A stretch of DNA of 64,000 bases from Arthrobacter sp. NEB 688. GTDB taxonomy: Bacteria; Actinomycetota; Actinomycetes; Actinomycetales; Dermatophilaceae. The notes under the pieces are model-generated. The model was not told where the DNA came from, ran no database searches, and was given only the letters and a program-made list of their open reading frames with translations. Every line of letters starts with the position of its first letter. The first letter of the stretch is position 1. The DNA lies in NCBI RefSeq assembly GCF_013201035.1, contig NZ_CP053707.1, forward strand, positions 620,001-684,000, read 5' to 3'. Both the position numbers and the translations under genes were made by a program. Shown here piece by piece: positions 1 to 64,000 of the stretch.

Positions 1-216
1 CTCCAGCGGCGACCGCGTCGCCGCGTCCGGCCGCACGGCCGCGTCGGGCCGCGCCAGCACGGCGGGCCACGGGTCGGTCGTCGCGGCCACGAGGCGCGCG
101 ACGTCGTCGGAGCCGACGGCCTGCGGGTCGAAGCCGCAGTCGGGGCAGGCCCGCTCGAGCACCCACGTCCAGTCCTTGGTGTCGGGCACCAGGGCGGCGT
201 CGGCGTTCTCGGTCAT
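1..216 (-). CDS. DinB family protein, partial at left edge
   Basis: The first 72 residues of a minus-strand gene whose 3' part lies outside the window. The start is the ATG complement at 214-216. The opening TKDWTWVLERACPDCGFDP, followed by an aspartate-rich helix, is typical of actinobacterial DinB-like four-helix proteins related to mycothiol-dependent enzymes; that assignment is family knowledge, since the metal-binding histidines lie beyond the edge. A TAGTCT box six bases upstream of the ATG suggests a leaderless transcript. It diverges from the lipid kinase gene at 263 with 46 bases between them. Confidence 0.75.
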   Translation of the reverse strand, partial: MTENADAALVPDTKDWTWVLERACPDCGFDPQAVGSDDVARLVAATTDPWPAVLARPDAAVRPDAATRSPLE

Positions 217-222
217 CCCCGC

Positions 223-228
223 AGACTA
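223..228 (-). promoter_or_regulatory. -10 box (TAGTCT) of the DinB gene
   Basis: TAGTCT on the minus strand ends six bases before the ATG, so transcription would begin at or beside the start codon. No clear -35 hexamer is seen. Confidence 0.4.
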
Positions 229-248
229 CGGGGGCTCCGGGCCTGCTG

Positions 249-254
249 TACCTT
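249..254 (+). promoter_or_regulatory. -10 box (TACCTT) of the lipid kinase gene
   Basis: TACCTT lies eight bases before the GTG at 263. This spacing fits a leaderless mRNA and argues for that GTG rather than the earlier in-frame GTG at 176, which lies inside the divergent DinB gene. Confidence 0.35.
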
Positions 255-262
255 CCGGTGTT

Positions 263-1390
263 GTGTCGGGCGAAGCGTGGACCTGGGTTGGCGTCGCGGT
301 GGCGGTGCTCTTCGCCGTCGTCGGGGTCTACCTCGTCGTGTCCGCCCGCGAGCCGGGCCGCCACGTCGCGGCCCAGCGCCCCTCGCGCGACAGCTTCCGC
401 GCGGGTGACGACGCCCCGCCGCCGCGCAAGCGGGTGGCCGTCGTCGTCAACCCGACGAAGTTCGACGACCTCGACGCCGTGCGCGCCACGCTCGCCCGGG
501 TGTGCGAGGCCAACGACTGGGCCCCGCCGGAGCTGCACGAGACGACGGTCCACGACGTCGGCTTCGGCCAGACCCGCCAGGCCCTCGAGGACGGCGTCGA
601 CCTCGTCTGCGCCCTCGGCGGCGACGGGACCGTCCGCGCCGTCGCCCAGGAGATGGTCGGCTCCGGCGTCCCGCTCGGCCTGCTGCCGGGCGGCACCGGC
701 AACCTCCTGGCCCGCAACCTCGAGATGCCCGTCGACGACATCGAGCGCGCGATGGTCGTGGCCCTCACCGGCCGCAACCGGCACGTCGACGCCGGCTGGC
801 TGACCCTCGACCCCGAGGACCTCGAGCTCGAGGAGGGCGCCGGCGAGGGCTCGAGCGCCGGCGCGCAGCGGCACGCGTTCTTCGTCATGGCCGGGATGGG
901 CCTGGACGCCGCGATCATGGACTCGACGTCCGAGGAGCTGAAGTCGCGCATCGGCTGGGGCGCCTACGTCCCGGCCGGCCTGCGGCACATGCTGACCGAG
1001 CGCTTCAAGGTCACGCTCACCGTCGACGGCGGCCCGCCCGAGACCCAGCGGGCCAGGATGGTCGTCATCGGCAACTGCGGCAAGATCACCGGCGGCATCG
1101 ACCTCCTCCCGGACGCGGAGCCCGACGACGGGATGCTCGACGTCATCGTCCTCGCCCCGCGGGGCGTCGCGGCGTGGGCGTCGGTGGCCGCGCGGCTCAT
1201 CACCCGCAGCGACCGGACCAACTCCACGCTCGAGCGGCACAAGTGCCAGACCGCCACCGTCAACGTCGACGAGCCGCAGCGGGTCCAGGTCGACGGCGAC
1301 ATCATCGGTGAGGCCAGCCGCCTCTCGGTCGAGGTGCAGCCCCGCGCGCTCGTCGTCCGCACCGAGAACGGGCGACCGACCGGCGCCTGA
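263..1390 (+). CDS. Diacylglycerol/YegS-type lipid kinase, membrane anchored
   Basis: A 375-residue protein of the diacylglycerol kinase catalytic family, expected to phosphorylate a lipid or sphingoid-type hydroxyl with ATP at the inner membrane face. An N-terminal membrane helix (about residues 8-27) is followed by the ATP-cone fold starting VAVVVNPTKF. The GGDGT signature is at residues 119-123, followed by the glycine-rich PLGLLPGGTGNLLARNL. The C-terminal half has the usual beta-sandwich ending in VQVDGD. The GTG at 263 puts the membrane helix at the N-terminus. The exact lipid cannot be read from sequence. Other phospholipid genes lie 3 kb downstream. Confidence 0.88.
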   Translation: MSGEAWTWVGVAVAVLFAVVGVYLVVSAREPGRHVAAQRPSRDSFRAGDDAPPPRKRVAVVVNPTKFDDLDAVRATLARVCEANDWAPPELHETTVHDVGFGQTRQALEDGVDLVCALGGDGTVRAVAQEMVGSGVPLGLLPGGTGNLLARNLEMPVDDIERAMVVALTGRNRHVDAGWLTLDPEDLELEEGAGEGSSAGAQRHAFFVMAGMGLDAAIMDSTSEELKSRIGWGAYVPAGLRHMLTERFKVTLTVDGGPPETQRARMVVIGNCGKITGGIDLLPDAEPDDGMLDVIVLAPRGVAAWASVAARLITRSDRTNSTLERHKCQTATVNVDEPQRVQVDGDIIGEASRLSVEVQPRALVVRTENGRPTGA

Positions 1391-1426
1391 CCCGAGGTCA
1401 CCGACGCCGGCCCGGCCGGACGTCGC

Positions 1427-2860
1427 TCAGCCCTTCGTGTGCTCCCGCCAGGTGCGCTCGAACGGCAGCCGCCACGTGAACGGCGCGATGAGCTGGTGGA
1501 TCTGGTTCGGGCCCCACGTGCCCTGCGCGTAGGGGTGCACCGGCGGCGGGTTGTCGAGGATCGGCTGGCTGATCTCCCAGAGCCGCTCGATGCCCGTGGC
1601 CGACGTGAAGAGGGTCCGGTCGCCGCGGGCCGCGTCGTAGATGAGCCGCTCGTAGGCCTCGAGCACCGCGCCCGCCCAGCTCGTCTCCTGCATCGCGAAC
1701 TGCATCGAGAGCTTGTCGAGGCGGAAGCCGGGGCCGGGGCGCTTGCCGTAGAACGAGAGCGACATCCGCGACTTGTCGGCGAGGTCGAAGGTCAGGTGGT
1801 CCGGACCCTGGTCCCCGACGCCCGAGCCCTTGGGGAACATCGACTGCGGGGGCTCCTTGAAGGCGATGGAGATGATCCGGGCGCCCTCGGCCATCCGCTT
1901 GCCGGTCCGCAGGTAGAACGGCACCCCGGCCCAGCGCCAGTTGTCGACGAAGCACTTGAGGGCGACGAAGGTCTCGGTGTCGGACTCCGGGGCCACCCCG
2001 GGCTCCTGGTGGTAGCCGGTGTACTGCCCGCGCACGACGTCGGTCGGCATGATCGGCTGCATCGAGCGGAAGACCTTGTTCTTCTCGCGGCTGATGGCGG
2101 CCGGCTCGAGCGCGGTCGGGGGCTCCATCGCCGTGAAGGCGAGGATCTGGAACAGGTGCGTGACGACCATGTCGCGGTAGGCGCCGGTCGCCTCGTAGAA
2201 GTCGGCGCGCTGGCTGAGGCCGAGGGTCTCGGGGACGTCGATCTGGACGTGCGAGATGTTGTTGCGGTGCCAGATCGGCTCGAACAGCCCGTTGGCGAAG
2301 CGGAACGCGAGGATGTTCTGCGCCGGCTCCTTGCCGAGGAAGTGGTCGATCCGGAAGATCTGCTCCTCGTCGAAGACCTCGTGCAGCTGCGCGTTGAGCG
2401 CGACGGCGCTGGCGTGGTCGTGGCCGAAGGGCTTCTCCATGACGACGCGGCTGCGCTCGACGAGGCGCGCGTCGGCGATCGTCTGCACGGCCGCGAGCGC
2501 GGCCTTCGGCGGCACCGCGAGGTAGTGCAGGCGCAGCTCGACCTCGCCGGGCAGCTGCTTCTCGGCGCGGGCGACCGCGTCGGCGAGCGCCTGCGGGCCG
2601 GCGGACAGCGGCACGTAGTCGATGCGGTCGACGAAGGCCTTCCAGTCGGCCTCGTCGACCTCACGCGTGCTGTGCTCGCGGATGGCGGTGTGCGCGAAGT
2701 CGCGGAACTCGTCGGGGCTCTTCTCGTCGAGCGAGGTCCCGACGACGCGCAGGTCGTCGAGGAGGCGCGACTGGAAGAGGTGGAGCAGGCCGGGGATCAG
2801 CTTGCGCTGCGCGAGGTCGCCGGTGGCGCCGAACAGGATGACGGTGGTGGGCGCGGTCAT
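1427..2860 (-). CDS. zwf: Glucose-6-phosphate 1-dehydrogenase
   Basis: Oxidises glucose 6-phosphate to 6-phosphogluconolactone with NAD(P)+, the entry step of the oxidative pentose phosphate pathway. From ATG 2860 the protein has 477 residues: the Rossmann motif VILFGATGDLAQRK (residues 7-20), MEKPFGHD (about 141-148) and the substrate signature RIDHFLGKE (170-178). It stands alone, without the opcA, tal, tkt or pgl genes usually linked to the main actinobacterial zwf, so it may be a second copy. An in-frame ATG at 2923 lies eight bases after a TATATT box and would add 21 Gly/Arg-rich residues. The 2860 start gives the usual family N-terminus, and GGGTGGGG precedes it. Confidence 0.93.
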   Translation of the reverse strand: MTAPTTVILFGATGDLAQRKLIPGLLHLFQSRLLDDLRVVGTSLDEKSPDEFRDFAHTAIREHSTREVDEADWKAFVDRIDYVPLSAGPQALADAVARAEKQLPGEVELRLHYLAVPPKAALAAVQTIADARLVERSRVVMEKPFGHDHASAVALNAQLHEVFDEEQIFRIDHFLGKEPAQNILAFRFANGLFEPIWHRNNISHVQIDVPETLGLSQRADFYEATGAYRDMVVTHLFQILAFTAMEPPTALEPAAISREKNKVFRSMQPIMPTDVVRGQYTGYHQEPGVAPESDTETFVALKCFVDNWRWAGVPFYLRTGKRMAEGARIISIAFKEPPQSMFPKGSGVGDQGPDHLTFDLADKSRMSLSFYGKRPGPGFRLDKLSMQFAMQETSWAGAVLEAYERLIYDAARGDRTLFTSATGIERLWEISQPILDNPPPVHPYAQGTWGPNQIHQLIAPFTWRLPFERTWREHTKG

Positions 2861-2931
2861 GGCCCCACCCTGTCCCCCACGGGGCGTGGACGCCAGTCCC
2901 CCAGCCCGTTTGCGGATTTCCATTGGTGCGG

Positions 2932-2937
2932 AATATA
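2932..2937 (-). promoter_or_regulatory. Strong -10 box (TATATT) of zwf
   Basis: TATATT on the minus strand stands out in GC-rich surroundings. Eight bases downstream is ATG 2923, in frame with zwf, so either a leaderless extended form or a transcript with a roughly 65-base leader to ATG 2860 is possible. Confidence 0.45.
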
Positions 2938-2947
2938 TTTCGTCACC

Positions 2948-2987
2948 AGGGGAGTTGTCCCCTCCAGCCGCCGACGGAGGCCGTCGG
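2948..2987 (-). terminator. Tandem small hairpins after the FTR1 gene
   Basis: Two stem-loops lie between the iron permease gene (stop at 3053) and zwf: AGGGGA/TCCCCT with a GTTG loop at 2948-2963, and CCGACG/CGTCGG at 2971-2987. No T-run follows, so termination is only a suggestion. Confidence 0.25.
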
Positions 2988-3052
2988 GGGCGTCCTGACC
3001 CGGGGGCGGGTCCGCGTCGGCGCAGGGGCCCGCGTGGCCTCGCCCCCCTGGG

Positions 3053-3907
3053 TCAGGCCCGCACCGCCGTGCGCTCCGCGCCGAGCCTCGACCCGCCGGC
3101 TGCCGGGCGCGCCGGCCGCAGGAACAGGGGCAGCACGACCCCGACGTACCCGACCCAGGCGGCGACCTGGAGCACGGTCATCGCCGGCGTCACGTTGAGG
3201 ACGCCGCGCAGGAGCACGGCGTACCAGGCGCCGGGGTCGACCGCGCCGGAGACGTCGAAGGCCGGCAGGTCCTCGCCCGGCAGGACGCCGGCCTCCTGCA
3301 GCTCGTGCAGGCCGTAGGCGAGGATGCCCGCCGCGACGAGCACGAGCGCGACCCCGGTCCAGCGGAAGAACCGTGCGAGGTCGATGCGCAGCGCGCCGCG
3401 GTAGACGAGCACCCCGAGGAGCGCGGCGCCGAGCAGGCCGAGCGCCCAGCCGAGCAGGGGCGCCGTGTCGCCGTCGCCCGCGCCCTGCACGGTGGCGTAG
3501 GCGAAGACCGCGGTCTCGAGGCCCTCGCGCCCCACGCCGAGGAAGCCGACGAGCGCGACCGCGAGCGGCCCGAGGGACAGGGCCCGGTCCAGGCGCCCGC
3601 GGAGCTCGCCGGCCATCCCGCGCGCCGCGGAGCGCATCCAGAAGACCATGGCCGTGACGAGCCCGACGGCGGCGATGCTCGCCGCGCCGCCCACCGCCTC
3701 GCCGGTCGCCTCGGGCAGCTCGCGGGTCCCGAGGGTGAGCAGCGCCCCGAGCGCGGCGGACACGACGACCGCCGCCGCGACCCCGGCCCACACCCACGGC
3801 AGGGCCCACCGGCGGTCGGTGCGGACGAGGAAGGCGAGGAGGACGACGACGACCAGCGCGGCCTCGAGTCCCTCGCGGAGCCCGATGAGGGCGGTGCTGA
3901 CGACCAT
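3053..3907 (-). CDS. FTR1/EfeU-type iron permease
   Basis: A 284-residue polytopic membrane protein of the high-affinity iron permease family. Both REGLE motifs are visible: one at residues 11-15 in the first helix and one in FLGVGREGLETAVF near the middle. In this family these glutamates carry iron through the membrane. About seven hydrophobic segments follow the expected order. EfeO and EfeB partners are not adjacent, so it either works alone or its partners are elsewhere. ATG 3907 is preferred because GGGAG lies upstream and the protein then begins MVVSTALIGLREGLE, as family members do. Confidence 0.88.
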   Translation of the reverse strand: MVVSTALIGLREGLEAALVVVVLLAFLVRTDRRWALPWVWAGVAAAVVVSAALGALLTLGTRELPEATGEAVGGAASIAAVGLVTAMVFWMRSAARGMAGELRGRLDRALSLGPLAVALVGFLGVGREGLETAVFAYATVQGAGDGDTAPLLGWALGLLGAALLGVLVYRGALRIDLARFFRWTGVALVLVAAGILAYGLHELQEAGVLPGEDLPAFDVSGAVDPGAWYAVLLRGVLNVTPAMTVLQVAAWVGYVGVVLPLFLRPARPAAGGSRLGAERTAVRA

Positions 3908-4063
3908 GGCTGCTCCCGTGCGACGTGCCGACACCGACCCGCGCAGACAACCGCGCCGGCGGGCGGGCGGTCAAAGGGCGTTCCGCGGCGGGCCACCGAC
4001 CGGGGGTGGAGCGGTACCGGAGGGGGCGTCGGCGGCCTCGGCGACCTCGACGCGCCCTGGGGC

Positions 4064-5443
4064 TCAGCGGCCCCGGGGCGTCGCGAGGGCGACCTCCTCG
4101 GCGGTCGGGGTCCGGCGCTCGCGGGCCTCGGGTGGCAGGCAGTCGACGATCGCCGCCATGATCCGCTCCGTGTCGGCCGCGGGCGTGCCCCCGAGCCCCT
4201 CGACCGGCTCCCCCACCCGCACCCGCACGGTCGGCGGGTCGGTGAGGGCGAGCATCCGCGGGGCCGGCGAGCTGCGCGGCCACACCTTCTCGCTGCCCCA
4301 GATGCCGAAGGGGATGACCGGGGCGCCGGTCGCGGCCGCGAGGCGCGCGGCGCCGGTGCGGCCCTTGAGGACCGGGTCGTAGAAGCGCTCGCCGCGCGGG
4401 ATGGTGCCCTGCGGCAGCAGGCAGACGAGCTCGCCGGCCTCGAGGGCGACGGCCGCGGTCTCGAAGGACTCCTGGCCGGCGCCGCCGCGGTCGACGGCGA
4501 TGCCCCCGAGCGCGGTCGCGAGCGCCCCGACGACCGGGACGTCGAAGAGCTCCTTCTTCGCGAGGACCCGTCCGGTGCGCCCGGTGCGGCGCATCATCTG
4601 GATCATCGCCGGGACGTCGAAGTAGCTGCGGTGGTTGCCGACGAGGATGGCCGGCCCGGTCCGGGGGACGTTCTCGGTGCCGGCCACGTCGAAGCGCGCG
4701 TAGGGCGTGAGCAGCGGGGGGCTGGCGAGGAACAGCAGCCGCTGGAGCTCGACCCCGACGACCGGGATCTTGACCACTCCGGGCGAGACGTCGAAGTGCA
4801 CGATGGGCCACCCCCGGGCGAGCGCGTAGACGGTGAGCCGCGGGTCGGGGTTGACCGCGGCCGGGGTGCCGACCGCCGACAGCAGCGGCAGGTCGTAGAT
4901 GGAGTCGGAGTAGGCGAAGGACTCGGCGAGGTCGATGTCCTCGCGCGCCGCCCACGCCCGCACGGCGTCGAGCTTGCCGCGCGACCAGACGAACGGGCCC
5001 TCGAGGTCGCCGCTGAAGCGCCCGTCCTCGGTCAGGGCGTACCGGGTGGCGACGACGTGGTCGACGCCGAGGCGCTCGGCGAGCGGGCGGACCAGGTGCT
5101 CGGGGGTCGTCGTCGCGAGGACCACCGGCCGCCCGGCCGCCCGGTGCTGCTCGATGAGCGCCAGCGCGAAGGGGTGGACGACGGCCGAGATGGTCTCCGC
5201 GGCCGCGGTGGCGGCCTCGTCGAAGGCGTCGCCGGCGCGGCCGCGGGCCACGAGGGTCGCCTGCCGGGCCAGCGCGATGCTCGGCAGCGTCTCGCCGATG
5301 AGGTCGAAGGCCTTGAAGAGCAGCCCCTCGCCGGGCAGCCGGCGGGTCACGACGCCGAGGTCGTACATCGCCCGCGAGAGCAGGGGGCCGGTCCCTCCCT
5401 GCAGGAGGGTGCGGTCGAGGTCGAAGATCGCCGCGCCAGCCAT
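4064..5443 (-). CDS. HAD phosphatase fused to PlsC-type 1-acylglycerol-3-phosphate acyltransferase
   Basis: A 459-residue two-domain protein. Residues 1-215 are a HAD-IB-type phosphatase with nucleophile DLDRT (8-12), the TTTPEHL loop (111-117) and the acidic YSDSIYDLP motif (178-186). Residues 245-420 are a PlsC-type acyltransferase with catalytic NHRSYFD (270-276) and LPQGT (343-347) in place of the common PEGT. HAD-PlsC fusions are known in actinobacteria and are thought to couple phospholipid acylation with dephosphorylation; the order of reactions here is inferred. It is divergent from the patatin gene with only 33 bases between starts. Confidence 0.9.
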   Translation of the reverse strand: MAGAAIFDLDRTLLQGGTGPLLSRAMYDLGVVTRRLPGEGLLFKAFDLIGETLPSIALARQATLVARGRAGDAFDEAATAAAETISAVVHPFALALIEQHRAAGRPVVLATTTPEHLVRPLAERLGVDHVVATRYALTEDGRFSGDLEGPFVWSRGKLDAVRAWAAREDIDLAESFAYSDSIYDLPLLSAVGTPAAVNPDPRLTVYALARGWPIVHFDVSPGVVKIPVVGVELQRLLFLASPPLLTPYARFDVAGTENVPRTGPAILVGNHRSYFDVPAMIQMMRRTGRTGRVLAKKELFDVPVVGALATALGGIAVDRGGAGQESFETAAVALEAGELVCLLPQGTIPRGERFYDPVLKGRTGAARLAAATGAPVIPFGIWGSEKVWPRSSPAPRMLALTDPPTVRVRVGEPVEGLGGTPAADTERIMAAIVDCLPPEARERRTPTAEEVALATPRGR

Positions 5444-5449
5444 GGTCGC

Positions 5450-5455
5450 AGGCTA
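5450..5455 (-). promoter_or_regulatory. -10 box (TAGCCT) of the HAD-PlsC gene
   Basis: TAGCCT on the minus strand is six bases from ATG 5443, consistent with leaderless expression from the 33-base divergent gap. Confidence 0.4.
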
Positions 5456-5476
5456 CCCGGGCGGCATCATGGGGGG

Positions 5477-6304
5477 ATGGCGGACGACGGAGGGCTCACG
5501 GCGTTCGTCCTCGGGGGCGGCGGGGTGCTCGGCGCCACCCAGGTCGGGATGGTCCGCGCGCTGGCCGAGGCCGGTGTCGTCCCCGACCTCGTCCTCGGGA
5601 CGAGCATCGGCGCGCTCAACGGCGCGTTCGTCGCGGCCGACCCCACCCCGGCCGGAGCGGCCCGGCTGGCCGAGGTCTGGGAGGCGGTCGTCCGCGAGGG
5701 GGTGTTCGTCGAGAACCCGGTGCGCCAGGCGGCGCGCGCGGCCCGCTCGCGCACCCACCTGCTGTCGAACGCGCCGCTGCGGCACGTCATCGACGCCTAC
5801 CTGCCGGTGTCGACGTTCGAGGAGCTGGCGGTGCCCTTCCAGTGCGTCGCGGCGCGCATCGAGGACTCCAGCGCGGCGTGGTTCGACACCGGCGGGCTGA
5901 CGTGGCCGGTCGTCGCGTCGTGCTCGGTGCCCGGGCTCTTCCCGCCGGTCGTCATCGACGGGTGGTCGCACCTCGACGGCGGGCTCGTCCACTCCATCCC
6001 CGTCGGTCGGGCGCTGGCGCTCGGGGCGACGCGGGTGTTCGTCCTCCAGGTCGGGCGGGTCGAGCAGCCGCTGGCCCCGCCGCGACGGCCGTGGGAGGTC
6101 GGCACGGTGGCGTTCGAGATCGCCCGCCGGCACCGCTACGTCCACGAGATGGCGTCGGTCCCCCCGGAGGTCGAGACGCACGTGCTGCCGAGCGGCGCCG
6201 CGTCGACCCCGAACGTGTCGCTGCGCGAGGCCCGCTCGTCCCGGATGCGCGAGCGCGAGCGGCAGGCGTACGAGGCGTCGGCGGAGTACCTCGCGGGCCT
6301 CTGA
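5477..6304 (+). CDS. Patatin-like phospholipase
   Basis: A 275-residue serine esterase of the patatin/RssA family that likely hydrolyses acyl esters of phospholipids. The oxyanion loop GGGGVLG (13-19), nucleophile elbow GTSIG with Ser43, and the second catalytic residue Asp167 in HLDGGL are all present, forming the Ser-Asp dyad. No signal peptide, so it probably acts in the cytoplasm or at the membrane face. Placed beside two acyltransferases, it suggests a lipid remodelling cluster. ATG 5477 is the only sensible start close to the divergent neighbour. Confidence 0.9.
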   Translation: MADDGGLTAFVLGGGGVLGATQVGMVRALAEAGVVPDLVLGTSIGALNGAFVAADPTPAGAARLAEVWEAVVREGVFVENPVRQAARAARSRTHLLSNAPLRHVIDAYLPVSTFEELAVPFQCVAARIEDSSAAWFDTGGLTWPVVASCSVPGLFPPVVIDGWSHLDGGLVHSIPVGRALALGATRVFVLQVGRVEQPLAPPRRPWEVGTVAFEIARRHRYVHEMASVPPEVETHVLPSGAASTPNVSLREARSSRMRERERQAYEASAEYLAGL

Positions 6305-6344
6305 CGGGCGGCGGCGCCCCTGTCCCCGACGGGGACCGCGGCCC

Positions 6345-6350
6345 TAGGCT
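6345..6350 (+). promoter_or_regulatory. -10 box (TAGGCT) of the second acyltransferase gene
   Basis: TAGGCT ends seven bases before ATG 6358. The same hexamer and spacing occur before the TVP38 gene at 22499. Confidence 0.4.
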
Positions 6351-6357
6351 CCGGGGC

Positions 6358-7410
6358 ATGGGCGCACGAGGCATCCCCCCACCGCCGCGCGCGGTCCGTC
6401 GGGTGCTGGCGCCGGTGTGGCCGCTCGTCGGCCTCGTCGTGACCGGCCTCATGGTGCCCGTCGTCGTCGTGGGGGCGCTGCACTCGCTCGTCGACCGGCG
6501 GGCGCGCCTGTTCCGCTCGGCGTGCCTCGCGGTGCTCCTCATGTGGGTCGACATCCGGATGCTGGTGCGCTGCTGGGTGATCGGTGCCGAGCCGCACGAC
6601 GAGGGGGCGCCGGCGTGGCGCGAGTCGAACGAGCGGCTGCTGTCGGACGCGCTCGACTCGCTGATGTTCTACACGCGGCGCTGGCTGGGGCTCGAGGTCC
6701 GGCTGACCGACCGGATGCACTTCGGGACGCGCGGGCGGCCGCTCATCGCGCTCGCCCGGCACGCCGGCCCGTTCGACTCACTCGCCGTCGCGTGGCTGCT
6801 GGCCCGCACGGCCGGCCGGCTGCCGCGGATCGTCCTCGCCGAGGCGCTGCGGTGGGACCCGGGCGTCGACACGATCCTCACCCGGCTCGACTCGTTCTTC
6901 GTGCCGGCGGCCGGCGAGGACCGGCTCGCGGGGGTGCGTGGGATGGCCCGCGGCCTCGGCGACGACGACGTCCTCCTCATCTTCCCCGAGGGCCAGAACT
7001 GGACGCCCTCGCGCCGGGCACACCTCATCGAGAAGCTGCGCCGGCGCGGTGAGCACCGGCGGGCCGACCGGGCGGAGCAGCTCGTCCACGTGCTGCCGCC
7101 GAAGACCCGCGGGGCGTGGGCCGCGCGCGAGGCCCGGCCCGAGGCCGACGTCATGGTCGTGGCCCACGCGGGGTACGGGCAGCTGTCGGGCCCGCGCCTC
7201 ATCTGGGACGCGATGCCCTTCCGGGACCGGCCCTTCCTCGTGCGGACGTGGACCTGGCGCAGCGAGGACGTGCCGTCCGACCCGGTCGCGTTCGGGGCGT
7301 GGCTCGACGCCCGCTGGGGCGAGGTCGACGCGTGGGTGACAGCGCACACGGACGCCGGTGGCATCCCGGAGCGGTGGGCCGGCACCGACGGCGGAACCGG
7401 GGCGGCCTGA
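6358..7410 (+). CDS. PlsC-like lysophospholipid acyltransferase, membrane bound
   Basis: A 350-residue membrane protein. Two N-terminal hydrophobic segments (about residues 15-70) precede a PlsC-fold domain. The catalytic motif is RHAGPFDS, an HxxxxD with Ala-Gly where Asn-His commonly precede, and the substrate motif is FPEGQNWTP (FPEG). It likely esterifies a lysophospholipid or other glycerolipid. It follows the patatin gene by 53 bases on the same strand but appears to have its own leaderless promoter. The acyl acceptor cannot be deduced. Confidence 0.78.
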   Translation: MGARGIPPPPRAVRRVLAPVWPLVGLVVTGLMVPVVVVGALHSLVDRRARLFRSACLAVLLMWVDIRMLVRCWVIGAEPHDEGAPAWRESNERLLSDALDSLMFYTRRWLGLEVRLTDRMHFGTRGRPLIALARHAGPFDSLAVAWLLARTAGRLPRIVLAEALRWDPGVDTILTRLDSFFVPAAGEDRLAGVRGMARGLGDDDVLLIFPEGQNWTPSRRAHLIEKLRRRGEHRRADRAEQLVHVLPPKTRGAWAAREARPEADVMVVAHAGYGQLSGPRLIWDAMPFRDRPFLVRTWTWRSEDVPSDPVAFGAWLDARWGEVDAWVTAHTDAGGIPERWAGTDGGTGAA

Positions 7411-7426
7411 CCGGCGTCGCACCGGG

Positions 7427-7912
7427 ATGCAGCACCTGTCCGGTCGTGTGTTCGCCGCCCTCGCCGTCGTGCTCCTCGTCGTCGCCGGGGCGGCGGCGCT
7501 GCGCCTGCAGGTGGCGGACGGCGACGGCTCGGCCAACGGGTCGCGGGCCGTGGGCTCGGTCGAGGACCTCGCGGGGCGCTGGGTGGCGGTCAACACCGTC
7601 GGCGCGCCGGCGCCCGTCGTGCCCGGGACCCTGTCGTTCTCGGTCGACGGCGACCGGCTCGCCGTGCAGCCGGGGTGCAACTCCGGCGGCGGGCGCGTGG
7701 CGGTGGACGGCTCGCGGCTCGTCGTCCCGGACGGGCTGGCCGTGACCGAGATGGCCTGCCTCGACGCAGACCGGATGGCCCAGGAGCAGTGGGCGCTCGA
7801 GATGCTCGCCGCGCGGCCGCGGCTGGAGCGCTCGGGCCCCTACCTCTTCCTCCACTGGGGCCCCGACGACCGCTGGTGGATCGGCCTCGAGCAGCAGCCC
7901 GCGAGCACCTGA
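7427..7912 (+). CDS. Membrane-anchored META/HslJ-like domain protein
   Basis: A 161-residue protein with one N-terminal membrane helix (about residues 8-27), then an extracytoplasmic domain resembling META/HslJ: GRWVAVNTVG, LSFSVDGDRLAV, PGCNSGGG, then MACLDADRMAQEQW. The GCN...AC pattern is characteristic of that family. HslJ-like proteins are linked to envelope or stress functions, but no activity is established. ATG 7427 lies 16 bases after the acyltransferase stop, so the two may be cotranscribed. Confidence 0.7.
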   Translation: MQHLSGRVFAALAVVLLVVAGAAALRLQVADGDGSANGSRAVGSVEDLAGRWVAVNTVGAPAPVVPGTLSFSVDGDRLAVQPGCNSGGGRVAVDGSRLVVPDGLAVTEMACLDADRMAQEQWALEMLAARPRLERSGPYLFLHWGPDDRWWIGLEQQPAST

Positions 7913-7963
7913 CCCGGGACACCCGTCCCCGCGCCCGCCCGCACCCCCCGGCCACGGTGTGCT

Positions 7964-8167
7964 CTCCCAGCCTCCACGCCCTCCGGGAGGTTTACCTCCC
8001 GCGCCGGGAGGTAAACCTCCCGCTCCGCAACCATGTGCCCGCACCCCGGGAGGGAAACTTGGCGGTTCGCAGGCAGTGGTGGCCGGGTGGGAGCGAAACC
8101 TCCCGCGGCGCAGGCAGATGGTTGCCGGGTGGCAGGTAAACCTCCCACGGGGCGTGGAGGCTGGGAG
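7964..8167. repeat. 204-bp intergenic element with 18-bp terminal inverted repeats and internal palindromes
   Basis: Fills the gap between two convergent genes. The outer arms at 7964-7981 and 8150-8167 are perfect inverted repeats (CTCCCAGCCTCCACGCCC and complement). Inside are five copies or variants of a 16-base core, GGGAGGTAAACCTCCC, at 7985-8000, 8006-8021, 8048-8063 (degenerate), 8089-8104 and 8131-8146. The first two are perfect palindromes. A roughly 41-base unit starting GCAGGCAG repeats at 8069 and 8110. Every reading frame is open but repetitive; no gene is supported. It could be a miniature mobile element or a large structured terminator region. Confidence 0.8.
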
Positions 8168-8195
8168 GTGACACTGTCGCCGGCCGGGCGGCGGG

Positions 8196-9188
8196 TCAGG
8201 CCCCTCCCGCGCGCAGTCCCTCGATCCAGGCGCGGGCCGACGCGAAGTCGGCGTCGCTCGCGCGCGCCCCGATGGTCGCCGGCTGCCGGTCGGCCCGGGG
8301 GTAGGAGCCGAGGAAGCGCACCTCGGCGCAGATCCGCTTCAGGCCCATGAGCGCCTCGCCGAGCCGCTCGTCGAGGACGTGCCCCTCGATGTCGACCGAG
8401 AAGCAGTAGGCGCCCATCGACTCCTTGGTCGGCCGCGACTCCAGCCGCGTCATGTTGATGCCGCGCGCCGCGAACTGCTCGAGCAGCTCCAGCAGCCCAC
8501 CGGCGTGGTCCTCGCGCTGGTAGAGCACGACCGTCGTCTTGTCCGCCCCGGTCGGCGCCGGCATCGCCCCGGGCCGTGCGACGAGCACGAAGCGGGTGAC
8601 GGCCGACTGCATGTCGCCGATGCCCTCGGCGAGCACCGACAGCCCGTGCAGCGAGGCCGCCGCCGGCGCGCACACCGCCGCCTCGAACCCCGGCGAGCCC
8701 GACGAACCCGGCGAACCTGCCGCACCACCCCCGGCGGCGTCCACCCGGCCCTCGTGCACCGCCCCCAGCGTCTCCGCCGCGGACGCGGTCGACAGCGTCG
8801 GCACGTAGACCGCCTCGGGCAGGTGGGTGGCCATCCAGCCGCGGACCTGGGCCCAGGCGTGCGAGTGGGTCCCGACCGCGCGGACGTCGGCGAGCGACAC
8901 CCCGCCGCGTGCCGCGAGGACGAAGCGCACCGGCACGAGCACCTCGCCGGTCACGACGAGCGGGTCGCCGCTGGCCAGCGCGTCGAGCGTCGCCGACACC
9001 CCGCCCTCGACGGAGTTCTCGATCGGCACCATCGCGCCGTCGACGTCCCCGGCGCGCAGGGCCGCGAGCGCCGCGCCCACCGACCCGAACGCGACGCGCT
9101 CGGACCCCGGCCCCGCGGCCGGCCAGGCGTCGAGGGCCATCGAGGTGAAGGTGCCCTCGGGCCCGAGGTAGCCGAAGCGGGTGGTCAT
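8196..9188 (-). CDS. pheA: Prephenate dehydratase
   Basis: Converts prephenate to phenylpyruvate in phenylalanine synthesis. The 330-residue protein has the catalytic PDT domain (YLGPEGTFTS at 7-16, VPIENSVEGGV at 54-64, TRFVLVAR at 198-205) and a C-terminal ACT domain with the phenylalanine-sensing ESRP motif (in TRLESRPTKE). Unusually, about 18 residues of Gly/Ser/Pro-rich sequence (152-169) sit between GRVDA and AVCAP, where family members run on directly. The start codon overlaps the DUF4446 stop as ATGA, so translation is probably coupled. Confidence 0.95.
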   Translation of the reverse strand: MTTRFGYLGPEGTFTSMALDAWPAAGPGSERVAFGSVGAALAALRAGDVDGAMVPIENSVEGGVSATLDALASGDPLVVTGEVLVPVRFVLAARGGVSLADVRAVGTHSHAWAQVRGWMATHLPEAVYVPTLSTASAAETLGAVHEGRVDAAGGGAAGSPGSSGSPGFEAAVCAPAAASLHGLSVLAEGIGDMQSAVTRFVLVARPGAMPAPTGADKTTVVLYQREDHAGGLLELLEQFAARGINMTRLESRPTKESMGAYCFSVDIEGHVLDERLGEALMGLKRICAEVRFLGSYPRADRQPATIGARASDADFASARAWIEGLRAGGA

Positions 9189-9613
9189 GGGTGCTCCTTG
9201 CCGGTGCGGGCGGCGGCGAGGGCCTGCTGCTCCTCGGGCGAGAGCGTCGCCTCGGACGCTCCGCCGACGACCCCCTTCGCGTAGGTGCGCGACTCGCCGC
9301 GCGCGTGGATCGAGCTGATGACGAGGCCGTCGCCCCGGTCGTCGACGACGGCCGCGCTGAAGCTCAGCCGGCCGCCCATGTCGCCGAACGCGTCGTACCG
9401 GACGACCGCGACGTGCCGCAGGGCCTGCGCCACCTCGGCCCGCAGCGCGCTGACGTCGGTGTCGCCGGCCGGGCGGTGCGCCTCGAGGGCCTCGACCCGG
9501 CGGCGCAGCCCGGCGGTCCGGGCGAGCAGCACGACGACGAGCCCGACCGCCCCGAGCAGCAGCAGCGCGGGGACCGCGAGCAGCAGCGCCTCCGCCGGGG
9601 TGATGTCGAGCAT
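9185..9613 (-). CDS. DUF4446 family membrane protein
   Basis: A 142-residue protein: an N-terminal membrane helix (about 8-31), a short coiled region (VEALEAHR), then the conserved DUF4446 core VRYDAFGDMGGRLSFSAAVVDDRGDGLVISSIHARGESRTYAK, quoted here only as a domain label spanning about residues 70-113. Function is unknown. It is usually linked to housekeeping genes in actinobacteria. The stop overlaps the pheA start by four bases. A TAGCCT box six bases before ATG 9613 suggests a leaderless pheA operon transcript. Confidence 0.85.
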   Translation of the reverse strand: MLDITPAEALLLAVPALLLLGAVGLVVVLLARTAGLRRRVEALEAHRPAGDTDVSALRAEVAQALRHVAVVRYDAFGDMGGRLSFSAAVVDDRGDGLVISSIHARGESRTYAKGVVGGASEATLSPEEQQALAAARTGKEHP

Positions 9614-9617
9614 GGCC

Positions 9618-10880
9618 TCAGGCTAGGGCCGGGGACGAGGACGGCGCCCCGACGTCCGGGTCCGCCCCGGCGGCGCGCTCCCGCTCGCGGGCGACCCACC
9701 ACAGCAGGGCCAGGCACGCGAGGCCGCCGGCGACGTCGGCGTTCTGCAGCACCCGCCCCGGCCACTGCGGCCAGTCGCGCTGCGCGAGCCAGTCGATGCC
9801 CCACCACGGCAGGCGCAGCGTGAAGAACACCGTGACGGCGGCGGCGGCCCACAGCCGGCGCCGCTCCTCCCACGGCCGCGCCCCGAGCAGCGCCAGGACC
9901 ACGACGACGACCCAGTGGTAGTGGTGCACCCACGACACCGGCGAGACGAGGCACGCGACGATGCCGACGACCGCGAGCTCGCCGACGGGGTCGCCCGCCC
10001 GGTACATCCGGGCCGCGAGGCGGAAGCCGACCCACGCGATCGCGGCGACGACGACGAGCCAGAGGACCGTGCCCGGCAGCCCCTCCGGCCCGAGGCGCAG
10101 CAGGAAGCCGCGCACCGACTGGTTCGCGGTGCCGGCGTTCGGCCCGAGCCGCGTGGGGTCGCGCAGGGCGGAGGTCCAGTACGTCCACGACGTCCCGGGC
10201 AGGACGGCGGCCGCGAGCAGCGTCGCGACCGCGGCGGACGCCACGGCGGTCGCGGCCTCCTTCCAGCGCCGGGTCAGGAGGAAGTGCACGACGAAGACCC
10301 CCGGCGTCAGCTTGACGGCCATCGCGAGCCCGATGAGCGCGCCCTTGGGCAGCCAGCGGGCCAGGCGCGGCCGGGGCTCGACGAGGTCCATGACGCAGGC
10401 CAGCACGATGAAGGCGTTGACCTGCCCGAACCGGATGCCGTCGCCGACCGGGTGCAGCCACAGCATCGGGGCGGTGAGGGCGGCGAGCGCCAGCGGCAGC
10501 CACGAGCCCGACCGGGCCAGCAGCGCCCGCCCGGCGTACCAGACGATCGCGGTGGTCGCGATGACCTGCAACGCCGTCCACAGCCAGCCGACGACACCGA
10601 ACGGGATGAGCGCCAACGGGATCCCGAGGAACGCCGCGAACGGCGGGTACGTGAACGGCAGCAGCTGCGGCGCCTCGGTCATCGCCGAGTAGACGGGCCG
10701 CCCGGTCAGGATGGAGACACCCGCCTGCCGGTAGACGTCGACGTCGACCTGCCACTGGTCCAGCGGCCAGAAGACGAGGTAGCGCAGGGCCACCGGCGAG
10801 GCGGCGAGCGCGACCAGGACCACCGCGAGGATCCAGCGGTGCCGGGGCACGGCGGGGCGTCGGGCGGGTGGGGAGGTCAC
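9618..10880 (-). CDS. GT87/DUF2029-type membrane mannosyltransferase-like protein
   Basis: A 420-residue polytopic protein with about ten hydrophobic segments. The first periplasmic loop carries DVDVYRQAG and the later YPPFAAFL, as in DUF2029/GT87 polyprenol-phosphate-mannose-dependent transferases. These build mannan-type glycolipids or arabinomannan in actinobacteria; acceptor unknown here. The start is taken as GTG 10880, which removes an unlikely Arg-rich extension and leaves 38 bases to the divergent gene. GAGAAT six bases before the GTG may be its -10 box. Confidence 0.75.
   Translation of the reverse strand: MTSPPARRPAVPRHRWILAVVLVALAASPVALRYLVFWPLDQWQVDVDVYRQAGVSILTGRPVYSAMTEAPQLLPFTYPPFAAFLGIPLALIPFGVVGWLWTALQVIATTAIVWYAGRALLARSGSWLPLALAALTAPMLWLHPVGDGIRFGQVNAFIVLACVMDLVEPRPRLARWLPKGALIGLAMAVKLTPGVFVVHFLLTRRWKEAATAVASAAVATLLAAAVLPGTSWTYWTSALRDPTRLGPNAGTANQSVRGFLLRLGPEGLPGTVLWLVVVAAIAWVGFRLAARMYRAGDPVGELAVVGIVACLVSPVSWVHHYHWVVVVVLALLGARPWEERRRLWAAAAVTVFFTLRLPWWGIDWLAQRDWPQWPGRVLQNADVAGGLACLALLWWVARERERAAGADPDVGAPSSSPALA
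9620..9625 (-). promoter_or_regulatory. -10 box (TAGCCT) of the DUF4446-pheA operon
   Basis: TAGCCT on the minus strand ends six bases before ATG 9613; identical hexamer and spacing to the HAD-PlsC promoter. Confidence 0.4.
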
Positions 10881-10918
10881 GACACCATTCTCACCACGGG
10901 TCGTTACCCTTGGGCCGC

Positions 10919-13087
10919 GTGACCCGCAGAGCCCTCGCCGTCGCCGTGGCCCTGGTGGCCGTCGTCGGCGGGCTCCTCCTCGCCGTCCCGGGTTCCGCGG
11001 CCACCCCCGCACGCGAGCCCACGGGCGCCGTCGTCCTCGTCGGCACCGGCGGCCTCTCCTGGTCCGACGTCAACGCGCGGGACACCCCGAACCTCTGGAC
11101 GATGCTCCGGGGCGGCTCCGGCGCCACCCTGTCGGTGCGCTCGGTGTCGTCGAACACCTGCCCCGGCGACGGCTGGCTCGGCCTGTCGGCCGGCTCGCGC
11201 GCCGCGGTCCCGCGCACCGGGGCGGCGGCGAACCCCGCCGACCGCCCGTGCCCCGGCCCGCCGACCGTGCAGGACGGCCGGGTCACCGAGTGGCCGCAGT
11301 ACGAGGCGGCCGCCGCCGCCGAGAAGTTCGACACCCGGCTGGGGCTCCTCGCGCAGCAGGTCGACGCGGCGAAGATGTGCGTCGCGACGGTCGGCCCGTA
11401 CGCCGCGCTCGGCGGGGCCCTGCCGGACGGGCGCGTCGCGCAGCACGCGGACCTCGTCCCGGCCGACCTGCTCGTCGACCTCAACACCTGCCCCGTGACG
11501 CTCGTCGACGTCGGGTCGGTCCGCGACCCCGACGACCTCGCGCCCGGCGAGCAGGCCACCGGCTCGCGCGTCGAGCAGGTGCGCGCCGTCGACCAGCGCA
11601 TCGGCGAGGTCGTCGAGGCCGGCCCCAACGGCGCCGACTTCGTCGTCGCGAGCCTCTCGGACGCGGGCCTGTCCGAACGGCTGCGGATGGTCCTCGCCCG
11701 CGGCCCGCACTTCGGCCCCGGCACCCTCGTCTCGGGCTCGACCCGCCAGGACGGCCTCGCGCAGGCGCCCGACCTCACCGCGACCGTCCTCGCCGCGGTC
11801 GGCCTCCCCGTCCCCGACTCGGTCGCCGGCTCGCCGCTGACGACCGACCCCGCGCCGGACGGCTCCGAGCGCCGGGCGCTCGAGCGGCTGACCCACCTGC
11901 GCGACCTCGACGAGGCGAGCCACGACGTCCACGGCCTCGTCGAGCCGTTCTTCCAGGTCTTCGCCTACGGCCAGCTCGTCGTCTACCTCCTCGTCCTGCT
12001 CGTCTGGAAGGGGCGCCTGGGCTCCGAGGCGACCCGGGCCACCGTCCTGACCCGCGTGCGGGTGCTCTCGGTCGCCGCCGCCGCGGTGCCGGTCTCGACC
12101 TTCCTCGCCAACCTCGTGCCGTGGTGGCGCTTCCCGGTCGAGATGCTCGCCGTCGTCGCCATCGTCCTCGCCTTCGTCGCCGTGATCGCCGGTGTCGCCC
12201 TCCGGGGCCCGTGGGGCCGGCGGCCGCTCGGCCCGATGGCCTTCGTCTCGGCGGTCACCGCGGTCGTCCTCGCCGTCGACGTCATGACCGGGTCGCGCCT
12301 GCAGCTGTCGTCGCTCATGGGCCTGCAGCCGGTCGTCGCCGGGCGCTTCTACGGGATGGGCAACCCGACGTTCGCGCTCTTCGGGACGGCGGCGATCCTC
12401 CTCGTGACGGCGGTCTCGTCGGTGCTCGTCCTGCGCGGGGCGCGGGTCGCGGCGGCCGTCGCCGTCGGCGTCATCGGGTTCGTCGCGCTCCTCGTCGACG
12501 CCGCGCCGTTCTGGGGCGCGGACCTCGGCGGCCCGCCCGCGCTCCTGCCGGCGGTCGTCTACCTCGTGATGGCCATCCTCGGCATCCGGCTGACGTGGCA
12601 GCGCTGGGGGCTCATCGTCGTCTCCGTCGTCGTCGTGTTCTTCGCCGCCGCGGGCGCCGACTGGCTGCGGGCGCCCGGCAGCCGCACGCACCTCGGCCGC
12701 TTCGTCCAGGCGATCATCGACGGGACGGCCGACGACATCGTCGTGCGCAAGGCCGAGCAGAACCTCCAGATCCTCCGCGAGAACGCACCGCTGACGCTCC
12801 TCGTGCCGGCGGCCCTGCTCTTCGTCGCCTACGTCCTCGCGCGGCCGACCTCGTGGGGCTCGCGCTCGCTGCAGCGCTCGTTCGACGCCGCGCCGACCTT
12901 CCGCCCGGGCCTCGTCGCCCTGTTCCTCGTGCTGGCGATCGGGTTCGCGGTCAACGACTCCGGCGTGGCCATCCCCGCCGTGGGGGCGACGCTCGCCGTA
13001 CCGCTCATCGTGTCCGTGTCGGTGGGGTACCTGCTGGAGGAGACGCGGACGAGCGCGCCGACCCGCGCCGGCCGACGGCGACGCTGA
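10919..13087 (+). CDS. Large membrane protein with alkaline-phosphatase-like extracytoplasmic domain
   Basis: A 722-residue protein. A signal/anchor helix (about residues 5-22) is followed by a roughly 320-residue soluble domain: GAVVLVGTGGLSWSDV, a later SNTCPGDGWLGLSAGSRA and GLAQAPDLTATVLAAVG, a pattern of the alkaline phosphatase superfamily in which metal-binding residues are poorly conserved. The second half has about ten membrane helices. Such proteins occur beside cell-envelope glycosyltransferases in actinobacteria, as here on both sides. Catalysis is not demonstrable. The last 83 bases overlap the convergent gene at 13005. Confidence 0.65.
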   Translation: MTRRALAVAVALVAVVGGLLLAVPGSAATPAREPTGAVVLVGTGGLSWSDVNARDTPNLWTMLRGGSGATLSVRSVSSNTCPGDGWLGLSAGSRAAVPRTGAAANPADRPCPGPPTVQDGRVTEWPQYEAAAAAEKFDTRLGLLAQQVDAAKMCVATVGPYAALGGALPDGRVAQHADLVPADLLVDLNTCPVTLVDVGSVRDPDDLAPGEQATGSRVEQVRAVDQRIGEVVEAGPNGADFVVASLSDAGLSERLRMVLARGPHFGPGTLVSGSTRQDGLAQAPDLTATVLAAVGLPVPDSVAGSPLTTDPAPDGSERRALERLTHLRDLDEASHDVHGLVEPFFQVFAYGQLVVYLLVLLVWKGRLGSEATRATVLTRVRVLSVAAAAVPVSTFLANLVPWWRFPVEMLAVVAIVLAFVAVIAGVALRGPWGRRPLGPMAFVSAVTAVVLAVDVMTGSRLQLSSLMGLQPVVAGRFYGMGNPTFALFGTAAILLVTAVSSVLVLRGARVAAAVAVGVIGFVALLVDAAPFWGADLGGPPALLPAVVYLVMAILGIRLTWQRWGLIVVSVVVVFFAAAGADWLRAPGSRTHLGRFVQAIIDGTADDIVVRKAEQNLQILRENAPLTLLVPAALLFVAYVLARPTSWGSRSLQRSFDAAPTFRPGLVALFLVLAIGFAVNDSGVAIPAVGATLAVPLIVSVSVGYLLEETRTSAPTRAGRRRR

Positions 13088-14579
13088 CCCCGACGGCCGC
13101 CAGCCAGACCCCGAGCGAGAGCCACGGCGCGACCTCGCGCCGTAAGCCCAGGGTCACCGACTCCACGCCCGGCGTCATCCCGAGCACGCGACCGGGGACG
13201 TACGCGAGGCACATGACGAGCAGCCGGGCGAGGGCGAGCCGGTCGACCCAGCCGGCGGCGAGCGCCGGCAGCGCGGCCCAGACGAGGACGTCGTACCAGG
13301 GCAGCGAGTAGGGGGCGGCGAGCGAGTACGCCAGCGAGAGGACGGCCGTCCAGCGCAGGGCGGTGGCGGCGAGGCGGTGCGGGGCGGGGTCGTCGGCCCG
13401 GACGACGCCCCGGGAGGCCCGCCCCAGCAGCACCGCCAGCACGACCGCGAGGAGGGCGGCCCCGGGGCTGACCAGCGTCCGGGCGTCGGCGTTGCCGAGG
13501 GACGGGCGCAGCGCCTCGAGCAGCGGGCGCCACGGCGTCGCGAGCGAGACCGCCTGCCGCGAGCGCAGCAGCTGGTCGTAGACGTGCGACCCGCCCCAGA
13601 GCTGGAGCAGGCCGGCGACGAGCACGAACCCCCCGACGAGCAGCGCCACACGACGCACCGTGGCAACCGCCGGCGCCGACCGCTCGCGGACCAGCCAGAG
13701 GGCCGCCGCGACGGCCAGCAGGCCGACCCCGTACGTCACCTTGGTCGAGGCCGCGAGCGCCAGCACCCCACCGGCGCCGACGAGCCCGACCGGGCCGGGC
13801 ACGCGGACGAGGAGGGCGACCGCCACGACGAGGAGCGCCGCGGCGACGACGTCGACGTGCGCCCCGAGCACCCCGGCCCCGAGCACGAGCGGGTTGAGCG
13901 TCCACGCGGCGTCGACCCGGCCGTGCAGGCGCGCGGGCAGCGAGGTCCGCAGGGCCCACCGCGCCGCGAGCCAGGAGAGGACGACGACCACCTGCCAGAC
14001 CCAGACCTCCTGGCGCAGCTGCGGGCCGCCGACGATCGCCGACAATCCGTGCAGCAGCGTGGCGAAGGGCCCGTAGACGCTCGGCTCCTCGGTCCACGGC
14101 GCCTCGACCCGGCTCGTGACGGGGTCGGCGCCCCCCATCCAGGCGGCCGGCGACTCGACCCACGGGTTGCCGCCGGTGGCGAGGATGCGCCCGTAGGCGA
14201 CGTAGCTGACGTGGTCGGCGGAGCCGAAGGGGGCGGTCAGCAGGGCCGCGACGGCCAGCGCACCCGGCACCCGCCATCCCCGCAGGGCCGGTGTGCCCGA
14301 CCGCAGCCCGAGGACGACCGCTGCGGCACCGACGAGGTAGGCGGCCCACAGCACCCCGGTGACGACGGCCGGCGAGAGGTCGAGCGGGACGAGCGTGCCG
14401 GGCGCCCAGCCGCGCGGGGCGAGGTCGGGCTGGGCGGCGTTCGGCCGGGCGAGCCCGACCACGAGCAGGAGCGCCACGGAGGCGCCGAGGAGCACCCGGC
14501 GCACCGTGTCGGTGCGTGACGGACCGTCCGACGCGACGGTCGGTGGGTGGGGCCGGGCGGCGCTCAGCCCCGCTGCCAC
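13005..14579 (-). CDS. GT-C polyprenol-phosphomannose mannosyltransferase-like (MptA/MptB type)
   Basis: A polytopic protein of about 524 residues with a dozen hydrophobic segments. The first large loop has SADHVSYVAYGRILATGGNP, the acidic loop typical of GT-C mannosyltransferases of the MptA/MptB group that extend lipomannan. The Ser/Arg/Pro-rich tail (SARSSASPPAGTPPTRTR) runs into the convergent neighbour for 83 bases. Start is uncertain: GTG 14579 overlaps the GT2 gene by 16 bases, while GTG 14504 would begin right at the first membrane helix. Together with the GT2 gene it suggests a dolichyl/polyprenyl-mannose glycan pathway. Confidence 0.7.
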   Translation of the reverse strand: MAAGLSAARPHPPTVASDGPSRTDTVRRVLLGASVALLLVVGLARPNAAQPDLAPRGWAPGTLVPLDLSPAVVTGVLWAAYLVGAAAVVLGLRSGTPALRGWRVPGALAVAALLTAPFGSADHVSYVAYGRILATGGNPWVESPAAWMGGADPVTSRVEAPWTEEPSVYGPFATLLHGLSAIVGGPQLRQEVWVWQVVVVLSWLAARWALRTSLPARLHGRVDAAWTLNPLVLGAGVLGAHVDVVAAALLVVAVALLVRVPGPVGLVGAGGVLALAASTKVTYGVGLLAVAAALWLVRERSAPAVATVRRVALLVGGFVLVAGLLQLWGGSHVYDQLLRSRQAVSLATPWRPLLEALRPSLGNADARTLVSPGAALLAVVLAVLLGRASRGVVRADDPAPHRLAATALRWTAVLSLAYSLAAPYSLPWYDVLVWAALPALAAGWVDRLALARLLVMCLAYVPGRVLGMTPGVESVTLGLRREVAPWLSLGVWLAAVGVSVAVGRRGSARSSASPPAGTPPTRTR

Positions 14580-15277
14580 GGTCGCCAACCGCGCCGGACC
14601 AGGGCCAGCCACACGTCGCGGTACTGGCCGGCCCGGTGCAGCTGGCCGCGCCAGTCGCTGCCGCTCACCCGGTGCTGGAGCTCGCACGGCACCTCGAGGA
14701 CGCGCAGCCCCGCCCGCAGCACGTCCACCGTCAGCGCCGTCTCGACCCCCCAGCCACGCGCGAGCGGCGACGCGGCCTCGTAGGCCGCCGGCGAGATGCA
14801 GCGCATCCCCGAGAGCGGCTGCACCGCACGGAAACCCGTGAGGTGCTCGATGCCCTGCCGCGCGAGCCCGACGACGAGCCCGCGCCCGCCCCCCGAGGTG
14901 ATCTGCGCGGGCAGCGTCGCGATCGTCATGTCCGCGGTGCCGTCGAGCACGGCATCCGTGAGGACCCCGAGCGCGGACGCGGTCTCCTGGAGGTCGCCGT
15001 CGACGAAGAGCAGGGCGGCCGGGGCCTCGCCGGCCGCGGCCTCGAGCTCGCGGACGCGGGCCACCCCGGTCTGCAGGGCCGCCGCCTTGCCGCGGTTGAC
15101 GGTGTGGCGCACGACGTCCGCGCCCGCTGCCTCGGCGGCCGCGGTCGTGCCGTCGGAGCTGCCGTCGTCGACGACGACGACCCGGGTCACGACGTCGAGC
15201 GCGGCGACCGCCGCGACGGTGGCCCCGATGCGGTCGGCCTCGTCCTTGCAGGGGACGACCGCCGCGACCCCGACCAT
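14564..15277 (-). CDS. GT2 family glycosyltransferase (polyprenyl-phosphate type)
   Basis: A 237-residue GT-A enzyme: AAVVPCKDEADRI (nucleotide site), VVVVDDGSSDGT, and metal-binding FVDGDLQ. It resembles dolichyl/polyprenyl-phosphate sugar synthases and would charge a lipid carrier from a nucleotide sugar in the cytoplasm. No C-terminal membrane helices are present. Its start shares one base with the stop of the DUF5926 gene (TGATG), and it precedes a GT-C transferase that would use the lipid-linked donor. The sugar specificity is not readable. Confidence 0.85.
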   Translation of the reverse strand: MVGVAAVVPCKDEADRIGATVAAVAALDVVTRVVVVDDGSSDGTTAAAEAAGADVVRHTVNRGKAAALQTGVARVRELEAAAGEAPAALLFVDGDLQETASALGVLTDAVLDGTADMTIATLPAQITSGGGRGLVVGLARQGIEHLTGFRAVQPLSGMRCISPAAYEAASPLARGWGVETALTVDVLRAGLRVLEVPCELQHRVSGSDWRGQLHRAGQYRDVWLALVRRGWRPWQRG

Positions 15278-16167
15278 CAGCGGAGCGTGACCTGGCGGCT
15301 GAGCAGCCCCGAGCGGGCGCGGCGCTCGTCGGGGGTCAGGGGCGCGTCGACCGCCAGCGCGGCGCGGTAGCGCTCACCGAACGCGGCGAGCTCGGACTCG
15401 TGGTCACCGGCCTCGAGCTCGGGGTCGAGGTCCCAGACGGGGACGAGCAGGCCGCCGGCCCGGAAGGCGCCGAGGAGGCGGGTGCCCTCACCGAGGCCGT
15501 CGTCACCGGCGGCGTGCAGGCGGGCGAGGGCGTCGGTCGCGACGTCCTCGTCCTCGGGCAGGACGAGCCGCACGTGCGCGCGCTCGCCGATGCGGACCCA
15601 GTAGGCCGACGGCAGGGACGTCATCGCGACGGTCGGGACGACCGAGGAGTTGGCGCGCTCGAGCGACTCCTGCGCCTCGCCCTCGAGCTCCTGGCCCTCG
15701 ACCCAGAAGTCGAAGCCCTCGTGGACGGTGACCTCGAAGGTCGTGTCGTCGGCGAGGAGGTCCTGGAGGCGGGGGCTGTCGGCGGTGACCTGCGGGGTGG
15801 CCGTGACCGGCGTGCCCTGCGCGGCGGCGAGGCCGGCGAGCAGCTGGGCGGCGAGGTCGCGCGAGGCGTCACCGCTCGCGTTGCCCGACTGCGTGCCGAT
15901 GAGCACGGTCCCGTCGGTGCGGTGCAGCGCGGGCCACGCCATCGGCAGGACCGTCGCGACGGTCACCTCGGACGGCGCGCCGTCCGGCAGGTGCTCGGGG
16001 CGGACCCGGACGACCGCGGTCGCGGCCGGGAGGATCTCGCGCATCGCGACCCAGTCGGTCTCACCGGGCAGGCCGGCGAACGGCCGCGCCTCGAACGGGG
16101 CCGGCGCGGGGCGCGCGGCCTTCGGGGTGCGGTCGGAGCCGCGCTGACGTCGCGATGCCTTGCCCAT
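15277..16167 (-). CDS. DUF5926 family protein
   Basis: A 296-residue protein matching the actinobacterial DUF5926 pattern: a basic N-terminus (GKASRRQRG), then FEARPFAGLPGETDWVAMRE and the conserved ILPAATAVVRV. The rest is acidic and soluble; no catalytic motif or membrane segment is visible. Function unknown. It is translationally coupled to the GT2 gene downstream. A TAGGGT box six bases before ATG 16167 suggests leaderless transcription. Confidence 0.8.
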   Translation of the reverse strand: MGKASRRQRGSDRTPKAARPAPAPFEARPFAGLPGETDWVAMREILPAATAVVRVRPEHLPDGAPSEVTVATVLPMAWPALHRTDGTVLIGTQSGNASGDASRDLAAQLLAGLAAAQGTPVTATPQVTADSPRLQDLLADDTTFEVTVHEGFDFWVEGQELEGEAQESLERANSSVVPTVAMTSLPSAYWVRIGERAHVRLVLPEDEDVATDALARLHAAGDDGLGEGTRLLGAFRAGGLLVPVWDLDPELEAGDHESELAAFGERYRAALAVDAPLTPDERRARSGLLSRQVTLR

Positions 16168-16173
16168 GCGAGC

Positions 16174-16179
16174 ACCCTA
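16174..16179 (-). promoter_or_regulatory. -10 box (TAGGGT) of the DUF5926 gene
   Basis: TAGGGT on the minus strand with six bases to ATG 16167. It sits in the 23-base gap after the RsbW-like gene. Confidence 0.4.
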
Positions 16180-16190
16180 AGGGACGTCGC

Positions 16191-16682
16191 TCAGGTGGCG
16201 CGGCGGCGGCTGGGCCCGCCGAGGGTGGCCCACACGACGTTGCCCGTGCGGTCCTCGGTCACGCCCCACTCGTGGGCCAGCGCGCGCACGATGCGCAGGC
16301 CGCGGCCGGAGGAGAGCCACACCGTGCGCGGCGCCGGCTTCGGGACGGTCGCGCCACCGCCGTCAGTCACCTCGACCTCGACGACGTCGCCGCGGATCTT
16401 CCAGCGCACCCGGATCGTGCCGTCCGAGAGCGGGCGCGCGTGGCGCACGGCGTTGGTCAGCAGCTCCGAGGTGACGATCTCGGCCTCGCCGACGAGCTCC
16501 TCGTCGACGTCACGGGCCGTGAGGTCGACGACGATGGCGCGGCGGACGCGCCCGACCGACGAGGCGTCCGAGGGCACGCGGACGGTGCAGATGATGCTGT
16601 CGACACCGGGCCCGGACGACTCGACGACGCCGGGCGCCTCGTCCTCGACGACGGGGGTCAGGGGTGTGTTCTCCGAGGTCAC
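16191..16682 (-). CDS. RsbW-like ATP-binding anti-sigma/regulatory kinase
   Basis: A 163-residue GHKL ATPase domain of the serine-protein-kinase/anti-sigma type. The N-box ELLTNAVRHA, G1 box VTDGGG and G2 box SSGRGLRIVRALA are intact. Proteins of this type bind sigma factors or phosphorylate an antagonist. No anti-sigma antagonist or sigma gene is adjacent; an alternative sigma lies at 29350 but a link is speculative. The first 30 residues are an acidic, flexible tail. Start GTG 16682. Confidence 0.85.
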   Translation of the reverse strand: MTSENTPLTPVVEDEAPGVVESSGPGVDSIICTVRVPSDASSVGRVRRAIVVDLTARDVDEELVGEAEIVTSELLTNAVRHARPLSDGTIRVRWKIRGDVVEVEVTDGGGATVPKPAPRTVWLSSGRGLRIVRALAHEWGVTEDRTGNVVWATLGGPSRRRAT

Positions 16683-16688
16683 GGCGTC

Positions 16689-16694
16689 ACGCTA
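16689..16694 (-). promoter_or_regulatory. -10 box (TAGCGT) overlapping the GDPD stop codon
   Basis: TAGCGT on the minus strand, six bases before GTG 16682. Its first three bases are also the TAG stop codon of the upstream GDPD gene, so termination of one gene and initiation of the next are packed together. Confidence 0.4.
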
Positions 16695-17510
16695 CAACGT
16701 GCCCCCGAGCCGGTCGATGGCCGTCTTGGGGCGGTTGGTGATGACGACGTCGACGCCGAGGTCGCGGCACAGGTCCATGTCGGCCTCGTCGTCGACCGTC
16801 CAGACGAAGACCTGGTGCCCGTGGCGGCGGTACTTCTCGACGACCGAGGGCTTGCGGCGCAGGAACGCGACGTCGAGACCGACCGTGCCGATGCCCTTCG
16901 GCAGCTCGCCGTCGAGCGGCAGGGTGCGGCCGCGGGCCGAGATGAGGTGGACCAGCGGGATCTCGGGCGAGAGGCGGTGGACCCGCAGGAGGGCCCGCGC
17001 CGAGAAGGACATCACCCGCACGTGCGGGCGGCCCGGCCGGTCGCCCCGGTCGAGGTCGAAGAAGCGCAGCACCTGGACGAGCGTCTTCTCGACGTCGTCG
17101 CCGTGCCGGGTCGGATGCTTGGTCTCGATGAGGGTGAGCACCTCGTCCCCGGTGTCGACGAGGGTGTCGAGGAGGCGCCGCAGGGTCAGCAGGTGGCCGC
17201 GCTCGGGGTCGGACTCCGGCTGCTCGGACTCGCCCGGGCCGCTCTTCCACGACGCCCAGTCCAGCTGCTCGAGCCGGGCGAGCTCGAGGGTCGAGACGGC
17301 GCCGCTGCCGTTGGAGGTCCGCTCGACCCGCCGGTCGTGGACGCAGACCAGGTGGTGGTCGGCGGTCAGGCGCACGTCGCACTCGACGCCGTCGGCGCCG
17401 TGGTCGAACGCCTTGCGGTAGGCCCGGAGCGTGTGCTCGGCCTCCTCCGCGCTGGCGCCGCGGTGCGCCACGACGAGGGGGCGGGTGGTCGTCTGCTGCT
17501 CGACGGTCAC
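16692..17510 (-). CDS. Glycerophosphodiester phosphodiesterase
   Basis: Hydrolyses glycerophosphodiesters to glycerol 3-phosphate and an alcohol. The 272-residue TIM-barrel protein has HRGASAEEAEHT (residues 16-27), the metal-binding ECDVRLTADHHLVCVHD (about 43-59), and the downstream lysine in IETKHP. No signal peptide is seen, so it is cytoplasmic. The start is GTG 17510. Glycerol-phosphate release fits the lipid turnover genes earlier in the window. Confidence 0.92.
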   Translation of the reverse strand: MTVEQQTTTRPLVVAHRGASAEEAEHTLRAYRKAFDHGADGVECDVRLTADHHLVCVHDRRVERTSNGSGAVSTLELARLEQLDWASWKSGPGESEQPESDPERGHLLTLRRLLDTLVDTGDEVLTLIETKHPTRHGDDVEKTLVQVLRFFDLDRGDRPGRPHVRVMSFSARALLRVHRLSPEIPLVHLISARGRTLPLDGELPKGIGTVGLDVAFLRRKPSVVEKYRRHGHQVFVWTVDDEADMDLCRDLGVDVVITNRPKTAIDRLGGTL

Positions 17511-17647
17511 GGGAGACCATCATTCCCGGTCAGGGGGCTCCGCGTCATCCCGGGGGGTCGGGACACGCCGTTCGGCCGGTGCCGTGCGGGTGCGCCGGCA
17601 CCGGGAGCGGGCGCTCACACTCCGCGCCGCCCTACCGTTGGACCATC

Positions 17648-18136
17648 GTGAGCCTCCCGCCCTTCCAGCACCTCGTCGACGAGCACTGGCGCGACGTCGC
17701 CCGTCTCGCCCACGGGCTCGTCGGCCCCGTGCACGCCGACGACGTCGCGCAGCAGGCGTGGACCCAGGCCCTGGCCGCCTACCCGCGGCTCACCCACGCC
17801 CGCAACCTGCGCTCGTGGCTCCTCACCGTCACCCACCGCTGCGCGATGGACCACCACCGCGCGGCCCGGCGCACCACCCCCCACGAGGACCCGGCGGCGC
17901 TCGCCGAGGCACCGCTCGTCCCGGCTCCGGCCGACCCGGACGGGGCGCTCTGGGCCCGCGTGGCCGCCCTGCCGCCCCGGCAGCGGGACGCCGTCGTCCT
18001 GCGCTTCGTCGGCGACCTCGACCACCGCGCCGTCGCCGCCGCCCTCGGCACGACGCCGGGGATGAGCCGGCGGCTCGTCAGCGACGCCCTGGTGGCCCTG
18101 CGCCTGACCCTCACCGACCCGGAGGACCTCCGATGA
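17648..18136 (+). CDS. ECF-type sigma-70 family factor
   Basis: A 162-residue sigma factor with region 2 (HADDVAQQAWTQALAAYPRL, RNLRSWLLTVTHRCAMDHHRA) and region 4 (LPPRQRDAVVLRFVGDLDHRAVAAAL). No anti-sigma gene is adjacent; instead it overlaps by ATGA with an O6-alkylguanine-DNA alkyltransferase gene, suggesting a DNA alkylation or stress response unit. Start GTG 17648 gives a normal N-terminus and lies nine bases after a TACCGT box. Confidence 0.85.
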   Translation: MSLPPFQHLVDEHWRDVARLAHGLVGPVHADDVAQQAWTQALAAYPRLTHARNLRSWLLTVTHRCAMDHHRAARRTTPHEDPAALAEAPLVPAPADPDGALWARVAALPPRQRDAVVLRFVGDLDHRAVAAALGTTPGMSRRLVSDALVALRLTLTDPEDLR

Positions 18137-18708
18137 CCGACCCCTTCACCGCCTTCGCCCCGCCGCTCGCCGGCCCGCCCCGCCTGGCCCCGACCGACGT
18201 CTCGTACGTCCTCGACGACACCGACGTCGGCCGGATGCTCGTCGCCGTCCGGGACGACGGGCGGGTCCTGGCGACCGCGTTCGCGCCGGACGACGCCGCC
18301 GAGGAGCGCTGGCTGGCGCGCCTCGCGGCGTCCGTCAGCCCGCGGGTGCTGCGCCATCCGGCCCCCACCGACCTCGCCCGGCGGGCGCTGGCCGACTACC
18401 TCGCGGGCCGCACCCGGCGGGTCGAGGTCGAGGCCGACCTCGCGCTCGCGACGGCGTTCCAGCGCGAGGTGCTGACCGGGCTCGCGGCGCGGGTCGGGTA
18501 CGGCGAGCGGACGACCTACGCCGCGCTGGCCGCCGCGGTCGACCACCCCGGGGCCGCCCGGGCCGTCGGCACCGCGCTCGGCGGCAACCCGCTGTGCGTC
18601 ACGCTGCCCTGCCACCGGGTGCTCCCGGCGGCCGGCGGGGTCGGCGGGTACGCCGGCGGCCCGCAGGCCAAGGAGCACCTCCTCGCCCTCGAGGCCGCCC
18701 ACCCCTGA
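18133..18708 (+). CDS. ogt: Methylated-DNA-protein-cysteine methyltransferase
   Basis: Removes O6-alkyl groups from guanine by irreversible transfer to its own cysteine. The 191-residue protein has the active-site PCHRV (about residues 157-161) preceded by the helix-turn-helix region YGERTTYAALAAAVDHPGAARAVGTAL, used here as a domain marker. Typical Ogt length. It is the second gene of an operon with an ECF sigma factor (four-base overlap), so its production is presumably tied to that regulator. Confidence 0.93.
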   Translation: MTDPFTAFAPPLAGPPRLAPTDVSYVLDDTDVGRMLVAVRDDGRVLATAFAPDDAAEERWLARLAASVSPRVLRHPAPTDLARRALADYLAGRTRRVEVEADLALATAFQREVLTGLAARVGYGERTTYAALAAAVDHPGAARAVGTALGGNPLCVTLPCHRVLPAAGGVGGYAGGPQAKEHLLALEAAHP

Positions 18709-18732
18709 CCCCCCACTCCCCCTTCTTCCGGC

Positions 18733-18801
18733 ACTGATTGCGAGTTCCGCCGCCCGACGCGCCGTCCGCAGGCGTGTCGAGCGGCGGAACTCGCAATCAG
18801 T
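18733..18801. repeat. Long palindrome (about 30-bp stem) between convergent genes
   Basis: Arms at 18733-18753 and 18781-18801 are perfect 21-base complements beginning ACTGATTGCGAG. After one mismatch (18754/18780) pairing resumes from 18755-18763 to 18771-18779 with one G-T pair, leaving a seven-base loop. It separates ogt (+) from the oxidoreductase-hemerythrin gene (-), so a bidirectional terminator is plausible. There is no terminal T-run. Confidence 0.85.
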
Positions 18802-18813
18802 CGGGAAACGGGG

Positions 18814-20412
18814 TCAGTGGAAGCCGTGGCGGGCGAGGGGGTGCATCAGCTCGCGCTCCTCGTACGCCAGGTGCGACAGGAGGGTGTCGGTCAGCACGTC
18901 GACGACGTGCCGCAGCCGGTCCATCGCCCCGGGCTCGTCGGCGACGAGGGCCACGAGCGCCCGGTCCACGTCGTCGAGCACGTCGTGGATGACCTCGTGC
19001 TCCTCCTCGAGCCGGGCGATGACCGGGGCCGCGGCGGGGTCGGTCCAGCGCAGGTGCGGGAAGATCGAGGCGTCCTCGAGGGAGTGGTGCCCCGTGACGA
19101 TCCGGCAGTACGACTCGCAGTAGGCGCCGAGCGTCCACTGGTTCTGGCGCATCGTCATCGCGTTGACGGCCGAGCGCGCCGAGCCGACCGAGAGCATCCC
19201 GCGGGCCACCTGGTCGACGACGTCGCGGACCTGCGCGAGCTCGGAGCGCAGGTGGTCGTGGACGTCGACGAGGTGGCGCGGCACGGCCAGCTGCGCCTCC
19301 GTGTAGCCCGAGGAGTCGGCGATGTCGGGGTAGCGGGGACGCGAGGCCTCGTCCCACGGCAGCGCACCGGTCAGCCGCCGGCCGTCGTCGGGGGTCGGCG
19401 CGAACGGCGGTGCGGCAGCGGCCGGTCGAGCAGCAGCCGGGATGCCCGGAGCCGGTGTCCGCTCGACCGCGGCGTCGTCCGCGACGGCATCCTCGGCCGG
19501 TGCCCCAGGGGCATCGAGGGGCTCGGCCGCGACCCGGGCCCGCTCGGCCTCGACGAGCTCGCGCGTCGCCGGCGCGACCTCCAGCGCCCACGCCCGCACG
19601 AGGTCGGGGTCGTCGGCGCCGAGGACGAAGGTGGCCATCCCGTGCTCGAGCGTCAGCGCGGCCAGCTGCTCGGGCCAGTCGCCCACCCGGCCGCGCAGCC
19701 CGCTGCCGCCACCGCGGGACGGGAAGACGTTGTAGAGCCGGCGGACGTCCTCGGGGGCGCGGCCGGCCTCGAGCGCGGCCTCGTCGACGACGGCGTTCAT
19801 CGCGCCGAGGGCGTCGGGGTCGGCGTAGCCCATGCTCGGCAGCCAGCCGTCGGCCAGGCGCCCGGTGAGGCGGAGCATCCGCGGCTTGTAGGCCCCGAGC
19901 CAGATGCCGACCGGGTGCGCCGGCGCCGGGCCCGCGTGGAGGCCGTGGACGCGGTGGTGGCGGCCGTCGACCCGGACCGTGCCCTCGCCCGACCACATCG
20001 CGCGCAGCACCGCGACGGCCTCCTCGAGCGCGTCGACGGCCTCGCCGGGCGAGAGGCGCGTGCCGCCGGCCGCCTCGATCGCGTCCCAGAAGGCGCCGGC
20101 GCCCAGGCCGAGCTCGACCCGACCGCCGGTGAGGACGTCGAGGGTCGCGACGGACTGCGCCAGCACCGCCGGCGGACGCAGCGGCAGGTTGACGACGTTC
20201 GGCGCGACCCGGACGGCGGTCGTCCGGGCGCCGATGACCGAGAGGAGCGTCCACGCGTCGAGGTGGCGCGCCTGGTAGGGGTGGTCCTGGACGGTGACGA
20301 GGTCGAGCCCGAGGACGTCCGCGAGCTGGGCGAGCTCGAGCACACGGTCGGCCGAGGAGGCCTCGGGCGTCGGGAAGATCCCGAACTCGAGCGCGTGCCC
20401 GTGGTCGGTCAC
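18814..20412 (-). CDS. F420-type LLM oxidoreductase fused to a hemerythrin domain
   Basis: A 532-residue two-domain protein. Residues 1-285 are a luciferase-like (LLM) oxidoreductase barrel: LEFGIFPTPEAS, TVQDHPYQ, LGLGAGAFWDAI. An Ala/Pro-rich linker (about 290-345) leads to a hemerythrin-like four-helix bundle with the iron-ligand pattern HDHL, GHHSLEDASIFPHL, LEEEHEVIHD and HLAYEERELMHPL. Family knowledge suggests F420 or FMN use in the first domain and oxygen, NO or peroxide sensing at a diiron site in the second. Start GTG 20412 overlaps the upstream TPR gene stop (GTGA). Confidence 0.88.
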   Translation of the reverse strand: MTDHGHALEFGIFPTPEASSADRVLELAQLADVLGLDLVTVQDHPYQARHLDAWTLLSVIGARTTAVRVAPNVVNLPLRPPAVLAQSVATLDVLTGGRVELGLGAGAFWDAIEAAGGTRLSPGEAVDALEEAVAVLRAMWSGEGTVRVDGRHHRVHGLHAGPAPAHPVGIWLGAYKPRMLRLTGRLADGWLPSMGYADPDALGAMNAVVDEAALEAGRAPEDVRRLYNVFPSRGGGSGLRGRVGDWPEQLAALTLEHGMATFVLGADDPDLVRAWALEVAPATRELVEAERARVAAEPLDAPGAPAEDAVADDAAVERTPAPGIPAAARPAAAAPPFAPTPDDGRRLTGALPWDEASRPRYPDIADSSGYTEAQLAVPRHLVDVHDHLRSELAQVRDVVDQVARGMLSVGSARSAVNAMTMRQNQWTLGAYCESYCRIVTGHHSLEDASIFPHLRWTDPAAAPVIARLEEEHEVIHDVLDDVDRALVALVADEPGAMDRLRHVVDVLTDTLLSHLAYEERELMHPLARHGFH

Positions 20413-20885
20413 GGGCGGTCCGCGTGCGGCTCGTCGTCGCCGGGTCGCTCGCCGTCGGCGCCGCCACCGTCCGGCGGCTCGACGTCGACGACCCCGCCGA
20501 CGCCCTCGTCCCGGACGGCCGGGGGCAGCCGGCCCTCGTCGCCGTAGCCACCGAGCAGCTCGGCCATCACGAGGTGCGGCTTCGCCTCGGCCGCGCGCCC
20601 CTGGCGCTCGAGGGTGCGCCCGAGGAGCAGGTTGGCGTAGGCCTCGTCGGGGTCGTCGACGAGGATCGCGCGGGTCACGGTCTCGGCGCGCCGCAGCTGC
20701 GCCGAGTGGAAGTACGAGCGCGCGAGGAGCAGCCGCAGCTCGGTCGTGCCGTGCAGCGGCGGCTCGAAGGCGCTGGTGTCGACGAGCTGCGAGAGCTCCT
20801 CCGCGGCGGCCTGGAACTCGCCGTGCTCGAAGAGCCCCCGGGCCCTCTGGTAGCGCTCGGCCATGCCGGTCTCGGAGGTGGTCAT
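20409..20885 (-). CDS. Tetratricopeptide repeat protein
   Basis: A 158-residue soluble protein with TPR-like helices: MAERYQRARGLFEHGEFQAA, LLLARSYFHSAQLRRAETV and ANLLLGRTLERQGRAAEA (residues about 10-105), then an acidic, Gly/Asp-rich tail. TPRs mediate protein binding. The stop overlaps the start of the LLM-hemerythrin gene by four bases, so the two proteins may act together; this is inference. A second ATG 24 bases in is possible. Confidence 0.78.
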   Translation of the reverse strand: MTTSETGMAERYQRARGLFEHGEFQAAAEELSQLVDTSAFEPPLHGTTELRLLLARSYFHSAQLRRAETVTRAILVDDPDEAYANLLLGRTLERQGRAAEAKPHLVMAELLGGYGDEGRLPPAVRDEGVGGVVDVEPPDGGGADGERPGDDEPHADRP

Positions 20886-21034
20886 GCGTCGCTCAACGCC
20901 GCGTCGTCGGCGGCTGTTCCGTGGGTCGGCGGCGCCGCGACCGGGTGCGGCCGGCCCGCCGCGAGCACACCCGAGGAGGACACGACCCCGGACCGGTTCC
21001 CCACGACCCGGGCCGCACGAGGCAGGATCGGGGC

Positions 21035-22468
21035 GTGACCGTCCCGCCCTCCACCCCACCGGAGCAGGAGCCGCGCACCGCGCGCCCGCGCCGGTTCACC
21101 GACGGCGCCCGCGCCGTCGGCCGCGGGGGCGGTCGGAGCCTGCGCGCGGTCGGCCGCGGGGGCGCTGCCTCGGCCCGGGTCGTCGGCCGCGGGGGCCGGG
21201 CCGCCGGCGAGCGCTTCCGTCGCTTCGCGGGGGCCGACGGCGCCGCCGACACCGGCCTCGCCCGGCTCACCGAGCTGCACGCCGTCAACGTCGCGGGCGA
21301 CGCCGCGGTCACGGTCAGCCTCGCCGGCACCGTCTTCGCGATGCCCACCGACGAGGCCCGCGGCCGCGTCGCCCTCTTCCTCCTCCTGACGATGGCGCCC
21401 TTCCTCCTGCTGGCGCCGCTCATCGGGCCGCTGCTCGACCGCTTCCGGCACGGCCGGCGCTGGGCGCTCGGCGCGACCCTCGCGATGCGCGGCTTCCTCG
21501 CGTGGGTGCTGGCCTCGGCCGTGCTCGAGGACAGCCCGTGGCTCTTCCCCGCCGCGCTCGGGTGCCTCGTCGCGTCCCGGTCCTACGCCGTGGCGCGGGC
21601 GGCGGCCGTCCCGAGGCTGCTGCCCGCCGGCATCGGTCTCGTGAGCGCCAACTCGCGCCTCAACATCGCCGGGATCGTCGGGATGGTCATCGGCGGCGGG
21701 CTGGCCGGCGCGGCCTCCCGCATCGGGCCGGACTGGTCGCTGCGGGTCGCGTTCGTCGTCTTCGTCGTCGCGACGGTCATGGCCATCCGGCTGCCGGCGC
21801 GCATCGACTCGAGCCTCGGCGAGCTCGACGTCGACGGCACGCCCGTCGGCGAGGAGCCGATCGGCTCGCCCGAGCGCGGCGCGCGGCGGCTGCGGGCACT
21901 GCCGGTGCCCGTCCGCTACGTGCTGTGGCTGACGACGGGGGCGCGCCTGCTCACCGGCTTCCTCACCCTCTTCCTCACCTTCCTCATGCGCGAGCACCCG
22001 ATCCCCGGGTGGAGCGGACCGCTCGTGCTCGCCGTCGTCGCCGGGGCGGCCGGGGTCGGCAACGGCCTCGGGTCGCTCATCGGCAACCGCAAGGAGACCC
22101 CCGCGCCCGAGGTGATGGCCAGCGCCATCGCCGTCGTCGCACTCGCCGCGGCCCTCGCGACGGCGCTCTTCTACTCGGTGTGGGTGCTGGCGCTCGTCGG
22201 GCTCGCGGGCGGCGTCTTCGGGCAGCTCGCGAAGCTCTGCCTCGACGCCCTCATCCAGCGTGACGTCGCCGAGGTCGTCCGGGCCCGGGTGTTCTCGTGG
22301 TCCGAGACGATCCTCCAGGCGTTCTGGGTGGTCGGCGGGACGATCGGCATCCTCGTGCCCCTCGAGCCGCGCCTCGGGTTCGGCGTCATCACCGCGGTCG
22401 TGCTCGCCGCCGGGGTCGTCGCCGTGCGCTCGCGCTCCACCGGCGACCGCGCCTCCGGGCTCGCCTGA
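21035..22468 (+). CDS. MFS transporter with repetitive Arg/Gly N-terminus
   Basis: A 477-residue major facilitator protein with about 12 membrane helices after residue 75. The first 65 residues are cytoplasmic and basic, with three copies of a VGRGG-centred unit (AVGRGGGRSLR, AVGRGGAASAR, VVGRGGRAAGE) encoded by near-identical DNA at about 21114-21200. Substrate unknown. Start GTG 21035 is preferred; CAGGAT lies six bases upstream. The 149 bases to the divergent TPR gene hold no other gene. Confidence 0.8.
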   Translation: MTVPPSTPPEQEPRTARPRRFTDGARAVGRGGGRSLRAVGRGGAASARVVGRGGRAAGERFRRFAGADGAADTGLARLTELHAVNVAGDAAVTVSLAGTVFAMPTDEARGRVALFLLLTMAPFLLLAPLIGPLLDRFRHGRRWALGATLAMRGFLAWVLASAVLEDSPWLFPAALGCLVASRSYAVARAAAVPRLLPAGIGLVSANSRLNIAGIVGMVIGGGLAGAASRIGPDWSLRVAFVVFVVATVMAIRLPARIDSSLGELDVDGTPVGEEPIGSPERGARRLRALPVPVRYVLWLTTGARLLTGFLTLFLTFLMREHPIPGWSGPLVLAVVAGAAGVGNGLGSLIGNRKETPAPEVMASAIAVVALAAALATALFYSVWVLALVGLAGGVFGQLAKLCLDALIQRDVAEVVRARVFSWSETILQAFWVVGGTIGILVPLEPRLGFGVITAVVLAAGVVAVRSRSTGDRASGLA

Positions 22469-22485
22469 CCCCGCCCGGTCACGCC

Positions 22486-22491
22486 TAGGCT
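22486..22491 (+). promoter_or_regulatory. -10 box (TAGGCT) of the TVP38 gene
   Basis: TAGGCT ends seven bases before ATG 22499, matching the box before the acyltransferase gene at 6358. Confidence 0.4.
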
Positions 22492-22498
22492 GGCCGGG

Positions 22499-23143
22499 AT
22501 GTCCTCCTCGACCGCCGCCCGCGTCCGCCTCGCCGGGCTTGTCGTCGGCGTGCTGCTCGCCGGGGGTCTGGCCGTGCTCCTGCTCGGCGACGACCTCGGG
22601 ACGGTGCGCCGCGTGGTCGCCGACAGCGGGGCGTGGGGGCCGGTCGTCTACGTCGTCCTCCACGTCGTGCTGACCCTCGTCCCGGTGCCGAAGAACCTCC
22701 TCGCGGGCATCGCCGGGGCGCTGTTCGGCCTCGGCGCCGGCAGCGCGCTGTCGTGGCTCGGCGCGGTCGCGAGCGCCTGGGTGACCTTCGAGCTCGCCGG
22801 CCGCCTCGGGGCCGGGGCGGTCGACGGGATCACCGGTGCGCGGGTCGAGCGGGTCCGCGCCGCGCTGCGCGACCGCGGGCTGCTGGCGGTCGTCATCGCC
22901 CGGCTCACGCCGCTCGTGCCCTTCACGCTCGTCAACTGGGGCGCGGGCGTCAGCCGGGTCGCGCGCCGCGACTTCGTCCTCGGCACGGCGCTGGGCGTCG
23001 TCCCGGGGACGGTCGCCTACGTCGCCGTCGGGGCGTCGGCCGGCCAGGACGCGAGCACCATCGTCCTCGCCGGGGGCGCCGGCGTGGTCCTGCTCCTCGC
23101 GGCCGGCCTCCTCGCCCGCCGCCTCGGCCCGCGCCACCCCTGA
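22499..23143 (+). CDS. TVP38/TMEM64 (DedA-like) membrane protein
   Basis: A 214-residue protein with about five membrane segments. The SNARE-associated/VTT core is visible: VPVPKNLLAGIAGALFGLGAG, then the re-entrant region ARLTPLVPFTLVNWGAGVSRV and GTALGVVPGTVAYVAVG. The family includes lipid scramblases and undecaprenyl-phosphate translocases; this member's cargo is unknown. It faces the cupin gene across a perfect 56-base palindrome. Confidence 0.85.
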   Translation: MSSSTAARVRLAGLVVGVLLAGGLAVLLLGDDLGTVRRVVADSGAWGPVVYVVLHVVLTLVPVPKNLLAGIAGALFGLGAGSALSWLGAVASAWVTFELAGRLGAGAVDGITGARVERVRAALRDRGLLAVVIARLTPLVPFTLVNWGAGVSRVARRDFVLGTALGVVPGTVAYVAVGASAGQDASTIVLAGGAGVVLLLAAGLLARRLGPRHP

Positions 23144-23170
23144 CCCGCGCCCCCACCGCACCCCTCCCTC

Positions 23171-23226
23171 CCGCGAACGTGTGTGAACTCGCCGGGGATC
23201 ACCGGCGAGTTCACACACGTTCGCGG
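23171..23226. repeat. Palindrome copy 1 (25-bp perfect arms), downstream of cupin gene
   Basis: CCGCGAACGTGTGTGAACTC begins the left arm, which extends 25 bases to 23195; the perfect complement occupies 23202-23226, with loop GGATCA. It lies between convergent genes. A near-identical copy is at 23769-23824. Confidence 0.92.
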
Positions 23227-23240
23227 TGGAGCGGGCGATG

Positions 23241-23729
23241 TCAGGAGCCGTCGACCCAGATGTTGTCGTGCTCGGCCATGAACGCGTCGTACCGCTCGCG
23301 GTTCCAGCCGTCGGTGCCGGCCGCGAGCCCCTCGAAGTAGCCCTCACGCGGGGCGCCCGGGGCGAAGTGCAGCAGCATCCGGGCGGGCCCGTCCTCGTTG
23401 CGGAACCCGTGGACGCCGCCCGGCGGCACGTGGACGAAGTCCCCGGCGCCGGCGCGCAGCCAGTCGCGGCCGTCGAAGATGCGCACGACGCCCTCGAGGA
23501 CGTGGAACGACTCGCTGAGCGTCCGGTGGAAGTGCGGGCCCGGGCCGCTCGGCGGGCCGGCGAAGGTCCAGCAGTAGAGGCCGAAGAGGCCCCCGGTCGA
23601 GGCCGCCGAGGCGAGGTAGTGCACCCGGTTGCCGTTCGGGTAGGTCAGGTCCGGCGGCCGGTCGGCGGTGTCCGACCAGGCCGAGACCTCGCCGTCGTCC
23701 CCGTCGTACAGCCGCGGTGGGTACCCCAT
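23241..23729 (-). CDS. Cupin domain protein
   Basis: A 162-residue single-domain cupin. The metal-binding motifs are GPHFHRTLSESFHVLEG (H, H, E, H ligands, about residues 64-80) and GDFVHVPPGGVHGF (about 96-109). Such proteins are small dioxygenases, isomerases or sensors; substrate unknown. The gene is a stand-alone unit bracketed by two near-identical 56-base palindromes (23171-23226 and 23769-23824). A TACGGT box six bases before ATG 23729 suggests a leaderless transcript. Confidence 0.88.
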   Translation of the reverse strand: MGYPPRLYDGDDGEVSAWSDTADRPPDLTYPNGNRVHYLASAASTGGLFGLYCWTFAGPPSGPGPHFHRTLSESFHVLEGVVRIFDGRDWLRAGAGDFVHVPPGGVHGFRNEDGPARMLLHFAPGAPREGYFEGLAAGTDGWNRERYDAFMAEHDNIWVDGS

Positions 23730-23735
23730 CCCCCG

Positions 23736-23741
23736 ACCGTA
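23736..23741 (-). promoter_or_regulatory. -10 box (TACGGT) of the cupin gene
   Basis: TACGGT on the minus strand with six bases to ATG 23729. The second palindrome starts 28 bases upstream, overlapping where a -35 element would lie. Confidence 0.4.
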
Positions 23742-23768
23742 GTGACGCCCGCCCGCCCGGTCGACCCC

Positions 23769-23824
23769 CCGCGAACGTGTGTGAACTCGCCGGGGATCAC
23801 CGGCGGGTTCACACACGTTCGCGG
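23769..23824. repeat. Palindrome copy 2, in the divergent cupin/oxidoreductase promoter region
   Basis: Identical to the copy at 23171-23226 except one base in the right arm (CGGCGGGTTC for CGGCGAGTTC), which turns a pair into G-T. It lies between divergent genes, so it cannot serve as their terminator. Confidence 0.92.
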
Positions 23825-23918
23825 AAGAAGGAGGGCGGGGTTCGGTGGGGGCGGCGACGGGGTAGGAGCACCGCCGACGCGCCGGACCGGCCGGCGCCAT
23901 CCCCGAGGAGCGCCCCGC

Positions 23919-24908
23919 GTGACCCGATTCGGCTTCACCCTCATGACCGAGCAGAGCGGCCCGAAGGAGCTCGTCGACGCCGCCGTGCGCGCCGAGGCGG
24001 CCGGCTTCGACCTCCTCGTCTCGAGCGACCACTACTCGCCGTGGCTCACCGAGCAGGGCCACGCCCCGCACGCCTGGACGATGCTCGGCGCCGTCGCCCA
24101 CGCGACGAGCACGATCGACCTCGCCACCTACGTGACCTGCCCGACGATGCGCTACCACCCGACGGTCGTCGCGCAGCAGGCCGCGACCCTGCAGATCCTC
24201 GCCGACGGCCGCTTCACGCTCGGCCTGGGCTCGGGCGAGAACCTCAACGAGCACGTCATCGGGCAGGGCTGGCCGCCGGTCGCGCAGCGCCAGGACATGC
24301 TCGCCGAGGCGATGGAGATCATCCGCGAGCTGTTCACCGGCGAGCTGACGACCTACCGCGGCGAGTACTTCGACGTCGACTCCGCGCGCCTGTGGGACCT
24401 GCCCGAGCAGGGCGTCCCGATCGGCGTCGCCGTGAGCGGCCGCGCCGGCATCGAGCGGTTCGGGCCGCTCGCCGAGCACCTCATCGCCGTGCAGCCCGAG
24501 GCCGAGCTCGTGCAGCAGTGGGACGAGCTCGCCGGCTCGACCATCGGCTCGGGCGCTCGCGCCATCGGCCAGATCCCCATCTGCTGGGACCCCGACGAGG
24601 CCGCCGCCGTCACCCGCGCCCACGAGCAGTTCCGGTGGTTCGCCGGCGGCTGGAAGGTCAACGCCGACCTGCCGACCCCCATGGGCTTCAGCGGCGCCAC
24701 CCAGTTCGTCCGCGAGGATGACGTCGCCGCGTCCATCCCGTGCGGCCCCGACCTCGACAAGGTCGTCGAGGCCGTCGCGCCCTACTGGGAGGCCGGCTTC
24801 ACCGACATCGCGCTGGTCCAGGTCGGCGGCGAGCACCAGACGCCGTTCCTCGACGAGGTCGCCCCCGAGCTGCTCGAGAAGCTGCGCGCCGCCGCCCCCT
24901 CCTCCTGA
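23919..24908 (+). CDS. F420-dependent oxidoreductase, G6PDH-family LLM type
   Basis: A 329-residue luciferase-like barrel. The N-terminus RFGFTLMTEQSGPKELVDAA, then SSDHYSPWLTEQGHAPHAW, VTCPTMRYHP and GLGSGENLNEH match the F420-dependent glucose-6-phosphate dehydrogenase-like subgroup closely. Members reduce F420 with sugar phosphates or related alcohols; whether this copy is a true Fgd is uncertain. Start GTG 23919 has GAGGAG (23905-23910) nine bases upstream. It could feed F420H2 to the LLM-hemerythrin enzyme nearby. Confidence 0.88.
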   Translation: MTRFGFTLMTEQSGPKELVDAAVRAEAAGFDLLVSSDHYSPWLTEQGHAPHAWTMLGAVAHATSTIDLATYVTCPTMRYHPTVVAQQAATLQILADGRFTLGLGSGENLNEHVIGQGWPPVAQRQDMLAEAMEIIRELFTGELTTYRGEYFDVDSARLWDLPEQGVPIGVAVSGRAGIERFGPLAEHLIAVQPEAELVQQWDELAGSTIGSGARAIGQIPICWDPDEAAAVTRAHEQFRWFAGGWKVNADLPTPMGFSGATQFVREDDVAASIPCGPDLDKVVEAVAPYWEAGFTDIALVQVGGEHQTPFLDEVAPELLEKLRAAAPSS

Positions 24909-24950
24909 GCCGCAGCACCCACGACGAGCGCCACCCGCCGCCCGGCCCCG

Positions 24951-25628
24951 TCAGGCCGGGCGCGGGACGGCCCCGAGGGTCGAGACCCCGACCCAGCCGG
25001 GCACCGACCGGACGACGTCGGCCGGCGCCTCGATGGCGACGAGCCGACCCCGGACCGCGTCCTCCCAGGCCCGGTCGCCGCGCCAGATCTCGGTCATCGT
25101 CCGCAGCGTGGTCGTCAGCGCGGCCGCCACGTCGAACCCCGGGTCGGCGTCGCACACGTCGACCGTCGCGCCGTCGACGACGACCCACCAGCGCCGGGCC
25201 CGGGGCTCGACGTCGGTGTAGGTGAAGGCGACGACGGTGCGCTCGCGCGGCCACCGGTCGAGCGGCAGGGTCCGCTTGAGGTCCCACATGAGCAGGTGCG
25301 GGTCGAGGTCCTCCTCGCCGAGGCCGCCGACCCAGCGCACGCCCCACGCACCCAGGGCCTCGACGACACCGCGCAGCTCCTCCCCGCTCGGTGTCAGGTG
25401 GTACGACGTCCGGCCGCCGACGACCCGCCGCTCCACCACCCCGGCCCGCTCGAGCCGCCGCAGCCGCTTCGAGAGCAGGGTCGGCGACATCCTCGGCACC
25501 CCACGCCGCAGGTCGTTGAAGTGCGTGCTGCCGCAGAGCAGCTCACGCACGATGAGCAGCGTCCACCGCTCGTCGAGCACCTCCATCGCCTTGGCGACCG
25601 GGCAGAACTGGCCGTAGGTCGAGGCCAT
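24951..25628 (-). CDS. HxlR family transcriptional regulator
   Basis: A 225-residue regulator. Residues 1-110 form the HxlR winged helix with the conserved CPVAKAMEVLDERWTLLIVREL and FNDLRRGVPRMSPTLLSKRLRRLE. The remaining 115 residues form an SCP2-like C-terminal domain (DLKRTLPLDRWPRE, ARRWWVVVDGATVDVC) that could bind a hydrophobic ligand. Cys9 is in the usual redox-sensing position. It is divergent from a methyltransferase gene, and a 44-base dyad in the shared region is a candidate operator. Confidence 0.9.
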   Translation of the reverse strand: MASTYGQFCPVAKAMEVLDERWTLLIVRELLCGSTHFNDLRRGVPRMSPTLLSKRLRRLERAGVVERRVVGGRTSYHLTPSGEELRGVVEALGAWGVRWVGGLGEEDLDPHLLMWDLKRTLPLDRWPRERTVVAFTYTDVEPRARRWWVVVDGATVDVCDADPGFDVAAALTTTLRTMTEIWRGDRAWEDAVRGRLVAIEAPADVVRSVPGWVGVSTLGAVPRPA

Positions 25629-25709
25629 CGCACACCTCCCCCGGGCGGCGGACGGGTGGTCGCCGCCGGTGCCGGTGCGTCCAGTGAACCGCTGCCCGGG
25701 CCCGGTGCG

Positions 25710-25753
25710 CCAGTACAGATCGTGGACCGGCCGCGGTCCACATCCGGCACTGG
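25710..25753. promoter_or_regulatory. Dyad-symmetric candidate operator for the HxlR regulator
   Basis: CCAGT, seven bases, GTGGACCG, four bases, CGGTCCAC, seven bases, ACTGG. Both the inner arms (25722-25729, 25734-25741) and the outer arms (25710-25714, 25749-25753) are exact complements placed symmetrically. It lies between the divergent regulator and methyltransferase starts. Confidence 0.55.
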
Positions 25754-25805
25754 ATGGCCGCCGCGGCCCGGCGGGAGGCTGGTCGTCCGACGAGAGGAGA
25801 CCACC

Positions 25806-26633
25806 ATGACCGTCCACCACGCCCCGCCGGCCCCGCCCGAGGTCAAGGCCCGCCACGCCGCCCTCTGGGCCCTCGGCGACTACCCGAGCGTCGCCGACCG
25901 GGTCATCCCGCACCTCGGCGAGGTCCTCGTCGAGGCCGCCGCCGTGACCCCGGGCGAGCGCGTCCTCGACGTCGCGGCCGGCGCCGGCAACGCCTCGCTG
26001 CCGGCCGCCCGCGCCGGCGCCGACGTCACCGCGTCGGACCTGACGCCCGAGCTCGTCGAGGTCGGGCGGGCCCGGTCCCGGGAGGCCGGCCTCGAGGTGC
26101 TCTGGGACGTCGCCGACGCCGAGGAGCTGCCCTACCCGGACGCCACCTACGACGTCGTCCTGTCCTGCGTCGGCGTGATGTTCGCGCCGGTGCACGAGGC
26201 CTCGGCCGGCGAGCTGCTGCGGGTCTGCCGGCCCGGCGGGCGCCTCGCCCTGCTGTCCTGGACGCCCGAGGGGTTCATCGGCCGGCTGCTCGCCGCCATC
26301 CGGCCGTGGGCACCATCCCCGCCGCCCGGCGCGCAGCCCCCGCCGCTGTGGGGCCGCGAGGAGCACGTCGCCGCCCTCCTCGGCGACGGCGTGCGCGACC
26401 TGCGGGCTCAGCGGCGCGAGCTCGTCGTCGACGCCTTCGCCTCCCCCGAGGAGTTCCGGGCGTTCTTCGTCGAGCGCTACGGGCCGACGGTGGCCGTTCA
26501 CCGGTCCGTCGCGGACGACCCCGGCCAGCGGGCCGCGCTCGAGGCCGCCATCGACGACGTGGCCCGGGAGGCCATCGACGCCGACGGCCGGATGCGCTGG
26601 GAGTACCTGCTGCTCACCGCGACCCGCGCCTGA
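25806..26633 (+). CDS. Class I SAM-dependent methyltransferase
   Basis: A 275-residue enzyme with the SAM-binding motif I VLDVAAGAGNASLPAA (about residues 47-62), an acidic residue after strand 2 (TASDLTPE), and motif post-II DVADAEELPYPDATYDVVLSC, which is characteristic of UbiE/arsenite-type methyltransferases. Substrate unknown. GAGAGGAG sits just before ATG 25806. Probably controlled by the divergent HxlR protein. Confidence 0.87.
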   Translation: MTVHHAPPAPPEVKARHAALWALGDYPSVADRVIPHLGEVLVEAAAVTPGERVLDVAAGAGNASLPAARAGADVTASDLTPELVEVGRARSREAGLEVLWDVADAEELPYPDATYDVVLSCVGVMFAPVHEASAGELLRVCRPGGRLALLSWTPEGFIGRLLAAIRPWAPSPPPGAQPPPLWGREEHVAALLGDGVRDLRAQRRELVVDAFASPEEFRAFFVERYGPTVAVHRSVADDPGQRAALEAAIDDVAREAIDADGRMRWEYLLLTATRA

Positions 26634-26647
26634 GCAGCAGGCCCGCG

Positions 26648-27613
26648 TCAGTGGGCCGCGGCGGCGTCCTGCGTGTCGTGGTCGCCGCCGCGCGCCCGCT
26701 TGACGGCGAGCACGACCGCGACGACCAGCGCCCCGACCAGGGCGCCGGCGACGGCCGAGCCCAGCGTGTTGGTCAGCCAGCCGAGGAGCCCGCCGAGCGC
26801 GCCGGTGGCGTCGTGGACGGCCTCCTCGGCGTGGTGGACCAGCGCGTACGGGCCGTGCCAGCCGAGCTCGTCGGCGCCGACGAGGAGGATGTGCCCGCCG
26901 ACCCAGAGCATCGCGACGATGCCGAGCGTCGAGAGGAACGAGAGGACCTTCGGCATCCCCCGGACCAGCCCCTCGCCGATGCGGCGCGCCCCGCTGGACT
27001 CGCGCTTCGCCAGGTGCAGCCCGATGTCGTCCATCTTGACGATGAGCCCGACGACGCCGTAGACGAGCACCGTGATGAGGACCGCGACGACGACGAGCAC
27101 CGCGGCCCGGGTGAGGAACGACTCGGACGCGACGTCGTCGAGGGCGATGACCATGATCTCGGCCGAGAGGATGAGGTCGGTGCGGATGGCGCCGGAGACC
27201 ATCTGCTGCTCCTGCTCGGGCCCGACCTCGGTGACCGGCTCGGCGTGCGCCTCGTGGTGGGCGAGCTTCTCCCAGATCTTCTCGGCGCCCTCGTACGCGA
27301 GGTAGGTGCCGCCGAGCATGAGGATCGGCGTGAGCAGCCACGGGAGGAACTGGCTGAGCAGCAGGGCCACCGGGAGGATGATGAGCAGCTTGTTGCGGAT
27401 CGAGCCGATGGCGATCTTCTTGATGATCGGCAGCTCGCGCTCGGGCGTCACCCCCGTGACGTAGCGCGGCGTGACCGCGGTGTCGTCGACGACGACGCCG
27501 GCGGCCTTGGCGCTGGCCCGTCCGGCCGCGGCCCCCACGTCGTCGATCGACGCGGCCGCGACCTTCGCGATCGCGGCGATGTCGTCGAGCAGTGCGACGA
27601 GCCCACCGGCCAT
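26648..27613 (-). CDS. DUF808 (YedI-like) membrane protein
   Basis: A 321-residue integral membrane protein matching DUF808: GLVALLDDIAAIAKVAAAS at the start, then VVDDTAVTPRYVTGV and the ELPIIKKIAIGSIRNKLLI segment, followed by about six hydrophobic helices. Function is unknown. GAGGA precedes ATG 27613. It converges with the methyltransferase gene, stops only 14 bases apart. Confidence 0.9.
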   Translation of the reverse strand: MAGGLVALLDDIAAIAKVAAASIDDVGAAAGRASAKAAGVVVDDTAVTPRYVTGVTPERELPIIKKIAIGSIRNKLLIILPVALLLSQFLPWLLTPILMLGGTYLAYEGAEKIWEKLAHHEAHAEPVTEVGPEQEQQMVSGAIRTDLILSAEIMVIALDDVASESFLTRAAVLVVVAVLITVLVYGVVGLIVKMDDIGLHLAKRESSGARRIGEGLVRGMPKVLSFLSTLGIVAMLWVGGHILLVGADELGWHGPYALVHHAEEAVHDATGALGGLLGWLTNTLGSAVAGALVGALVVAVVLAVKRARGGDHDTQDAAAAH

Positions 27614-27729
27614 CGGGGTGGTTCCTCTCGGTCGTGGCCCCGGCCGTCCGGGGTCCCGTGGAGGGCCACGCTAGTGGGTCGCGGGTGCCGGTCGGCCCGC
27701 TCGGCGCCGTGCGGGCGGGGTGCGGTCGC

Positions 27730-27999
27730 TCAGGCGCCGGGCATCGGCACGAGCGCCCGGACGATGGCCCCCGTCACCTCGTCGAGGGAGGCGTACTCGA
27801 GGGTGCGGTCGAGCAGTGCGAGGCGGCAGCAGGCCCGCGACGGGACCCCGAGCGCCAGGCAGGACGCGATGAGGTCGTCCTGGTGGGTCGGGAACGGGTG
27901 GTCCGCGAGCGCAGCGCGCAGCACCTCGAGCTGGGCGGCGAGCTGCGGGTCCTCACCCGGGCTCCCGGCGTGCTCCTCGGCGACGTGAACGGTCGTCAT
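27730..27999 (-). CDS. Small protein resembling DUF2795
   Basis: An 89-residue acidic protein. The pattern HPFPTHQDDLIASCLALG followed by LALLDRTLEYASLDEVTGAI resembles the DUF2795 layout (Pro, then DEL, then L..L....Y.S.DEV), but it is short and divergent, so the link is tentative. GAGGAGGT lies directly before ATG 27999. Two adjacent cysteines (ACCRLA) are notable. It is divergent from the MDR oxidoreductase gene. Confidence 0.55.
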   Translation of the reverse strand: MTTVHVAEEHAGSPGEDPQLAAQLEVLRAALADHPFPTHQDDLIASCLALGVPSRACCRLALLDRTLEYASLDEVTGAIVRALVPMPGA

Positions 28000-28169
28000 C
28001 CCCCGGACCTCCTCGTCCGTCGACGTCCCCGCGGTGGCGGGGCCACCCGACCGTACCCCCGACGTGACCGGCGCAAACACCGATCGTGGATGTCCGCCGC
28101 GGCGCGCCCCGGTCGAGGGTTCGGCGGCCCCCGGGAATGCCGCCCGGGGTGCCCGGCGCTGACTCCCCC

Positions 28170-29099
28170 ATGCGAGCTGTGACCTACGACCACTACGGCG
28201 ACCTCGACGTCCTCGAGGTCCGTGACGACGTCCCCGACCCCAAGGTCGGACCCGGCGAGGCCCTCGTCGAGGTGCGCCGCGCCTCGGTGAACCCCGTCGA
28301 CTGGAAGATCGTGTCCGGCGGCCTCGACGGGATGATGAACGGCGTCTTCCCGATCGTCCCGGGCTGGGACGTCGCGGGCGTCGTCCGCGCCGTCGGCCCC
28401 GACACCCCCGAGCTGGCCGTCGGCGACGAGGTGCTGGCCTACGCGCGCAAGGACTGGGTGCAGGCCGGCACGTTCGCCGAGCTGGCCTCCGTGCCCGTGC
28501 GGGCCGTCGCGAAGAAGCCGGCCGGCCTCGACTGGGACAGCGCCGGTGCGCTCCCGCTCGCCGGGCAGACCGCCTACCGCACGCTCAAGCGCCTCGAGGT
28601 GGGCGAGGGTGACACCGTCCTCGTCCACGCGGCCGCCGGCGGCGTGGGCCTCCTCGCCGTCCAGGTCGCCCGCGAGCTCGGCGCCCGCGTCATCGGCACC
28701 GCCTCCGAGGGCAACCACGACCGCCTGCGCGAGCTCGGCGTCGAGCCCGTGGCCTACGGCGACGGCCTCGTCGAGCGGGTCCGCGCCCTGGCGCCCGAGG
28801 GCGTCGACGCCGTGGCGGACTTCGTCGGCGGCGTCCTCGACGACACCCTCGGGGTGCTGCGCGAGGGCGGCCGGCACGCCTCGGTCGCCGACCCGTCGGT
28901 CCTCGAGCACGGCGGCACCTGGGTCTGGGTGCGCCCGGACGGCGAGGAGCTGCAGTGGCTGGCCGACCTCGCCGCGCGCGGCGGTCTGACCGTCGACGTC
29001 GCGGGCCGCTACGGCCTCGACGAGGTGCGCGACGCCTTCGCCCGCAGCCAGGAGGGCCACGTCCGCGGCAAGCTCGTCATCCACGTCTCCGACGACTGA
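28170..29099 (+). CDS. MDR-family NADPH:quinone-type oxidoreductase
   Basis: A 309-residue zinc-independent medium-chain dehydrogenase. GroES-like fold with RRASVNPVDWKIVSG and PGWDVAGVV, Rossmann fold with LVHAAAGGVGLLAVQVAR (about 150-167). It lacks the zinc-binding cysteines, as quinone reductases do. Cytoplasmic NADPH-dependent reduction of quinones or enones is expected. ATG 28170 gives a standard N-terminus (MRAVTYDHYGD). Confidence 0.9.
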   Translation: MRAVTYDHYGDLDVLEVRDDVPDPKVGPGEALVEVRRASVNPVDWKIVSGGLDGMMNGVFPIVPGWDVAGVVRAVGPDTPELAVGDEVLAYARKDWVQAGTFAELASVPVRAVAKKPAGLDWDSAGALPLAGQTAYRTLKRLEVGEGDTVLVHAAAGGVGLLAVQVARELGARVIGTASEGNHDRLRELGVEPVAYGDGLVERVRALAPEGVDAVADFVGGVLDDTLGVLREGGRHASVADPSVLEHGGTWVWVRPDGEELQWLADLAARGGLTVDVAGRYGLDEVRDAFARSQEGHVRGKLVIHVSDD

Positions 29100-29120
29100 C
29101 CCCACCCCCTGTCGAACCTT

Positions 29121-29154
29121 CGCCCCCTCCCGCCGCCGCGTGCGGGAGGGGGCG
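29121..29154 (+). terminator. GC-rich stem-loop after the MDR gene
   Basis: CGCCCCCTCCCGC at 29121-29133 pairs perfectly with GCGGGAGGGGGCG at 29142-29154, with an eight-base loop. It begins 22 bases after the stop codon and probably terminates transcription, without a U-tract, as is common in actinobacteria. Confidence 0.7.
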
Positions 29155-29319
29155 TTCGCGGTGTGCCGCAGCCGGACCCGGTCGATGCCGCCCGCTTCCG
29201 CCGATGGTGCGACACGCGTCCGGTGAAGAGCCCTGCACGCGGGCACCCCACGCGTCGAAGGTTCGTCTAGGGTCATCACCAGGCCCCATCGGGGTCTGCG
29301 GTGGTCGAGCCAAGTGCCA

Positions 29320-29342
29320 CCGGTCTCGTCGTGGACCGGAGG
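29320..29342 (+). promoter_or_regulatory. Shine-Dalgarno region of the alternative sigma gene, possibly folded
   Basis: GGAGG (29338-29342) is seven bases before ATG 29350. CCGGT (29320-29324) can pair with ACCGG (29335-29339), which shares two bases with the Shine-Dalgarno sequence. TAGGGT at 29268-29273 may be the -10 box, giving a leader of about 70 bases. Confidence 0.35.
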
Positions 29343-29349
29343 TACACCC

Positions 29350-30153
29350 ATGTCCCAGATCGTCGCTGTCCAGCAGGAGTCGCCCCGAGACGCACAGCGC
29401 CGGGAGCACGACGAGCGGCTCGAGTCGCTCCTCGCCGTGCTGCACCGAACCGGCAACGGCCCGGAGCACGACCGGGCCCTCGCCGACGTCGTCACCGAGA
29501 CGCTGCCCCTCGCGGACTCCCTCGCGCTGCGCTACACCGGCCGCGGCATCGAGACCGACGACCTGGTCCAGGTCGCCCGCGCCGCCCTCGTCGCGGCCGT
29601 CCGCCGCTACCGCCCCGGCGCCGGGCGCGGCTTCGTCGCCTACGCCGTCCCCTCGGTGCGCGGCGAGCTCAAGCGGCACTTCCGCGACGCCGGCTGGGCC
29701 GTGCGCCCCCCGCGCGCGCTGCAGGAGCTGCGCTCCGAGCTCGTCGCCGCCGAGGAGGCGCTGCGCCACCGGCTCGGCCGCGAGTCGACCGCCGGCGAGG
29801 TCGCCCGGGCCATCGGTCGCTCCGAGGTCGACGTGCGCGACGCGCGCGCCACCGGCTCGGCGTTCACGCCCGACTCCCTCGACGCCCCGCTGCCCGGCGG
29901 CGGCCGGGTGGGCGACCTGCTGACCGGGACCGGCGACTGGGCCGACGACCTCGCCCTGTCGGCGACCCTGCGCGCGGAGGTCGGCCGGTGCACGCCGCGC
30001 GAGCAGACCATCATCCGGATGCGGTTCGTCGAGGAGCGCACGCAGCGCGAGATCGGCGACACGATCGGCGTCAGCCAGATGCAGGTCTCGCGCCTGCTCG
30101 GCCAGCTGCTCGACCGCTTCCGGGTCAGCCTCGAGGCGCAGCCCGCGGCCTGA
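29350..30153 (+). CDS. SigB/SigF-type alternative sigma factor
   Basis: A 267-residue group 3 sigma-70 factor with regions 2 (SLALRYTGRGIETDDLVQVARAALVAAVRRYRPG is the span around residues 55-90), 3 (LGRESTAGEVARAIGRSEVDV) and 4 (CTPREQTIIRMRFVEERTQREIGDTIGVSQMQVSRLL). Such factors drive general stress or developmental regulons and are controlled by RsbW-type kinases. One RsbW-like gene lies at 16191, but none is adjacent. A strong GGAGG and a structured leader precede the ATG. Confidence 0.9.
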   Translation: MSQIVAVQQESPRDAQRREHDERLESLLAVLHRTGNGPEHDRALADVVTETLPLADSLALRYTGRGIETDDLVQVARAALVAAVRRYRPGAGRGFVAYAVPSVRGELKRHFRDAGWAVRPPRALQELRSELVAAEEALRHRLGRESTAGEVARAIGRSEVDVRDARATGSAFTPDSLDAPLPGGGRVGDLLTGTGDWADDLALSATLRAEVGRCTPREQTIIRMRFVEERTQREIGDTIGVSQMQVSRLLGQLLDRFRVSLEAQPAA

Positions 30154-30208
30154 CCGCGCGCCCCGGGCCGGTCGCGCCGAGGTCCCTGCGGCCCGAGCCG
30201 CCGGGAGG

Positions 30209-30214
30209 TACCGT
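30209..30214 (+). promoter_or_regulatory. -10 box (TACCGT) before the serine hydrolase gene
   Basis: TACCGT has six bases to ATG 30221. GGAGG (30205-30209) just overlaps its start, so either a leaderless or an SD-led mRNA is possible. Confidence 0.3.
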
Positions 30215-30220
30215 CCCCGC

Positions 30221-31570
30221 ATGCGTGTGCTGCGCCGGATCCTCGCCGTCCTGCTGGTGCTCGTCGTCGTCGGCGCCGTGCTCGGCTACCGCGAGTACCG
30301 CCCGCTGCTGCGCACCGGGACCGGCTACGCCGCGCACAACGCCTGCGCCGTCGAGCTCGTCGCCGGGCGCACCGACCCGGCGACCGACCTGCCGCCCAAC
30401 CCGCTCGTGCCCTACCTCACGGGGTACGTCGACGAGGCCGGCGGCTCCGCGACGTCCGCGGTCGGCTGGCTGCTCGCCAAGCAGAAGGCCTGGTACACGC
30501 CGGGGTTCGGCTGCACGGTGGCGGCCGAGCGACCGGGGGACGAGCGTCGCGCGACGAAGGTCGAGCCCGAGGGCAACCCCTTCGAGGGGGCCGAGGTGCC
30601 GCGGGCCGACAAGGCGCTGAGCCGGGCGATGGCGCGCGCGTTCGGTGACGACCTGACGCAGGGCACCAAGCGGCGCCTCGGCACCCGGGCCATCGTCGTC
30701 GTCAAGGACGGCGACATCGTCGCCGAGCGCTACGCCGACGGGTTCACCCCCCAGACACCGCAGCTCGGCTGGTCGATGGCCAAGAGCGCGACCAACCTCC
30801 TCGTCGGCCGCTACGTCCTGGAACGCAAGCTGGACCTCGACGAGGACCACCTGCGGCCCGAGTGGACCGACGGCCGGGCCTCCATCACGGTCGACCAGCT
30901 GATGCGGATGACGAGCGGCCTGCGGTGGGACGAGACCTACTCGCTCGGCACCCCCATCACCGAGATGCTCTACGACGCACCGGACATGGCGCGGTACGTC
31001 GCGAGCCAGCCCCTCGCGCACGCGCCCGGCACCTACCAGCAGTACTCGAGCGGCTCGACCAACCTCGTCTGCTCGTGGCTGTCCTCGCTCGCCGACGTGC
31101 CGGACCGCGACTTCCCGCGGACCGAGCTCTTCGCGCCGCTCGGGCTGTCGTCGGCGGTGTGGGAGACCGACGCCGCCGGGACCCCGGTCTGCAGCTCCTA
31201 CCTCTGGGCGACGCCGCGGGACTGGGCCGTGCTCGGCCAGCTCGCGCTCCAGGACGGCGTCTGGGAGGACGAGCGCCTGCTGCCCGAGGGGTGGATGAAG
31301 CGCTCGACGACCGCCGAGCCCGTCGACCGGAGCGAGGAGAAGGGCTACGCCGCCGGCTGGTGGGTCAACCGGCAGGCCGACGGCTCGCTCGTCACGCCGC
31401 TGCTGCCGGCCGACGCCTACTGGATGAGCGGCCACGACGGGCAGCGCGTCTACGTCGTGCCGTCGCAGCGCCTCGTCGTCGTGCGGATGGGGTTCTCGCC
31501 GGAGGTCGACCCCGCCGACCTGCGGGTCGACGAGCTCGTCCGCGACGTCGTCACCGCCGCCGGGTCGTGA
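30221..31570 (+). CDS. Serine hydrolase, beta-lactamase/penicillin-binding-like (class C fold)
   Basis: A 449-residue enzyme with an N-terminal membrane helix (about 5-22) and an extracytoplasmic beta-lactamase-fold domain. The catalytic SMAK (S-x-x-K) is at residues 185-188, the tyrosine motif is YSSGSTN near residue 277, and the third motif is SGHDGQRV close to the C-terminus. Likely an esterase, amidase or peptidase of the 6-aminohexanoate-dimer hydrolase group (whose members share the SMSK/SMAK pattern). It has no obvious partner gene. Confidence 0.85.
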   Translation: MRVLRRILAVLLVLVVVGAVLGYREYRPLLRTGTGYAAHNACAVELVAGRTDPATDLPPNPLVPYLTGYVDEAGGSATSAVGWLLAKQKAWYTPGFGCTVAAERPGDERRATKVEPEGNPFEGAEVPRADKALSRAMARAFGDDLTQGTKRRLGTRAIVVVKDGDIVAERYADGFTPQTPQLGWSMAKSATNLLVGRYVLERKLDLDEDHLRPEWTDGRASITVDQLMRMTSGLRWDETYSLGTPITEMLYDAPDMARYVASQPLAHAPGTYQQYSSGSTNLVCSWLSSLADVPDRDFPRTELFAPLGLSSAVWETDAAGTPVCSSYLWATPRDWAVLGQLALQDGVWEDERLLPEGWMKRSTTAEPVDRSEEKGYAAGWWVNRQADGSLVTPLLPADAYWMSGHDGQRVYVVPSQRLVVVRMGFSPEVDPADLRVDELVRDVVTAAGS

Positions 31571-31594
31571 CCCGGCGGCGGTGACCCGTCGTCG

Positions 31595-32308
31595 TCAGAA
31601 CCGCGGCGTGACCGTGACCCGGGCGCCCTCGCTGGGCGCGTTGTCGACCATCGGGACGCAGGCGACCTCACCGGTGTCGGAGCCGTCGGCGGGGCTCGCC
31701 GTGCACGTCGTGGACGCGCCGCTGTCGAAGTCCATCGAGAAGACCACCGGGATGGCGTTGTCGCCGGCGAAGGTGACGGTCATGCCCTCGACGTTCGCCC
31801 CGATGCCCCCGAGGCTGCCGAGGGTCCAGCCGGGCTCGACCGTGGCCGTCCCGAGCTCGAAGCCCTCGCCGACGGACACCTCGGACGGCTCCCCGCTGCC
31901 GGGGAGGCCGGAGGGGAAGGCGCTCGAGCTGGGGATCGAGGTGCGGAGGTCCTCGACGACGCGGTCGGCGGTGCGGGCGAAGAAGATCCCGCCGGCGACG
32001 AGCGCGGCGACGACGAGGAGGACCACGACGACGGCCGCGATGAGGCAGCCCTTCGCCCCGCCGCTCATGCCCTTCTTCGGCGGCGGCCACTGGCCCTCGG
32101 GCGCGCCGGGGGTGCCGTAGGGGGCGGGGGTCGTGTACGAGCCGGTGGCCCCGGGGTCGCCGGTGTACGGCGGCACCGTCCCGTAGGCGGGGGTCGGGGC
32201 AGGAGCGGTGGGCGCCACCGGGTCCCGGAAGTGGTCGGACCACTGCTGGCCGTCCCACCAGCGGTCGCGGCCGTCGGGCTGCGGGTGCCATCCGGGGGGT
32301 GCGCTCAT
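31595..32308 (-). CDS. DUF2510 membrane protein
   Basis: A 237-residue protein: N-terminal DUF2510 motif PGWHPQPDGRDRWWDGQQW (residues 5-23), a Pro/Thr/Gly-rich linker, one membrane helix (about 88-112), and a C-terminal extracytoplasmic domain with two cysteines (TTCTASPAD, VACVPM) that may form a disulfide. Function unknown. GAGGAGG lies eight bases before ATG 32308. It converges with the serine hydrolase gene. Confidence 0.85.
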   Translation of the reverse strand: MSAPPGWHPQPDGRDRWWDGQQWSDHFRDPVAPTAPAPTPAYGTVPPYTGDPGATGSYTTPAPYGTPGAPEGQWPPPKKGMSGGAKGCLIAAVVVVLLVVAALVAGGIFFARTADRVVEDLRTSIPSSSAFPSGLPGSGEPSEVSVGEGFELGTATVEPGWTLGSLGGIGANVEGMTVTFAGDNAIPVVFSMDFDSGASTTCTASPADGSDTGEVACVPMVDNAPSEGARVTVTPRF

Positions 32309-32354
32309 CCTGCTGTCCTCCTCGTGCGGCGGGGGTCGCCGTGCTGGGGACAGG

Positions 32355-32858
32355 CTATGCCCGGCGCACGCGCACCGTCGGCGCGTCCCGCAGGCTCGCG
32401 CCGACGACGCAGTAGCGCTCCGTCGAGGAGGCCAGGCGCTCGAGCGCGGCGTCGTCGGCGTCCGTCGCGACGGTGAAGGTCAGCGTGACCGGCCCGATGC
32501 CGACGGGCACCTCGCGGTCGATGCCGAGCGTGCCGCGGGCGTCGAAGGAGCTCTCCGCGACGCCCTGCACCTCGCCGAGCGCCAGGCCCATCGCGGTCGC
32601 GACGCTGCGCAGCGTCACCCCGGCGCAGGCCAGGAGCGCCTCGAGGAGCATGTCGCCGCTGCACGCGTCGGAGCCGTCGCCCCCCGTGGCCCGGTGCAGG
32701 CCGGCGCGCACCGGCCCGGCGAACCCGTCGACGGTGCAGGTGACCCCCTCGTCCCGGAAGTCGGCGGTCGCGTGGAGCGGGGTGTGCGCCGCGGCGGGGT
32801 CGGCGGCGTAGCGCTCGCGGAGGGGGGTCTGCAGCTGGCGGAGGGTGGCGCGGTCCAT
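32355..32858 (-). CDS. OsmC/Ohr-like peroxidase family protein
   Basis: A 167-residue protein of the OsmC fold. The central helix DMLLEALLACAGVTLRSVA carries one conserved cysteine, and the second is in STERYCVVGASLRDAP. OsmC proteins reduce organic hydroperoxides with a thiol cosubstrate. It lies 68 bases after the DUF779 gene on the same strand as the aldehyde dehydrogenase operon, consistent with a stress or detoxification unit. Confidence 0.88.
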   Translation of the reverse strand: MDRATLRQLQTPLRERYAADPAAAHTPLHATADFRDEGVTCTVDGFAGPVRAGLHRATGGDGSDACSGDMLLEALLACAGVTLRSVATAMGLALGEVQGVAESSFDARGTLGIDREVPVGIGPVTLTFTVATDADDAALERLASSTERYCVVGASLRDAPTVRVRRA

Positions 32859-32926
32859 CGCCCCAGCCAAGCACGTGACGACCGGCCACGGGACCGCCCG
32901 GCCGGACGGTCCCGCGGCCCTGCCGG

Positions 32927-33316
32927 TCAGTCGTCGTCGAGGTCGTGCAGCTCGTCGGCGGTGAGCATCCTGGAGCGGATGACGAAGCGGACGCCCTCCG
33001 GCGCCTCGAGCGAGAAGCCGGCGCCCCGGCCCGGGACGACGTCGATCGTCAGGTGGGTGTAGCGCCAGTACTCGAACTGCGCCCGCGAGATCCACACCGG
33101 CACAGGGCGGTCCAGGCCGACGTCGAGCGTGCCGAGGTGGACGTCGGCGTCCCCGACGATCAGCTCCCCGTCGGGGTAGCACATGGGCGCGGACCCGTCG
33201 CAGCACCCGCCGGACTGGTGGAACATCAGCGGGCCGTGGGTCGCGGTGAGGCGGCGGAGGAGGTCCGCCGCCCCACCCGTGACGTCGACCCGGCTCGCGG
33301 TCGCCGGGAGGCTCAT
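32927..33316 (-). CDS. DUF779 family protein
   Basis: A 129-residue protein with the DUF779 signature FHQSGGCCDGSAPMC and later VWISRAQFEYWRYTHLTIDVVPGRG (spanning about residues 77-101). The three cysteines suggest metal binding. DUF779 genes almost always sit beside acetaldehyde-type dehydrogenases, as here, four bases after the stop of that gene. It may be an accessory or maturation factor; this is not established. Confidence 0.92.
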   Translation of the reverse strand: MSLPATASRVDVTGGAADLLRRLTATHGPLMFHQSGGCCDGSAPMCYPDGELIVGDADVHLGTLDVGLDRPVPVWISRAQFEYWRYTHLTIDVVPGRGAGFSLEAPEGVRFVIRSRMLTADELHDLDDD

Positions 33317-33320
33317 CGGC

Positions 33321-34844
<1,524 letters not shown>

Positions 34845-34987
34845 TGACTCGATCTCCTTCGATCGTGGGGTGCCCGGTGCGGGATGGACGGACCGTAGGG
34901 CCGGTGACGTTGCAACCACGCTGCAGCGCCCGTCGCCCGCACCCCGCCGTGCCGACCCGACCCCGCCCCGAGACCCCGGTTCGTCCG

Positions 34988-35044
34988 CGAGACCCCGGCT
35001 CCGACGCCTCGTCCCGTGGACGTCTCGGGGTGACCCCGAGAAGT
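34988..35044. repeat. Degenerate repeat sharing two blocks with the palindrome at 52633-52688
   Basis: CGAGACCCCGGCTC at 34988-35001 and CGGGGTGACCCCGAGAAGT at 35026-35044 recur exactly at 52655-52668 and 52633-52651. Here the blocks are in the other order and the perfect hairpin is lost. It lies in the 234-base gap between the aldehyde dehydrogenase and its upstream regulator; no gene is present. Confidence 0.7.
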
Positions 35045-35078
35045 GGAGGTCCCGGCGGCGGGGTGGGGAGGGGGCGGG

Positions 35079-36308
35079 TCAGGCGTCGGCGTGGAGGAGG
35101 CGCGCGACCTCGGCCTCGGCGACGGGACGCAGGGGCGAGCCGGCGGGCAGCGACTCGAGCTGGCGCTCCCACATCTCGAGGTCGCCGGCGCCCCAGCGCG
35201 AGCGCGTCCAGCCCACCATGAGGTCGGCCTCGCCGGACGCCAGCACGGCCGCGCGCACCCGGGTCTCGAGCACGTCGCGCAGCTCGACGACGGCCGGCGC
35301 CTCGGACCCCGGCAGCAGCGGCCCCTTGTACGCCCGCAGCGCGTCGCGGACCCGCCCGGCCGCGAGGTGCGCGAGCACCCCGGACCAGTCGGTCCCCGTC
35401 TCGGCCCCGAACCGGTAGGGCCGCGAGAGCAGCACCTCGGGCCCGAGGAGCGTCCGCAGCCGGGTCATCTCGGCCCGCAGCGTGGAGGAGGTCATCCGCC
35501 CCGGGTACACCTCGTTCTCGAGCTGGTCGGCCGACAGCCCGCGCGGGTTCTCGGTCAGCGCCACGACGATCTCGCTGTGCCGGCGGCTCAGCCGGTGCGC
35601 GCGCCCGCCGACCTCGACGACGGCCTCGGGCAGCCCGAGCCCGCGCACCCGCACCTCGCCCGGCCCGAGCCCGGCGCCCGGCCGGTCCTCGCCGCCGAGG
35701 AGCGTCCCGGTCAGCGCCAGCCGGCCGAGCTCGGACTCCGCCATCCGCGCCGCGGCCCGGATCATCGCCAGGCTCTGCGGGGACGCGACGTCGGGGCCGC
35801 CGGTGATGTCGACGACGCCGAGCACCGCGCTCGTCGTCGGGTCGTGGATGGGGGCCGCCGCGCACGACCACGGGTGGACGAGCCGGTTGAAGTGCTCGCC
35901 GGCACGCACGACCGCCGGCCCGTCGAGGTGCAGCGCCATCCCCGGTGCGTTGGTCCCGGCCGAGTGCTCGTTCCAGGCCGAGCCCTCGACGAAGTTGATG
36001 TCCTCGGCGCGCCGCAGCACGTGCCGGGCGCCGGCGACCCACAGCAGGTGGCCGCTCGCGTCGCCGACGGCCATCAGCGCGTCGCAGTCGACCGCCGCGC
36101 GCCCGAGCACGTCGTAGAGCAGCGGGAAGACGTGCGAGAGGGCGTGGGCGGTGCGGTAGTCGGCGAGGTCGCCGCCGTCGAGGACGACCGGCGCGAGGTG
36201 CCCCTCCGGGTCGACCCCCGCGGCGGACGAACGCAGCCACGACTCCGCGACGACGGACCGGACCCCGTCGGGGCCGCCCGCGTCGCGTCGGACCGTGCTG
36301 CTCGACAC
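35079..36308 (-). CDS. GAF-domain transcriptional regulator with SARP-like C-terminus
   Basis: A 409-residue regulator. The N-terminal third has SWLRSSAAGVDPEG and a GAF-like domain (LWVAGARHVLRRAEDINFVEGSAWNEHSAGTNA region, about 85-215), the AcoR-type ligand sensor. The C-terminal part is a winged helix (LSRRHSEIVVALTENPRGLSADQL) followed by a region resembling the BTAD domain of SARP activators (ALRAYKGPLLPGSEAPAVVELRD). Genes like this commonly precede ExaC-type aldehyde dehydrogenases and probably activate them. Start GTG 36308 is chosen over much longer Arg-rich readings. Confidence 0.82.
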   Translation of the reverse strand: MSSSTVRRDAGGPDGVRSVVAESWLRSSAAGVDPEGHLAPVVLDGGDLADYRTAHALSHVFPLLYDVLGRAAVDCDALMAVGDASGHLLWVAGARHVLRRAEDINFVEGSAWNEHSAGTNAPGMALHLDGPAVVRAGEHFNRLVHPWSCAAAPIHDPTTSAVLGVVDITGGPDVASPQSLAMIRAAARMAESELGRLALTGTLLGGEDRPGAGLGPGEVRVRGLGLPEAVVEVGGRAHRLSRRHSEIVVALTENPRGLSADQLENEVYPGRMTSSTLRAEMTRLRTLLGPEVLLSRPYRFGAETGTDWSGVLAHLAAGRVRDALRAYKGPLLPGSEAPAVVELRDVLETRVRAAVLASGEADLMVGWTRSRWGAGDLEMWERQLESLPAGSPLRPVAEAEVARLLHADA

Positions 36309-36423
36309 CCTCGCAGTACACCCCCGCGCCGCCGTGCGGGCAACGGGCCGTTCGGACAGTGGGCCGTCACGGACGCACCACCCGGCCCGCGGGGTGCAGC
36401 ATGGGCACCGGAGGTGGTGCGTC

Positions 36424-36714
36424 GTGGCCGACGTCGAGGTGAGCAGGGAAGCGCACGCATGGGTGGCGCGCGTCGACGGGCAGGTCGCCGGCGAGCTCGT
36501 GTGGCGCGAGAGCCGCGACGGCTCGGCGGTCGTGCTCGTGCACACGGGGGTCGAGCCGGCCTTCGAGGGCCGGGGCGTCGGGGGCGCGCTCGTGCGCACG
36601 GCGGTCGACGAGCTCGCGGAGGCCGGGCGCGCCGTCCGTCCGGACTGCCCGTTCGCCGCGGAGTGGCTGCGCCGCCACCCGGACCACCCGGTCGAGGTCG
36701 TCACCCGCCCCTGA
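36424..36714 (+). CDS. Small GNAT-like N-acetyltransferase (YjdJ type)
   Basis: A 96-residue protein of the short GNAT family. The acetyl-CoA loop motif is FEGRGVGGALVRTAVDE (about residues 47-63), followed by RPDCPFAAEWLRRHP, typical of this group. GGAGGT at 36410-36415 sits eight bases upstream and fixes the GTG start. Substrate unknown. Confidence 0.85.
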   Translation: MADVEVSREAHAWVARVDGQVAGELVWRESRDGSAVVLVHTGVEPAFEGRGVGGALVRTAVDELAEAGRAVRPDCPFAAEWLRRHPDHPVEVVTRP

Positions 36715-36735
36715 CCCGGCGGCGCCCTTCTCCGG

Positions 36736-36785
36736 GCGACCTGCGCGGGTGCGCGTGCGACCGCACCCGGAGCAGCGCAGGTCGC
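36736..36785. repeat. Two-tier palindrome in the gap after the GNAT gene
   Basis: GCGACCTGCGC (36736-36746) pairs with GCGCAGGTCGC (36775-36785), and GGGTGCG (36747-36753) pairs with CGCACCC (36762-36768), leaving an eight-base loop and a six-base bulge. It begins 21 bases after the GNAT stop. The rest of the gap to 36936 holds no gene. Confidence 0.75.
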
Positions 36786-36936
36786 GTGTAGAAGACGCTG
36801 CGAGGGGTCGCGAGCCGGATGGGCGCCGCCGCGGGCCCACGGAAGGGCCCTCTCCGCGGCGCGCACGGTTGGACGGCACCGGTGGACGGACGATCGGACA
36901 CGTTGTCCCCGGCCGGCTCCCGGGTGAGGATGCCGT

Positions 36937-38079
36937 ATGGGCACCGTCGTCAGCACCGACGCGCGGCGGCGGTGGGCAGCCGTCGTCGCGGCGACCGGCC
37001 TGCTCGTCGGGATGCTCGCCGCCGTGCCCGTGCTGCGCTCGAGCGTGGCCGTCGGGGCGACGACGACCGCCCCCGCCGAGGTCCGGGCGCGCGCCCTCGC
37101 CTCGGCCTCGGTCGCGTACACCGCCGTGGGCGAGAGCCGCGGCGGGTTGGCCCTGCCCGACGTCGGCGGCTTCGGCGACCTCGCGACGCTGCTCGGCGGC
37201 ACGACGCGCACCCGCATCTGGTGGGACGGGCCGCGCAGCTGGCGGGTCGACACGGTCGACGCGACCGGTGAGCGCGACACCTACGGCCTGGCCACCTCGA
37301 CGACCACGTGGGACTACGGCAACCGGCGGCTCGCCACCGTCACCGGCGACCCCCCGATCCGTCTCCCCCGGGCCGACGACCTCGTCGCGCCGAACGCCGG
37401 GCGCCGCCTGCTCGCCGCCGTCGGGCCCGACGACCGCCTCTCCGCCCTTCCCGCGCAGCGCGTCGACGGCCGCACGGCCGACGGCCTGCGCGTCGTGCCC
37501 GGCTCGCCCCGCAGCACCCTGGCCCGCGCCGACGTGTGGGTCGACCGCGAGACCGGGCTGCCGCTGCGCGTCGTCGTGACCGGCCGCGGCGGGGCCGACG
37601 CGCTCGTCAGCGAGGTGAGCGGCCTACGCACCGGGCGCCCCGCGGCCGACGTCCTCACCCCGCCCGCGCCGCCCACCGCCCGGCGCTCGCTCGACACCGC
37701 CCCCGACCTCGTCGCCCGCGTCGCGCAGCGCTCGCCCTGGGACCTGCCGGACGAGCTCGCCGGCCTGCGGGCCTCCACCGAGGTCCTCGACGGCGCGAGC
37801 ACGTACGGCACCGGACTGACCCGGGTCGTCGTCCTGCCCCTGCCCGGACGGGTCGCGCGCGAGGTCGTCGGCAACGCGACCCGCGCCGGCTCGGTCGAGG
37901 AGGAGCTGCCCGGCGGGTCGGTCGTGCGCATCGGCTCGAGCCTGCTCAACGTCGCGCTCGTGCGCGGCGAGGACCGCTTCCACGCCTACGTCGTCACCGG
38001 GCTCGTCGAGCCCGCGCTGCTCGACGAGGTCGCCACCGCCCTGCTCGCCTCTCCACCCCCGTTCCGGGAGGACCAGTGA
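36937..38079 (+). CDS. Secreted or anchored LolA/RseB-like protein of an ABC exporter operon
   Basis: A 380-residue protein with a signal/anchor helix (about residues 14-31) and an extracytoplasmic domain that resembles LolA/RseB-type lipid-binding folds: RTRIWWDGPRSWRVDT, DTYGLATSTTTWDYGN, ADVWVDRETGLPLRV. The assignment rests on pattern and context. The GTG start of the ABC ATPase overlaps its stop (GTGA), so all three genes of the operon are coupled. GAGG lies eight bases upstream of the ATG. Confidence 0.7.
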   Translation: MGTVVSTDARRRWAAVVAATGLLVGMLAAVPVLRSSVAVGATTTAPAEVRARALASASVAYTAVGESRGGLALPDVGGFGDLATLLGGTTRTRIWWDGPRSWRVDTVDATGERDTYGLATSTTTWDYGNRRLATVTGDPPIRLPRADDLVAPNAGRRLLAAVGPDDRLSALPAQRVDGRTADGLRVVPGSPRSTLARADVWVDRETGLPLRVVVTGRGGADALVSEVSGLRTGRPAADVLTPPAPPTARRSLDTAPDLVARVAQRSPWDLPDELAGLRASTEVLDGASTYGTGLTRVVVLPLPGRVAREVVGNATRAGSVEEELPGGSVVRIGSSLLNVALVRGEDRFHAYVVTGLVEPALLDEVATALLASPPPFREDQ

Positions 38080-39029
38080 CCGACCCCACCCCCGACACCC
38101 CCGCCGTCGTCACGCGGGGGCTGACCAAGCGGTTCGGGCGGGTCACCGCCGTCGACCACCTGGACCTGCTCGTCCGCCCGGGCGACCGCTACGGGTTCCT
38201 CGGGCCCAACGGCTCGGGCAAGACGACGACGGTCCGGATGCTCCTCGGCCTCGTGCACGCGACGAGCGGCGAGGCCGAGGTGCTCGGCCACCCCGTGCCG
38301 CGGCAGGCCGCCGCCGCCCTGGCCAGGGTGGGAGCGCTCGTCGAGGGGCCCGCGGCCTACCCGCACCTCTCGGCCCGGGCCAACCTCCGGCTGCTCGACG
38401 CCGCCGGCCCCCGGGGCGTCGGTGACCCCCTGGCCGCGGAGGTCGGCTCGCGCCGCAGCCGGCGCACGCGCATCGAGTCGGTCCTCGAGGAGGTCGGCCT
38501 CGCCGACGTCGGCCGCAAGCCGGTGCGGGCCTACTCCCTCGGGATGCGTCAGCGGCTCGGGCTCGCGTCCGCCCTCCTGCGCGGCCCGCGGCTGCTCGTG
38601 CTCGACGAGCCGACGAACGGCCTCGACCCGCGGGGCATCGCCGAGGTGCGCGACCTGCTGCTGCGCCTCAACGACAACGGGACGACCGTGTTCCTCTCCA
38701 GCCACCTGCTCGCCGAGGTCGAGCTGTTCTGCACGAGGGTCGGTGTGCTGCACCGGGGCCGGCTGGTCGCCCAGGACTCCCTCGACGCCCTGCGCGGCCC
38801 CACCGGCCGCACCGTCGTCGACGTCGACGACGTGGAGGCCGCCGCCCGCGCGCTCGGCGTCCCCCCACCGGACCGCCGGCGCACCGGGGAGCCCGGCGGC
38901 CGGCTCGTCCTCGAGGGCTCGAGCGTCAGCGAGGCCACGGCGCGGCTCGTGAGGGCCGACGTCGGCGTCCTCGAGGCGGCCCCCGAGCGACGGACGCTCG
39001 AGGAGTCGGTGCTGGAGCTGACCTCGTGA
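38076..39029 (+). CDS. ABC transporter ATP-binding protein
   Basis: A 317-residue ATPase with Walker A GPNGSGKTTT, signature YSLGMRQRLGLA (in place of LSGGQ), Walker B LLVLDEPTNGLDP and the switch histidine in FLSSHLLAEV. A C-terminal extension of about 90 residues is typical of exporters of the ABC-2 class. It forms the transporter with the permease encoded next, whose GTG overlaps its TGA. Confidence 0.93.
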   Translation: MTDPTPDTPAVVTRGLTKRFGRVTAVDHLDLLVRPGDRYGFLGPNGSGKTTTVRMLLGLVHATSGEAEVLGHPVPRQAAAALARVGALVEGPAAYPHLSARANLRLLDAAGPRGVGDPLAAEVGSRRSRRTRIESVLEEVGLADVGRKPVRAYSLGMRQRLGLASALLRGPRLLVLDEPTNGLDPRGIAEVRDLLLRLNDNGTTVFLSSHLLAEVELFCTRVGVLHRGRLVAQDSLDALRGPTGRTVVDVDDVEAAARALGVPPPDRRRTGEPGGRLVLEGSSVSEATARLVRADVGVLEAAPERRTLEESVLELTS

Positions 39030-39838
39030 TCCGGGTCGAGCTGCGCAAGCTCGTGTCGCGACCCCGGACCTGGGTGAGCATCGCCCTGCTCTGCCTGCTG
39101 CCGGTCGTCGTCGCGGTCTTCCTGTCGGTCACCGGGATCGCGCCACGACCCGGCCAGGGCCCGACCCTGCTCGCGGCCGTCCTCGGCAACGGCGCGCTCT
39201 ACCCGGCGGCGGCGCTCGGCATCGTCCTGCCGTTCTTCCTGCCGATCGCCGTGGCGGTGCAGGCGGGCGAGGCCGTCGCCGGCGAGGCGTCGACCGGGAC
39301 GCTGCGCTACCTGCTCGTCCGGCCGGTCGGACGCACCCGGCTGCTCGCGGCCAAGCTCGTGTCGGTCGTCGCGTACACGCTGCTGGCGGTCGTCGCGGTG
39401 GCGGTCGTCGGCTACGTCACGGGCATCACGCTCCTCGGCAGCTCGGGGCAGCTGACGACGACGACGCTCTCGGGCACCGCGCTCACCCCGACCGACCTCG
39501 CGTGGCGGACGGGGGTCATGGTGCTCTCGATCGGCTGGTCGATGGTCGGCCTCGCCGCCATCTCCCTCTTCCTCTCGACGCTCACCGACTCCTCGCTCGG
39601 TGCGGCGCTCGGCGGCCTCGCCGCGCTCGTGAGCAGCACCGTCCTCGTGACGCTCGACGCCGCGGGGTCGGTGCGCGACTACCTGCCGACGCGCTACTGG
39701 CTGGCGTGGGTCGACCTCTTCCGCGACCCCATCCCGTGGCACGACCTCCAGGCCGGAGCGCTCGTCCAGGCGGGCTACGTGCTCGTGTTCCTCGGGGCGG
39801 CGTGGGCCAACTTCACGACCCGCGACGTCACGAGCTGA
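39026..39838 (+). CDS. ABC-2 type transporter permease
   Basis: A 270-residue membrane protein with six hydrophobic segments, beginning IRVELRKLVSRPRTWV, the usual ABC-2 cytoplasmic start, with GEASTGTLRYLLVRPVGRTRLLAAK after helix 2. It probably exports or extracts a lipid-like substrate with the preceding ATPase and the LolA/RseB-like protein. Substrate unknown. Confidence 0.9.
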   Translation: MIRVELRKLVSRPRTWVSIALLCLLPVVVAVFLSVTGIAPRPGQGPTLLAAVLGNGALYPAAALGIVLPFFLPIAVAVQAGEAVAGEASTGTLRYLLVRPVGRTRLLAAKLVSVVAYTLLAVVAVAVVGYVTGITLLGSSGQLTTTTLSGTALTPTDLAWRTGVMVLSIGWSMVGLAAISLFLSTLTDSSLGAALGGLAALVSSTVLVTLDAAGSVRDYLPTRYWLAWVDLFRDPIPWHDLQAGALVQAGYVLVFLGAAWANFTTRDVTS

Positions 39839-39844
39839 GCGGCG

Positions 39845-40627
39845 TCAGCCCCCGAGCGCACCGGTCCCGGCCGCCCGCAGGGCCGCGCAGTCGGCGCTCG
39901 TCGGCGGGGCGTCGGGGGCGGTCCGGCCGAGCGAGCGCAGGACCACCCCGACGGCCAGCGGGTCGCGGGGCAGACCGCCGTGGGTCACCCGCGCGTCCGC
40001 GCAGACGGCCTGCAGCTCGACGTCGTCGGCCCCGGCGAGCACCGCCGACTCGGGCGGGGTGACGGTCTCGTCGTCCCGCGTCCAGATGCTCGTCCAGCGC
40101 GCGTCGCCGGGGGTCTCGGGCAGCCCCGCGAGGAGGTCGCTGCCCTCGGCGAGCTGGCGGCAGGCGGTGGGGCACGCCCCGCCGAGCAGCACCCCGAGGT
40201 CGGCGACCGTCGTGCCGTGGTGGGGCGAGCCGAGCGTCACGACCCGCCGCGCCACCCCGGCGCCGTCGCCCGCCACCCACACCCGCGCGACGACGCCCCC
40301 GGCCGAGTAGCCGACGAGGTCGACGGAGCCGGCCCCCTCGGCGAGCGCCTGGTCGGCGGCCCGACCGACCGCCGCGGCCTGCGCCGCGAGGTCGCCGGTG
40401 CCGTCGCCGACGGGGACGACGCGGGGGTCGCGCCCGGCCGTGCGCAGCGCGGTGACGAGCGGGGCGAGCGACTCGGTGCTGCCGCCGTACCCCGGGACGA
40501 GGAGCACGGGCCCGGCCGCCGCCGAGGCGGGGTCGGGCCGCAGCCGGGGCACGAGCACCGCCGCGAGGACGCCGAGGACGACGACGGCGAGCATCCCCAC
40601 CAGGAACGCCCGGCGGCGCGGGCTCAT
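39845..40627 (-). CDS. Secreted/anchored lipase-like alpha/beta hydrolase
   Basis: A 260-residue protein with an N-terminal membrane helix (about 8-26). The hydrolase begins VLLVPGYGGSTESL, carries the nucleophile elbow VGYSAGGVVARVW, and ends with ITHGGLPRD-like ARVTHGGLPRDPL containing the catalytic histidine. Resembles the lipase class 2/EstA group. Two cysteine pairs (GACPTACRQL; VCAD, DCAAL) suggest disulfides outside the cell. GGGAG precedes ATG 40627. Confidence 0.85.
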   Translation of the reverse strand: MSPRRRAFLVGMLAVVVLGVLAAVLVPRLRPDPASAAAGPVLLVPGYGGSTESLAPLVTALRTAGRDPRVVPVGDGTGDLAAQAAAVGRAADQALAEGAGSVDLVGYSAGGVVARVWVAGDGAGVARRVVTLGSPHHGTTVADLGVLLGGACPTACRQLAEGSDLLAGLPETPGDARWTSIWTRDDETVTPPESAVLAGADDVELQAVCADARVTHGGLPRDPLAVGVVLRSLGRTAPDAPPTSADCAALRAAGTGALGG

Positions 40628-40679
40628 CGTCGGTCTCCCACCCGGCCGATGCTACGAGGCGCCGGCCCGTGCGCCGGGC

Positions 40680-42026
40680 TCAGCGACCGCGCGTGAACAC
40701 CGCGTCGACGGCGGGGATCCGCGCGCGGTACCCGGCGAGCAGCTCGCGGGCGACGGTGACGGAGTCGACGAGCGGGTGCAGCGCGAACGCCTCGACCGCC
40801 TGCTCCGGCGACCCGGTGCGCGCCGCGGCGATGACGAGGCGCTCGACCGCCTTGACCTGCTCGACGAGCCCGAGCGGGTGCCCGGTCAGGGGCGGCAGCG
40901 GGTGCGGTCGCGGCCCGGAGGCGTCGACGGTGCACGGGACCTCGACGACGGCGTCGTCGGGCAGCCCCGGGACGGTGCCCCGGCCGCGCACGTTGAGGAT
41001 GAGCTCGGCCGGCTCGCCCCGCGAGATGGCCGCCATGATCGCGAGCGCGACCCCCTCGTAGCCGCCGCCCTGGACGTCGGCCTCGTCGCGCTCCTCGTCC
41101 TCGCCGCGCGCCTCCTGCATGTACGTGGCGTTGCGCTCCATCCGGACGCGGTCCCACTCGGCGAGCGCGCCGGTGCGGCCGGAGCCCAGGGACGCGTAGA
41201 AGCCCTGCTGCTGCTCGAGCAGGTACTCGCCGCGGGTCTGCGGCGCCGCGGTGATGGAGCGCACCGCGTCGCGGGTGAAGTAATAGTAGTAGAGGTACTC
41301 GTTGGGGACGACCCCGAGCGTGCGCACCCAGTCCAGCCCGAAGAGCTGCCCCTCCTCCATCGAGCCCAGCGCGGCGTCGTCGGCGAGGAGGTCGGGCAGG
41401 ACGTCGCGGCCCTCGTGGTGCAGGCCGCGCAGCCAGCCGAGGTGGTTGAGCCCGACGTAGTCGATCGTCGTGCGGGCCGGGTCGATGCCCAACGTCACGG
41501 CGGCCCGGCGCGCCAACCCGATCGGGCTGTCGCAGATGCCGACGACGCGGTCGTGCAGCACCGACTGCATCGCCTCGGTGATCATCCCGGCGGGGTTGGT
41601 GAAGTTGATGACCCACGCGTCGGGCGCCACCGCGGCCACCCGCTCGGCGACGTGCAGCGCGACGGGGACGGTGCGCAGCCCGTAGGCGAGGCCGCCGGGG
41701 CCGGTGGTCTCCTGGCCGAGCAGCCCGAGGTCGAGGGCCACCCGCTCGTCGGCCGTGCGCCCCTCGAGCCCGCCGACGCGGATGGCCGAGAAGACGAAGT
41801 CGCTGCCCTCGAGCGCGGTGTCCAGGTCGGTGCTCGTGTGCACGCGCGGCGCGTCGGGGTCGCCCGCGGACATCTCGGCGAGCACCTGCCCGATGGCGGC
41901 CAGGCGCGCCTCGTCGACGTCGTGCAGCCACACCTCGTCGACCCGGCGCTCGTGCCGGTCGCGCAGCAGGGCGCCGTAGACGAGCGGGGTGCGGAAGCCC
42001 CCACCGCCGAGCATCGCGAGCTTCAT
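40680..42026 (-). CDS. GH4 family 6-phospho-beta-glucosidase-like glycosidase
   Basis: A 448-residue NAD- and metal-dependent glycosidase. The N-terminal nucleotide motif is AMLGGGGFRTP (4-14), INFTNPAG is at 140-147, metal-binding Cys165 is in GICDSP and His195 in GLNHLGW. GH4 enzymes hydrolyse by an oxidation-elimination route, usually on 6-phosphoglycosides. The start overlaps the DeoR gene stop (ATGA), and a PfkB kinase plus ABC importer diverge from this pair, so the phosphorylated substrate may be made by the kinase rather than a PTS. Confidence 0.9.
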   Translation of the reverse strand: MKLAMLGGGGFRTPLVYGALLRDRHERRVDEVWLHDVDEARLAAIGQVLAEMSAGDPDAPRVHTSTDLDTALEGSDFVFSAIRVGGLEGRTADERVALDLGLLGQETTGPGGLAYGLRTVPVALHVAERVAAVAPDAWVINFTNPAGMITEAMQSVLHDRVVGICDSPIGLARRAAVTLGIDPARTTIDYVGLNHLGWLRGLHHEGRDVLPDLLADDAALGSMEEGQLFGLDWVRTLGVVPNEYLYYYYFTRDAVRSITAAPQTRGEYLLEQQQGFYASLGSGRTGALAEWDRVRMERNATYMQEARGEDEERDEADVQGGGYEGVALAIMAAISRGEPAELILNVRGRGTVPGLPDDAVVEVPCTVDASGPRPHPLPPLTGHPLGLVEQVKAVERLVIAAARTGSPEQAVEAFALHPLVDSVTVARELLAGYRARIPAVDAVFTRGR

Positions 42027-42784
42027 GCGAGCACCACCTCCGTGCCGGCGGCCCGACAGGCCGCCAGGGTCGCGGGGTCGGCCCCCTCGTTGGTCAGGAC
42101 GACGTCGACCGCGCCGGCGTCGCAGACGCGCAGCGAGCCGGTGCCGGGCATCTTGTGCCGGTCGACGAGCAGCACCGAGGTGTCGCCGGCCTGCAGCAGC
42201 GCCCGCTTGACCGGGACCTCGACGGCGGTCGTGTCGAGCACGGTGCCGTCGGCCCGGACGCCGCTGGCGCCGAGGAACACGTGCGAGCCCTGGACCTGGC
42301 GCAGCGCGTCCTCGGTCAGCGACCCGACGAGCGAGTGGTAGGTCCGGCGGACGATGCCGCCGAGGAGGATGAGCTCGACGGCGTCGTCGTCGCGCAGGAC
42401 GTCCAGGACGGCCAGGCTCGCGGTGACGACGGTGACGTGCCGGCCGCGCAGCTCGCGGGCCAGCAGCATCGTCGTCGTCCCGATGTCGAGGACGACCGAG
42501 TCGCCGTCGGCGACCATCGCGGCGGCGCGGCGGGCGAGCGCGGACTTGTCGGCGGCGTCGGTGGCCGCGACCTCGGCGAAGCCGCGCAGGGCGTCGGCGT
42601 CGGCGACGTTCGTCGGCACGGCGCCGCCGTGGACCCGGCGCAGCGAGCCGAGGCGCTCGAGCTCGATGAGGTCGCGGCGGACGGTGGCGACCGACACCCC
42701 GCACAGCTCGGCGAGCTCCTCGGTCGAGGCGACCCCGCGCGCGCGGAGGCGACCGACGATGGATCGCTGCCGGGCCGCTCGCAT
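42023..42784 (-). CDS. DeoR family transcriptional regulator
   Basis: A 253-residue sugar-responsive regulator. N-terminal helix-turn-helix: RQRSIVGRLRARGVASTEEL and VSVATVRRDLIELERLGSLRRVHGGA (DeoR signature around residues 30-55). C-terminal DeoRC domain binds a sugar phosphate (VVLDIGTTTMLLAREL). It probably represses both the GH4 gene, which it overlaps, and the divergent kinase-ABC operon. ATG 42784 is preferred over GTG 42814: a TACAGT box six bases upstream would give a leaderless transcript. Confidence 0.9.
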   Translation of the reverse strand: MRAARQRSIVGRLRARGVASTEELAELCGVSVATVRRDLIELERLGSLRRVHGGAVPTNVADADALRGFAEVAATDAADKSALARRAAAMVADGDSVVLDIGTTTMLLARELRGRHVTVVTASLAVLDVLRDDDAVELILLGGIVRRTYHSLVGSLTEDALRQVQGSHVFLGASGVRADGTVLDTTAVEVPVKRALLQAGDTSVLLVDRHKMPGTGSLRVCDAGAVDVVLTNEGADPATLAACRAAGTEVVLA

Positions 42785-42790
42785 CCCGCC

Positions 42791-42819
42791 ACTGTAGCGA
42801 TCAGATTTCGTCACGTCAT
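42791..42819 (-). promoter_or_regulatory. Promoter of deoR-GH4 genes (ATGACG-17-TACAGT)
   Basis: On the minus strand, ATGACG (42814-42819), a 17-base spacer, and TACAGT (42791-42796) are followed by six bases to ATG 42784. The region 42799-42840 is unusually AT-rich, with AGATTT at 42803-42808 and 42832-42837 (29 bases apart) and TGATCA at 42819-42824, candidate DeoR sites. Confidence 0.5.
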
Positions 42820-42919
42820 GATCACGGATGAAGATTTGTGTGCATCAACTGCTTGTCCGACCCCGCCGACGGGTGCATGCTGGGCCCTTCGCCCGCCCCG
42901 ATGACTCGAGGAGCCCGCC

Positions 42920-44074
42920 GTGCCGTCCCCGGCCTTCGACCCGCTCGCCGCGCAGCGTGCCGACGCCGCGCCGCAGATCGACGTCCTCGTCTGGGGCACG
43001 GTGTTCCTCGACATCATCATGACCGGCCTCGAGGCGCTGCCCGACGGCGGCCAGGAGGTCTGGGCGACGGGGATGGGCTCGTGCCCCGGCGGCATCGCCA
43101 ACCTCGCCGTCGCCGCCCGCCGGCTCGGCCTCAACACCTCGCTCGCCGCCGCGTTCGGCGACGACGCGTACGGCGACTTCTGCTGGGAGACCCTCGCCGA
43201 CGAGGAGGGCGTCGACCTCTCGCGCTCGCGCCGCTTCGAGGGCTGGCACTCGCCCGTCACCGTCTCGATGGCCGTCGCCCGCGACCGCGGGATGGTCAGC
43301 CACGGCCACCCGCCGCCCCTCGACGCGACCGCGCTCATCGGCGAGCCGCCCCGCAGCCGCGCCGTCATGGCCGAGCTCGCGCCCGACCGGCTGCTCGTCG
43401 GGGGCGAGGAGCCGACGTGGGTCGAGAAGGCCCGGGCCCAGGGCGCGCTCGTCTTCGCCGACGTGGGCTGGGACCCCAGCGGCACGTGGCCCCGCGCCGT
43501 GCTCGACCAGCTCGGCACCTGCGACGCCTTCCTGCCCAACGCGGTCGAGGCCATGGCCTACACCCGCACCCGCACGCCGAGCGAGGCCCTCTACGCCCTC
43601 GCCGACCTCGTGCCGCTCGCCGTCGTGACCAACGGCGAGGAGGGCGCGCTGGCCATCGACTCGCGCACCGGCGAGGAGGCCGTCGTCCCCGCGCTGCGCG
43701 TCGACGCCCTCGACCCCACGGGGGCCGGCGACGTGTTCGGCGCCGCCGTCGTGCTCGGCACCCTCGCGGAGTGGCCGCTGCAGCAGCGCATCTCGTTCGC
43801 CGCGCTCTGCTCCGCGCTCGCCGTGCAGCACTTCGGCGGGTCCCTGGCCGCTCCCGGCTGGGGCGACATCGCCGACTGGTGGCACCATCTGCGCGACGGC
43901 GCCGCCACCGACAGCTACCACCGCTCGGTCCGCCGCCGGTACGCGTTCCTCGACGACCTCGTCCCGGACGTCCCCGTCGGCGCCGGACGCCGCGCCACCG
44001 CCACCATCGCCCGCCACGTCGACGTCGAGGGATACCCCCGCGGCACCGTCATCCACCGAGGAGCACCCGCATGA
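42920..44074 (+). CDS. PfkB family carbohydrate kinase
   Basis: A 384-residue ribokinase-like enzyme. The sugar-binding start is VLVWGTVFLDIIMTGLEALP and GGIANLAVAARRLGL (the PfkB signature 1 region), and the ATP/anion-hole motif is ALDPTGAGDVFGAAVVLG. It ends with about 60 extra residues. The sugar is unknown. GAGGAG precedes GTG 42920. It leads an operon with a complete ABC sugar importer (ATGA overlap with the next gene). Confidence 0.9.
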   Translation: MPSPAFDPLAAQRADAAPQIDVLVWGTVFLDIIMTGLEALPDGGQEVWATGMGSCPGGIANLAVAARRLGLNTSLAAAFGDDAYGDFCWETLADEEGVDLSRSRRFEGWHSPVTVSMAVARDRGMVSHGHPPPLDATALIGEPPRSRAVMAELAPDRLLVGGEEPTWVEKARAQGALVFADVGWDPSGTWPRAVLDQLGTCDAFLPNAVEAMAYTRTRTPSEALYALADLVPLAVVTNGEEGALAIDSRTGEEAVVPALRVDALDPTGAGDVFGAAVVLGTLAEWPLQQRISFAALCSALAVQHFGGSLAAPGWGDIADWWHHLRDGAATDSYHRSVRRRYAFLDDLVPDVPVGAGRRATATIARHVDVEGYPRGTVIHRGAPA

Positions 44075-45435
44075 GGAGCCGACCCACCACCCGCCTGATC
44101 GCCGTCGGTGCCCTGGGCGCCCTGGCCCTCACCGCCTGCACCCCCGGGTCCGGCAGTGACGGTACGGGGTCCAGCGCCGCACCGACCGGCACCGTCAACA
44201 CCGACCCCGCCTCGCTGGGCCAGGTGACGCTGACCGTCTGGGACCAGGAGGTCCGCGGCGGCCAGGCCGCGCAGATCGAGGAGCTCAACAAGGAGTTCCA
44301 GGCGAAGTACCCGAACATCACGCTCAAGCGGGTCTCGCGCTCGTTCGACGACCTCAAGACGACCCTCGGCCTCGCCCTCTCGGGCAACGACGCCCCGGAC
44401 GTCTTCCAGGCCAACAACGGCCGCCCCGACATGGGCAAGTTCGTCCAGGCCGGCCAGCTCCTGCCGCTCGACCGCTACGCCGACGCGTACGGCTGGAAGG
44501 ACCGCTACCCCGAGTCGGTCCGCAAGTACTCGAGCTACTCGCCGGACGGCAAGACCTTCGGCACCGGCAACCTCTACGGGCTGCCGCAGGTCGGCGAGGT
44601 CGTCGGCGTCTACGCGAACAAGGCCGTGCTCGCGAAGGCCGGTGTCCCCGAGGTCCCGACGGACTGGGCCGGTTTCGAGTCCAGCCTCCAGAAGGTCAAG
44701 GACGCCGGCCAGCAGCCGCTCGTCCTCGGCAACCTCGACAAGTGGCCGGCCATCCACGTCTTCGGCACCGTCCAGGCGCAGACGACGCCGGCCGACCAGA
44801 TCCGCACCCTCGGCTTCGGGCAGTCCGGCGGCAGCTGGACCACCCCCGAGAACACGAAGGCCGCGCAGACGCTCGTCGACTGGGTCGACAAGGGCTACTT
44901 CTCCCAGGACGTCAACGGCCTCGGCTACGACCCCGCGTGGCAGCAGTTCAGCAAGGGCACCGGCGCGTACCTCATCGCCGGCACCTGGCTGCAGGCGGAC
45001 CTCGGCAAGGCGATGGGCGACGACGTCACCTTCGTCCTGCCGCCCAAGGCCCAGCAGGCGCCGGTCGCGACCGGCGGCACCGGCATCCCGTGGGCGGTCT
45101 CGAGCAAGACCGAGAGCCCCGACGCCGCCGCCGCGTACGTCGACTTCATCACGAGCAAGGACGCGATGGGCGTCCTCGCCAAGACCGAGAACCTGCCGGT
45201 CGCCGACACCGCCGAGCAGAAGGCGCCGAGCACCATCGGCCAGGACGTCTTCACCGCGTTCGGCACCGCCGTCGAGGACGACTCGCTCGTCCCGTACCTC
45301 GACTACGCCACCCCGACGATGTCCGACACCCTCGGCGCGGCCCTGCAGGACCTCCTCGCGAAGAAGGCCACGCCCGAGCAGTTCCTCGAGACCGTGCAGA
45401 AGGACTACGGCGACTTCGTCGCGCAGAACGGATGA
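44071..45435 (+). CDS. Sugar ABC transporter substrate-binding lipoprotein
   Basis: A 454-residue extracytoplasmic solute-binding protein of family 1. The lipoprotein signal peptide ends ALALTAC with the lipidated cysteine at about residue 22. The mature protein has TVWDQEVRGGQAAQIEELNKEFQ, DAPDVFQANNGRPDMGKFV, and GSWTTPENTKAAQTLVDWVD. Captures the oligosaccharide for the two permeases encoded next. Start overlaps the kinase stop; an ATPase is not encoded here, so a shared MsiK-type ATPase is likely. Confidence 0.93.
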   Translation: MRSRPTTRLIAVGALGALALTACTPGSGSDGTGSSAAPTGTVNTDPASLGQVTLTVWDQEVRGGQAAQIEELNKEFQAKYPNITLKRVSRSFDDLKTTLGLALSGNDAPDVFQANNGRPDMGKFVQAGQLLPLDRYADAYGWKDRYPESVRKYSSYSPDGKTFGTGNLYGLPQVGEVVGVYANKAVLAKAGVPEVPTDWAGFESSLQKVKDAGQQPLVLGNLDKWPAIHVFGTVQAQTTPADQIRTLGFGQSGGSWTTPENTKAAQTLVDWVDKGYFSQDVNGLGYDPAWQQFSKGTGAYLIAGTWLQADLGKAMGDDVTFVLPPKAQQAPVATGGTGIPWAVSSKTESPDAAAAYVDFITSKDAMGVLAKTENLPVADTAEQKAPSTIGQDVFTAFGTAVEDDSLVPYLDYATPTMSDTLGAALQDLLAKKATPEQFLETVQKDYGDFVAQNG

Positions 45436-46373
45436 GCGACACCGCGACCGCGGCGCCCAGCCGCCCCCGCACCCCCGAGGGGACCCGCCGCCGACGCCGC
45501 GGCGGCCCCCCCGGGGAGCCGCGGGCCGTCGGCTGGCTCTACGTGCTGCCGGCGCTCCTCGTCTACGCGGCCTTCCTCCTCTACCCGCTCCTGCGGGCGG
45601 TCCAGATCTCGCTCTACGACTGGAACGGCAACACCCTCGCGACGTGGGCCGGCCTCGACAACTACGTCGAGGTCGTCGGCGACCCCGCCCTGCGCGCCTC
45701 GTTCGGGCACGCGCTCGTCCTCATCGCCTTCTACGCCCTCCTGCCGCTCGTCGTCGGCCTCGTCCTCGCGGCGATCCTCGGGCGCGCCAAGGTGCGGGGC
45801 CTCGGCTTCTTCCGCACCGTCGTCTTCCTGCCCCAGGTCGTCGCGATGGTCGTCATCGCCGTGGCGTGGCGCCGGATGTACGCGCCCGACGGCAGCATCA
45901 ACGACCTCCTGTCGGCCATCGGGCTCGACGCCCTGACCCGCGGCTGGCTCGGCGACTACACCGCCGCGCTGCCGGCGGTCGGTCTCATCGGCACCTGGTT
46001 CGAGATCGGCCTCGTCACCGTGCTGCTCCTCGCCGGGATGGGCAAGATCCCCACCGAGCTCTACGAGGCCGCCCGGCTCGACGGCGCCGGCGCGGTGCGC
46101 GAGTTCTTCGCCGTCACGCTGCCGGCGCTGCGCGGCGAGATCGCGGTCGCCCTGACGCTCACCGTCATCGCCGCCCTGCGCACCTTCGACCTCGTCTACG
46201 TGACGACCCGCGGCGGCCCCGGCACGAGCACCTCGGTGCCGTCGTACGAGGTCTACAACCGCGCCTTCCAGCAGGGACGGGTCGGCTCGGCCGCGGCGAT
46301 CGCCGTCGTGCTGACGGTCATCATCTTCGCGATCTCGTTCGGCATCACCCGGATCGCGGAGCGGGAGCGCTGA
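45432..46373 (+). CDS. Sugar ABC transporter permease 1 (MalF-like)
   Basis: A 313-residue permease with six membrane helices after a basic N-terminus (GTRRRRRGGPPG). The ATPase-coupling EAA loop is ELYEAARLDGAGAVREFF. LYVLPALLVYAAFLLYPLL is the first helix. Overlaps the binding-protein gene (ATGA). Confidence 0.93.
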   Translation: MSDTATAAPSRPRTPEGTRRRRRGGPPGEPRAVGWLYVLPALLVYAAFLLYPLLRAVQISLYDWNGNTLATWAGLDNYVEVVGDPALRASFGHALVLIAFYALLPLVVGLVLAAILGRAKVRGLGFFRTVVFLPQVVAMVVIAVAWRRMYAPDGSINDLLSAIGLDALTRGWLGDYTAALPAVGLIGTWFEIGLVTVLLLAGMGKIPTELYEAARLDGAGAVREFFAVTLPALRGEIAVALTLTVIAALRTFDLVYVTTRGGPGTSTSVPSYEVYNRAFQQGRVGSAAAIAVVLTVIIFAISFGITRIAERER

Positions 46374-47200
46374 TGCGGGTCTCCCGTGGTGAGCGCGCCA
46401 CCAACTACGTCATCCTCGTCGCCTTCGCGGTCTTCGCCCTGTGGCCCATCCTCGGCGTCGTCGTCGCGGCGCTGGGCCCGGACGACGCCGCCGGCGGGAC
46501 CGTCGGCGCGGGCGTCCTCGGCCTGCACCCCGAGAACTTCGTGACCGCTTGGAACGAGGGCCGGTTCGGCAGCTACCTGCGCACCAGCCTGTTCGTCTCG
46601 AGCACGGTCGTCGTCGTCAGCGTGCTCTTCTCGCTGCTCGCCGGCTACGCGCTCGGGACCATGCGCTTCCGCGGGGCGACGGTGCTCTTCTACGTCTTCC
46701 TCGTCGGCATCATGATGCCGAGCGAGGCCGTGCTCGTGCCGCTGTACTACGACCTGCGCGCGCTCGGGCTGACGGACACGATCTGGGCGCTCCTCCTGCC
46801 GCAGGTCGCGCAGTCCGTCGCGTTCGGCACCTTCTGGATGCGCGCCTGGTTCCGCTCGGCGAACCGCTCGGTCATCGAGGCCGCGCGGCTCGACGGCGCG
46901 TCGACCTGGCGCATCCTCTGGCAGGTGCTCGTGCCGCTCGCCCGCCCGGCGGTCGTCACGCTCACCGTGCTCACCTTCATGTGGACCTGGAACGAGTTCC
47001 TCGTCCCCCTCGTCATGGTCGTCTCCGAGTCGCTGCGCACCGCGCCGCTCGGGCTGGCGTTCTTCCAGGGGCAGTACACGCAGGGCTTCACCCTCCTCGC
47101 GGCCGGTGCCTGCATCGTCGCGACCCCGGTGGTCGTGCTCTACCTGTTCCTGCAGCGCCACTTCATCGCCGGGATGCTCGAAGGAGCAGTCCGGGAGTAG
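46373..47200 (+). CDS. Sugar ABC transporter permease 2 (MalG-like)
   Basis: A 275-residue permease with six membrane helices and the EAA loop VIEAARLDGASTWRILWQ. FMWTWNEFLVPLV is characteristic of MalG-type subunits. It shares one base with the stop of permease 1 (TGATG). The secreted deacetylase gene follows 40 bases later. Confidence 0.93.
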   Translation: MRVSRGERATNYVILVAFAVFALWPILGVVVAALGPDDAAGGTVGAGVLGLHPENFVTAWNEGRFGSYLRTSLFVSSTVVVVSVLFSLLAGYALGTMRFRGATVLFYVFLVGIMMPSEAVLVPLYYDLRALGLTDTIWALLLPQVAQSVAFGTFWMRAWFRSANRSVIEAARLDGASTWRILWQVLVPLARPAVVTLTVLTFMWTWNEFLVPLVMVVSESLRTAPLGLAFFQGQYTQGFTLLAAGACIVATPVVVLYLFLQRHFIAGMLEGAVRE

Positions 47201-47240
47201 AGCAGGGGATTTCGCACACCGACAGGGATTGGGGTCAACG

Positions 47241-50036
47241 ATGACCACGCACGTCAGCAGACCACGCGCGTCCGCGCGGAGGGTGGCGACGCTCGCCACC
47301 ACCGTCGCGCTCGCGCTCACCGGGGCGGGGGCCGCCGCGGCGACCACGTCCGGTGACCAGCACGGGAGCGGGGACGCCTCGCGCCCGCCGAGCGCGACGA
47401 CCTCGGCCGGCCACCCGGTCGACCTCGGGGCGCTGTTCATCGGCGCCCACCCCGACGACGAGGCCGGCTCGCTGTCGGCCTACGGGCAGTGGGGGCACGA
47501 CAACCACCTGCGCACCGGCGTCGTCACCGTGACGCGCGGCGAGGGTGGCGGCAACGCCGTCGGCCCCGAGGAGGGCCCGCCGCTCGGCCTGCTCCGCGAG
47601 AAGGAGGAGCGCTCGGCCGTCGGCCGGGCGGGCATCACCGACATCTTCAACCTCGACGAGGTCGACTTCTACTACACGGTCAGCGACCCGCTGACCCAGG
47701 AGGTCTGGGACCACGACGAGGTGCTCGGCAAGGTCGTGCGGGTCATCCGCGAGACCCGCCCCGAGATCCTCTTCACGATGGACCCCGCGCCGTCTCCGGG
47801 CAACCACGGCAACCACCAGGAGGCCGCGCGCCTCGCGACCGAGGCCTTCGCCGCGGCCGGTGACCCGACGCGCTACCCCGAGCAGATCCGGACGGAGGGG
47901 CTGCGGCCCTTCTCGCCCGACAAGCTGATGATGCGCGGCTCGGCCACCGCCCCGACCGGCGAGCAGTGCATGGCGCAGCTCGCCCCGAAGGACCCGACCC
48001 AGACCGTCTACGGCGTCTGGGCCGGGGCCGCCTCGCCGGACGGCCGCACGTGGGCCGCCGTCGAGCGCGACGCGCAGCGCCAGTACGCCTCCCAGGGCTG
48101 GGCCGGCTTCCCCGACGTGCCGACCGACCCGACGAAGATCGGCTGCGACGTCTTCCGCCAGGTCGACTCGCGGGTGCCGTTCGCCGAGCCGGGCACCGCT
48201 GCCGCGCAGCGCTCCTGGTCCGCCCTGGCGGGGTCGACCGTGCACGTCCCCGGCACGGTCCCGCTCGGCACCGGCCTGCGCGTCGACACCGACCGCTTCG
48301 GGGTGCTGCCCGGCCGGTCGTTCAAGGCCACGGTGTCCGTCACCGCGCCGGGTCGCGCCCTGACCGGCGCCTCGGTCGCCCTCGACCTGCCCGAGGGATG
48401 GGCCGTGACCGGGAACCGCTGGGTCGGCACGGTCCAGCCCGGCCGCACGGTGACCCGCACCTTCGCGGTCACGCCGGCCGCGGACGCGAACGCGGGTGAG
48501 CGGCAGCGGGTCGCCGCCCGCCTCACGACGAGGACCGGGTCCGGCTACTCCGACCGCGTCGTCGAGGTCGCCCCGTCGGTCTCGGCCCGCCAGCAGCTGC
48601 TCCCGCAGGTCGCGGACTTCGAGCGGTGGGCCCCGGCCACGGCGGCCGAGCCCCAGCTGAGCGGCACCGTCACGCCGGTCCTCCCGATCGCCTCCGGCAA
48701 GAGCCGTGAGGTCCGGGTCGACCTGCACAACAACGGGAACCGCGCGGACGCCGGAACCGTGGCCCTCGAGCTCCCCGACGGCTTCACGGCCGAGCCGGCG
48801 AGCGCCGACTACGGGCCGCTCGCCGCGGGCGCCGACGGCAGTGTGACGTTCACGGTGACCAACACCGACGCCTCGCTCCCGACGTCCAACCAGGGCGGCA
48901 CCCCCGGCGCGGCGGCCGGTGACTACGCCTACCGCATCGTCACCACGACCCGGGCCGGGTCGGCCACGAGCAACGGCGCCCTCGAGATCGTCCCCACGAC
49001 GACGATCGAGGAGGCCTCCGCCGCACCGGTGGTCGACGGCAAGGAGTCGCCGGGCGAGTACCCCGGCGAGTCCGTCGACATCTCCCGCCTGTGGGAGGGG
49101 ACGGCCTGCTCGTCGGCCGCCGACTGCTCGGCCACCGCGAAGGTCGCCTGGCACGAGGACACGCTCAACGTCCTCGTCCACGTGACCGACGACGTGCTCG
49201 GCACCCGGCTCGACGCCGCGGACTGCAAGCGGCACTGGCGCACGGACTCCGTCGAGATCGCCGTCGACCCGCGTGGTGACAGCGAGAACACCTCGACGAC
49301 GTTCAAGGCGGCCGTCCTGCCGGTGACCGCGGAGGGCCCGGCGTGCGGGCTGCGCGACGCCGACAACCACCAGGGCCCGGCGGCCGAGACCGCTCCGGGC
49401 ATGAAGGTGGCCTCGACGGTCGATGAGCCCTACGACGGGTACACCGTCGAGGTGTCCATCCCGATGTCCGAGCTCCCCGGCGCGGTCGACCCCGAGCACC
49501 TGGGGCTCAACCTGTTCGTCTACGACTCCGACACCCAGGACAAGACCGGCCAGACCCGCATCGGCTGGTCGACCTGGGGCGGCGTGCAGGGCGACCCGTA
49601 CCGCTGGGGCGTCGCGACGCTGCCGGGCTACACCCCGCCGGCCGACCGGCCCACCGAGGCGCCGGAGCCCGTCGTCCCGCGCACGGGCCTGTCCTCGCTC
49701 GACAGCCCGCCGTCGCTCGAGCAGGCGGTGCGCAACGACGTGCCCCTCGCGGGCGGCCCGGCGAGCACCCCGGCCCGTGCCGGATGGGTCGAGCGCGTGA
49801 CGACGTCGTCGGACACCGCGTGGGTCCGGCTGCACGCGAACGCCGCCGGCACCGCGCACGTGTACGTCGTCGACGGCAAGGGCACCATCGGGTCCCGCAC
49901 CGTCGCGATCGGCGGCGCCGGGCACCGCAGCATCACGGTCGACCTCGACCGGCGCGGCGGCAGCAACACCCGGGTCTACGTCGGCTGGCTCGACAAGGCC
50001 GGCGGCACCCTGGCGTCGGTGGGACGCGCCCGCTGA
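47241..50036 (+). CDS. Large secreted PIG-L deacetylase with NEW3-like and CBM9-like domains
   Basis: A 931-residue extracellular protein. Signal peptide about residues 1-34; PIG-L domain about 63-310 with zinc/acid motif GAHPDDE (68-74) and GNHGNHQEA (187-195); then two beta-rich regions resembling NEW3 (about 345-440 and 500-590) and a sugar-binding-like CBM9/DOMON region (about 650-830) with VAWHEDTLNVLVHVTDD and WRTDSVEIAVDPRGD. PIG-L enzymes remove N-acetyl groups from GlcNAc-containing molecules. Following a sugar importer, it likely prepares a glycan outside the cell. The exact substrate is unknown. It ends with a small beta-domain. Confidence 0.85.
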   Translation: MTTHVSRPRASARRVATLATTVALALTGAGAAAATTSGDQHGSGDASRPPSATTSAGHPVDLGALFIGAHPDDEAGSLSAYGQWGHDNHLRTGVVTVTRGEGGGNAVGPEEGPPLGLLREKEERSAVGRAGITDIFNLDEVDFYYTVSDPLTQEVWDHDEVLGKVVRVIRETRPEILFTMDPAPSPGNHGNHQEAARLATEAFAAAGDPTRYPEQIRTEGLRPFSPDKLMMRGSATAPTGEQCMAQLAPKDPTQTVYGVWAGAASPDGRTWAAVERDAQRQYASQGWAGFPDVPTDPTKIGCDVFRQVDSRVPFAEPGTAAAQRSWSALAGSTVHVPGTVPLGTGLRVDTDRFGVLPGRSFKATVSVTAPGRALTGASVALDLPEGWAVTGNRWVGTVQPGRTVTRTFAVTPAADANAGERQRVAARLTTRTGSGYSDRVVEVAPSVSARQQLLPQVADFERWAPATAAEPQLSGTVTPVLPIASGKSREVRVDLHNNGNRADAGTVALELPDGFTAEPASADYGPLAAGADGSVTFTVTNTDASLPTSNQGGTPGAAAGDYAYRIVTTTRAGSATSNGALEIVPTTTIEEASAAPVVDGKESPGEYPGESVDISRLWEGTACSSAADCSATAKVAWHEDTLNVLVHVTDDVLGTRLDAADCKRHWRTDSVEIAVDPRGDSENTSTTFKAAVLPVTAEGPACGLRDADNHQGPAAETAPGMKVASTVDEPYDGYTVEVSIPMSELPGAVDPEHLGLNLFVYDSDTQDKTGQTRIGWSTWGGVQGDPYRWGVATLPGYTPPADRPTEAPEPVVPRTGLSSLDSPPSLEQAVRNDVPLAGGPASTPARAGWVERVTTSSDTAWVRLHANAAGTAHVYVVDGKGTIGSRTVAIGGAGHRSITVDLDRRGGSNTRVYVGWLDKAGGTLASVGRAR

Positions 50037-50077
50037 GGTCCTGACCACCGCACCGCCGCACCACCGCACCACCCATC

Positions 50078-50133
50078 GCGGGCTACACCGCAGTAAGTGC
50101 CGCCACAGCAGCACGTACTGCGGTGTAGCCCGC
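50078..50133. repeat. 56-base palindrome after the PIG-L gene
   Basis: GCGGGCTACACCGCAGTA at 50078-50095 pairs perfectly with 50116-50133. A nested GTGC/GCAC (50097-50100, 50111-50114) extends it. It separates two plus-strand genes and starts 41 bases after the PIG-L stop; it may end that operon's transcript. Confidence 0.88.
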
Positions 50134-50165
50134 ACCTGCTGTGGGGGGGGTGGCGCCGAAAGCGG

Positions 50166-50196
50166 TTGCGCCCGCCCCGGTGCGCCGGGGTAGCGT
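50166..50196 (+). promoter_or_regulatory. Promoter of the ABC-F leader (TTGCGC-19-TAGCGT)
   Basis: TTGCGC (50166-50171), a 19-base spacer and TAGCGT (50191-50196) lie nine bases before ATG 50206 of a three-codon reading frame. The spacer is slightly long. Confidence 0.4.
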
Positions 50197-50205
50197 GGCC
50201 GGACC

Positions 50206-50217
50206 ATGAAGCACTGA
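50206..50217 (+). CDS. Three-codon leader reading frame (Met-Lys-His-stop)
   Basis: ATG AAG CAC TGA lies immediately after the putative promoter of the ABC-F gene and 68 bases before its start. It could be a leader peptide whose translation senses ribosome stalling. TGCTCGC (50227-50233) and GCGAGCA (50251-50257) form a stem behind it. Chance occurrence is possible. Confidence 0.3.
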   Translation: MKH

Positions 50218-50285
50218 CCCACGCCCTGCTCGCGCCCGAGGCCCCGCCCGGCGAGCACGTCCAGCACCACCGCGTGGAGTCCCCC

Positions 50286-51911
50286 ATGCCGTCAGCCTCC
50301 CCCCTCGTCGTCCGCGACCTCTCCCTCTCCTTCGACGGGCGCCCCGTCCTCGACGGCGTCTCGCTCACCGTGCCCCCCGGCCACCGCATCGGCCTCGTCG
50401 GCGAGAACGGCTCCGGCAAGTCGACGCTGCTCGCCTGCCTCGCCGGCCGGCTCGCCCCGGCCTCCGGCTCCGCGAGCGTCCCGGACGACCTCGGCTACCT
50501 GCCCCAGGACTCCGGGCTCGACCCGGCCGCCACGGTCGGCGCCGTCCTGCGCGACGCGCTGGCCCCGCTGCACCGGCTGGCCGCGAACGTCGAGCGCCTC
50601 GCCGCCGCGCTCGCCGACCGGCCGGACGACACCGCGACGTCGGCCGCGTACGACGACGCCCTCGCCCGGGCCGTGGCCCGCGACGCCTGGGACGCCGACC
50701 GCCGGGCCGAGGTCGCGGCCCGCGCACTCGGGCTGGAGCGCATCCCGCACGACCGACCGGTCGGCGCCACGAGCGGTGGCGAGCGCACCCGCCTCGCCCT
50801 CGCGGCCCTCCTCGTGCGCCGGCCGGACGCCCTGCTCCTCGACGAGCCGACCAACCACCTGGACGACGCCGCGCTGGAGTTCCTCGAGTCCGAGCTCCTG
50901 GCGATGCCGGGCGCCGTTCTCGTGGCGAGCCACGACCGGGTGCTCCTGGAACGAGCGTGCACCGGGGTCGTCGACCTCGACCCCCGCCACCGCGGGACAG
51001 ACGGGGTCGGCGGCGCGTCGTGGACCGGTTCCTTCGCCGACCACCGCGCGGCGAAGGCGGCCGCCCGCCGGCGCTGGGAGGAGCAGTGGCTGGAGGAGCG
51101 CGAGCTCGTCGCCGACCTGCGCGAGCGCGCCGTGACCCGCGAGGGCGGCGTGGCCCACGGCCGCGGGCCGACCGACAACGACAAGTTCGTCCACGCCTTC
51201 AAGGGCTCGCGCGTGCAGACCGCCGCCCGCCGCCGGGCCAAGGATGCCGAGCGCCGGCTCGAGCGCATCGTCGCCGACGCCGTGCCCCGACCCCCTGCGC
51301 GGCTGCGGCTCGACGTCGACCTCGGCCGCGAGGGCGCCCCGTCCTCGGGCATCCGGGTCAGGGGCCTCGACGTGCCCGGTCGCCTGCGGCTCGCGCGGCT
51401 CGACGTCGCGGCCGGGGAGCACCTGCTGGTCACCGGGCCCAACGGCTGCGGCAAGTCGACCCTCCTGCACGCCCTCGCCGACGCCCCCCGGCACCGCGGC
51501 GTCGACGTCGGCGGCCGGGTGGCGCTCCTCGCGCAGGACACCCTCGTCGACGATCCGCGACGCAGCCCGCAGCAGCTCGTCGCGGCGCAGGAGGGCATCC
51601 CGGAGGACGAGGCGCGGGCCCTCCTGCTGCCACTCGGGCTCGTCCACCCGCGTGACGCCGCCCGCCCGGTCGGGGACCTCAGCCTCGGGCAGCAGCGGCG
51701 GCTCGCCCTCGCCCTCGTCGTGCTGGCCCGCCCCGACGTCCTCCTCCTCGACGAGCCGACGAACCACCTCTCGCTCAGCCTCGTCGACGAGCTCGAGGAG
51801 GCGGTCGACGCCTCGCCCGCGACCGTCGTCATCGCCTCGCACGACCGCTGGGCCCGGCGGCGGTGGACCGGACGCGAGCTGCCGCTGCCCCCGCGGGACG
51901 ACGTACGGTGA
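50286..51911 (+). CDS. ABC-F family ATPase (ribosome-protection type)
   Basis: A 541-residue protein with two ABC domains and no membrane segments. Walker A motifs are GENGSGKST and GPNGCGKST; signatures SGGERTRLAL and LSLGQQRRLAL; both Walker B motifs end LLLDEPTNHL. The long linker (about 230-340) is the part that enters the ribosomal E/P site in ABC-F proteins. These act in antibiotic resistance (macrolide, lincosamide, pleuromutilin) or translation regulation. The 249-base upstream gap contains a palindrome, a promoter and a short leader frame, suggesting regulated expression. Confidence 0.9.
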   Translation: MPSASPLVVRDLSLSFDGRPVLDGVSLTVPPGHRIGLVGENGSGKSTLLACLAGRLAPASGSASVPDDLGYLPQDSGLDPAATVGAVLRDALAPLHRLAANVERLAAALADRPDDTATSAAYDDALARAVARDAWDADRRAEVAARALGLERIPHDRPVGATSGGERTRLALAALLVRRPDALLLDEPTNHLDDAALEFLESELLAMPGAVLVASHDRVLLERACTGVVDLDPRHRGTDGVGGASWTGSFADHRAAKAAARRRWEEQWLEERELVADLRERAVTREGGVAHGRGPTDNDKFVHAFKGSRVQTAARRRAKDAERRLERIVADAVPRPPARLRLDVDLGREGAPSSGIRVRGLDVPGRLRLARLDVAAGEHLLVTGPNGCGKSTLLHALADAPRHRGVDVGGRVALLAQDTLVDDPRRSPQQLVAAQEGIPEDEARALLLPLGLVHPRDAARPVGDLSLGQQRRLALALVVLARPDVLLLDEPTNHLSLSLVDELEEAVDASPATVVIASHDRWARRRWTGRELPLPPRDDVR

Positions 51912-51944
51912 GGCGATGAGCCGCCAGGACGACCGGGGCGCCCG

Positions 51945-52100
51945 ATGGCGCGGATGACGCGCAAGGCCGACCTCCCGACGAAGGTCTGCGCCACCTGCGG
52001 CCGACCGTTCGCCTGGCGCAAGAAGTGGGCGCGCGACTGGGACGAGGTCCGCTACTGCTCGGAGGCCTGCCGCCGCAGCCGCCCCAAGGACGACGCGTGA
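51945..52100 (+). CDS. DUF2256 small zinc-finger-like protein
   Basis: A 51-residue protein: [16 protein letters not shown] and [10 protein letters not shown], giving CxxC...CxxxC, the DUF2256 pattern with a likely zinc site. Function unknown. Its TGA overlaps the GTG of the phosphoesterase gene (GTGA). A second in-frame ATG is at 51954. Confidence 0.8.
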
Positions 52101-52612
52101 GCCCGGCGCGCGGGACCCGCGTCCTGCTCATGACCGACACCCACCTGCCGAAGCGGGCCAAGGACCTGCCGGCGCCGCTGTGGGCCGCGGTCGAGGAGGC
52201 CGACCTCGTCGTGCACGCCGGCGACTGGGTCGACGAGGCGACGCTCGACGCGCTCGAGGCCCGCAGCGCCCGCCTGCTCGCGTGCTGGGGCAACAACGAC
52301 GGACCCGACCTACGTGCGCGCCTGCCCGAGGTCGCGCGCGCGAGCATCGAGGGGGTGCGCGTCGCCGTCGTCCACGAGACCGGTCAGAAGGATCGCCGCG
52401 AGGAGCGGATGCGCGCCACCTACCCCGACGTCGACCTGCTCGTCTTCGGGCACAGCCACATCCCCTGGGACACCGAGCACGAGGGGCTGCGGCTGCTCAA
52501 CCCCGGCTCCCCGACCGACCGCCGGCGTCAGCCGGACTTCACGTGGATGACGCTGCGCCTGGCCGACGGCGGCGTCCACGACGTGGAGCTCCACCGCCTC
52601 CGGCCTGCCTGA
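52097..52612 (+). CDS. YfcE-type metallophosphoesterase
   Basis: A 171-residue dimetal phosphodiesterase. Motifs: [27 protein letters not shown] (where GD/GH motifs usually have His) and FGHSHIP. Family members cleave phosphodiesters; natural substrate unknown. Translationally coupled to DUF2256. The stop is followed by a strong hairpin shared with the convergent peroxiredoxin gene. Confidence 0.88.
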
Positions 52613-52632
52613 CCCCACGCACCTCCCCTGGC

Positions 52633-52688
52633 CGGGGTGACCCCGAGAAGTCCACGAGACCCCGGCTCGGAGCCGGGGTCTCGTGGAC
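52633..52688. repeat. Perfect 18-bp-stem hairpin with upstream repeat block, between convergent genes
   Basis: TCCACGAGACCCCGGCT (from 52651) pairs, with flanking bases, to the complement ending at 52688, around a three-base loop (52668-52670). It is preceded by CGGGGTGACCCCGAGAAGT (52633-52651), which also occurs at 35026-35044. It probably acts as a bidirectional terminator. Confidence 0.85.
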
Positions 52689-52719
52689 GGAGCGGTGTCT
52701 CGGCCGGACGGCCGCCGGC

Positions 52720-53349
52720 TCAGGCCGGGGCGTCGGCGAAGCGCAGGTAGGGCTTGACCTCGTCGACGTTCTCGAAGCGCTCGCGCGCGTCGTCGGTCGA
52801 GACCGTCGGGGCGACGATGACACGGTCGCCCGGCGTCCACTCGGCCGGCGTCGAGACCGGGGCGGCATCCGTCTGCTGGAGCGCGTCGAGGGCCCGGAGG
52901 ATCTCGGTGAAGTTGCGGCCCACCGACTTCGGGTACGTGATGGTCAGCCGCACCTTGTCCTGGGGGTCGACGAGGAAGACCGAGCGCACGGTCGAGGTGT
53001 CGCCCTCGCCGGGGTGGATCATGTCGTAGGCCTGCGCGACGGCGCGGTCCTGGTCGGCGATGATCGGGAAGTCGACCTCGACCCCGCCGACCTCGGCGAT
53101 GTCCGGCACCCAGCGCTGGTGGTCCTCGACCGAGTCGACGGACACGGCGATCGGCTTGGCGTTGCGCGCCGCGAACTCCGACGAGAGCGCCGCGGTGCGG
53201 CCGAGCTCGGTCGTGCAGACGGGCGTGAAGTCGGCCGGGTGGCTGAAGAGCACGGCCCAGGCGCCGTCCTTCCACTCGTGGAAGCTGATCGGGCCGGCCG
53301 TGGAGTCGGCGGTGAAGTCGGGGGCGGTGTCGCCGAGGCGGAGGGACAT
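52720..53349 (-). CDS. 1-Cys peroxiredoxin (Prx6/AhpE-like)
   Basis: Reduces hydroperoxides through a peroxidatic cysteine. The 209-residue protein has the active-site PADFTPVCTTELGR (about residues 39-52) and the C-terminal dimer domain (EWTPGDRVIVAPTVSTDDA) of the Prx6 group. No second conserved cysteine is visible. GAGGAG precedes ATG 53349. A 178-base divergent gap separates it from the acetyltransferase gene. Confidence 0.94.
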   Translation of the reverse strand: MSLRLGDTAPDFTADSTAGPISFHEWKDGAWAVLFSHPADFTPVCTTELGRTAALSSEFAARNAKPIAVSVDSVEDHQRWVPDIAEVGGVEVDFPIIADQDRAVAQAYDMIHPGEGDTSTVRSVFLVDPQDKVRLTITYPKSVGRNFTEILRALDALQQTDAAPVSTPAEWTPGDRVIVAPTVSTDDARERFENVDEVKPYLRFADAPA

Positions 53350-53515
53350 CGATAACTCCTCGTTGGGGTTGGTCTGGCTCCACGTTATCCGTCACGCCGG
53401 CCGGTGTCTCACGGTGACCGCAGTGCGGACGTGTCCGGTCGCGCGCCGGGTCGCCGGGGTCCTTGCCGGATGCGCACGCAGCTGCGCGGCCGCCCGGCAG
53501 CAACCGCGGCGTCGG

Positions 53516-53521
53516 TAGGGT
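53516..53521 (+). promoter_or_regulatory. -10 box (TAGGGT) of the GNAT gene
   Basis: TAGGGT with six bases to GTG 53528. The rest of the divergent gap with the peroxiredoxin gene has no clear feature. Confidence 0.4.
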
Positions 53522-53527
53522 CGCGCC

Positions 53528-54058
53528 GTGCGCACCCTCACCTCGGAGCGGCTCGTGCTGCGGCCCTGGGAGCCCGCCGACGCCGACTTCCTCCTCGACC
53601 TCGAGGGTCGCTGGGAGGTCGTGCGCCACCTCGGTGCGGCGCCGACACCGATGACCTCGCACGACGAGGCCCTCGCGTCGGTCCACCGCCGGCGCGCCAT
53701 CAGCGCCCACCACGTCCACGGCGTCTGGCTCGTGACGGACCACGAGGGGCGCCGCCTGGGCAACCTCCTCCTCAAGCCGGTGCCCCTGAGCGCCGGGGAG
53801 CCGCCGACCGACCCGCCCGAGGTCGAGGTGGGATGGCACCTGCACCCCGGTGCGTGGGGTCACGGCCACGCCACCGAGGCTGCCCGCCTCGTCCTCGACG
53901 ATGCCTTCGCCCGAGGGCTGCCCCGCGCCGTGGCCGTCGTGCACCCCGACAACCTGGCGTCGCTGGCCGTCTGCCGGCGGCTCGGGATGCGCCACCTCGG
54001 CCCGAGCACGCGGTACATGGGCACGACGCTCGAGGTGTTCGAGCTCGTCGCGCCCTGA
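53528..54058 (+). CDS. GNAT family N-acetyltransferase (RimJ/RimL-like)
   Basis: A 176-residue acetyltransferase: LTSERLVLRPWEPADADFL is the N-terminal signature, and GWHLHPGAWGHGHATEAARLVLDDAF contains the acetyl-CoA loop. VHPDNLASLAVCRRLGM completes the motif B region. Such enzymes modify ribosomal protein or antibiotic amines. Start GTG 53528 follows the leaderless rule seen nearby. Confidence 0.9.
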   Translation: MRTLTSERLVLRPWEPADADFLLDLEGRWEVVRHLGAAPTPMTSHDEALASVHRRRAISAHHVHGVWLVTDHEGRRLGNLLLKPVPLSAGEPPTDPPEVEVGWHLHPGAWGHGHATEAARLVLDDAFARGLPRAVAVVHPDNLASLAVCRRLGMRHLGPSTRYMGTTLEVFELVAP

Positions 54059-54101
54059 CCCGCCGCCGCCGCGGGGGGTGTCGCCGCGGGGGCATCGGGG
54101 C

Positions 54102-54107
54102 TAGGGT
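54102..54107 (+). promoter_or_regulatory. -10 box (TAGGGT) of the PCD-VOC gene
   Basis: TAGGGT with eight bases to ATG 54116. Confidence 0.35.
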
Positions 54108-54115
54108 CCACGGCC

Positions 54116-54805
54116 ATGGACATGCTCGGGGGAGACGAGATCGCCGCGGCCGCGCTGCACGACTGGCGCCGGCTGGCCCAGGGGCTGCACGCCCGCTACC
54201 TCGTCGACGACTTCGCGGCGGCGGCCCGCTTCGTCGCGTCCGTCGCCGAGGCCGGGGACGCCGTCGGCCACCATCCGCGCGTGGCGATCGCGCCGGGCGT
54301 CGTCGACCTCAAGACGAGCAGCGACGACGCGGTCTACCGCGAGGACGACGGCACCGAGCACGTCGTCGAGTGGATGACGCAGCAGGACGTCGACCTGGCC
54401 CGCCGGATCACGGAGGTCGCGGCCGCGCAGGGGCTGACGCCCGACCCGGCGGCGGTCTCCGTCCTCGAGCTCGGCCTCGACACCCCGGACCCCGCGGGCA
54501 TCGCGCCCGTGTGGGCGGCGCTGCTCACCGGCGACGCCGCGAGCCGGGGCCGGGGCACCCCGGGCGACGAGGTCCGCGACGCGGCGCAGCGCATCCCGAA
54601 CCTCTGGTTCGACGACCCCGCACCGGACCGGGCCGGGCAGCGGTTCCACGTCGAGGTCTACGTCGCCCCGGAGGCCGCGGGCCCGCGCATCGCCGCCGCC
54701 GTCGCCGCCGGGGCGAGCGTCGTCGACGACAGCCAGGCGCCGCGGCTCGTCGTCCTCGCCGACCCGGACGGCAACCGCGGCGTCGTCTGCGCGCCCGGGG
54801 CCTGA
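54116..54805 (+). CDS. Pterin carbinolamine dehydratase-like domain fused to a VOC/glyoxalase domain
   Basis: A 229-residue two-domain protein. Residues 10-105 match the DCoH/PCD fold: the FAAAARFVASVAEAGDAVGHHPRV helix with the HHP motif, and TQQDVDLARRITEVA. Residues 110-229 resemble a VOC half-barrel: LELGLDTPDPAGIAPVWAALL, QRFHVEVYV and VLADPDGNRGVVC. The PCD active site lacks one usual histidine. Such fusions are known in actinobacteria; reaction not established. Confidence 0.75.
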   Translation: MDMLGGDEIAAAALHDWRRLAQGLHARYLVDDFAAAARFVASVAEAGDAVGHHPRVAIAPGVVDLKTSSDDAVYREDDGTEHVVEWMTQQDVDLARRITEVAAAQGLTPDPAAVSVLELGLDTPDPAGIAPVWAALLTGDAASRGRGTPGDEVRDAAQRIPNLWFDDPAPDRAGQRFHVEVYVAPEAAGPRIAAAVAAGASVVDDSQAPRLVVLADPDGNRGVVCAPGA

Positions 54806-54829
54806 GCCCCGGGCGCGGCCGACGACGGC

Positions 54830-56236
54830 TCAGGCGCGGGCGGCCGGCTCCTGCTCGACGGCGTCGCGACCGTCGCCGGCGCGCCGCTGCCGGTACACGC
54901 CGAGGGCCACGATGACGAGGGCCGAGACGACGGAGAAGGCGATCGCCTGCTGCTGGCCGGGGTCGAAGGCCATGAGGCCGATGACGACGACGATGAACCC
55001 GATGACGACCATCGTCAGCCCCGGGAAGAGCCACATCCGCACCGGCGGGAGCTCGTCCGTCGCGCGCATCCGGCGGCCGAGGACCAGCTGGCTCACGGCG
55101 ATCGCGAGGTAGACGAACAGGGCGATGGCGCCCGAGGTCGCCAGGAGGTAGCCGAAGATCTTGTCCGGCAGCACGTAGTTGCCGACGACCGCGAGGAAGC
55201 CCAGCACCATCGAGATGAGGATCGCGACGACGGGCACGCCCTTGGCGTTGACCCGGGCGATCGCCTTCGGGGCGTCGCCGCGGGCCGCGAGCGAGAACAC
55301 CATCCGCGAGGCGGTGTAGAGCGCGGAGTTGAGGCAGGACGCGACGGCGGTGAGGACGACGATGTCCATGATGAGCGGCGCCCCGGGGATGCCGATGGCC
55401 TGCAGCACGGTCTGGTACGAGCCGTCCTCGAGCTGGTTGTAGGGCACGAGCGAGACGATGACCGCGATCGAGCCGATGTAGAAGATGAAGATGCGCCAGA
55501 TGACCGAGTTGACCGCCTTGGTGATGCCCTTGGCCGGGTCGGGCGACTCGGCGGCCGCGATGGTGACGATCTCGGTGCCCATGAACGAGAACATCGTCGT
55601 GAGCATCGCGGCGATGATGGCGCCCCCGCCCCCGGCGAAGAAGCCGTCCGGCTCCCAGAGCCGCGAGACACCGCTGACCTCCGAGTTCGGCAGCAGCCCG
55701 AGGATGGCGAGCACGCCGAGCGCGATGAAGGCGATGATCGCGACGACCTTGACGAGCGCGAACCAGAACTCGAACTCGCCGTAGTTGCCGACCGAGACGA
55801 GGTTGGTCCCGGTGAGCAGGAGGGTGACGAGCAGCGCCCAGACCCACTGGTCGAGGCCGACCATCCGGCTGAGGATGTCGGCCGCGGCGGTCGCCTCGAC
55901 GGGGATGACGAGCACCCAGAACCACCAGTAGAGCCAGCCGACCGAGAAGCCCGCCCAGCGGCCGAGGGCGCGCTGCGAGTAGACGGAGAACGAGCCGGTG
56001 TCGGGGTTGGCGGTCGCCATCTCGCCGAGCATCCGCATGACGAGGACGACGAGGCTGCCCGCGAGGGCGTACGAGACGAGGACGGCGGGGCCGGCCTGCT
56101 CGATCGCGGTGGCGGAGCCGACGAAGAGGCCGGCGCCGATCACCCCCGCGATCGAGATCATCGTGATGTGGCGGGGCTTGAGGCTCGTCCCGAGCTGGCT
56201 CTGGCCGCTCGTCGAGGTCTGGTCGGGCGTGGTCAC
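54830..56236 (-). CDS. APC family amino acid permease (GABA permease-like)
   Basis: A 468-residue transporter with 12 membrane helices. The SIAGVIGAGLFVGSA glycine-rich helix 1 and the helix 3 NPDTGSFSVYSQRALGRWAGF are family signatures, as is FSFMGTEIVTIAAAES. Imports amino acids, probably GABA or aromatic/basic ones by proton symport. Start GTG 56236 gives a Thr/Ser-rich cytoplasmic tail. Confidence 0.9.
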   Translation of the reverse strand: MTTPDQTSTSGQSQLGTSLKPRHITMISIAGVIGAGLFVGSATAIEQAGPAVLVSYALAGSLVVLVMRMLGEMATANPDTGSFSVYSQRALGRWAGFSVGWLYWWFWVLVIPVEATAAADILSRMVGLDQWVWALLVTLLLTGTNLVSVGNYGEFEFWFALVKVVAIIAFIALGVLAILGLLPNSEVSGVSRLWEPDGFFAGGGGAIIAAMLTTMFSFMGTEIVTIAAAESPDPAKGITKAVNSVIWRIFIFYIGSIAVIVSLVPYNQLEDGSYQTVLQAIGIPGAPLIMDIVVLTAVASCLNSALYTASRMVFSLAARGDAPKAIARVNAKGVPVVAILISMVLGFLAVVGNYVLPDKIFGYLLATSGAIALFVYLAIAVSQLVLGRRMRATDELPPVRMWLFPGLTMVVIGFIVVVIGLMAFDPGQQQAIAFSVVSALVIVALGVYRQRRAGDGRDAVEQEPAARA

Positions 56237-56293
56237 GCCGACGTTCCTACCGCACGCGGCAGGGGCCCGCGCGCCGGAGGGACGCGGCTTCTC

Positions 56294-57265
56294 TCAGGCG
56301 GGCGGCGGCGGAGGCTCGGCGACGGCGTCGGCCAGCCGGTGCGCGAGGTCCGCGACCGCCGCCCGCAGCTCGGGCCCCGCGACGACCGTGAAGGATGCCG
56401 GCAGGTGCGCGAGGTCGCTCGCGTACCCCGGCACGTTGCTCGTCGTCCCCCTCAGGCGGGTCCGGTCGGGGCCGTCCGCCTCGAGCCGGCCGAGCGTGCG
56501 CGGCACGTGCTCGAGGCGCTCCAGCGGCGCGTGGATGACCACCTCCGTCGGGTGCTCCCACCCGGCACCCAGGTGTTCCTCGAGGGAGGCGACGGGGTCG
56601 AGGTCGTCCGGCACGCGGAAGGTGCTCTCCAGCAGGTCGACCCGGTGCACGCGGTCGACGCGGTAGGTCCGCACCGACCCCGAGCGCAGCGACCGGCACA
56701 GCAGGTACCAGCGGCCGTGACGCACGACGACGGCCCACGGCTCGACGTCGGTCGTGAACTCGCGGCCGTTCTCGGAGCGGTAGTGCACGGTGACGCAGCG
56801 GTTCTCGCTGCGCGCCCGGACGAGCGCGACGGTGGTGGCGGGGTCGGGGCGCGCGGCGCCGCGGTCGGGCGCGGCGGCGGTGGTGCGCCGCACGACGTCG
56901 GCCTGGTCGGCGACGTGCTGCGGCATCGCCCGCAGGAGCTTCGCGACGGCCACGCCGACGGGGTCCGTGGGGTCGGCCGCCGCGTGGTGCCCGTCGAGCA
57001 CGGCCATGACGAGGCCGAGCGCCTCGGCGCTGCTGAAGACCAGCGGGGGCAGGCGCGTGCCCCGGCCCAGCCGGTAGCCGCCGGCCGGCCCGCGCGTCGA
57101 CTCCACCGGCACCTCGGCGTCGCGCAGGATGCCGACGTAGCGGCGAACCGCCCTCGTGGACACCCCGAGCCGCTCGGCGAGCCGGTCGGCCGTGATGCCG
57201 GGCTCGTCCTGGATCGCCTCCATCGTGATGAGGGCGCGGGCGGCCGGGCCGGTGTCGGGGCGCAC
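56294..57265 (-). CDS. WYL-domain transcriptional regulator
   Basis: A 323-residue regulator: N-terminal winged helix with LAERLGVSTRAVRRYVGILRD and PAGGYRLGRG, then the WYL domain (about 150-225) including DVEPWAVVVRHGRWYLLCR, and a C-terminal WCX-like extension. WYL domains bind nucleic acids or small ligands. GTG 57265 is the best start because an earlier reading would run into the divergent gene at 57321. It probably controls the DLH-DinB pair. Confidence 0.88.
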   Translation of the reverse strand: MRPDTGPAARALITMEAIQDEPGITADRLAERLGVSTRAVRRYVGILRDAEVPVESTRGPAGGYRLGRGTRLPPLVFSSAEALGLVMAVLDGHHAAADPTDPVGVAVAKLLRAMPQHVADQADVVRRTTAAAPDRGAARPDPATTVALVRARSENRCVTVHYRSENGREFTTDVEPWAVVVRHGRWYLLCRSLRSGSVRTYRVDRVHRVDLLESTFRVPDDLDPVASLEEHLGAGWEHPTEVVIHAPLERLEHVPRTLGRLEADGPDRTRLRGTTSNVPGYASDLAHLPASFTVVAGPELRAAVADLAHRLADAVAEPPPPPA

Positions 57266-57307
57266 GCGCCCATCCTCATCCGGACGCCGACCGTCCGCAA
57301 CCGCCCC

Positions 57308-57313
57308 TACGGT
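57308..57313 (+). promoter_or_regulatory. -10 box (TACGGT) of the DLH-DinB operon
   Basis: TACGGT with seven bases to ATG 57321, inside the 55-base divergent gap with the WYL regulator. Confidence 0.4.
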
Positions 57314-57320
57314 GCTGCGC

Positions 57321-57896
57321 ATGACCACGATGCTGCTGCTCCATCACATCCAGGGCCTGACGCCCGGGGTCGTCGACCTCGCCGACCGGTTCCGGGCCGC
57401 CGGCCACACCGTGCACACCCCGGACCTCTTCGAGGGGCGGACGTTCGGGTCCATCGACGACGGGGCCGCGTACGTGGGGTCCATCGGGTTCTCGGAGGTG
57501 CGGGCTCGCGGGGTCGCCGCCGCCGAGGGGCTCGACGAGGGGTTCGTCGTCGCCGGCATCTCCCTCGGCGTGATGGCCGCCCAGCAGCTGGCGCAGAACC
57601 ACCCGGGCGTCGCCGGCGCGCTGCTCTACGAGGCCTTCGCCGACCCCTCGAACTTCGGCGCCTGGCCCGAGGGGCTGCCCGTGCAGGTGCACGGCATGGC
57701 CGACGACCCCTTCTTCGGCGCCGAGGGCGATGCCGATGCCGCGCGCGGATTCGTCGAGGGACGTTCCGGCGCAGAGCTGTTCGTGTACCCGGGCGAGGTC
57801 CACCTGTTCGTCGACAGCTCGCTGCCCGCGTACGACGCCGACGCCACGGCGCTCGTCGTGCAGCGGTCGCTCGGGATGCTGGAGCGCCTCGCGTGA
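57321..57896 (+). CDS. Dienelactone hydrolase family protein
   Basis: A 191-residue alpha/beta hydrolase. The nucleophile elbow is VAGISLGVMAAQQ, with Ser where classic dienelactone hydrolases carry Cys, and the histidine is in YPGEVHLFVD. Substrate unknown. Overlaps the DinB gene by GTGA and diverges from a WYL regulator. Confidence 0.88.
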   Translation: MTTMLLLHHIQGLTPGVVDLADRFRAAGHTVHTPDLFEGRTFGSIDDGAAYVGSIGFSEVRARGVAAAEGLDEGFVVAGISLGVMAAQQLAQNHPGVAGALLYEAFADPSNFGAWPEGLPVQVHGMADDPFFGAEGDADAARGFVEGRSGAELFVYPGEVHLFVDSSLPAYDADATALVVQRSLGMLERLA

Positions 57897-58471
57897 GCAC
57901 CACCCCGCCGCCGTGGGAGCCGCCGCTGGCCGGGTCGGAGGCCGAGCAGCTGCTCGGGTCCCTCGACCGGATGCGCGCCACGTTCCGCTACAAGGTCGAC
58001 GGCCTCGACGCTGAGGGGCTGCGCGCGACCATCCCGTCGTCCACCCTCAGCCTGGCCGCGCTGCTCAAGCACCTCGCGTCGGTCGAGGACTTCTACTCGA
58101 CCCAACGCCTCTCCGGCACACCGATGCCCGACGTCTGGGACGACAACGGCTGGGACGACGAGGACGACTGGGAGATGACGTCCGCGGCGTCCGACCCGCC
58201 GGAGGACCTCTACGCCCTCTACGACGGCGCGGTCGAGCGCAACCGGGCGCGCGTGCGCGAGGCCGTCGCCGAGCGAGGGCTCGGCGGCGCGGCACACGCG
58301 TCCGACGGCGAGGGCCGGCACGCGAGCATCCGGCGCCTGCTGTTCGACCTGCTCGAGGAGTACGGCCGGCACACCGGGCACGCCGACCTGCTCCGCGAGG
58401 CGGTGGACGGCCGGGTCGGCGAGGACCCGTCGGCGGACTGGCACCTCCCGGAGGCGTGGACGGGCGCCTGA
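57893..58471 (+). CDS. DinB/DUF664 family protein
   Basis: A 192-residue four-helix protein of the DinB-like superfamily, often mycothiol-dependent in actinobacteria. TLSLAALLKHLASVEDFY carries the first metal-ligand histidine and EEYGRHTGHADLLREAVDG the other two (HxxxH). Start GTG overlaps the DLH stop. The function is likely detoxification or S-transfer. Confidence 0.9.
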   Translation: MSTTPPPWEPPLAGSEAEQLLGSLDRMRATFRYKVDGLDAEGLRATIPSSTLSLAALLKHLASVEDFYSTQRLSGTPMPDVWDDNGWDDEDDWEMTSAASDPPEDLYALYDGAVERNRARVREAVAERGLGGAAHASDGEGRHASIRRLLFDLLEEYGRHTGHADLLREAVDGRVGEDPSADWHLPEAWTGA

Positions 58472-58533
58472 CCCGGCGGTTTCCTTCGCGGACGAATCCT
58501 TTTGCGCGAGAGCACTTTAGATGCTTCGGACCC

Positions 58534-58562
58534 TTGTCGTTCGATCGCGTGTTCGATAGGAT
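58534..58562 (+). promoter_or_regulatory. Promoter of the HNH gene (TTGTCG-17-TAGGAT)
   Basis: TTGTCG (58534-58539), 17 bases, TAGGAT (58557-58562). The stretch 58483-58562 is unusually AT-rich for this window. The box covers the in-frame ATG at 58561, so translation must start at 58588, which is preceded by a GGGGAG site. Confidence 0.6.
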
Positions 58563-58587
58563 GCCAGCACGAGGGGAGGGGGAGCGC

Positions 58588-59997
58588 ATGGTCACCACCG
58601 GCACGGCACAGGACCTGCTCGACGCGACGCGCCGGGCGCACGATGCCCTCGCCCCCGTGCGTCCGTCGGGGGTCCGCACCGGCACCCGCGACGAGTGGGT
58701 CGAGGCCCTGGGCGCCCTCCAGTCCCTCCTCAACGAGGCGACGGCCCTCCAAGACGAGGTCGTCGTCGAGCTGGCGGCCCTCGAGCCGGAGTGGGCCGAG
58801 GACGGCACCGTCCGCGATGTCCGTCGGGCGCTCGACGCACCGGCGATCGTCTCCGGCGTCCTGTGCCTCTCGGCCGTCGCCGCCGAGCAGCGGGTGCGGG
58901 ACGCCGTGCGCCGGGCCGCGGACGGCCCCGAGGGCACGCCCACGAGCACCGGTCTCGGCGGCCTGCACACCGCCATGACGCAGGGCCGCCTCGACGGCCA
59001 CCGTGCACACGTCGTCAGCGGCGAGCTCGAGGAGTGCCCGGCCGAGGTCCGCGCGACCGTCGTGGCCGCCCTCGACCCGTGGCTCGACCGCGAGGACGGG
59101 TCGCGGCTGCGTCGGCGGGTACGGCGGATGCTCGCGGCCATCGACCCCGACCTGCTCCGGCAGCGCGCCCGGCGGGCCCGCGAGGCATCGGGGCTGCGGC
59201 GCTGGGTCGACGAGCCCGGTGTCGACACCTGGCTCGGCACCTTCCCCAGCGAGGAGGCGTGCGGCGCCTGGGCCGCGGTCGGCGCGCTCGCGCAGCGCTA
59301 CCTCGAGGACGGCGTCTGCGCGCGCATCGACCGGGCGCGTGCCAAGGCCCTGACCGACCTCGTGCTGCAGCAGTCCACCGTCACCACGACGGTGGTCGAG
59401 CACCACGCCCACCCGCTGACCGGGGCCCTCGTCGACGACGGCGACGCCCTCGCCACGCCCGCGTACCGCCCGGGGGCGGCCCTGGCCGGCCTCGTCCGGG
59501 CGCGCGACCGGCACTGCCGCTTCCCCGGCTGCTCGGTGGCCGCCCGCTGGTGCGACCTCGACCACGTGGTGCCGTGGCCGGCCGGCCCGACGAGCGCCGC
59601 CAACCTCGTCTGCCTCTGCCGCCGCCACCACCGCACGAAGCAGCGACCCGGATGGCGCACACTGCTCGCGCCGGACGGGACCTACACCGTCACCGACCCC
59701 ACCGGACGGGTCCGCAGCACCGACCCGCCCGACCATCGCGCCGACCCCGCCCTGAGCGACCTCCCCGACCCCGACCACTCACCGCCGCCGGCCTGCCCAC
59801 CGCGGGTCGTCGTCCCCGACGGCCCGCACAGCGACCTCGAGCACGCGCTCGAGTCGCGGCTCGGCGGCGAGCGCTGGGGTCGGGCGGCCTGCCGCGTCGA
59901 GGTGCACCGCCCGGCGCGAGTCTCCACGGTCGTGACGACCGACGACCACCCACGGCGGCCGCGGCCGACGGGGTGGCCCGACACCCCGCCCCTCTGA
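58588..59997 (+). CDS. DUF222 / HNH endonuclease domain protein
   Basis: A 469-residue protein. DUF222 occupies roughly residues 20-290 (ALQSLLNEATALQDEVVVEL, LLRQRARRAREASGLRRWVD), followed by an HNH domain with CRFPGCSVAARWCDLDHVVPW and NLVCLCRRHHRTKQ. Actinobacteria carry many paralogues; biological role is unclear, some are thought to be mobile-intron or defence remnants. The C-terminal 110 residues are Pro/Asp-rich and probably disordered. Confidence 0.9.
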   Translation: MVTTGTAQDLLDATRRAHDALAPVRPSGVRTGTRDEWVEALGALQSLLNEATALQDEVVVELAALEPEWAEDGTVRDVRRALDAPAIVSGVLCLSAVAAEQRVRDAVRRAADGPEGTPTSTGLGGLHTAMTQGRLDGHRAHVVSGELEECPAEVRATVVAALDPWLDREDGSRLRRRVRRMLAAIDPDLLRQRARRAREASGLRRWVDEPGVDTWLGTFPSEEACGAWAAVGALAQRYLEDGVCARIDRARAKALTDLVLQQSTVTTTVVEHHAHPLTGALVDDGDALATPAYRPGAALAGLVRARDRHCRFPGCSVAARWCDLDHVVPWPAGPTSAANLVCLCRRHHRTKQRPGWRTLLAPDGTYTVTDPTGRVRSTDPPDHRADPALSDLPDPDHSPPPACPPRVVVPDGPHSDLEHALESRLGGERWGRAACRVEVHRPARVSTVVTTDDHPRRPRPTGWPDTPPL

Positions 59998-60000
59998 GGG

Positions 60001-61221
60001 TCAGGACCGGGGCGCCCCGACGGCCCGCCGCCACGCGGTGAAGGACTGCACGGGGACGCTCCGCGGCCGGACCAGCCAGGGGTAGGGATGCACCTCGACG
60101 GGGTCGACGGCGGTCGCCCGACGGGCGAACCCCGGCACCGGCGCGTGGGTGACGGCGAGGCGGCGGCCGGCGAGCTCCTCGGCGACGTCCCCCAGCCGCA
60201 CCTCGAGCGGCCGTCGGGTCGCGAGGTCGCCGAGCGTCTCGGCGAGGAAGACCAGCCGCTTGCCGGACAGCCGCAGCCCCGCGAGCAACGGCTCGTCGAG
60301 GACGAACACCGCCGGGCGGTCGGGGTCGGCGGCGAGCGCGGGGTCGGCGTCGCCCAGCGACTCGGCGGTCAGCCACACCTCCTCGGCGCCACGGCCCTCG
60401 ACCTCGGCCGGCCCGGCGGGGACGGGGCCGCGGCCGAGCGGGGGCCCGTCGGCCGGTGCGCCGACCGACTCCTCCGGCCACCCCTGCACAGGGCACGCCT
60501 GCTCGAGAGGGCACGACCGGCACAGGGACGGCGCCCGCTTCTCGACCTGCCAGCGGCTGAACCCGTACGGACGACCGGAGCCGGTGCCGACCGTCCACTG
60601 CCACCCGAGCCGGTTGGCCGCCCGCGAGCCGTCGAGCAGGTGCGCGAAGAAGACGTCCTCGCCGACCCGCCAGTCCGCACCGGCCCGCACGGCCCACTGG
60701 GACGCCAGCCACATCCGGGTCTGGTTGACGAGCCAGCCGTCCTCGACGAGCTCGGCCGTCGTCGCGGCCATGCACGCCATCTCGTCGGGCCACGGGGTCG
60801 GCCAGCGGTCCGGGGTCCGGGGCTGCTCCCGCCGCAGCGGGCGACCCAGGGCGCGGCCGACGCGGGCGTAGAGGTGGCGGGCGTACTCCTGCCAGAGCAG
60901 CTCGTCGCGGTACTTCGTGCGGTCGCGCGCCGGGGCGTCGGCGACGGCGTCCCACGCCTCGCGCAGCGTCACGAGGTTGTGGCGGATGTAGGGGGACATC
61001 CGGCTGGCGCCGCGGCGCTCCGCCGGGAGGACGGTGCTGCGCCGCGAGGCGTACCCGCTGACGTCGAGCGTCGCGAGCGCGGTGTCGGCGGCGGTCTGCC
61101 CACCGACGTGGCCGCCCCGCCGGGTGCCGTCGGCGCCCTCGCGGACGAGGTGGCCGAGGTGCTCGCGGACCCAGGCGACCGGGTCGTCACCGCCGGGCGG
61201 CGGCGGGGTGGGGAGACGCAT
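60001..61221 (-). CDS. Cryptochrome/photolyase-like protein with FAD domain before the antenna domain
   Basis: A 406-residue protein. Residues 40-232 match the photolyase FAD-binding domain: SRMSPYIRH (73-81), ELLWQEYAR (107-115), GWLVNQTRMWLASQ (162-175), DWRVGEDVFFAHLLDG (183-198), WQWTVGTGSGRPY (207-219). Cys150, Cys234, Cys237 and Cys243 resemble the four iron-sulfur ligands of FeS photolyases, with CRSCPLEQACPVQGW as the landmark. Residues 281-380 resemble the normally N-terminal alpha/beta domain: VWLTAESLGDADPALAADP, AVFVLDEPLLAGLRLSGKR, LVFLAETLGDL. The domain order is therefore reversed. Expected to bind FAD and use light for DNA repair or signalling. TAGAAC lies five bases before ATG 61221. 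Confidence 0.82.
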   Translation of the reverse strand: MRLPTPPPPGGDDPVAWVREHLGHLVREGADGTRRGGHVGGQTAADTALATLDVSGYASRRSTVLPAERRGASRMSPYIRHNLVTLREAWDAVADAPARDRTKYRDELLWQEYARHLYARVGRALGRPLRREQPRTPDRWPTPWPDEMACMAATTAELVEDGWLVNQTRMWLASQWAVRAGADWRVGEDVFFAHLLDGSRAANRLGWQWTVGTGSGRPYGFSRWQVEKRAPSLCRSCPLEQACPVQGWPEESVGAPADGPPLGRGPVPAGPAEVEGRGAEEVWLTAESLGDADPALAADPDRPAVFVLDEPLLAGLRLSGKRLVFLAETLGDLATRRPLEVRLGDVAEELAGRRLAVTHAPVPGFARRATAVDPVEVHPYPWLVRPRSVPVQSFTAWRRAVGAPRS

Positions 61222-61226
61222 GCTCC

Positions 61227-61232
61227 GTTCTA
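61227..61232 (-). promoter_or_regulatory. -10 box (TAGAAC) of the photolyase-like gene
   Basis: TAGAAC on the minus strand with five bases to ATG 61221, close to the photolyase-like gene's start and consistent with a leaderless mRNA. Confidence 0.35.
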
Positions 61233-61261
61233 CCCCGCCGCCGACGCGGAACCGCTGTGGC

Positions 61262-62521
61262 TCAGCACTTCTCCCAGTAGCCCGTCGAGGTCTGCCTGAG
61301 CGTCGAGCTGTAGAAGGTGTTGGAGAGACCGAGGTTCTGGTTCGAGCCGGTCGCGTAGGCGTAGCCGCCGGACTGGTAGGCCCGGCCGGCCGTGACGTGC
61401 GCGTAGTTCGTCGCCGTGACGCAGGTCGGCGTCGCGGTGGCGGTCGGGGTGGGCGTGGGCGTGGGAGAAGCCGTCGGGGACGTCGTCGGCGTCGCCGTCG
61501 GGGTGGGCGTGGGCCCGGTGCCCCCGCCGTCGAGGCCGAAGAACCGGACGTCCTGGGAGGCGGCGCACACCGAGGTGTCGATGAAGTACGCGCCCGCCGT
61601 GCCGCACTGCGCCGGGCCCGTCCCGGGGTCCACCGCGGTGCCGTGCGCCATCCCCTGGACCCGGGTGACGCGGACGCGCCCCGCGAAGTCCTCGACGGTC
61701 ACGCCCGACGCGACCGTGCCCGTGCTCGTCGGCGTCTGCGAGACCCCCGCGACGTTCGTGAACTGGTCGCGCAGCTCGCCGGCGTTCATCGGGGCCACCG
61801 TCGTGTCGGAGGTCCCCTGCCAGATGGACACGAGCGGGCGCGGGCCGGTGTACCCGGGGGAGGCGGCGCGGACGAGGTCGCCCCATGCGGACGGGCTCTT
61901 GTCGACGCCGGGGTTCATGCACGAGAACGCGTCGAGCGTGCTGCTCGCGCAGCGGTAGGGCAGGCCGGCGTTGATGGAGCCGCCCGCGTAGGTGTCGGGG
62001 TAGGTCGCGAGCATCACGGCGGTCATCGCCGCGCCGGCGGACAGGCCGGTCACGTACACCCGCGAGGAGTCCAGGCCGTACGAGGACACCGCGAAGTCGG
62101 TCATCTGCTTGATGCTCAGCGCCTCGCCCTGGCCGCGCGCCGTGTCGGACGCCTGGAACCAGTTGAAGCACGAGCTGGAGTTGTTGCTGCTGCTCTGCTG
62201 CGCGAGCACGAGGGCGAAGCCGTGGCGGTCGGCCATCTCGCGCCAGCCGCTGTTCGCGAAGTACGTCGACGCGTTCTGGGTGCAGCCGTGCAGCTCGACG
62301 ACCAGCGGTGCGCCGGACGGCAGCCCATCAGGCCGGTAGCTGTACATCGTGAGGGCCCCGGGGTTGCTGCCGAACCCGGTCACCTGGGTCAGCCCCGCCG
62401 CACGCGCGGGGGGCGAGGTCGTGACGACGAGCCCGACGGCCCCGAGGACGGCGAGCGCCACGAGGAGGACCAGGCTGCGCCCGAGGGCGTTCGCGCGGGC
62501 GGTGGACGGTGTGGACGTCAT
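61262..62521 (-). CDS. Secreted PHB depolymerase-family esterase
   Basis: A 419-residue secreted enzyme. Signal peptide about 1-42 (ends PPARAA). The hydrolase has the oxyanion motif VVELHGCTQNA, nucleophile GLSAGAAMT, and MAHGTAVDPG with the histidine. A Thr/Pro repeat linker (about 330-360) leads to a C-terminal 55-residue domain with two cysteines (TPTCVTATNYAH; YWEKC). Probably degrades extracellular polyesters such as polyhydroxyalkanoates. GGAGG lies before ATG 62521. Confidence 0.9.
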   Translation of the reverse strand: MTSTPSTARANALGRSLVLLVALAVLGAVGLVVTTSPPARAAGLTQVTGFGSNPGALTMYSYRPDGLPSGAPLVVELHGCTQNASTYFANSGWREMADRHGFALVLAQQSSSNNSSSCFNWFQASDTARGQGEALSIKQMTDFAVSSYGLDSSRVYVTGLSAGAAMTAVMLATYPDTYAGGSINAGLPYRCASSTLDAFSCMNPGVDKSPSAWGDLVRAASPGYTGPRPLVSIWQGTSDTTVAPMNAGELRDQFTNVAGVSQTPTSTGTVASGVTVEDFAGRVRVTRVQGMAHGTAVDPGTGPAQCGTAGAYFIDTSVCAASQDVRFFGLDGGGTGPTPTPTATPTTSPTASPTPTPTPTATATPTCVTATNYAHVTAGRAYQSGGYAYATGSNQNLGLSNTFYSSTLRQTSTGYWEKC

Positions 62522-62676
62522 CGGTCTGCCTCCGTTTCCCGGCGGCTCCGTCGACGCCGGACCGGGACACCGTGCCACCCCGGTCGGCCCCCGGCGGTGG
62601 CGCGCGACCCCAGGACGAGCGGTCGCGGCTGGGCCCGTGCGACATGGTGCGCGACGACACCGCCGCACCCGGGCCG

Positions 62677-63153
62677 TCAGCGGCGGCGCGAGGTGATGAC
62701 GCCGGTGTCGAAGCCGGCGAGGTGCAGCCCGCCGGCGAACCGGGCGTGCTCGATCTTCAGGCAGCGGTTCATGACGACCGTGAGACCGGCCTCCGTGCCC
62801 CGGCGGGCGACGTCCTCGTCCCACAGGCCCAGCTGCAACCAGAAGGAGCCGGCCCCCACCTCGATCGCCTCGTCGAGCACGGCGGGCACCTCGGACGGTC
62901 GGCGGAAGACGTCGACGAGGTCGGGCGGCTCCGGCAGCGCCGTCAGGGACGGGTACACCGGATGACCGAGGATCTCGTCGACGACCGGGTTGACGAAGAA
63001 GACCCGCAGGTCGCTGCTGGACAGCAGGTACGACGCGACGAAGTAGCTCGCCCGCGAGGGCTTCGCCGACGCGCCGACGATGGCCACGCTGTGCGTGCGC
63101 TCGAGGACCGCGCGTCGCTCCTGCGCCGACGGCGACGACCAGCCCGCGCTCAC
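62677..63153 (-). CDS. CoA-binding domain protein
   Basis: A 158-residue single-domain protein with the CoA-binding Rossmann fold: SVAIVGASAKPSRASYFVASYL, VFFVNPVVDEILGHPVYPSL, DLVDVFRRP and FWLQLGLWDEDVARRGTEAGLTVVMNRCLK near the end (about residues 105-135). Such stand-alone domains resemble the succinyl-CoA synthetase alpha subunit N-terminus; role unknown. Start GTG 63153 overlaps the MetY gene stop (GTGA). Confidence 0.9.
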   Translation of the reverse strand: MSAGWSSPSAQERRAVLERTHSVAIVGASAKPSRASYFVASYLLSSSDLRVFFVNPVVDEILGHPVYPSLTALPEPPDLVDVFRRPSEVPAVLDEAIEVGAGSFWLQLGLWDEDVARRGTEAGLTVVMNRCLKIEHARFAGGLHLAGFDTGVITSRRR

Positions 63154-64000
63154 GACCCGCTCCGGGACGCGGCCGCGAGCGCCTGGTCGAGGTCCCAGAG
63201 GATGTCCTCGACGTCCTCGAGCCCGACGCTGATCCGGACGAGGTCCTCTCCGACGCCGGCGGCCTCGAGCTGGGCGGCCGACAGCTGCTGGTGGGTCGTG
63301 CTCGCCGGGTGGATGACGAGCGTGCGCGCGTCCCCGATGTTGGCCAGGTGGCTGCACAGGCGCAGCGCCTCGATGAACCGCGCACCGGCCTCCCGTCCAC
63401 CGCGGACGCCGAACGAGAAGACGGCACCGGGACCCTTGGGGGTGTACCGCTGCGCCCGCTCGTGGTGCGGGTGGTCGGGGAGCCCCGCCCAGCGGACCCA
63501 GCCGATGCGAGGGTCGGCGGCGAGCCATCGCGCGACCTCGTGGGCGTTGGCCAGGTGGGCGTCCATCCGCTGGGGCAGCGTCTCCACGCCCTGGAGCAGG
63601 AGGAAGGCCGAGTGCGGCGAGAGCGCGGGGCCGACGTCGCGCAGCTGCTCGCTGCGCAACTGGGTGAGGAATCCGTACTCCCCGAAGTTGCCCCACCACT
63701 CGATGCCCCCGTACGAGGGCACCGGTTCGGTCATCCGCGGGAACTTCCCGTTCCCCCAGTCGAACCGTCCGCCCTCGACGACGACACCACCGAGGGTCGT
63801 GCCGTGACCTCCGAGGAACTTCGTCGCGCTGTGCACGACGATGTCCGCGCCGTGCTCGAGGGGCCGGCAGAGCCATGGCGTGACCGTCGTGGCGTCGACG
63901 ACGAGCGGGATGCCGGCCGCGTGCGCGACCTCGGCGAGCCCCGCGAGGTCGGCCACGTCGCCGCTGGGGTTCGCCACGACCTCGACGAAGACGCAGCGGG
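63150..64000 (-). CDS. O-acetylhomoserine sulfhydrylase-type PLP enzyme, partial
   Basis: The 3' portion of a gene that continues past the right edge (about 283 residues visible). It carries the PLP-lysine motif HSATKFLGGHG, preceded by PLVVDATTVTPWLCRPLEHGAD, matching MetY/O-acetyl-L-homoserine sulfhydrylase, which makes homocysteine from sulfide and O-acetylhomoserine. GAVFSFGVRGGREAG and HPASTTHQQLS are typical of the C-terminal half. It overlaps the downstream CoA-binding gene by four bases. Confidence 0.9.
   Translation of the reverse strand, partial: RCVFVEVVANPSGDVADLAGLAEVAHAAGIPLVVDATTVTPWLCRPLEHGADIVVHSATKFLGGHGTTLGGVVVEGGRFDWGNGKFPRMTEPVPSYGGIEWWGNFGEYGFLTQLRSEQLRDVGPALSPHSAFLLLQGVETLPQRMDAHLANAHEVARWLAADPRIGWVRWAGLPDHPHHERAQRYTPKGPGAVFSFGVRGGREAGARFIEALRLCSHLANIGDARTLVIHPASTTHQQLSAAQLEAAGVGEDLVRISVGLEDVEDILWDLDQALAAASRSGS

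Follow-up and report, generated by a model that had tools for sequence, protein, structure and literature searches.

Photolyase-like proteins with an FAD domain at the N-terminus and a photolyase domain at the C-terminus have been described in Synechococcus/Cyanobium, where, in the excerpted text of PMC9426592 (2022), this arrangement is given for Phr6 and for Phr4/Phr5, the latter being encoded as adjacent ORFs. In the same excerpts, Phr4 has the cysteines C169, C254, C257, and C263, from which its authors predicted Phr4/Phr5 as a (6-4) photolyase; the phr4 mutant is sensitive to UV-C, not to UV-B, and phr4/phr5 protects E. coli from UV-C. Phr7 is described there as having a C-terminal Z-domain, a type that other work has established as a photolyase for CPDs in single-stranded DNA (PMC9426592).

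An inverted domain topology is also attributed to the NewPHL/SPL proteins in a passage of PMC13274461 that cites Emmerich et al. 2020, and a Trp dyad is reported for the NewPHL of Dinoroseobacter in the excerpted text of PMC8948257. In passages that cite Xu et al. 2021, the short photolyase-like proteins (SPLs) are described as having no N-terminal α/β domain and as similar to class I/III CPD photolyases (PMC9649867), as the proposed origin of the photolyase/cryptochrome family (PMC9498864), and as one of eight groups (PMC9178010); in papers of this kind, SPLs are either named as CPD repair enzymes or likened to CPD photolyases. A sequence-only reading made earlier of the DNA studied here had held that the α/β domain comes first in known photolyases, which needs correction in view of the reversed-order Phr4/Phr5 and Phr6 (PMC9426592) and NewPHL/SPL (PMC13274461) in the excerpts cited above; the architecture that it had taken as novel was published for reversed Fe-S photolyases in 2022 (PMC9426592).

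The gene, its FAD-binding domain and its cysteines

The gene lies at 60001..61221 on the minus strand of the window, which is the whole 64,000-nucleotide stretch of Arthrobacter sp. NEB 688 DNA that was analysed; the host genome is a single contig of 4.08 Mb. From the ORF list and the relatives, the gene was assigned to a reversed-order Fe-S short photolyase-like protein of 406 amino acids, with ATG as the start codon of the 406-codon ORF; the strand had been absent from the earlier reading. A chance ORF was ruled out by the best 80 of 288 relatives, nearly all of which match most of the query. An antisense ORF of 403 amino acids (plus strand, 60088-61299) overlaps the photolyase gene almost fully, and ORFs in this antisense frame form a cluster across all 80 loci of the relatives. 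Since the photolyase match sits on the minus strand, this antisense frame is probably a by-product of codon conservation in GC-rich DNA.

The N-terminal FAD-binding (catalytic) domain covers residues from about 42 to 232 (60526..61098, minus strand), as determined from Pfam, PDB sequence matches, and hhalign. Pfam FAD_binding_7 matches residues 107-215 with an E-value of 1.7e-10, above the family cut-off, and the closest PDB structures found with the single sequence are class I photolyases (1tez, 1owl), which match residues 55-215 with a best E-value of 2.1e-15; the FAD domain therefore comes first, as had been proposed. The profile search of the PDB gave E 1e-22 for class I CPD photolyases, whereas PhrB was far weaker (E 4.7e-4), and the hhalign comparison of residues 1-250 with class I FAD domains gave 99.5% (E 3.9e-23). 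The Pfam search gave no PF04244 match in the protein, and no DPRP-type domain precedes the FAD domain, which begins near residue 42; membership of the PhrB type was ruled out by the missing PF04244 match. A phage search returned six matching records, all within residues 68-219 and thus in the FAD domain only.

The E. coli residues were mapped onto the window protein with residue numbers taken from the 1dnp alignment, and the catalytic roles are those of the E. coli enzyme. Conservation was counted over the 47 sequences of alignment A1, in which the window protein is aligned with 46 of the 80 relatives fetched. Invariant positions (47/47) are those corresponding to E. coli E274, W277, N341, R344, W359, D372, N378, W382, and W384, and the one corresponding to M345, M170, is conserved in 45/47. 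The class I CPD set is thus present, with E107, W110, N166, and W209 in all 47 sequences and M170 in 45. Four checked positions differ from the E. coli enzyme: R278 is replaced by Q111 in 46/47, R342 by Q167 in 47/47, D374 by S199 in 47/47, and N379 by R204 in 40/47, with G or L otherwise. On balance, the residues at the checked positions favour CPD repair. In the alignment with PDB sequences, W306 is aligned to Gln132 of the window protein, and the electron-transfer chain therefore looks like a Trp dyad.

Four cysteines are invariant in the window protein and its 46 relatives (47/47), at the positions given by the sequence-only reading and with a spacing of 84/3/6: Cys150 (60772..60774), which is the equivalent of the PhrB-type Fe-S ligand 1 and lies 12 residues before a G[W/Y] motif, Cys234 (60520..60522), Cys237 (60511..60513), and Cys243 (60493..60495), the last three being predicted as Fe-S ligands 2, 3, and 4, with Cys243 within a CP motif (all minus strand). 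At every other position of the window protein, Cys occurs in at most 17% of the alignment rows. Four actinobacterial FeS-BCPs (L119, L120, L123, L125) have a Cys 12 residues before G[W/Y]AHHI, followed by CxxC...CP, and the window protein shares this arrangement, which supports the resemblance to the PhrB pattern noticed earlier. In the excerpted text of PMC12082625, the cluster ligands of the Caulobacter enzyme are C349, C437, C440, and C453, so that the last two ligands are 13 residues apart, compared with 6 in the window protein.

The host genome also encodes a class I-type photolyase and a PhrB-like gene. In the latter (DPRP plus FAD; L003/L115, near 1012490-1013782), EWRDDWDALYW replaces the CxxC...CP motif, and L114 is likewise without this motif; directly upstream of L003/L115, an ORF resembles an FAD-dependent oxidoreductase by eye. 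A replacement of cry-DASH was also considered and rejected: none of the 296 Actinomycetota genomes scored above the NCBIfam cut-off for DASH, and the control gave 1/14, so that the absence of cry-DASH does not discriminate.

The C-terminal antenna-type domain

An interdomain linker of residues about 246-280 (60382..60486, minus strand), variable in alignment A1, is followed by a C-terminal α/β domain of the antenna type at residues about 281-401 (60019..60381, minus strand), which was delimited using hhalign, structure models, and Foldseek. The hhalign comparison of the 47 C-terminal domains with 19 class I N-terminal domains gave 94.7% with an E-value of 5.7e-8 and 33% identity over 70 columns, and the alignment is in register from the first strand on. 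Here, the antenna set was obtained with a motif that picked 20 of 30 class I loci, 19 of which were long enough; among the PF04244 loci, the motif picked 6 of 12. As controls, the reversed antenna alignment gave 0.3%, 100 column shuffles gave at most 5.4%, and crossed-domain comparisons gave 0.2-0.4%. With 29 antenna sequences, the values were 95.8% and E 7.3e-9 over 73 columns (at most 5.2% in 60 shuffles), and the four Deinococcus C-terminal domains matched the antenna domain with 97.2% and E 3.3e-11 over 134 columns (at most 1.3% in 60 shuffles). In the actinobacterial proteins, where the domain has some 120 residues, the match is firm only over roughly the initial 70, and the second half was matched only with a relaxed threshold. 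The relation of residues 281-380 to the antenna domain, which the sequence-only reading had proposed, is thus borne out, and an unrelated C-terminal half, named there as the outcome against it, was not seen using hhalign or Foldseek.

Direct searches gave a few matches in both directions. HMM searches were performed over the loci from L126 on, with matches taken at E 1e-3 or better; the C-terminal HMM of the family matched the N-terminal part of 2/14 ordinary-order photolyases (L152, E 8.7e-7; L154, E 7.8e-5), and the class I antenna HMM matched the C-terminus of one of three fused Deinococcus proteins (L164, E 1.6e-4), so that no direct match at this threshold was found in the other 12 and 2 proteins, respectively. 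The C-terminal half has no DNA_photolyase match in Pfam even at E 10 and no match in NCBIfam, and its profile gave three matches in the PDB sequence search at E 0.64-2.4, with no photolyases among them.

The AlphaFold2 model of the whole chain, computed from the 47 sequences, has a mean pLDDT of 93.7 and a pTM of 0.92, with five short strands modelled in the C-terminal domain. As judged by the pTM of the whole chain, a C-terminal half failing to fold against the FAD domain, which had been the other outcome named in advance, was not seen. With the full chain as the query of a sequential Foldseek search, 47 matches were obtained at E 0.001 or better, all of which were photolyases or cryptochromes; the alignments cover 218-285 columns with query TM-scores of 0.31-0.49, as expected if one domain alone can align in order. 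The isolated C-terminal domain was modelled with a pLDDT of 90.6, and its first 14 Foldseek matches are photolyase/cryptochrome chains at E 0.005 to 0.08, with none at E 0.001 or better; photolyases and cryptochromes make up 17 of the 50 matches listed. The sequence searches returned no solved structure of a reversed-order member.

Relatives, genomic neighbourhood and tree

The best 80 of 288 relatives, which were kept, have best-segment identities of 58-94%, and most of them match nearly the whole query; two are partial (L047, residues 13-360; L051, residues 63-401). The nearest relative among these 80 is from Phycicoccus jejuensis, with 94% identity, and rhodococcal relatives are about 70% identical to the window protein. 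Some SPLs are reported to have four cysteines. The SPL of Rhodococcus fascians was reportedly purified with FAD, Fe-S, and CPD repair by Xu et al. 2021. The search for members of the same domain order suggested in the sequence-only reading was fruitful, as both halves occur in the same order in all 46 aligned relatives. A full-length member with an E-value of 1.5e-154 or better was found in at least 20 of 296 Actinomycetota genomes, which is perhaps a lower bound as six candidates per genome were scored even where there were more; in 18 of these 20 member-bearing genomes, this search returned another match as well.

Besides the antisense frame, no neighbour family occurs in more than 12 of the 80 loci within flanks of 4 kb or less, and an assignment of function from neighbours was accordingly ruled out. 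By eye, an ORF at about 61262-62530 (minus strand) resembles a secreted PHB-depolymerase/esterase with a Thr/Pro-rich linker, and an ORF at 58456-59997 (plus strand) a DUF222/HNH-type protein.

The reversed order is also found in three Deinococcus proteins from plasmid records (L157, L158, L164). In the plasmid of Deinococcus sp. QL22 (L156), the FAD/Fe-S gene (2845-3618) and the antenna-type gene (3615-4136) are separate with an ATGA overlap, and this split differs from the cyanobacterial phr4/phr5 split as described in the excerpts of PMC9426592. The linker of the fused Deinococcus proteins is missing from the split QL22 genes. Each of the four Deinococcus reversed-order sequences has all four cysteines, spaced 85/3/4 in QL22 and 85/3/7 in the other three.

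The FAD domain also lies near the N-terminus in seven alphaproteobacterial proteins (L159-L162, L167, L170, L171) and in two Persicobacter proteins (L165, L166), and CxxC occurs in none of these nine, which are presumably NewPHLs. Against the antenna profile, the alphaproteobacterial and Bacteroidota C-terminal domains gave no match (9.8% and 1.0%, respectively), and hhalign of the C-terminal domain of the window family against the seven alphaproteobacterial ones gave 0.2%. In the fetched stretches of six CxxC-free reversed-order loci (L159, L170, and L171 from Asticcacaulis, L161 from Ruegeria, L162 from Peteryoungia, and L167 from Novosphingobium), an AarF/UbiB-kinase gene is present in five and a DUF3429 gene in four; in the three Asticcacaulis loci, an overlapping gene for an FAD/NAD(P)-binding protein precedes the reversed-order gene. 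The Persicobacter (Bacteroidota) genes, at about 2857-4071 in L165 and about 2734-4077 in L166, encode a C-terminal part ending in SFFA[FY]WKK and adjoin a second photolyase-like gene of ordinary order.

The tree was determined from 49 FAD domains with the cysteines masked, using the prokaryotic (6-4) group as the outgroup and our own group labels. A weakly supported branch (83/58) separates the four reversed groups from the remaining sequences, and a tree holding the actinobacterial and Deinococcus members together was not rejected (p-AU 0.317). The window protein lies away from the prokaryotic (6-4) group, that group being the outgroup.

Proposed function and comparison with known systems

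It is likely that the gene product is a reversed-order Fe-S short photolyase-like (SPL/Phr6-type) enzyme, which probably repairs CPDs. In the proposed mechanism, the N-terminal helical domain would bind FAD and take the cyclobutane pyrimidine dimer into the active site, where, under blue light, FADH− would give an electron to split the dimer. A [4Fe-4S] cluster would be held by the four cysteines in the FAD domain, and the C-terminal antenna-type domain may pack on the FAD domain and either close the FAD site or carry an antenna pigment. The occupancy by FAD and Fe-S and the CPD rather than (6-4) substrate are inferred by us, as are a possible preference for single-stranded substrates, a possible antenna pigment, and the exact docking of the C-terminal domain.

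A (6-4) photolyase, in which the Fe-S cluster marks a PhrB-like function and the antenna domain has moved, is unlikely. The cysteines do lie at PhrB-equivalent positions, four checked active-site positions are unlike those of E. coli CPD photolyase, and the excerpts of PMC9426592 contain the same prediction for Phr4/Phr5 and Phr6 as well as the UV-C-, not UV-B-sensitive phr4 mutant. However, the residues central to catalysis match the class I CPD set (E107, W110, N166, M170, W209), the nearest solved structures belong to class I CPD photolyases with PhrB far weaker, and the FAD tree sets the protein apart from the prokaryotic (6-4) group, even if this group was used as the outgroup; SPLs are, moreover, called CPD repair enzymes or CPD photolyase-like in the consulted passages of papers citing Xu et al. 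2021. The sequence-only reading had offered either an antenna-rearranged repair enzyme or a light-responsive flavoprotein, of which the former fits better.

A cryptochrome-like light sensor without repair activity is very unlikely, even considering that the class I-type and PhrB-like genes of the host would make repair partly redundant, since most of the checked repair residues are conserved, no signalling partner is visible (no neighbour family in more than 12/80 loci, with flanks of 4 kb or less), and published relatives, in the excerpts of PMC9426592, confer UV-C protection or, in the case of the Z-domain type, carry out DNA repair. It is also very unlikely that the protein is a fusion with an unrelated Rossmann-like domain at its C-terminus instead of a rearranged photolyase. 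The missing Pfam match at E 10, the three non-photolyase matches in the PDB profile search, and the shortness of the domain, whose second half aligns weakly, would suit such a fusion; they are opposed by the in-register hhalign matches of 94.7-97.2% for the actinobacterial and Deinococcus domains against at most 5.4% in shuffles, and by the Foldseek result for the isolated domain.

The reversed Fe-S photolyase architecture has been published in fused and split forms, and the window gene is a further member; taken alone, it adds one case from the Actinomycetota to a described type of enzyme. Through the comparison, the Fe-S SPLs are linked by sequence to the family of antenna domains. It also has a bearing on the idea of SPLs as a root of the photolyases that lacks the antenna domain, and this is its new part, the inverted SPL/NewPHL topology being already in print. 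Tentatively, SPLs may not be antenna-less: in Actinomycetota and Deinococcus, the Fe-S SPLs bear a recognisable C-terminal antenna domain, and rooting the family on an antenna-less SPL would therefore lose its main structural argument. The group may then have arisen once, by gene splitting and re-fusion in reverse, with the two-gene forms (QL22, Phr4/Phr5) as intermediates or later breaks and with loss of the cysteines in the alphaproteobacterial and Bacteroidota branches. The in-register antenna match of the actinobacterial SPLs and the weakened argument for an antenna-less ancestor are unstated in the open-licence literature searched and may well be known.

Compared by description in the consulted excerpts, Phr6 and Phr4/Phr5 share with the window protein the domain order and the four Fe-S cysteines, with a spacing of 85/3/6 versus 84/3/6; however, they are cyanobacterial and usually encoded by two genes, whereas the window protein is one actinobacterial chain with a shortened C-terminal domain. 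The NewPHLs, as described, are similar in having the FAD domain first, the second domain last, and a Trp dyad instead of a triad; the nine fetched alphaproteobacterial and Persicobacter reversed proteins differ from the window family in being without CxxC. As in SPLs, the window protein has no N-terminal α/β domain and a class I/III-like FAD domain, although the name SPL rests on the absent N-terminal domain and the window protein carries such a domain at its C-terminus. The FeS-BCPs or prokaryotic (6-4) photolyases (PhrB, CryB) agree in the positions of the four cysteines; PhrB, however, has an N-terminal DPRP domain, and the main catalytic residues of the window protein are class I-like. With the class I CPD photolyases, the window protein shares the FAD-domain sequence, the main catalytic residues, and the type of antenna domain, whereas class I enzymes have the opposite domain order and are not characterised by the four Fe-S cysteines. 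The comparison sharpens the published disagreement on whether the substrate is the CPD or the (6-4) photoproduct.
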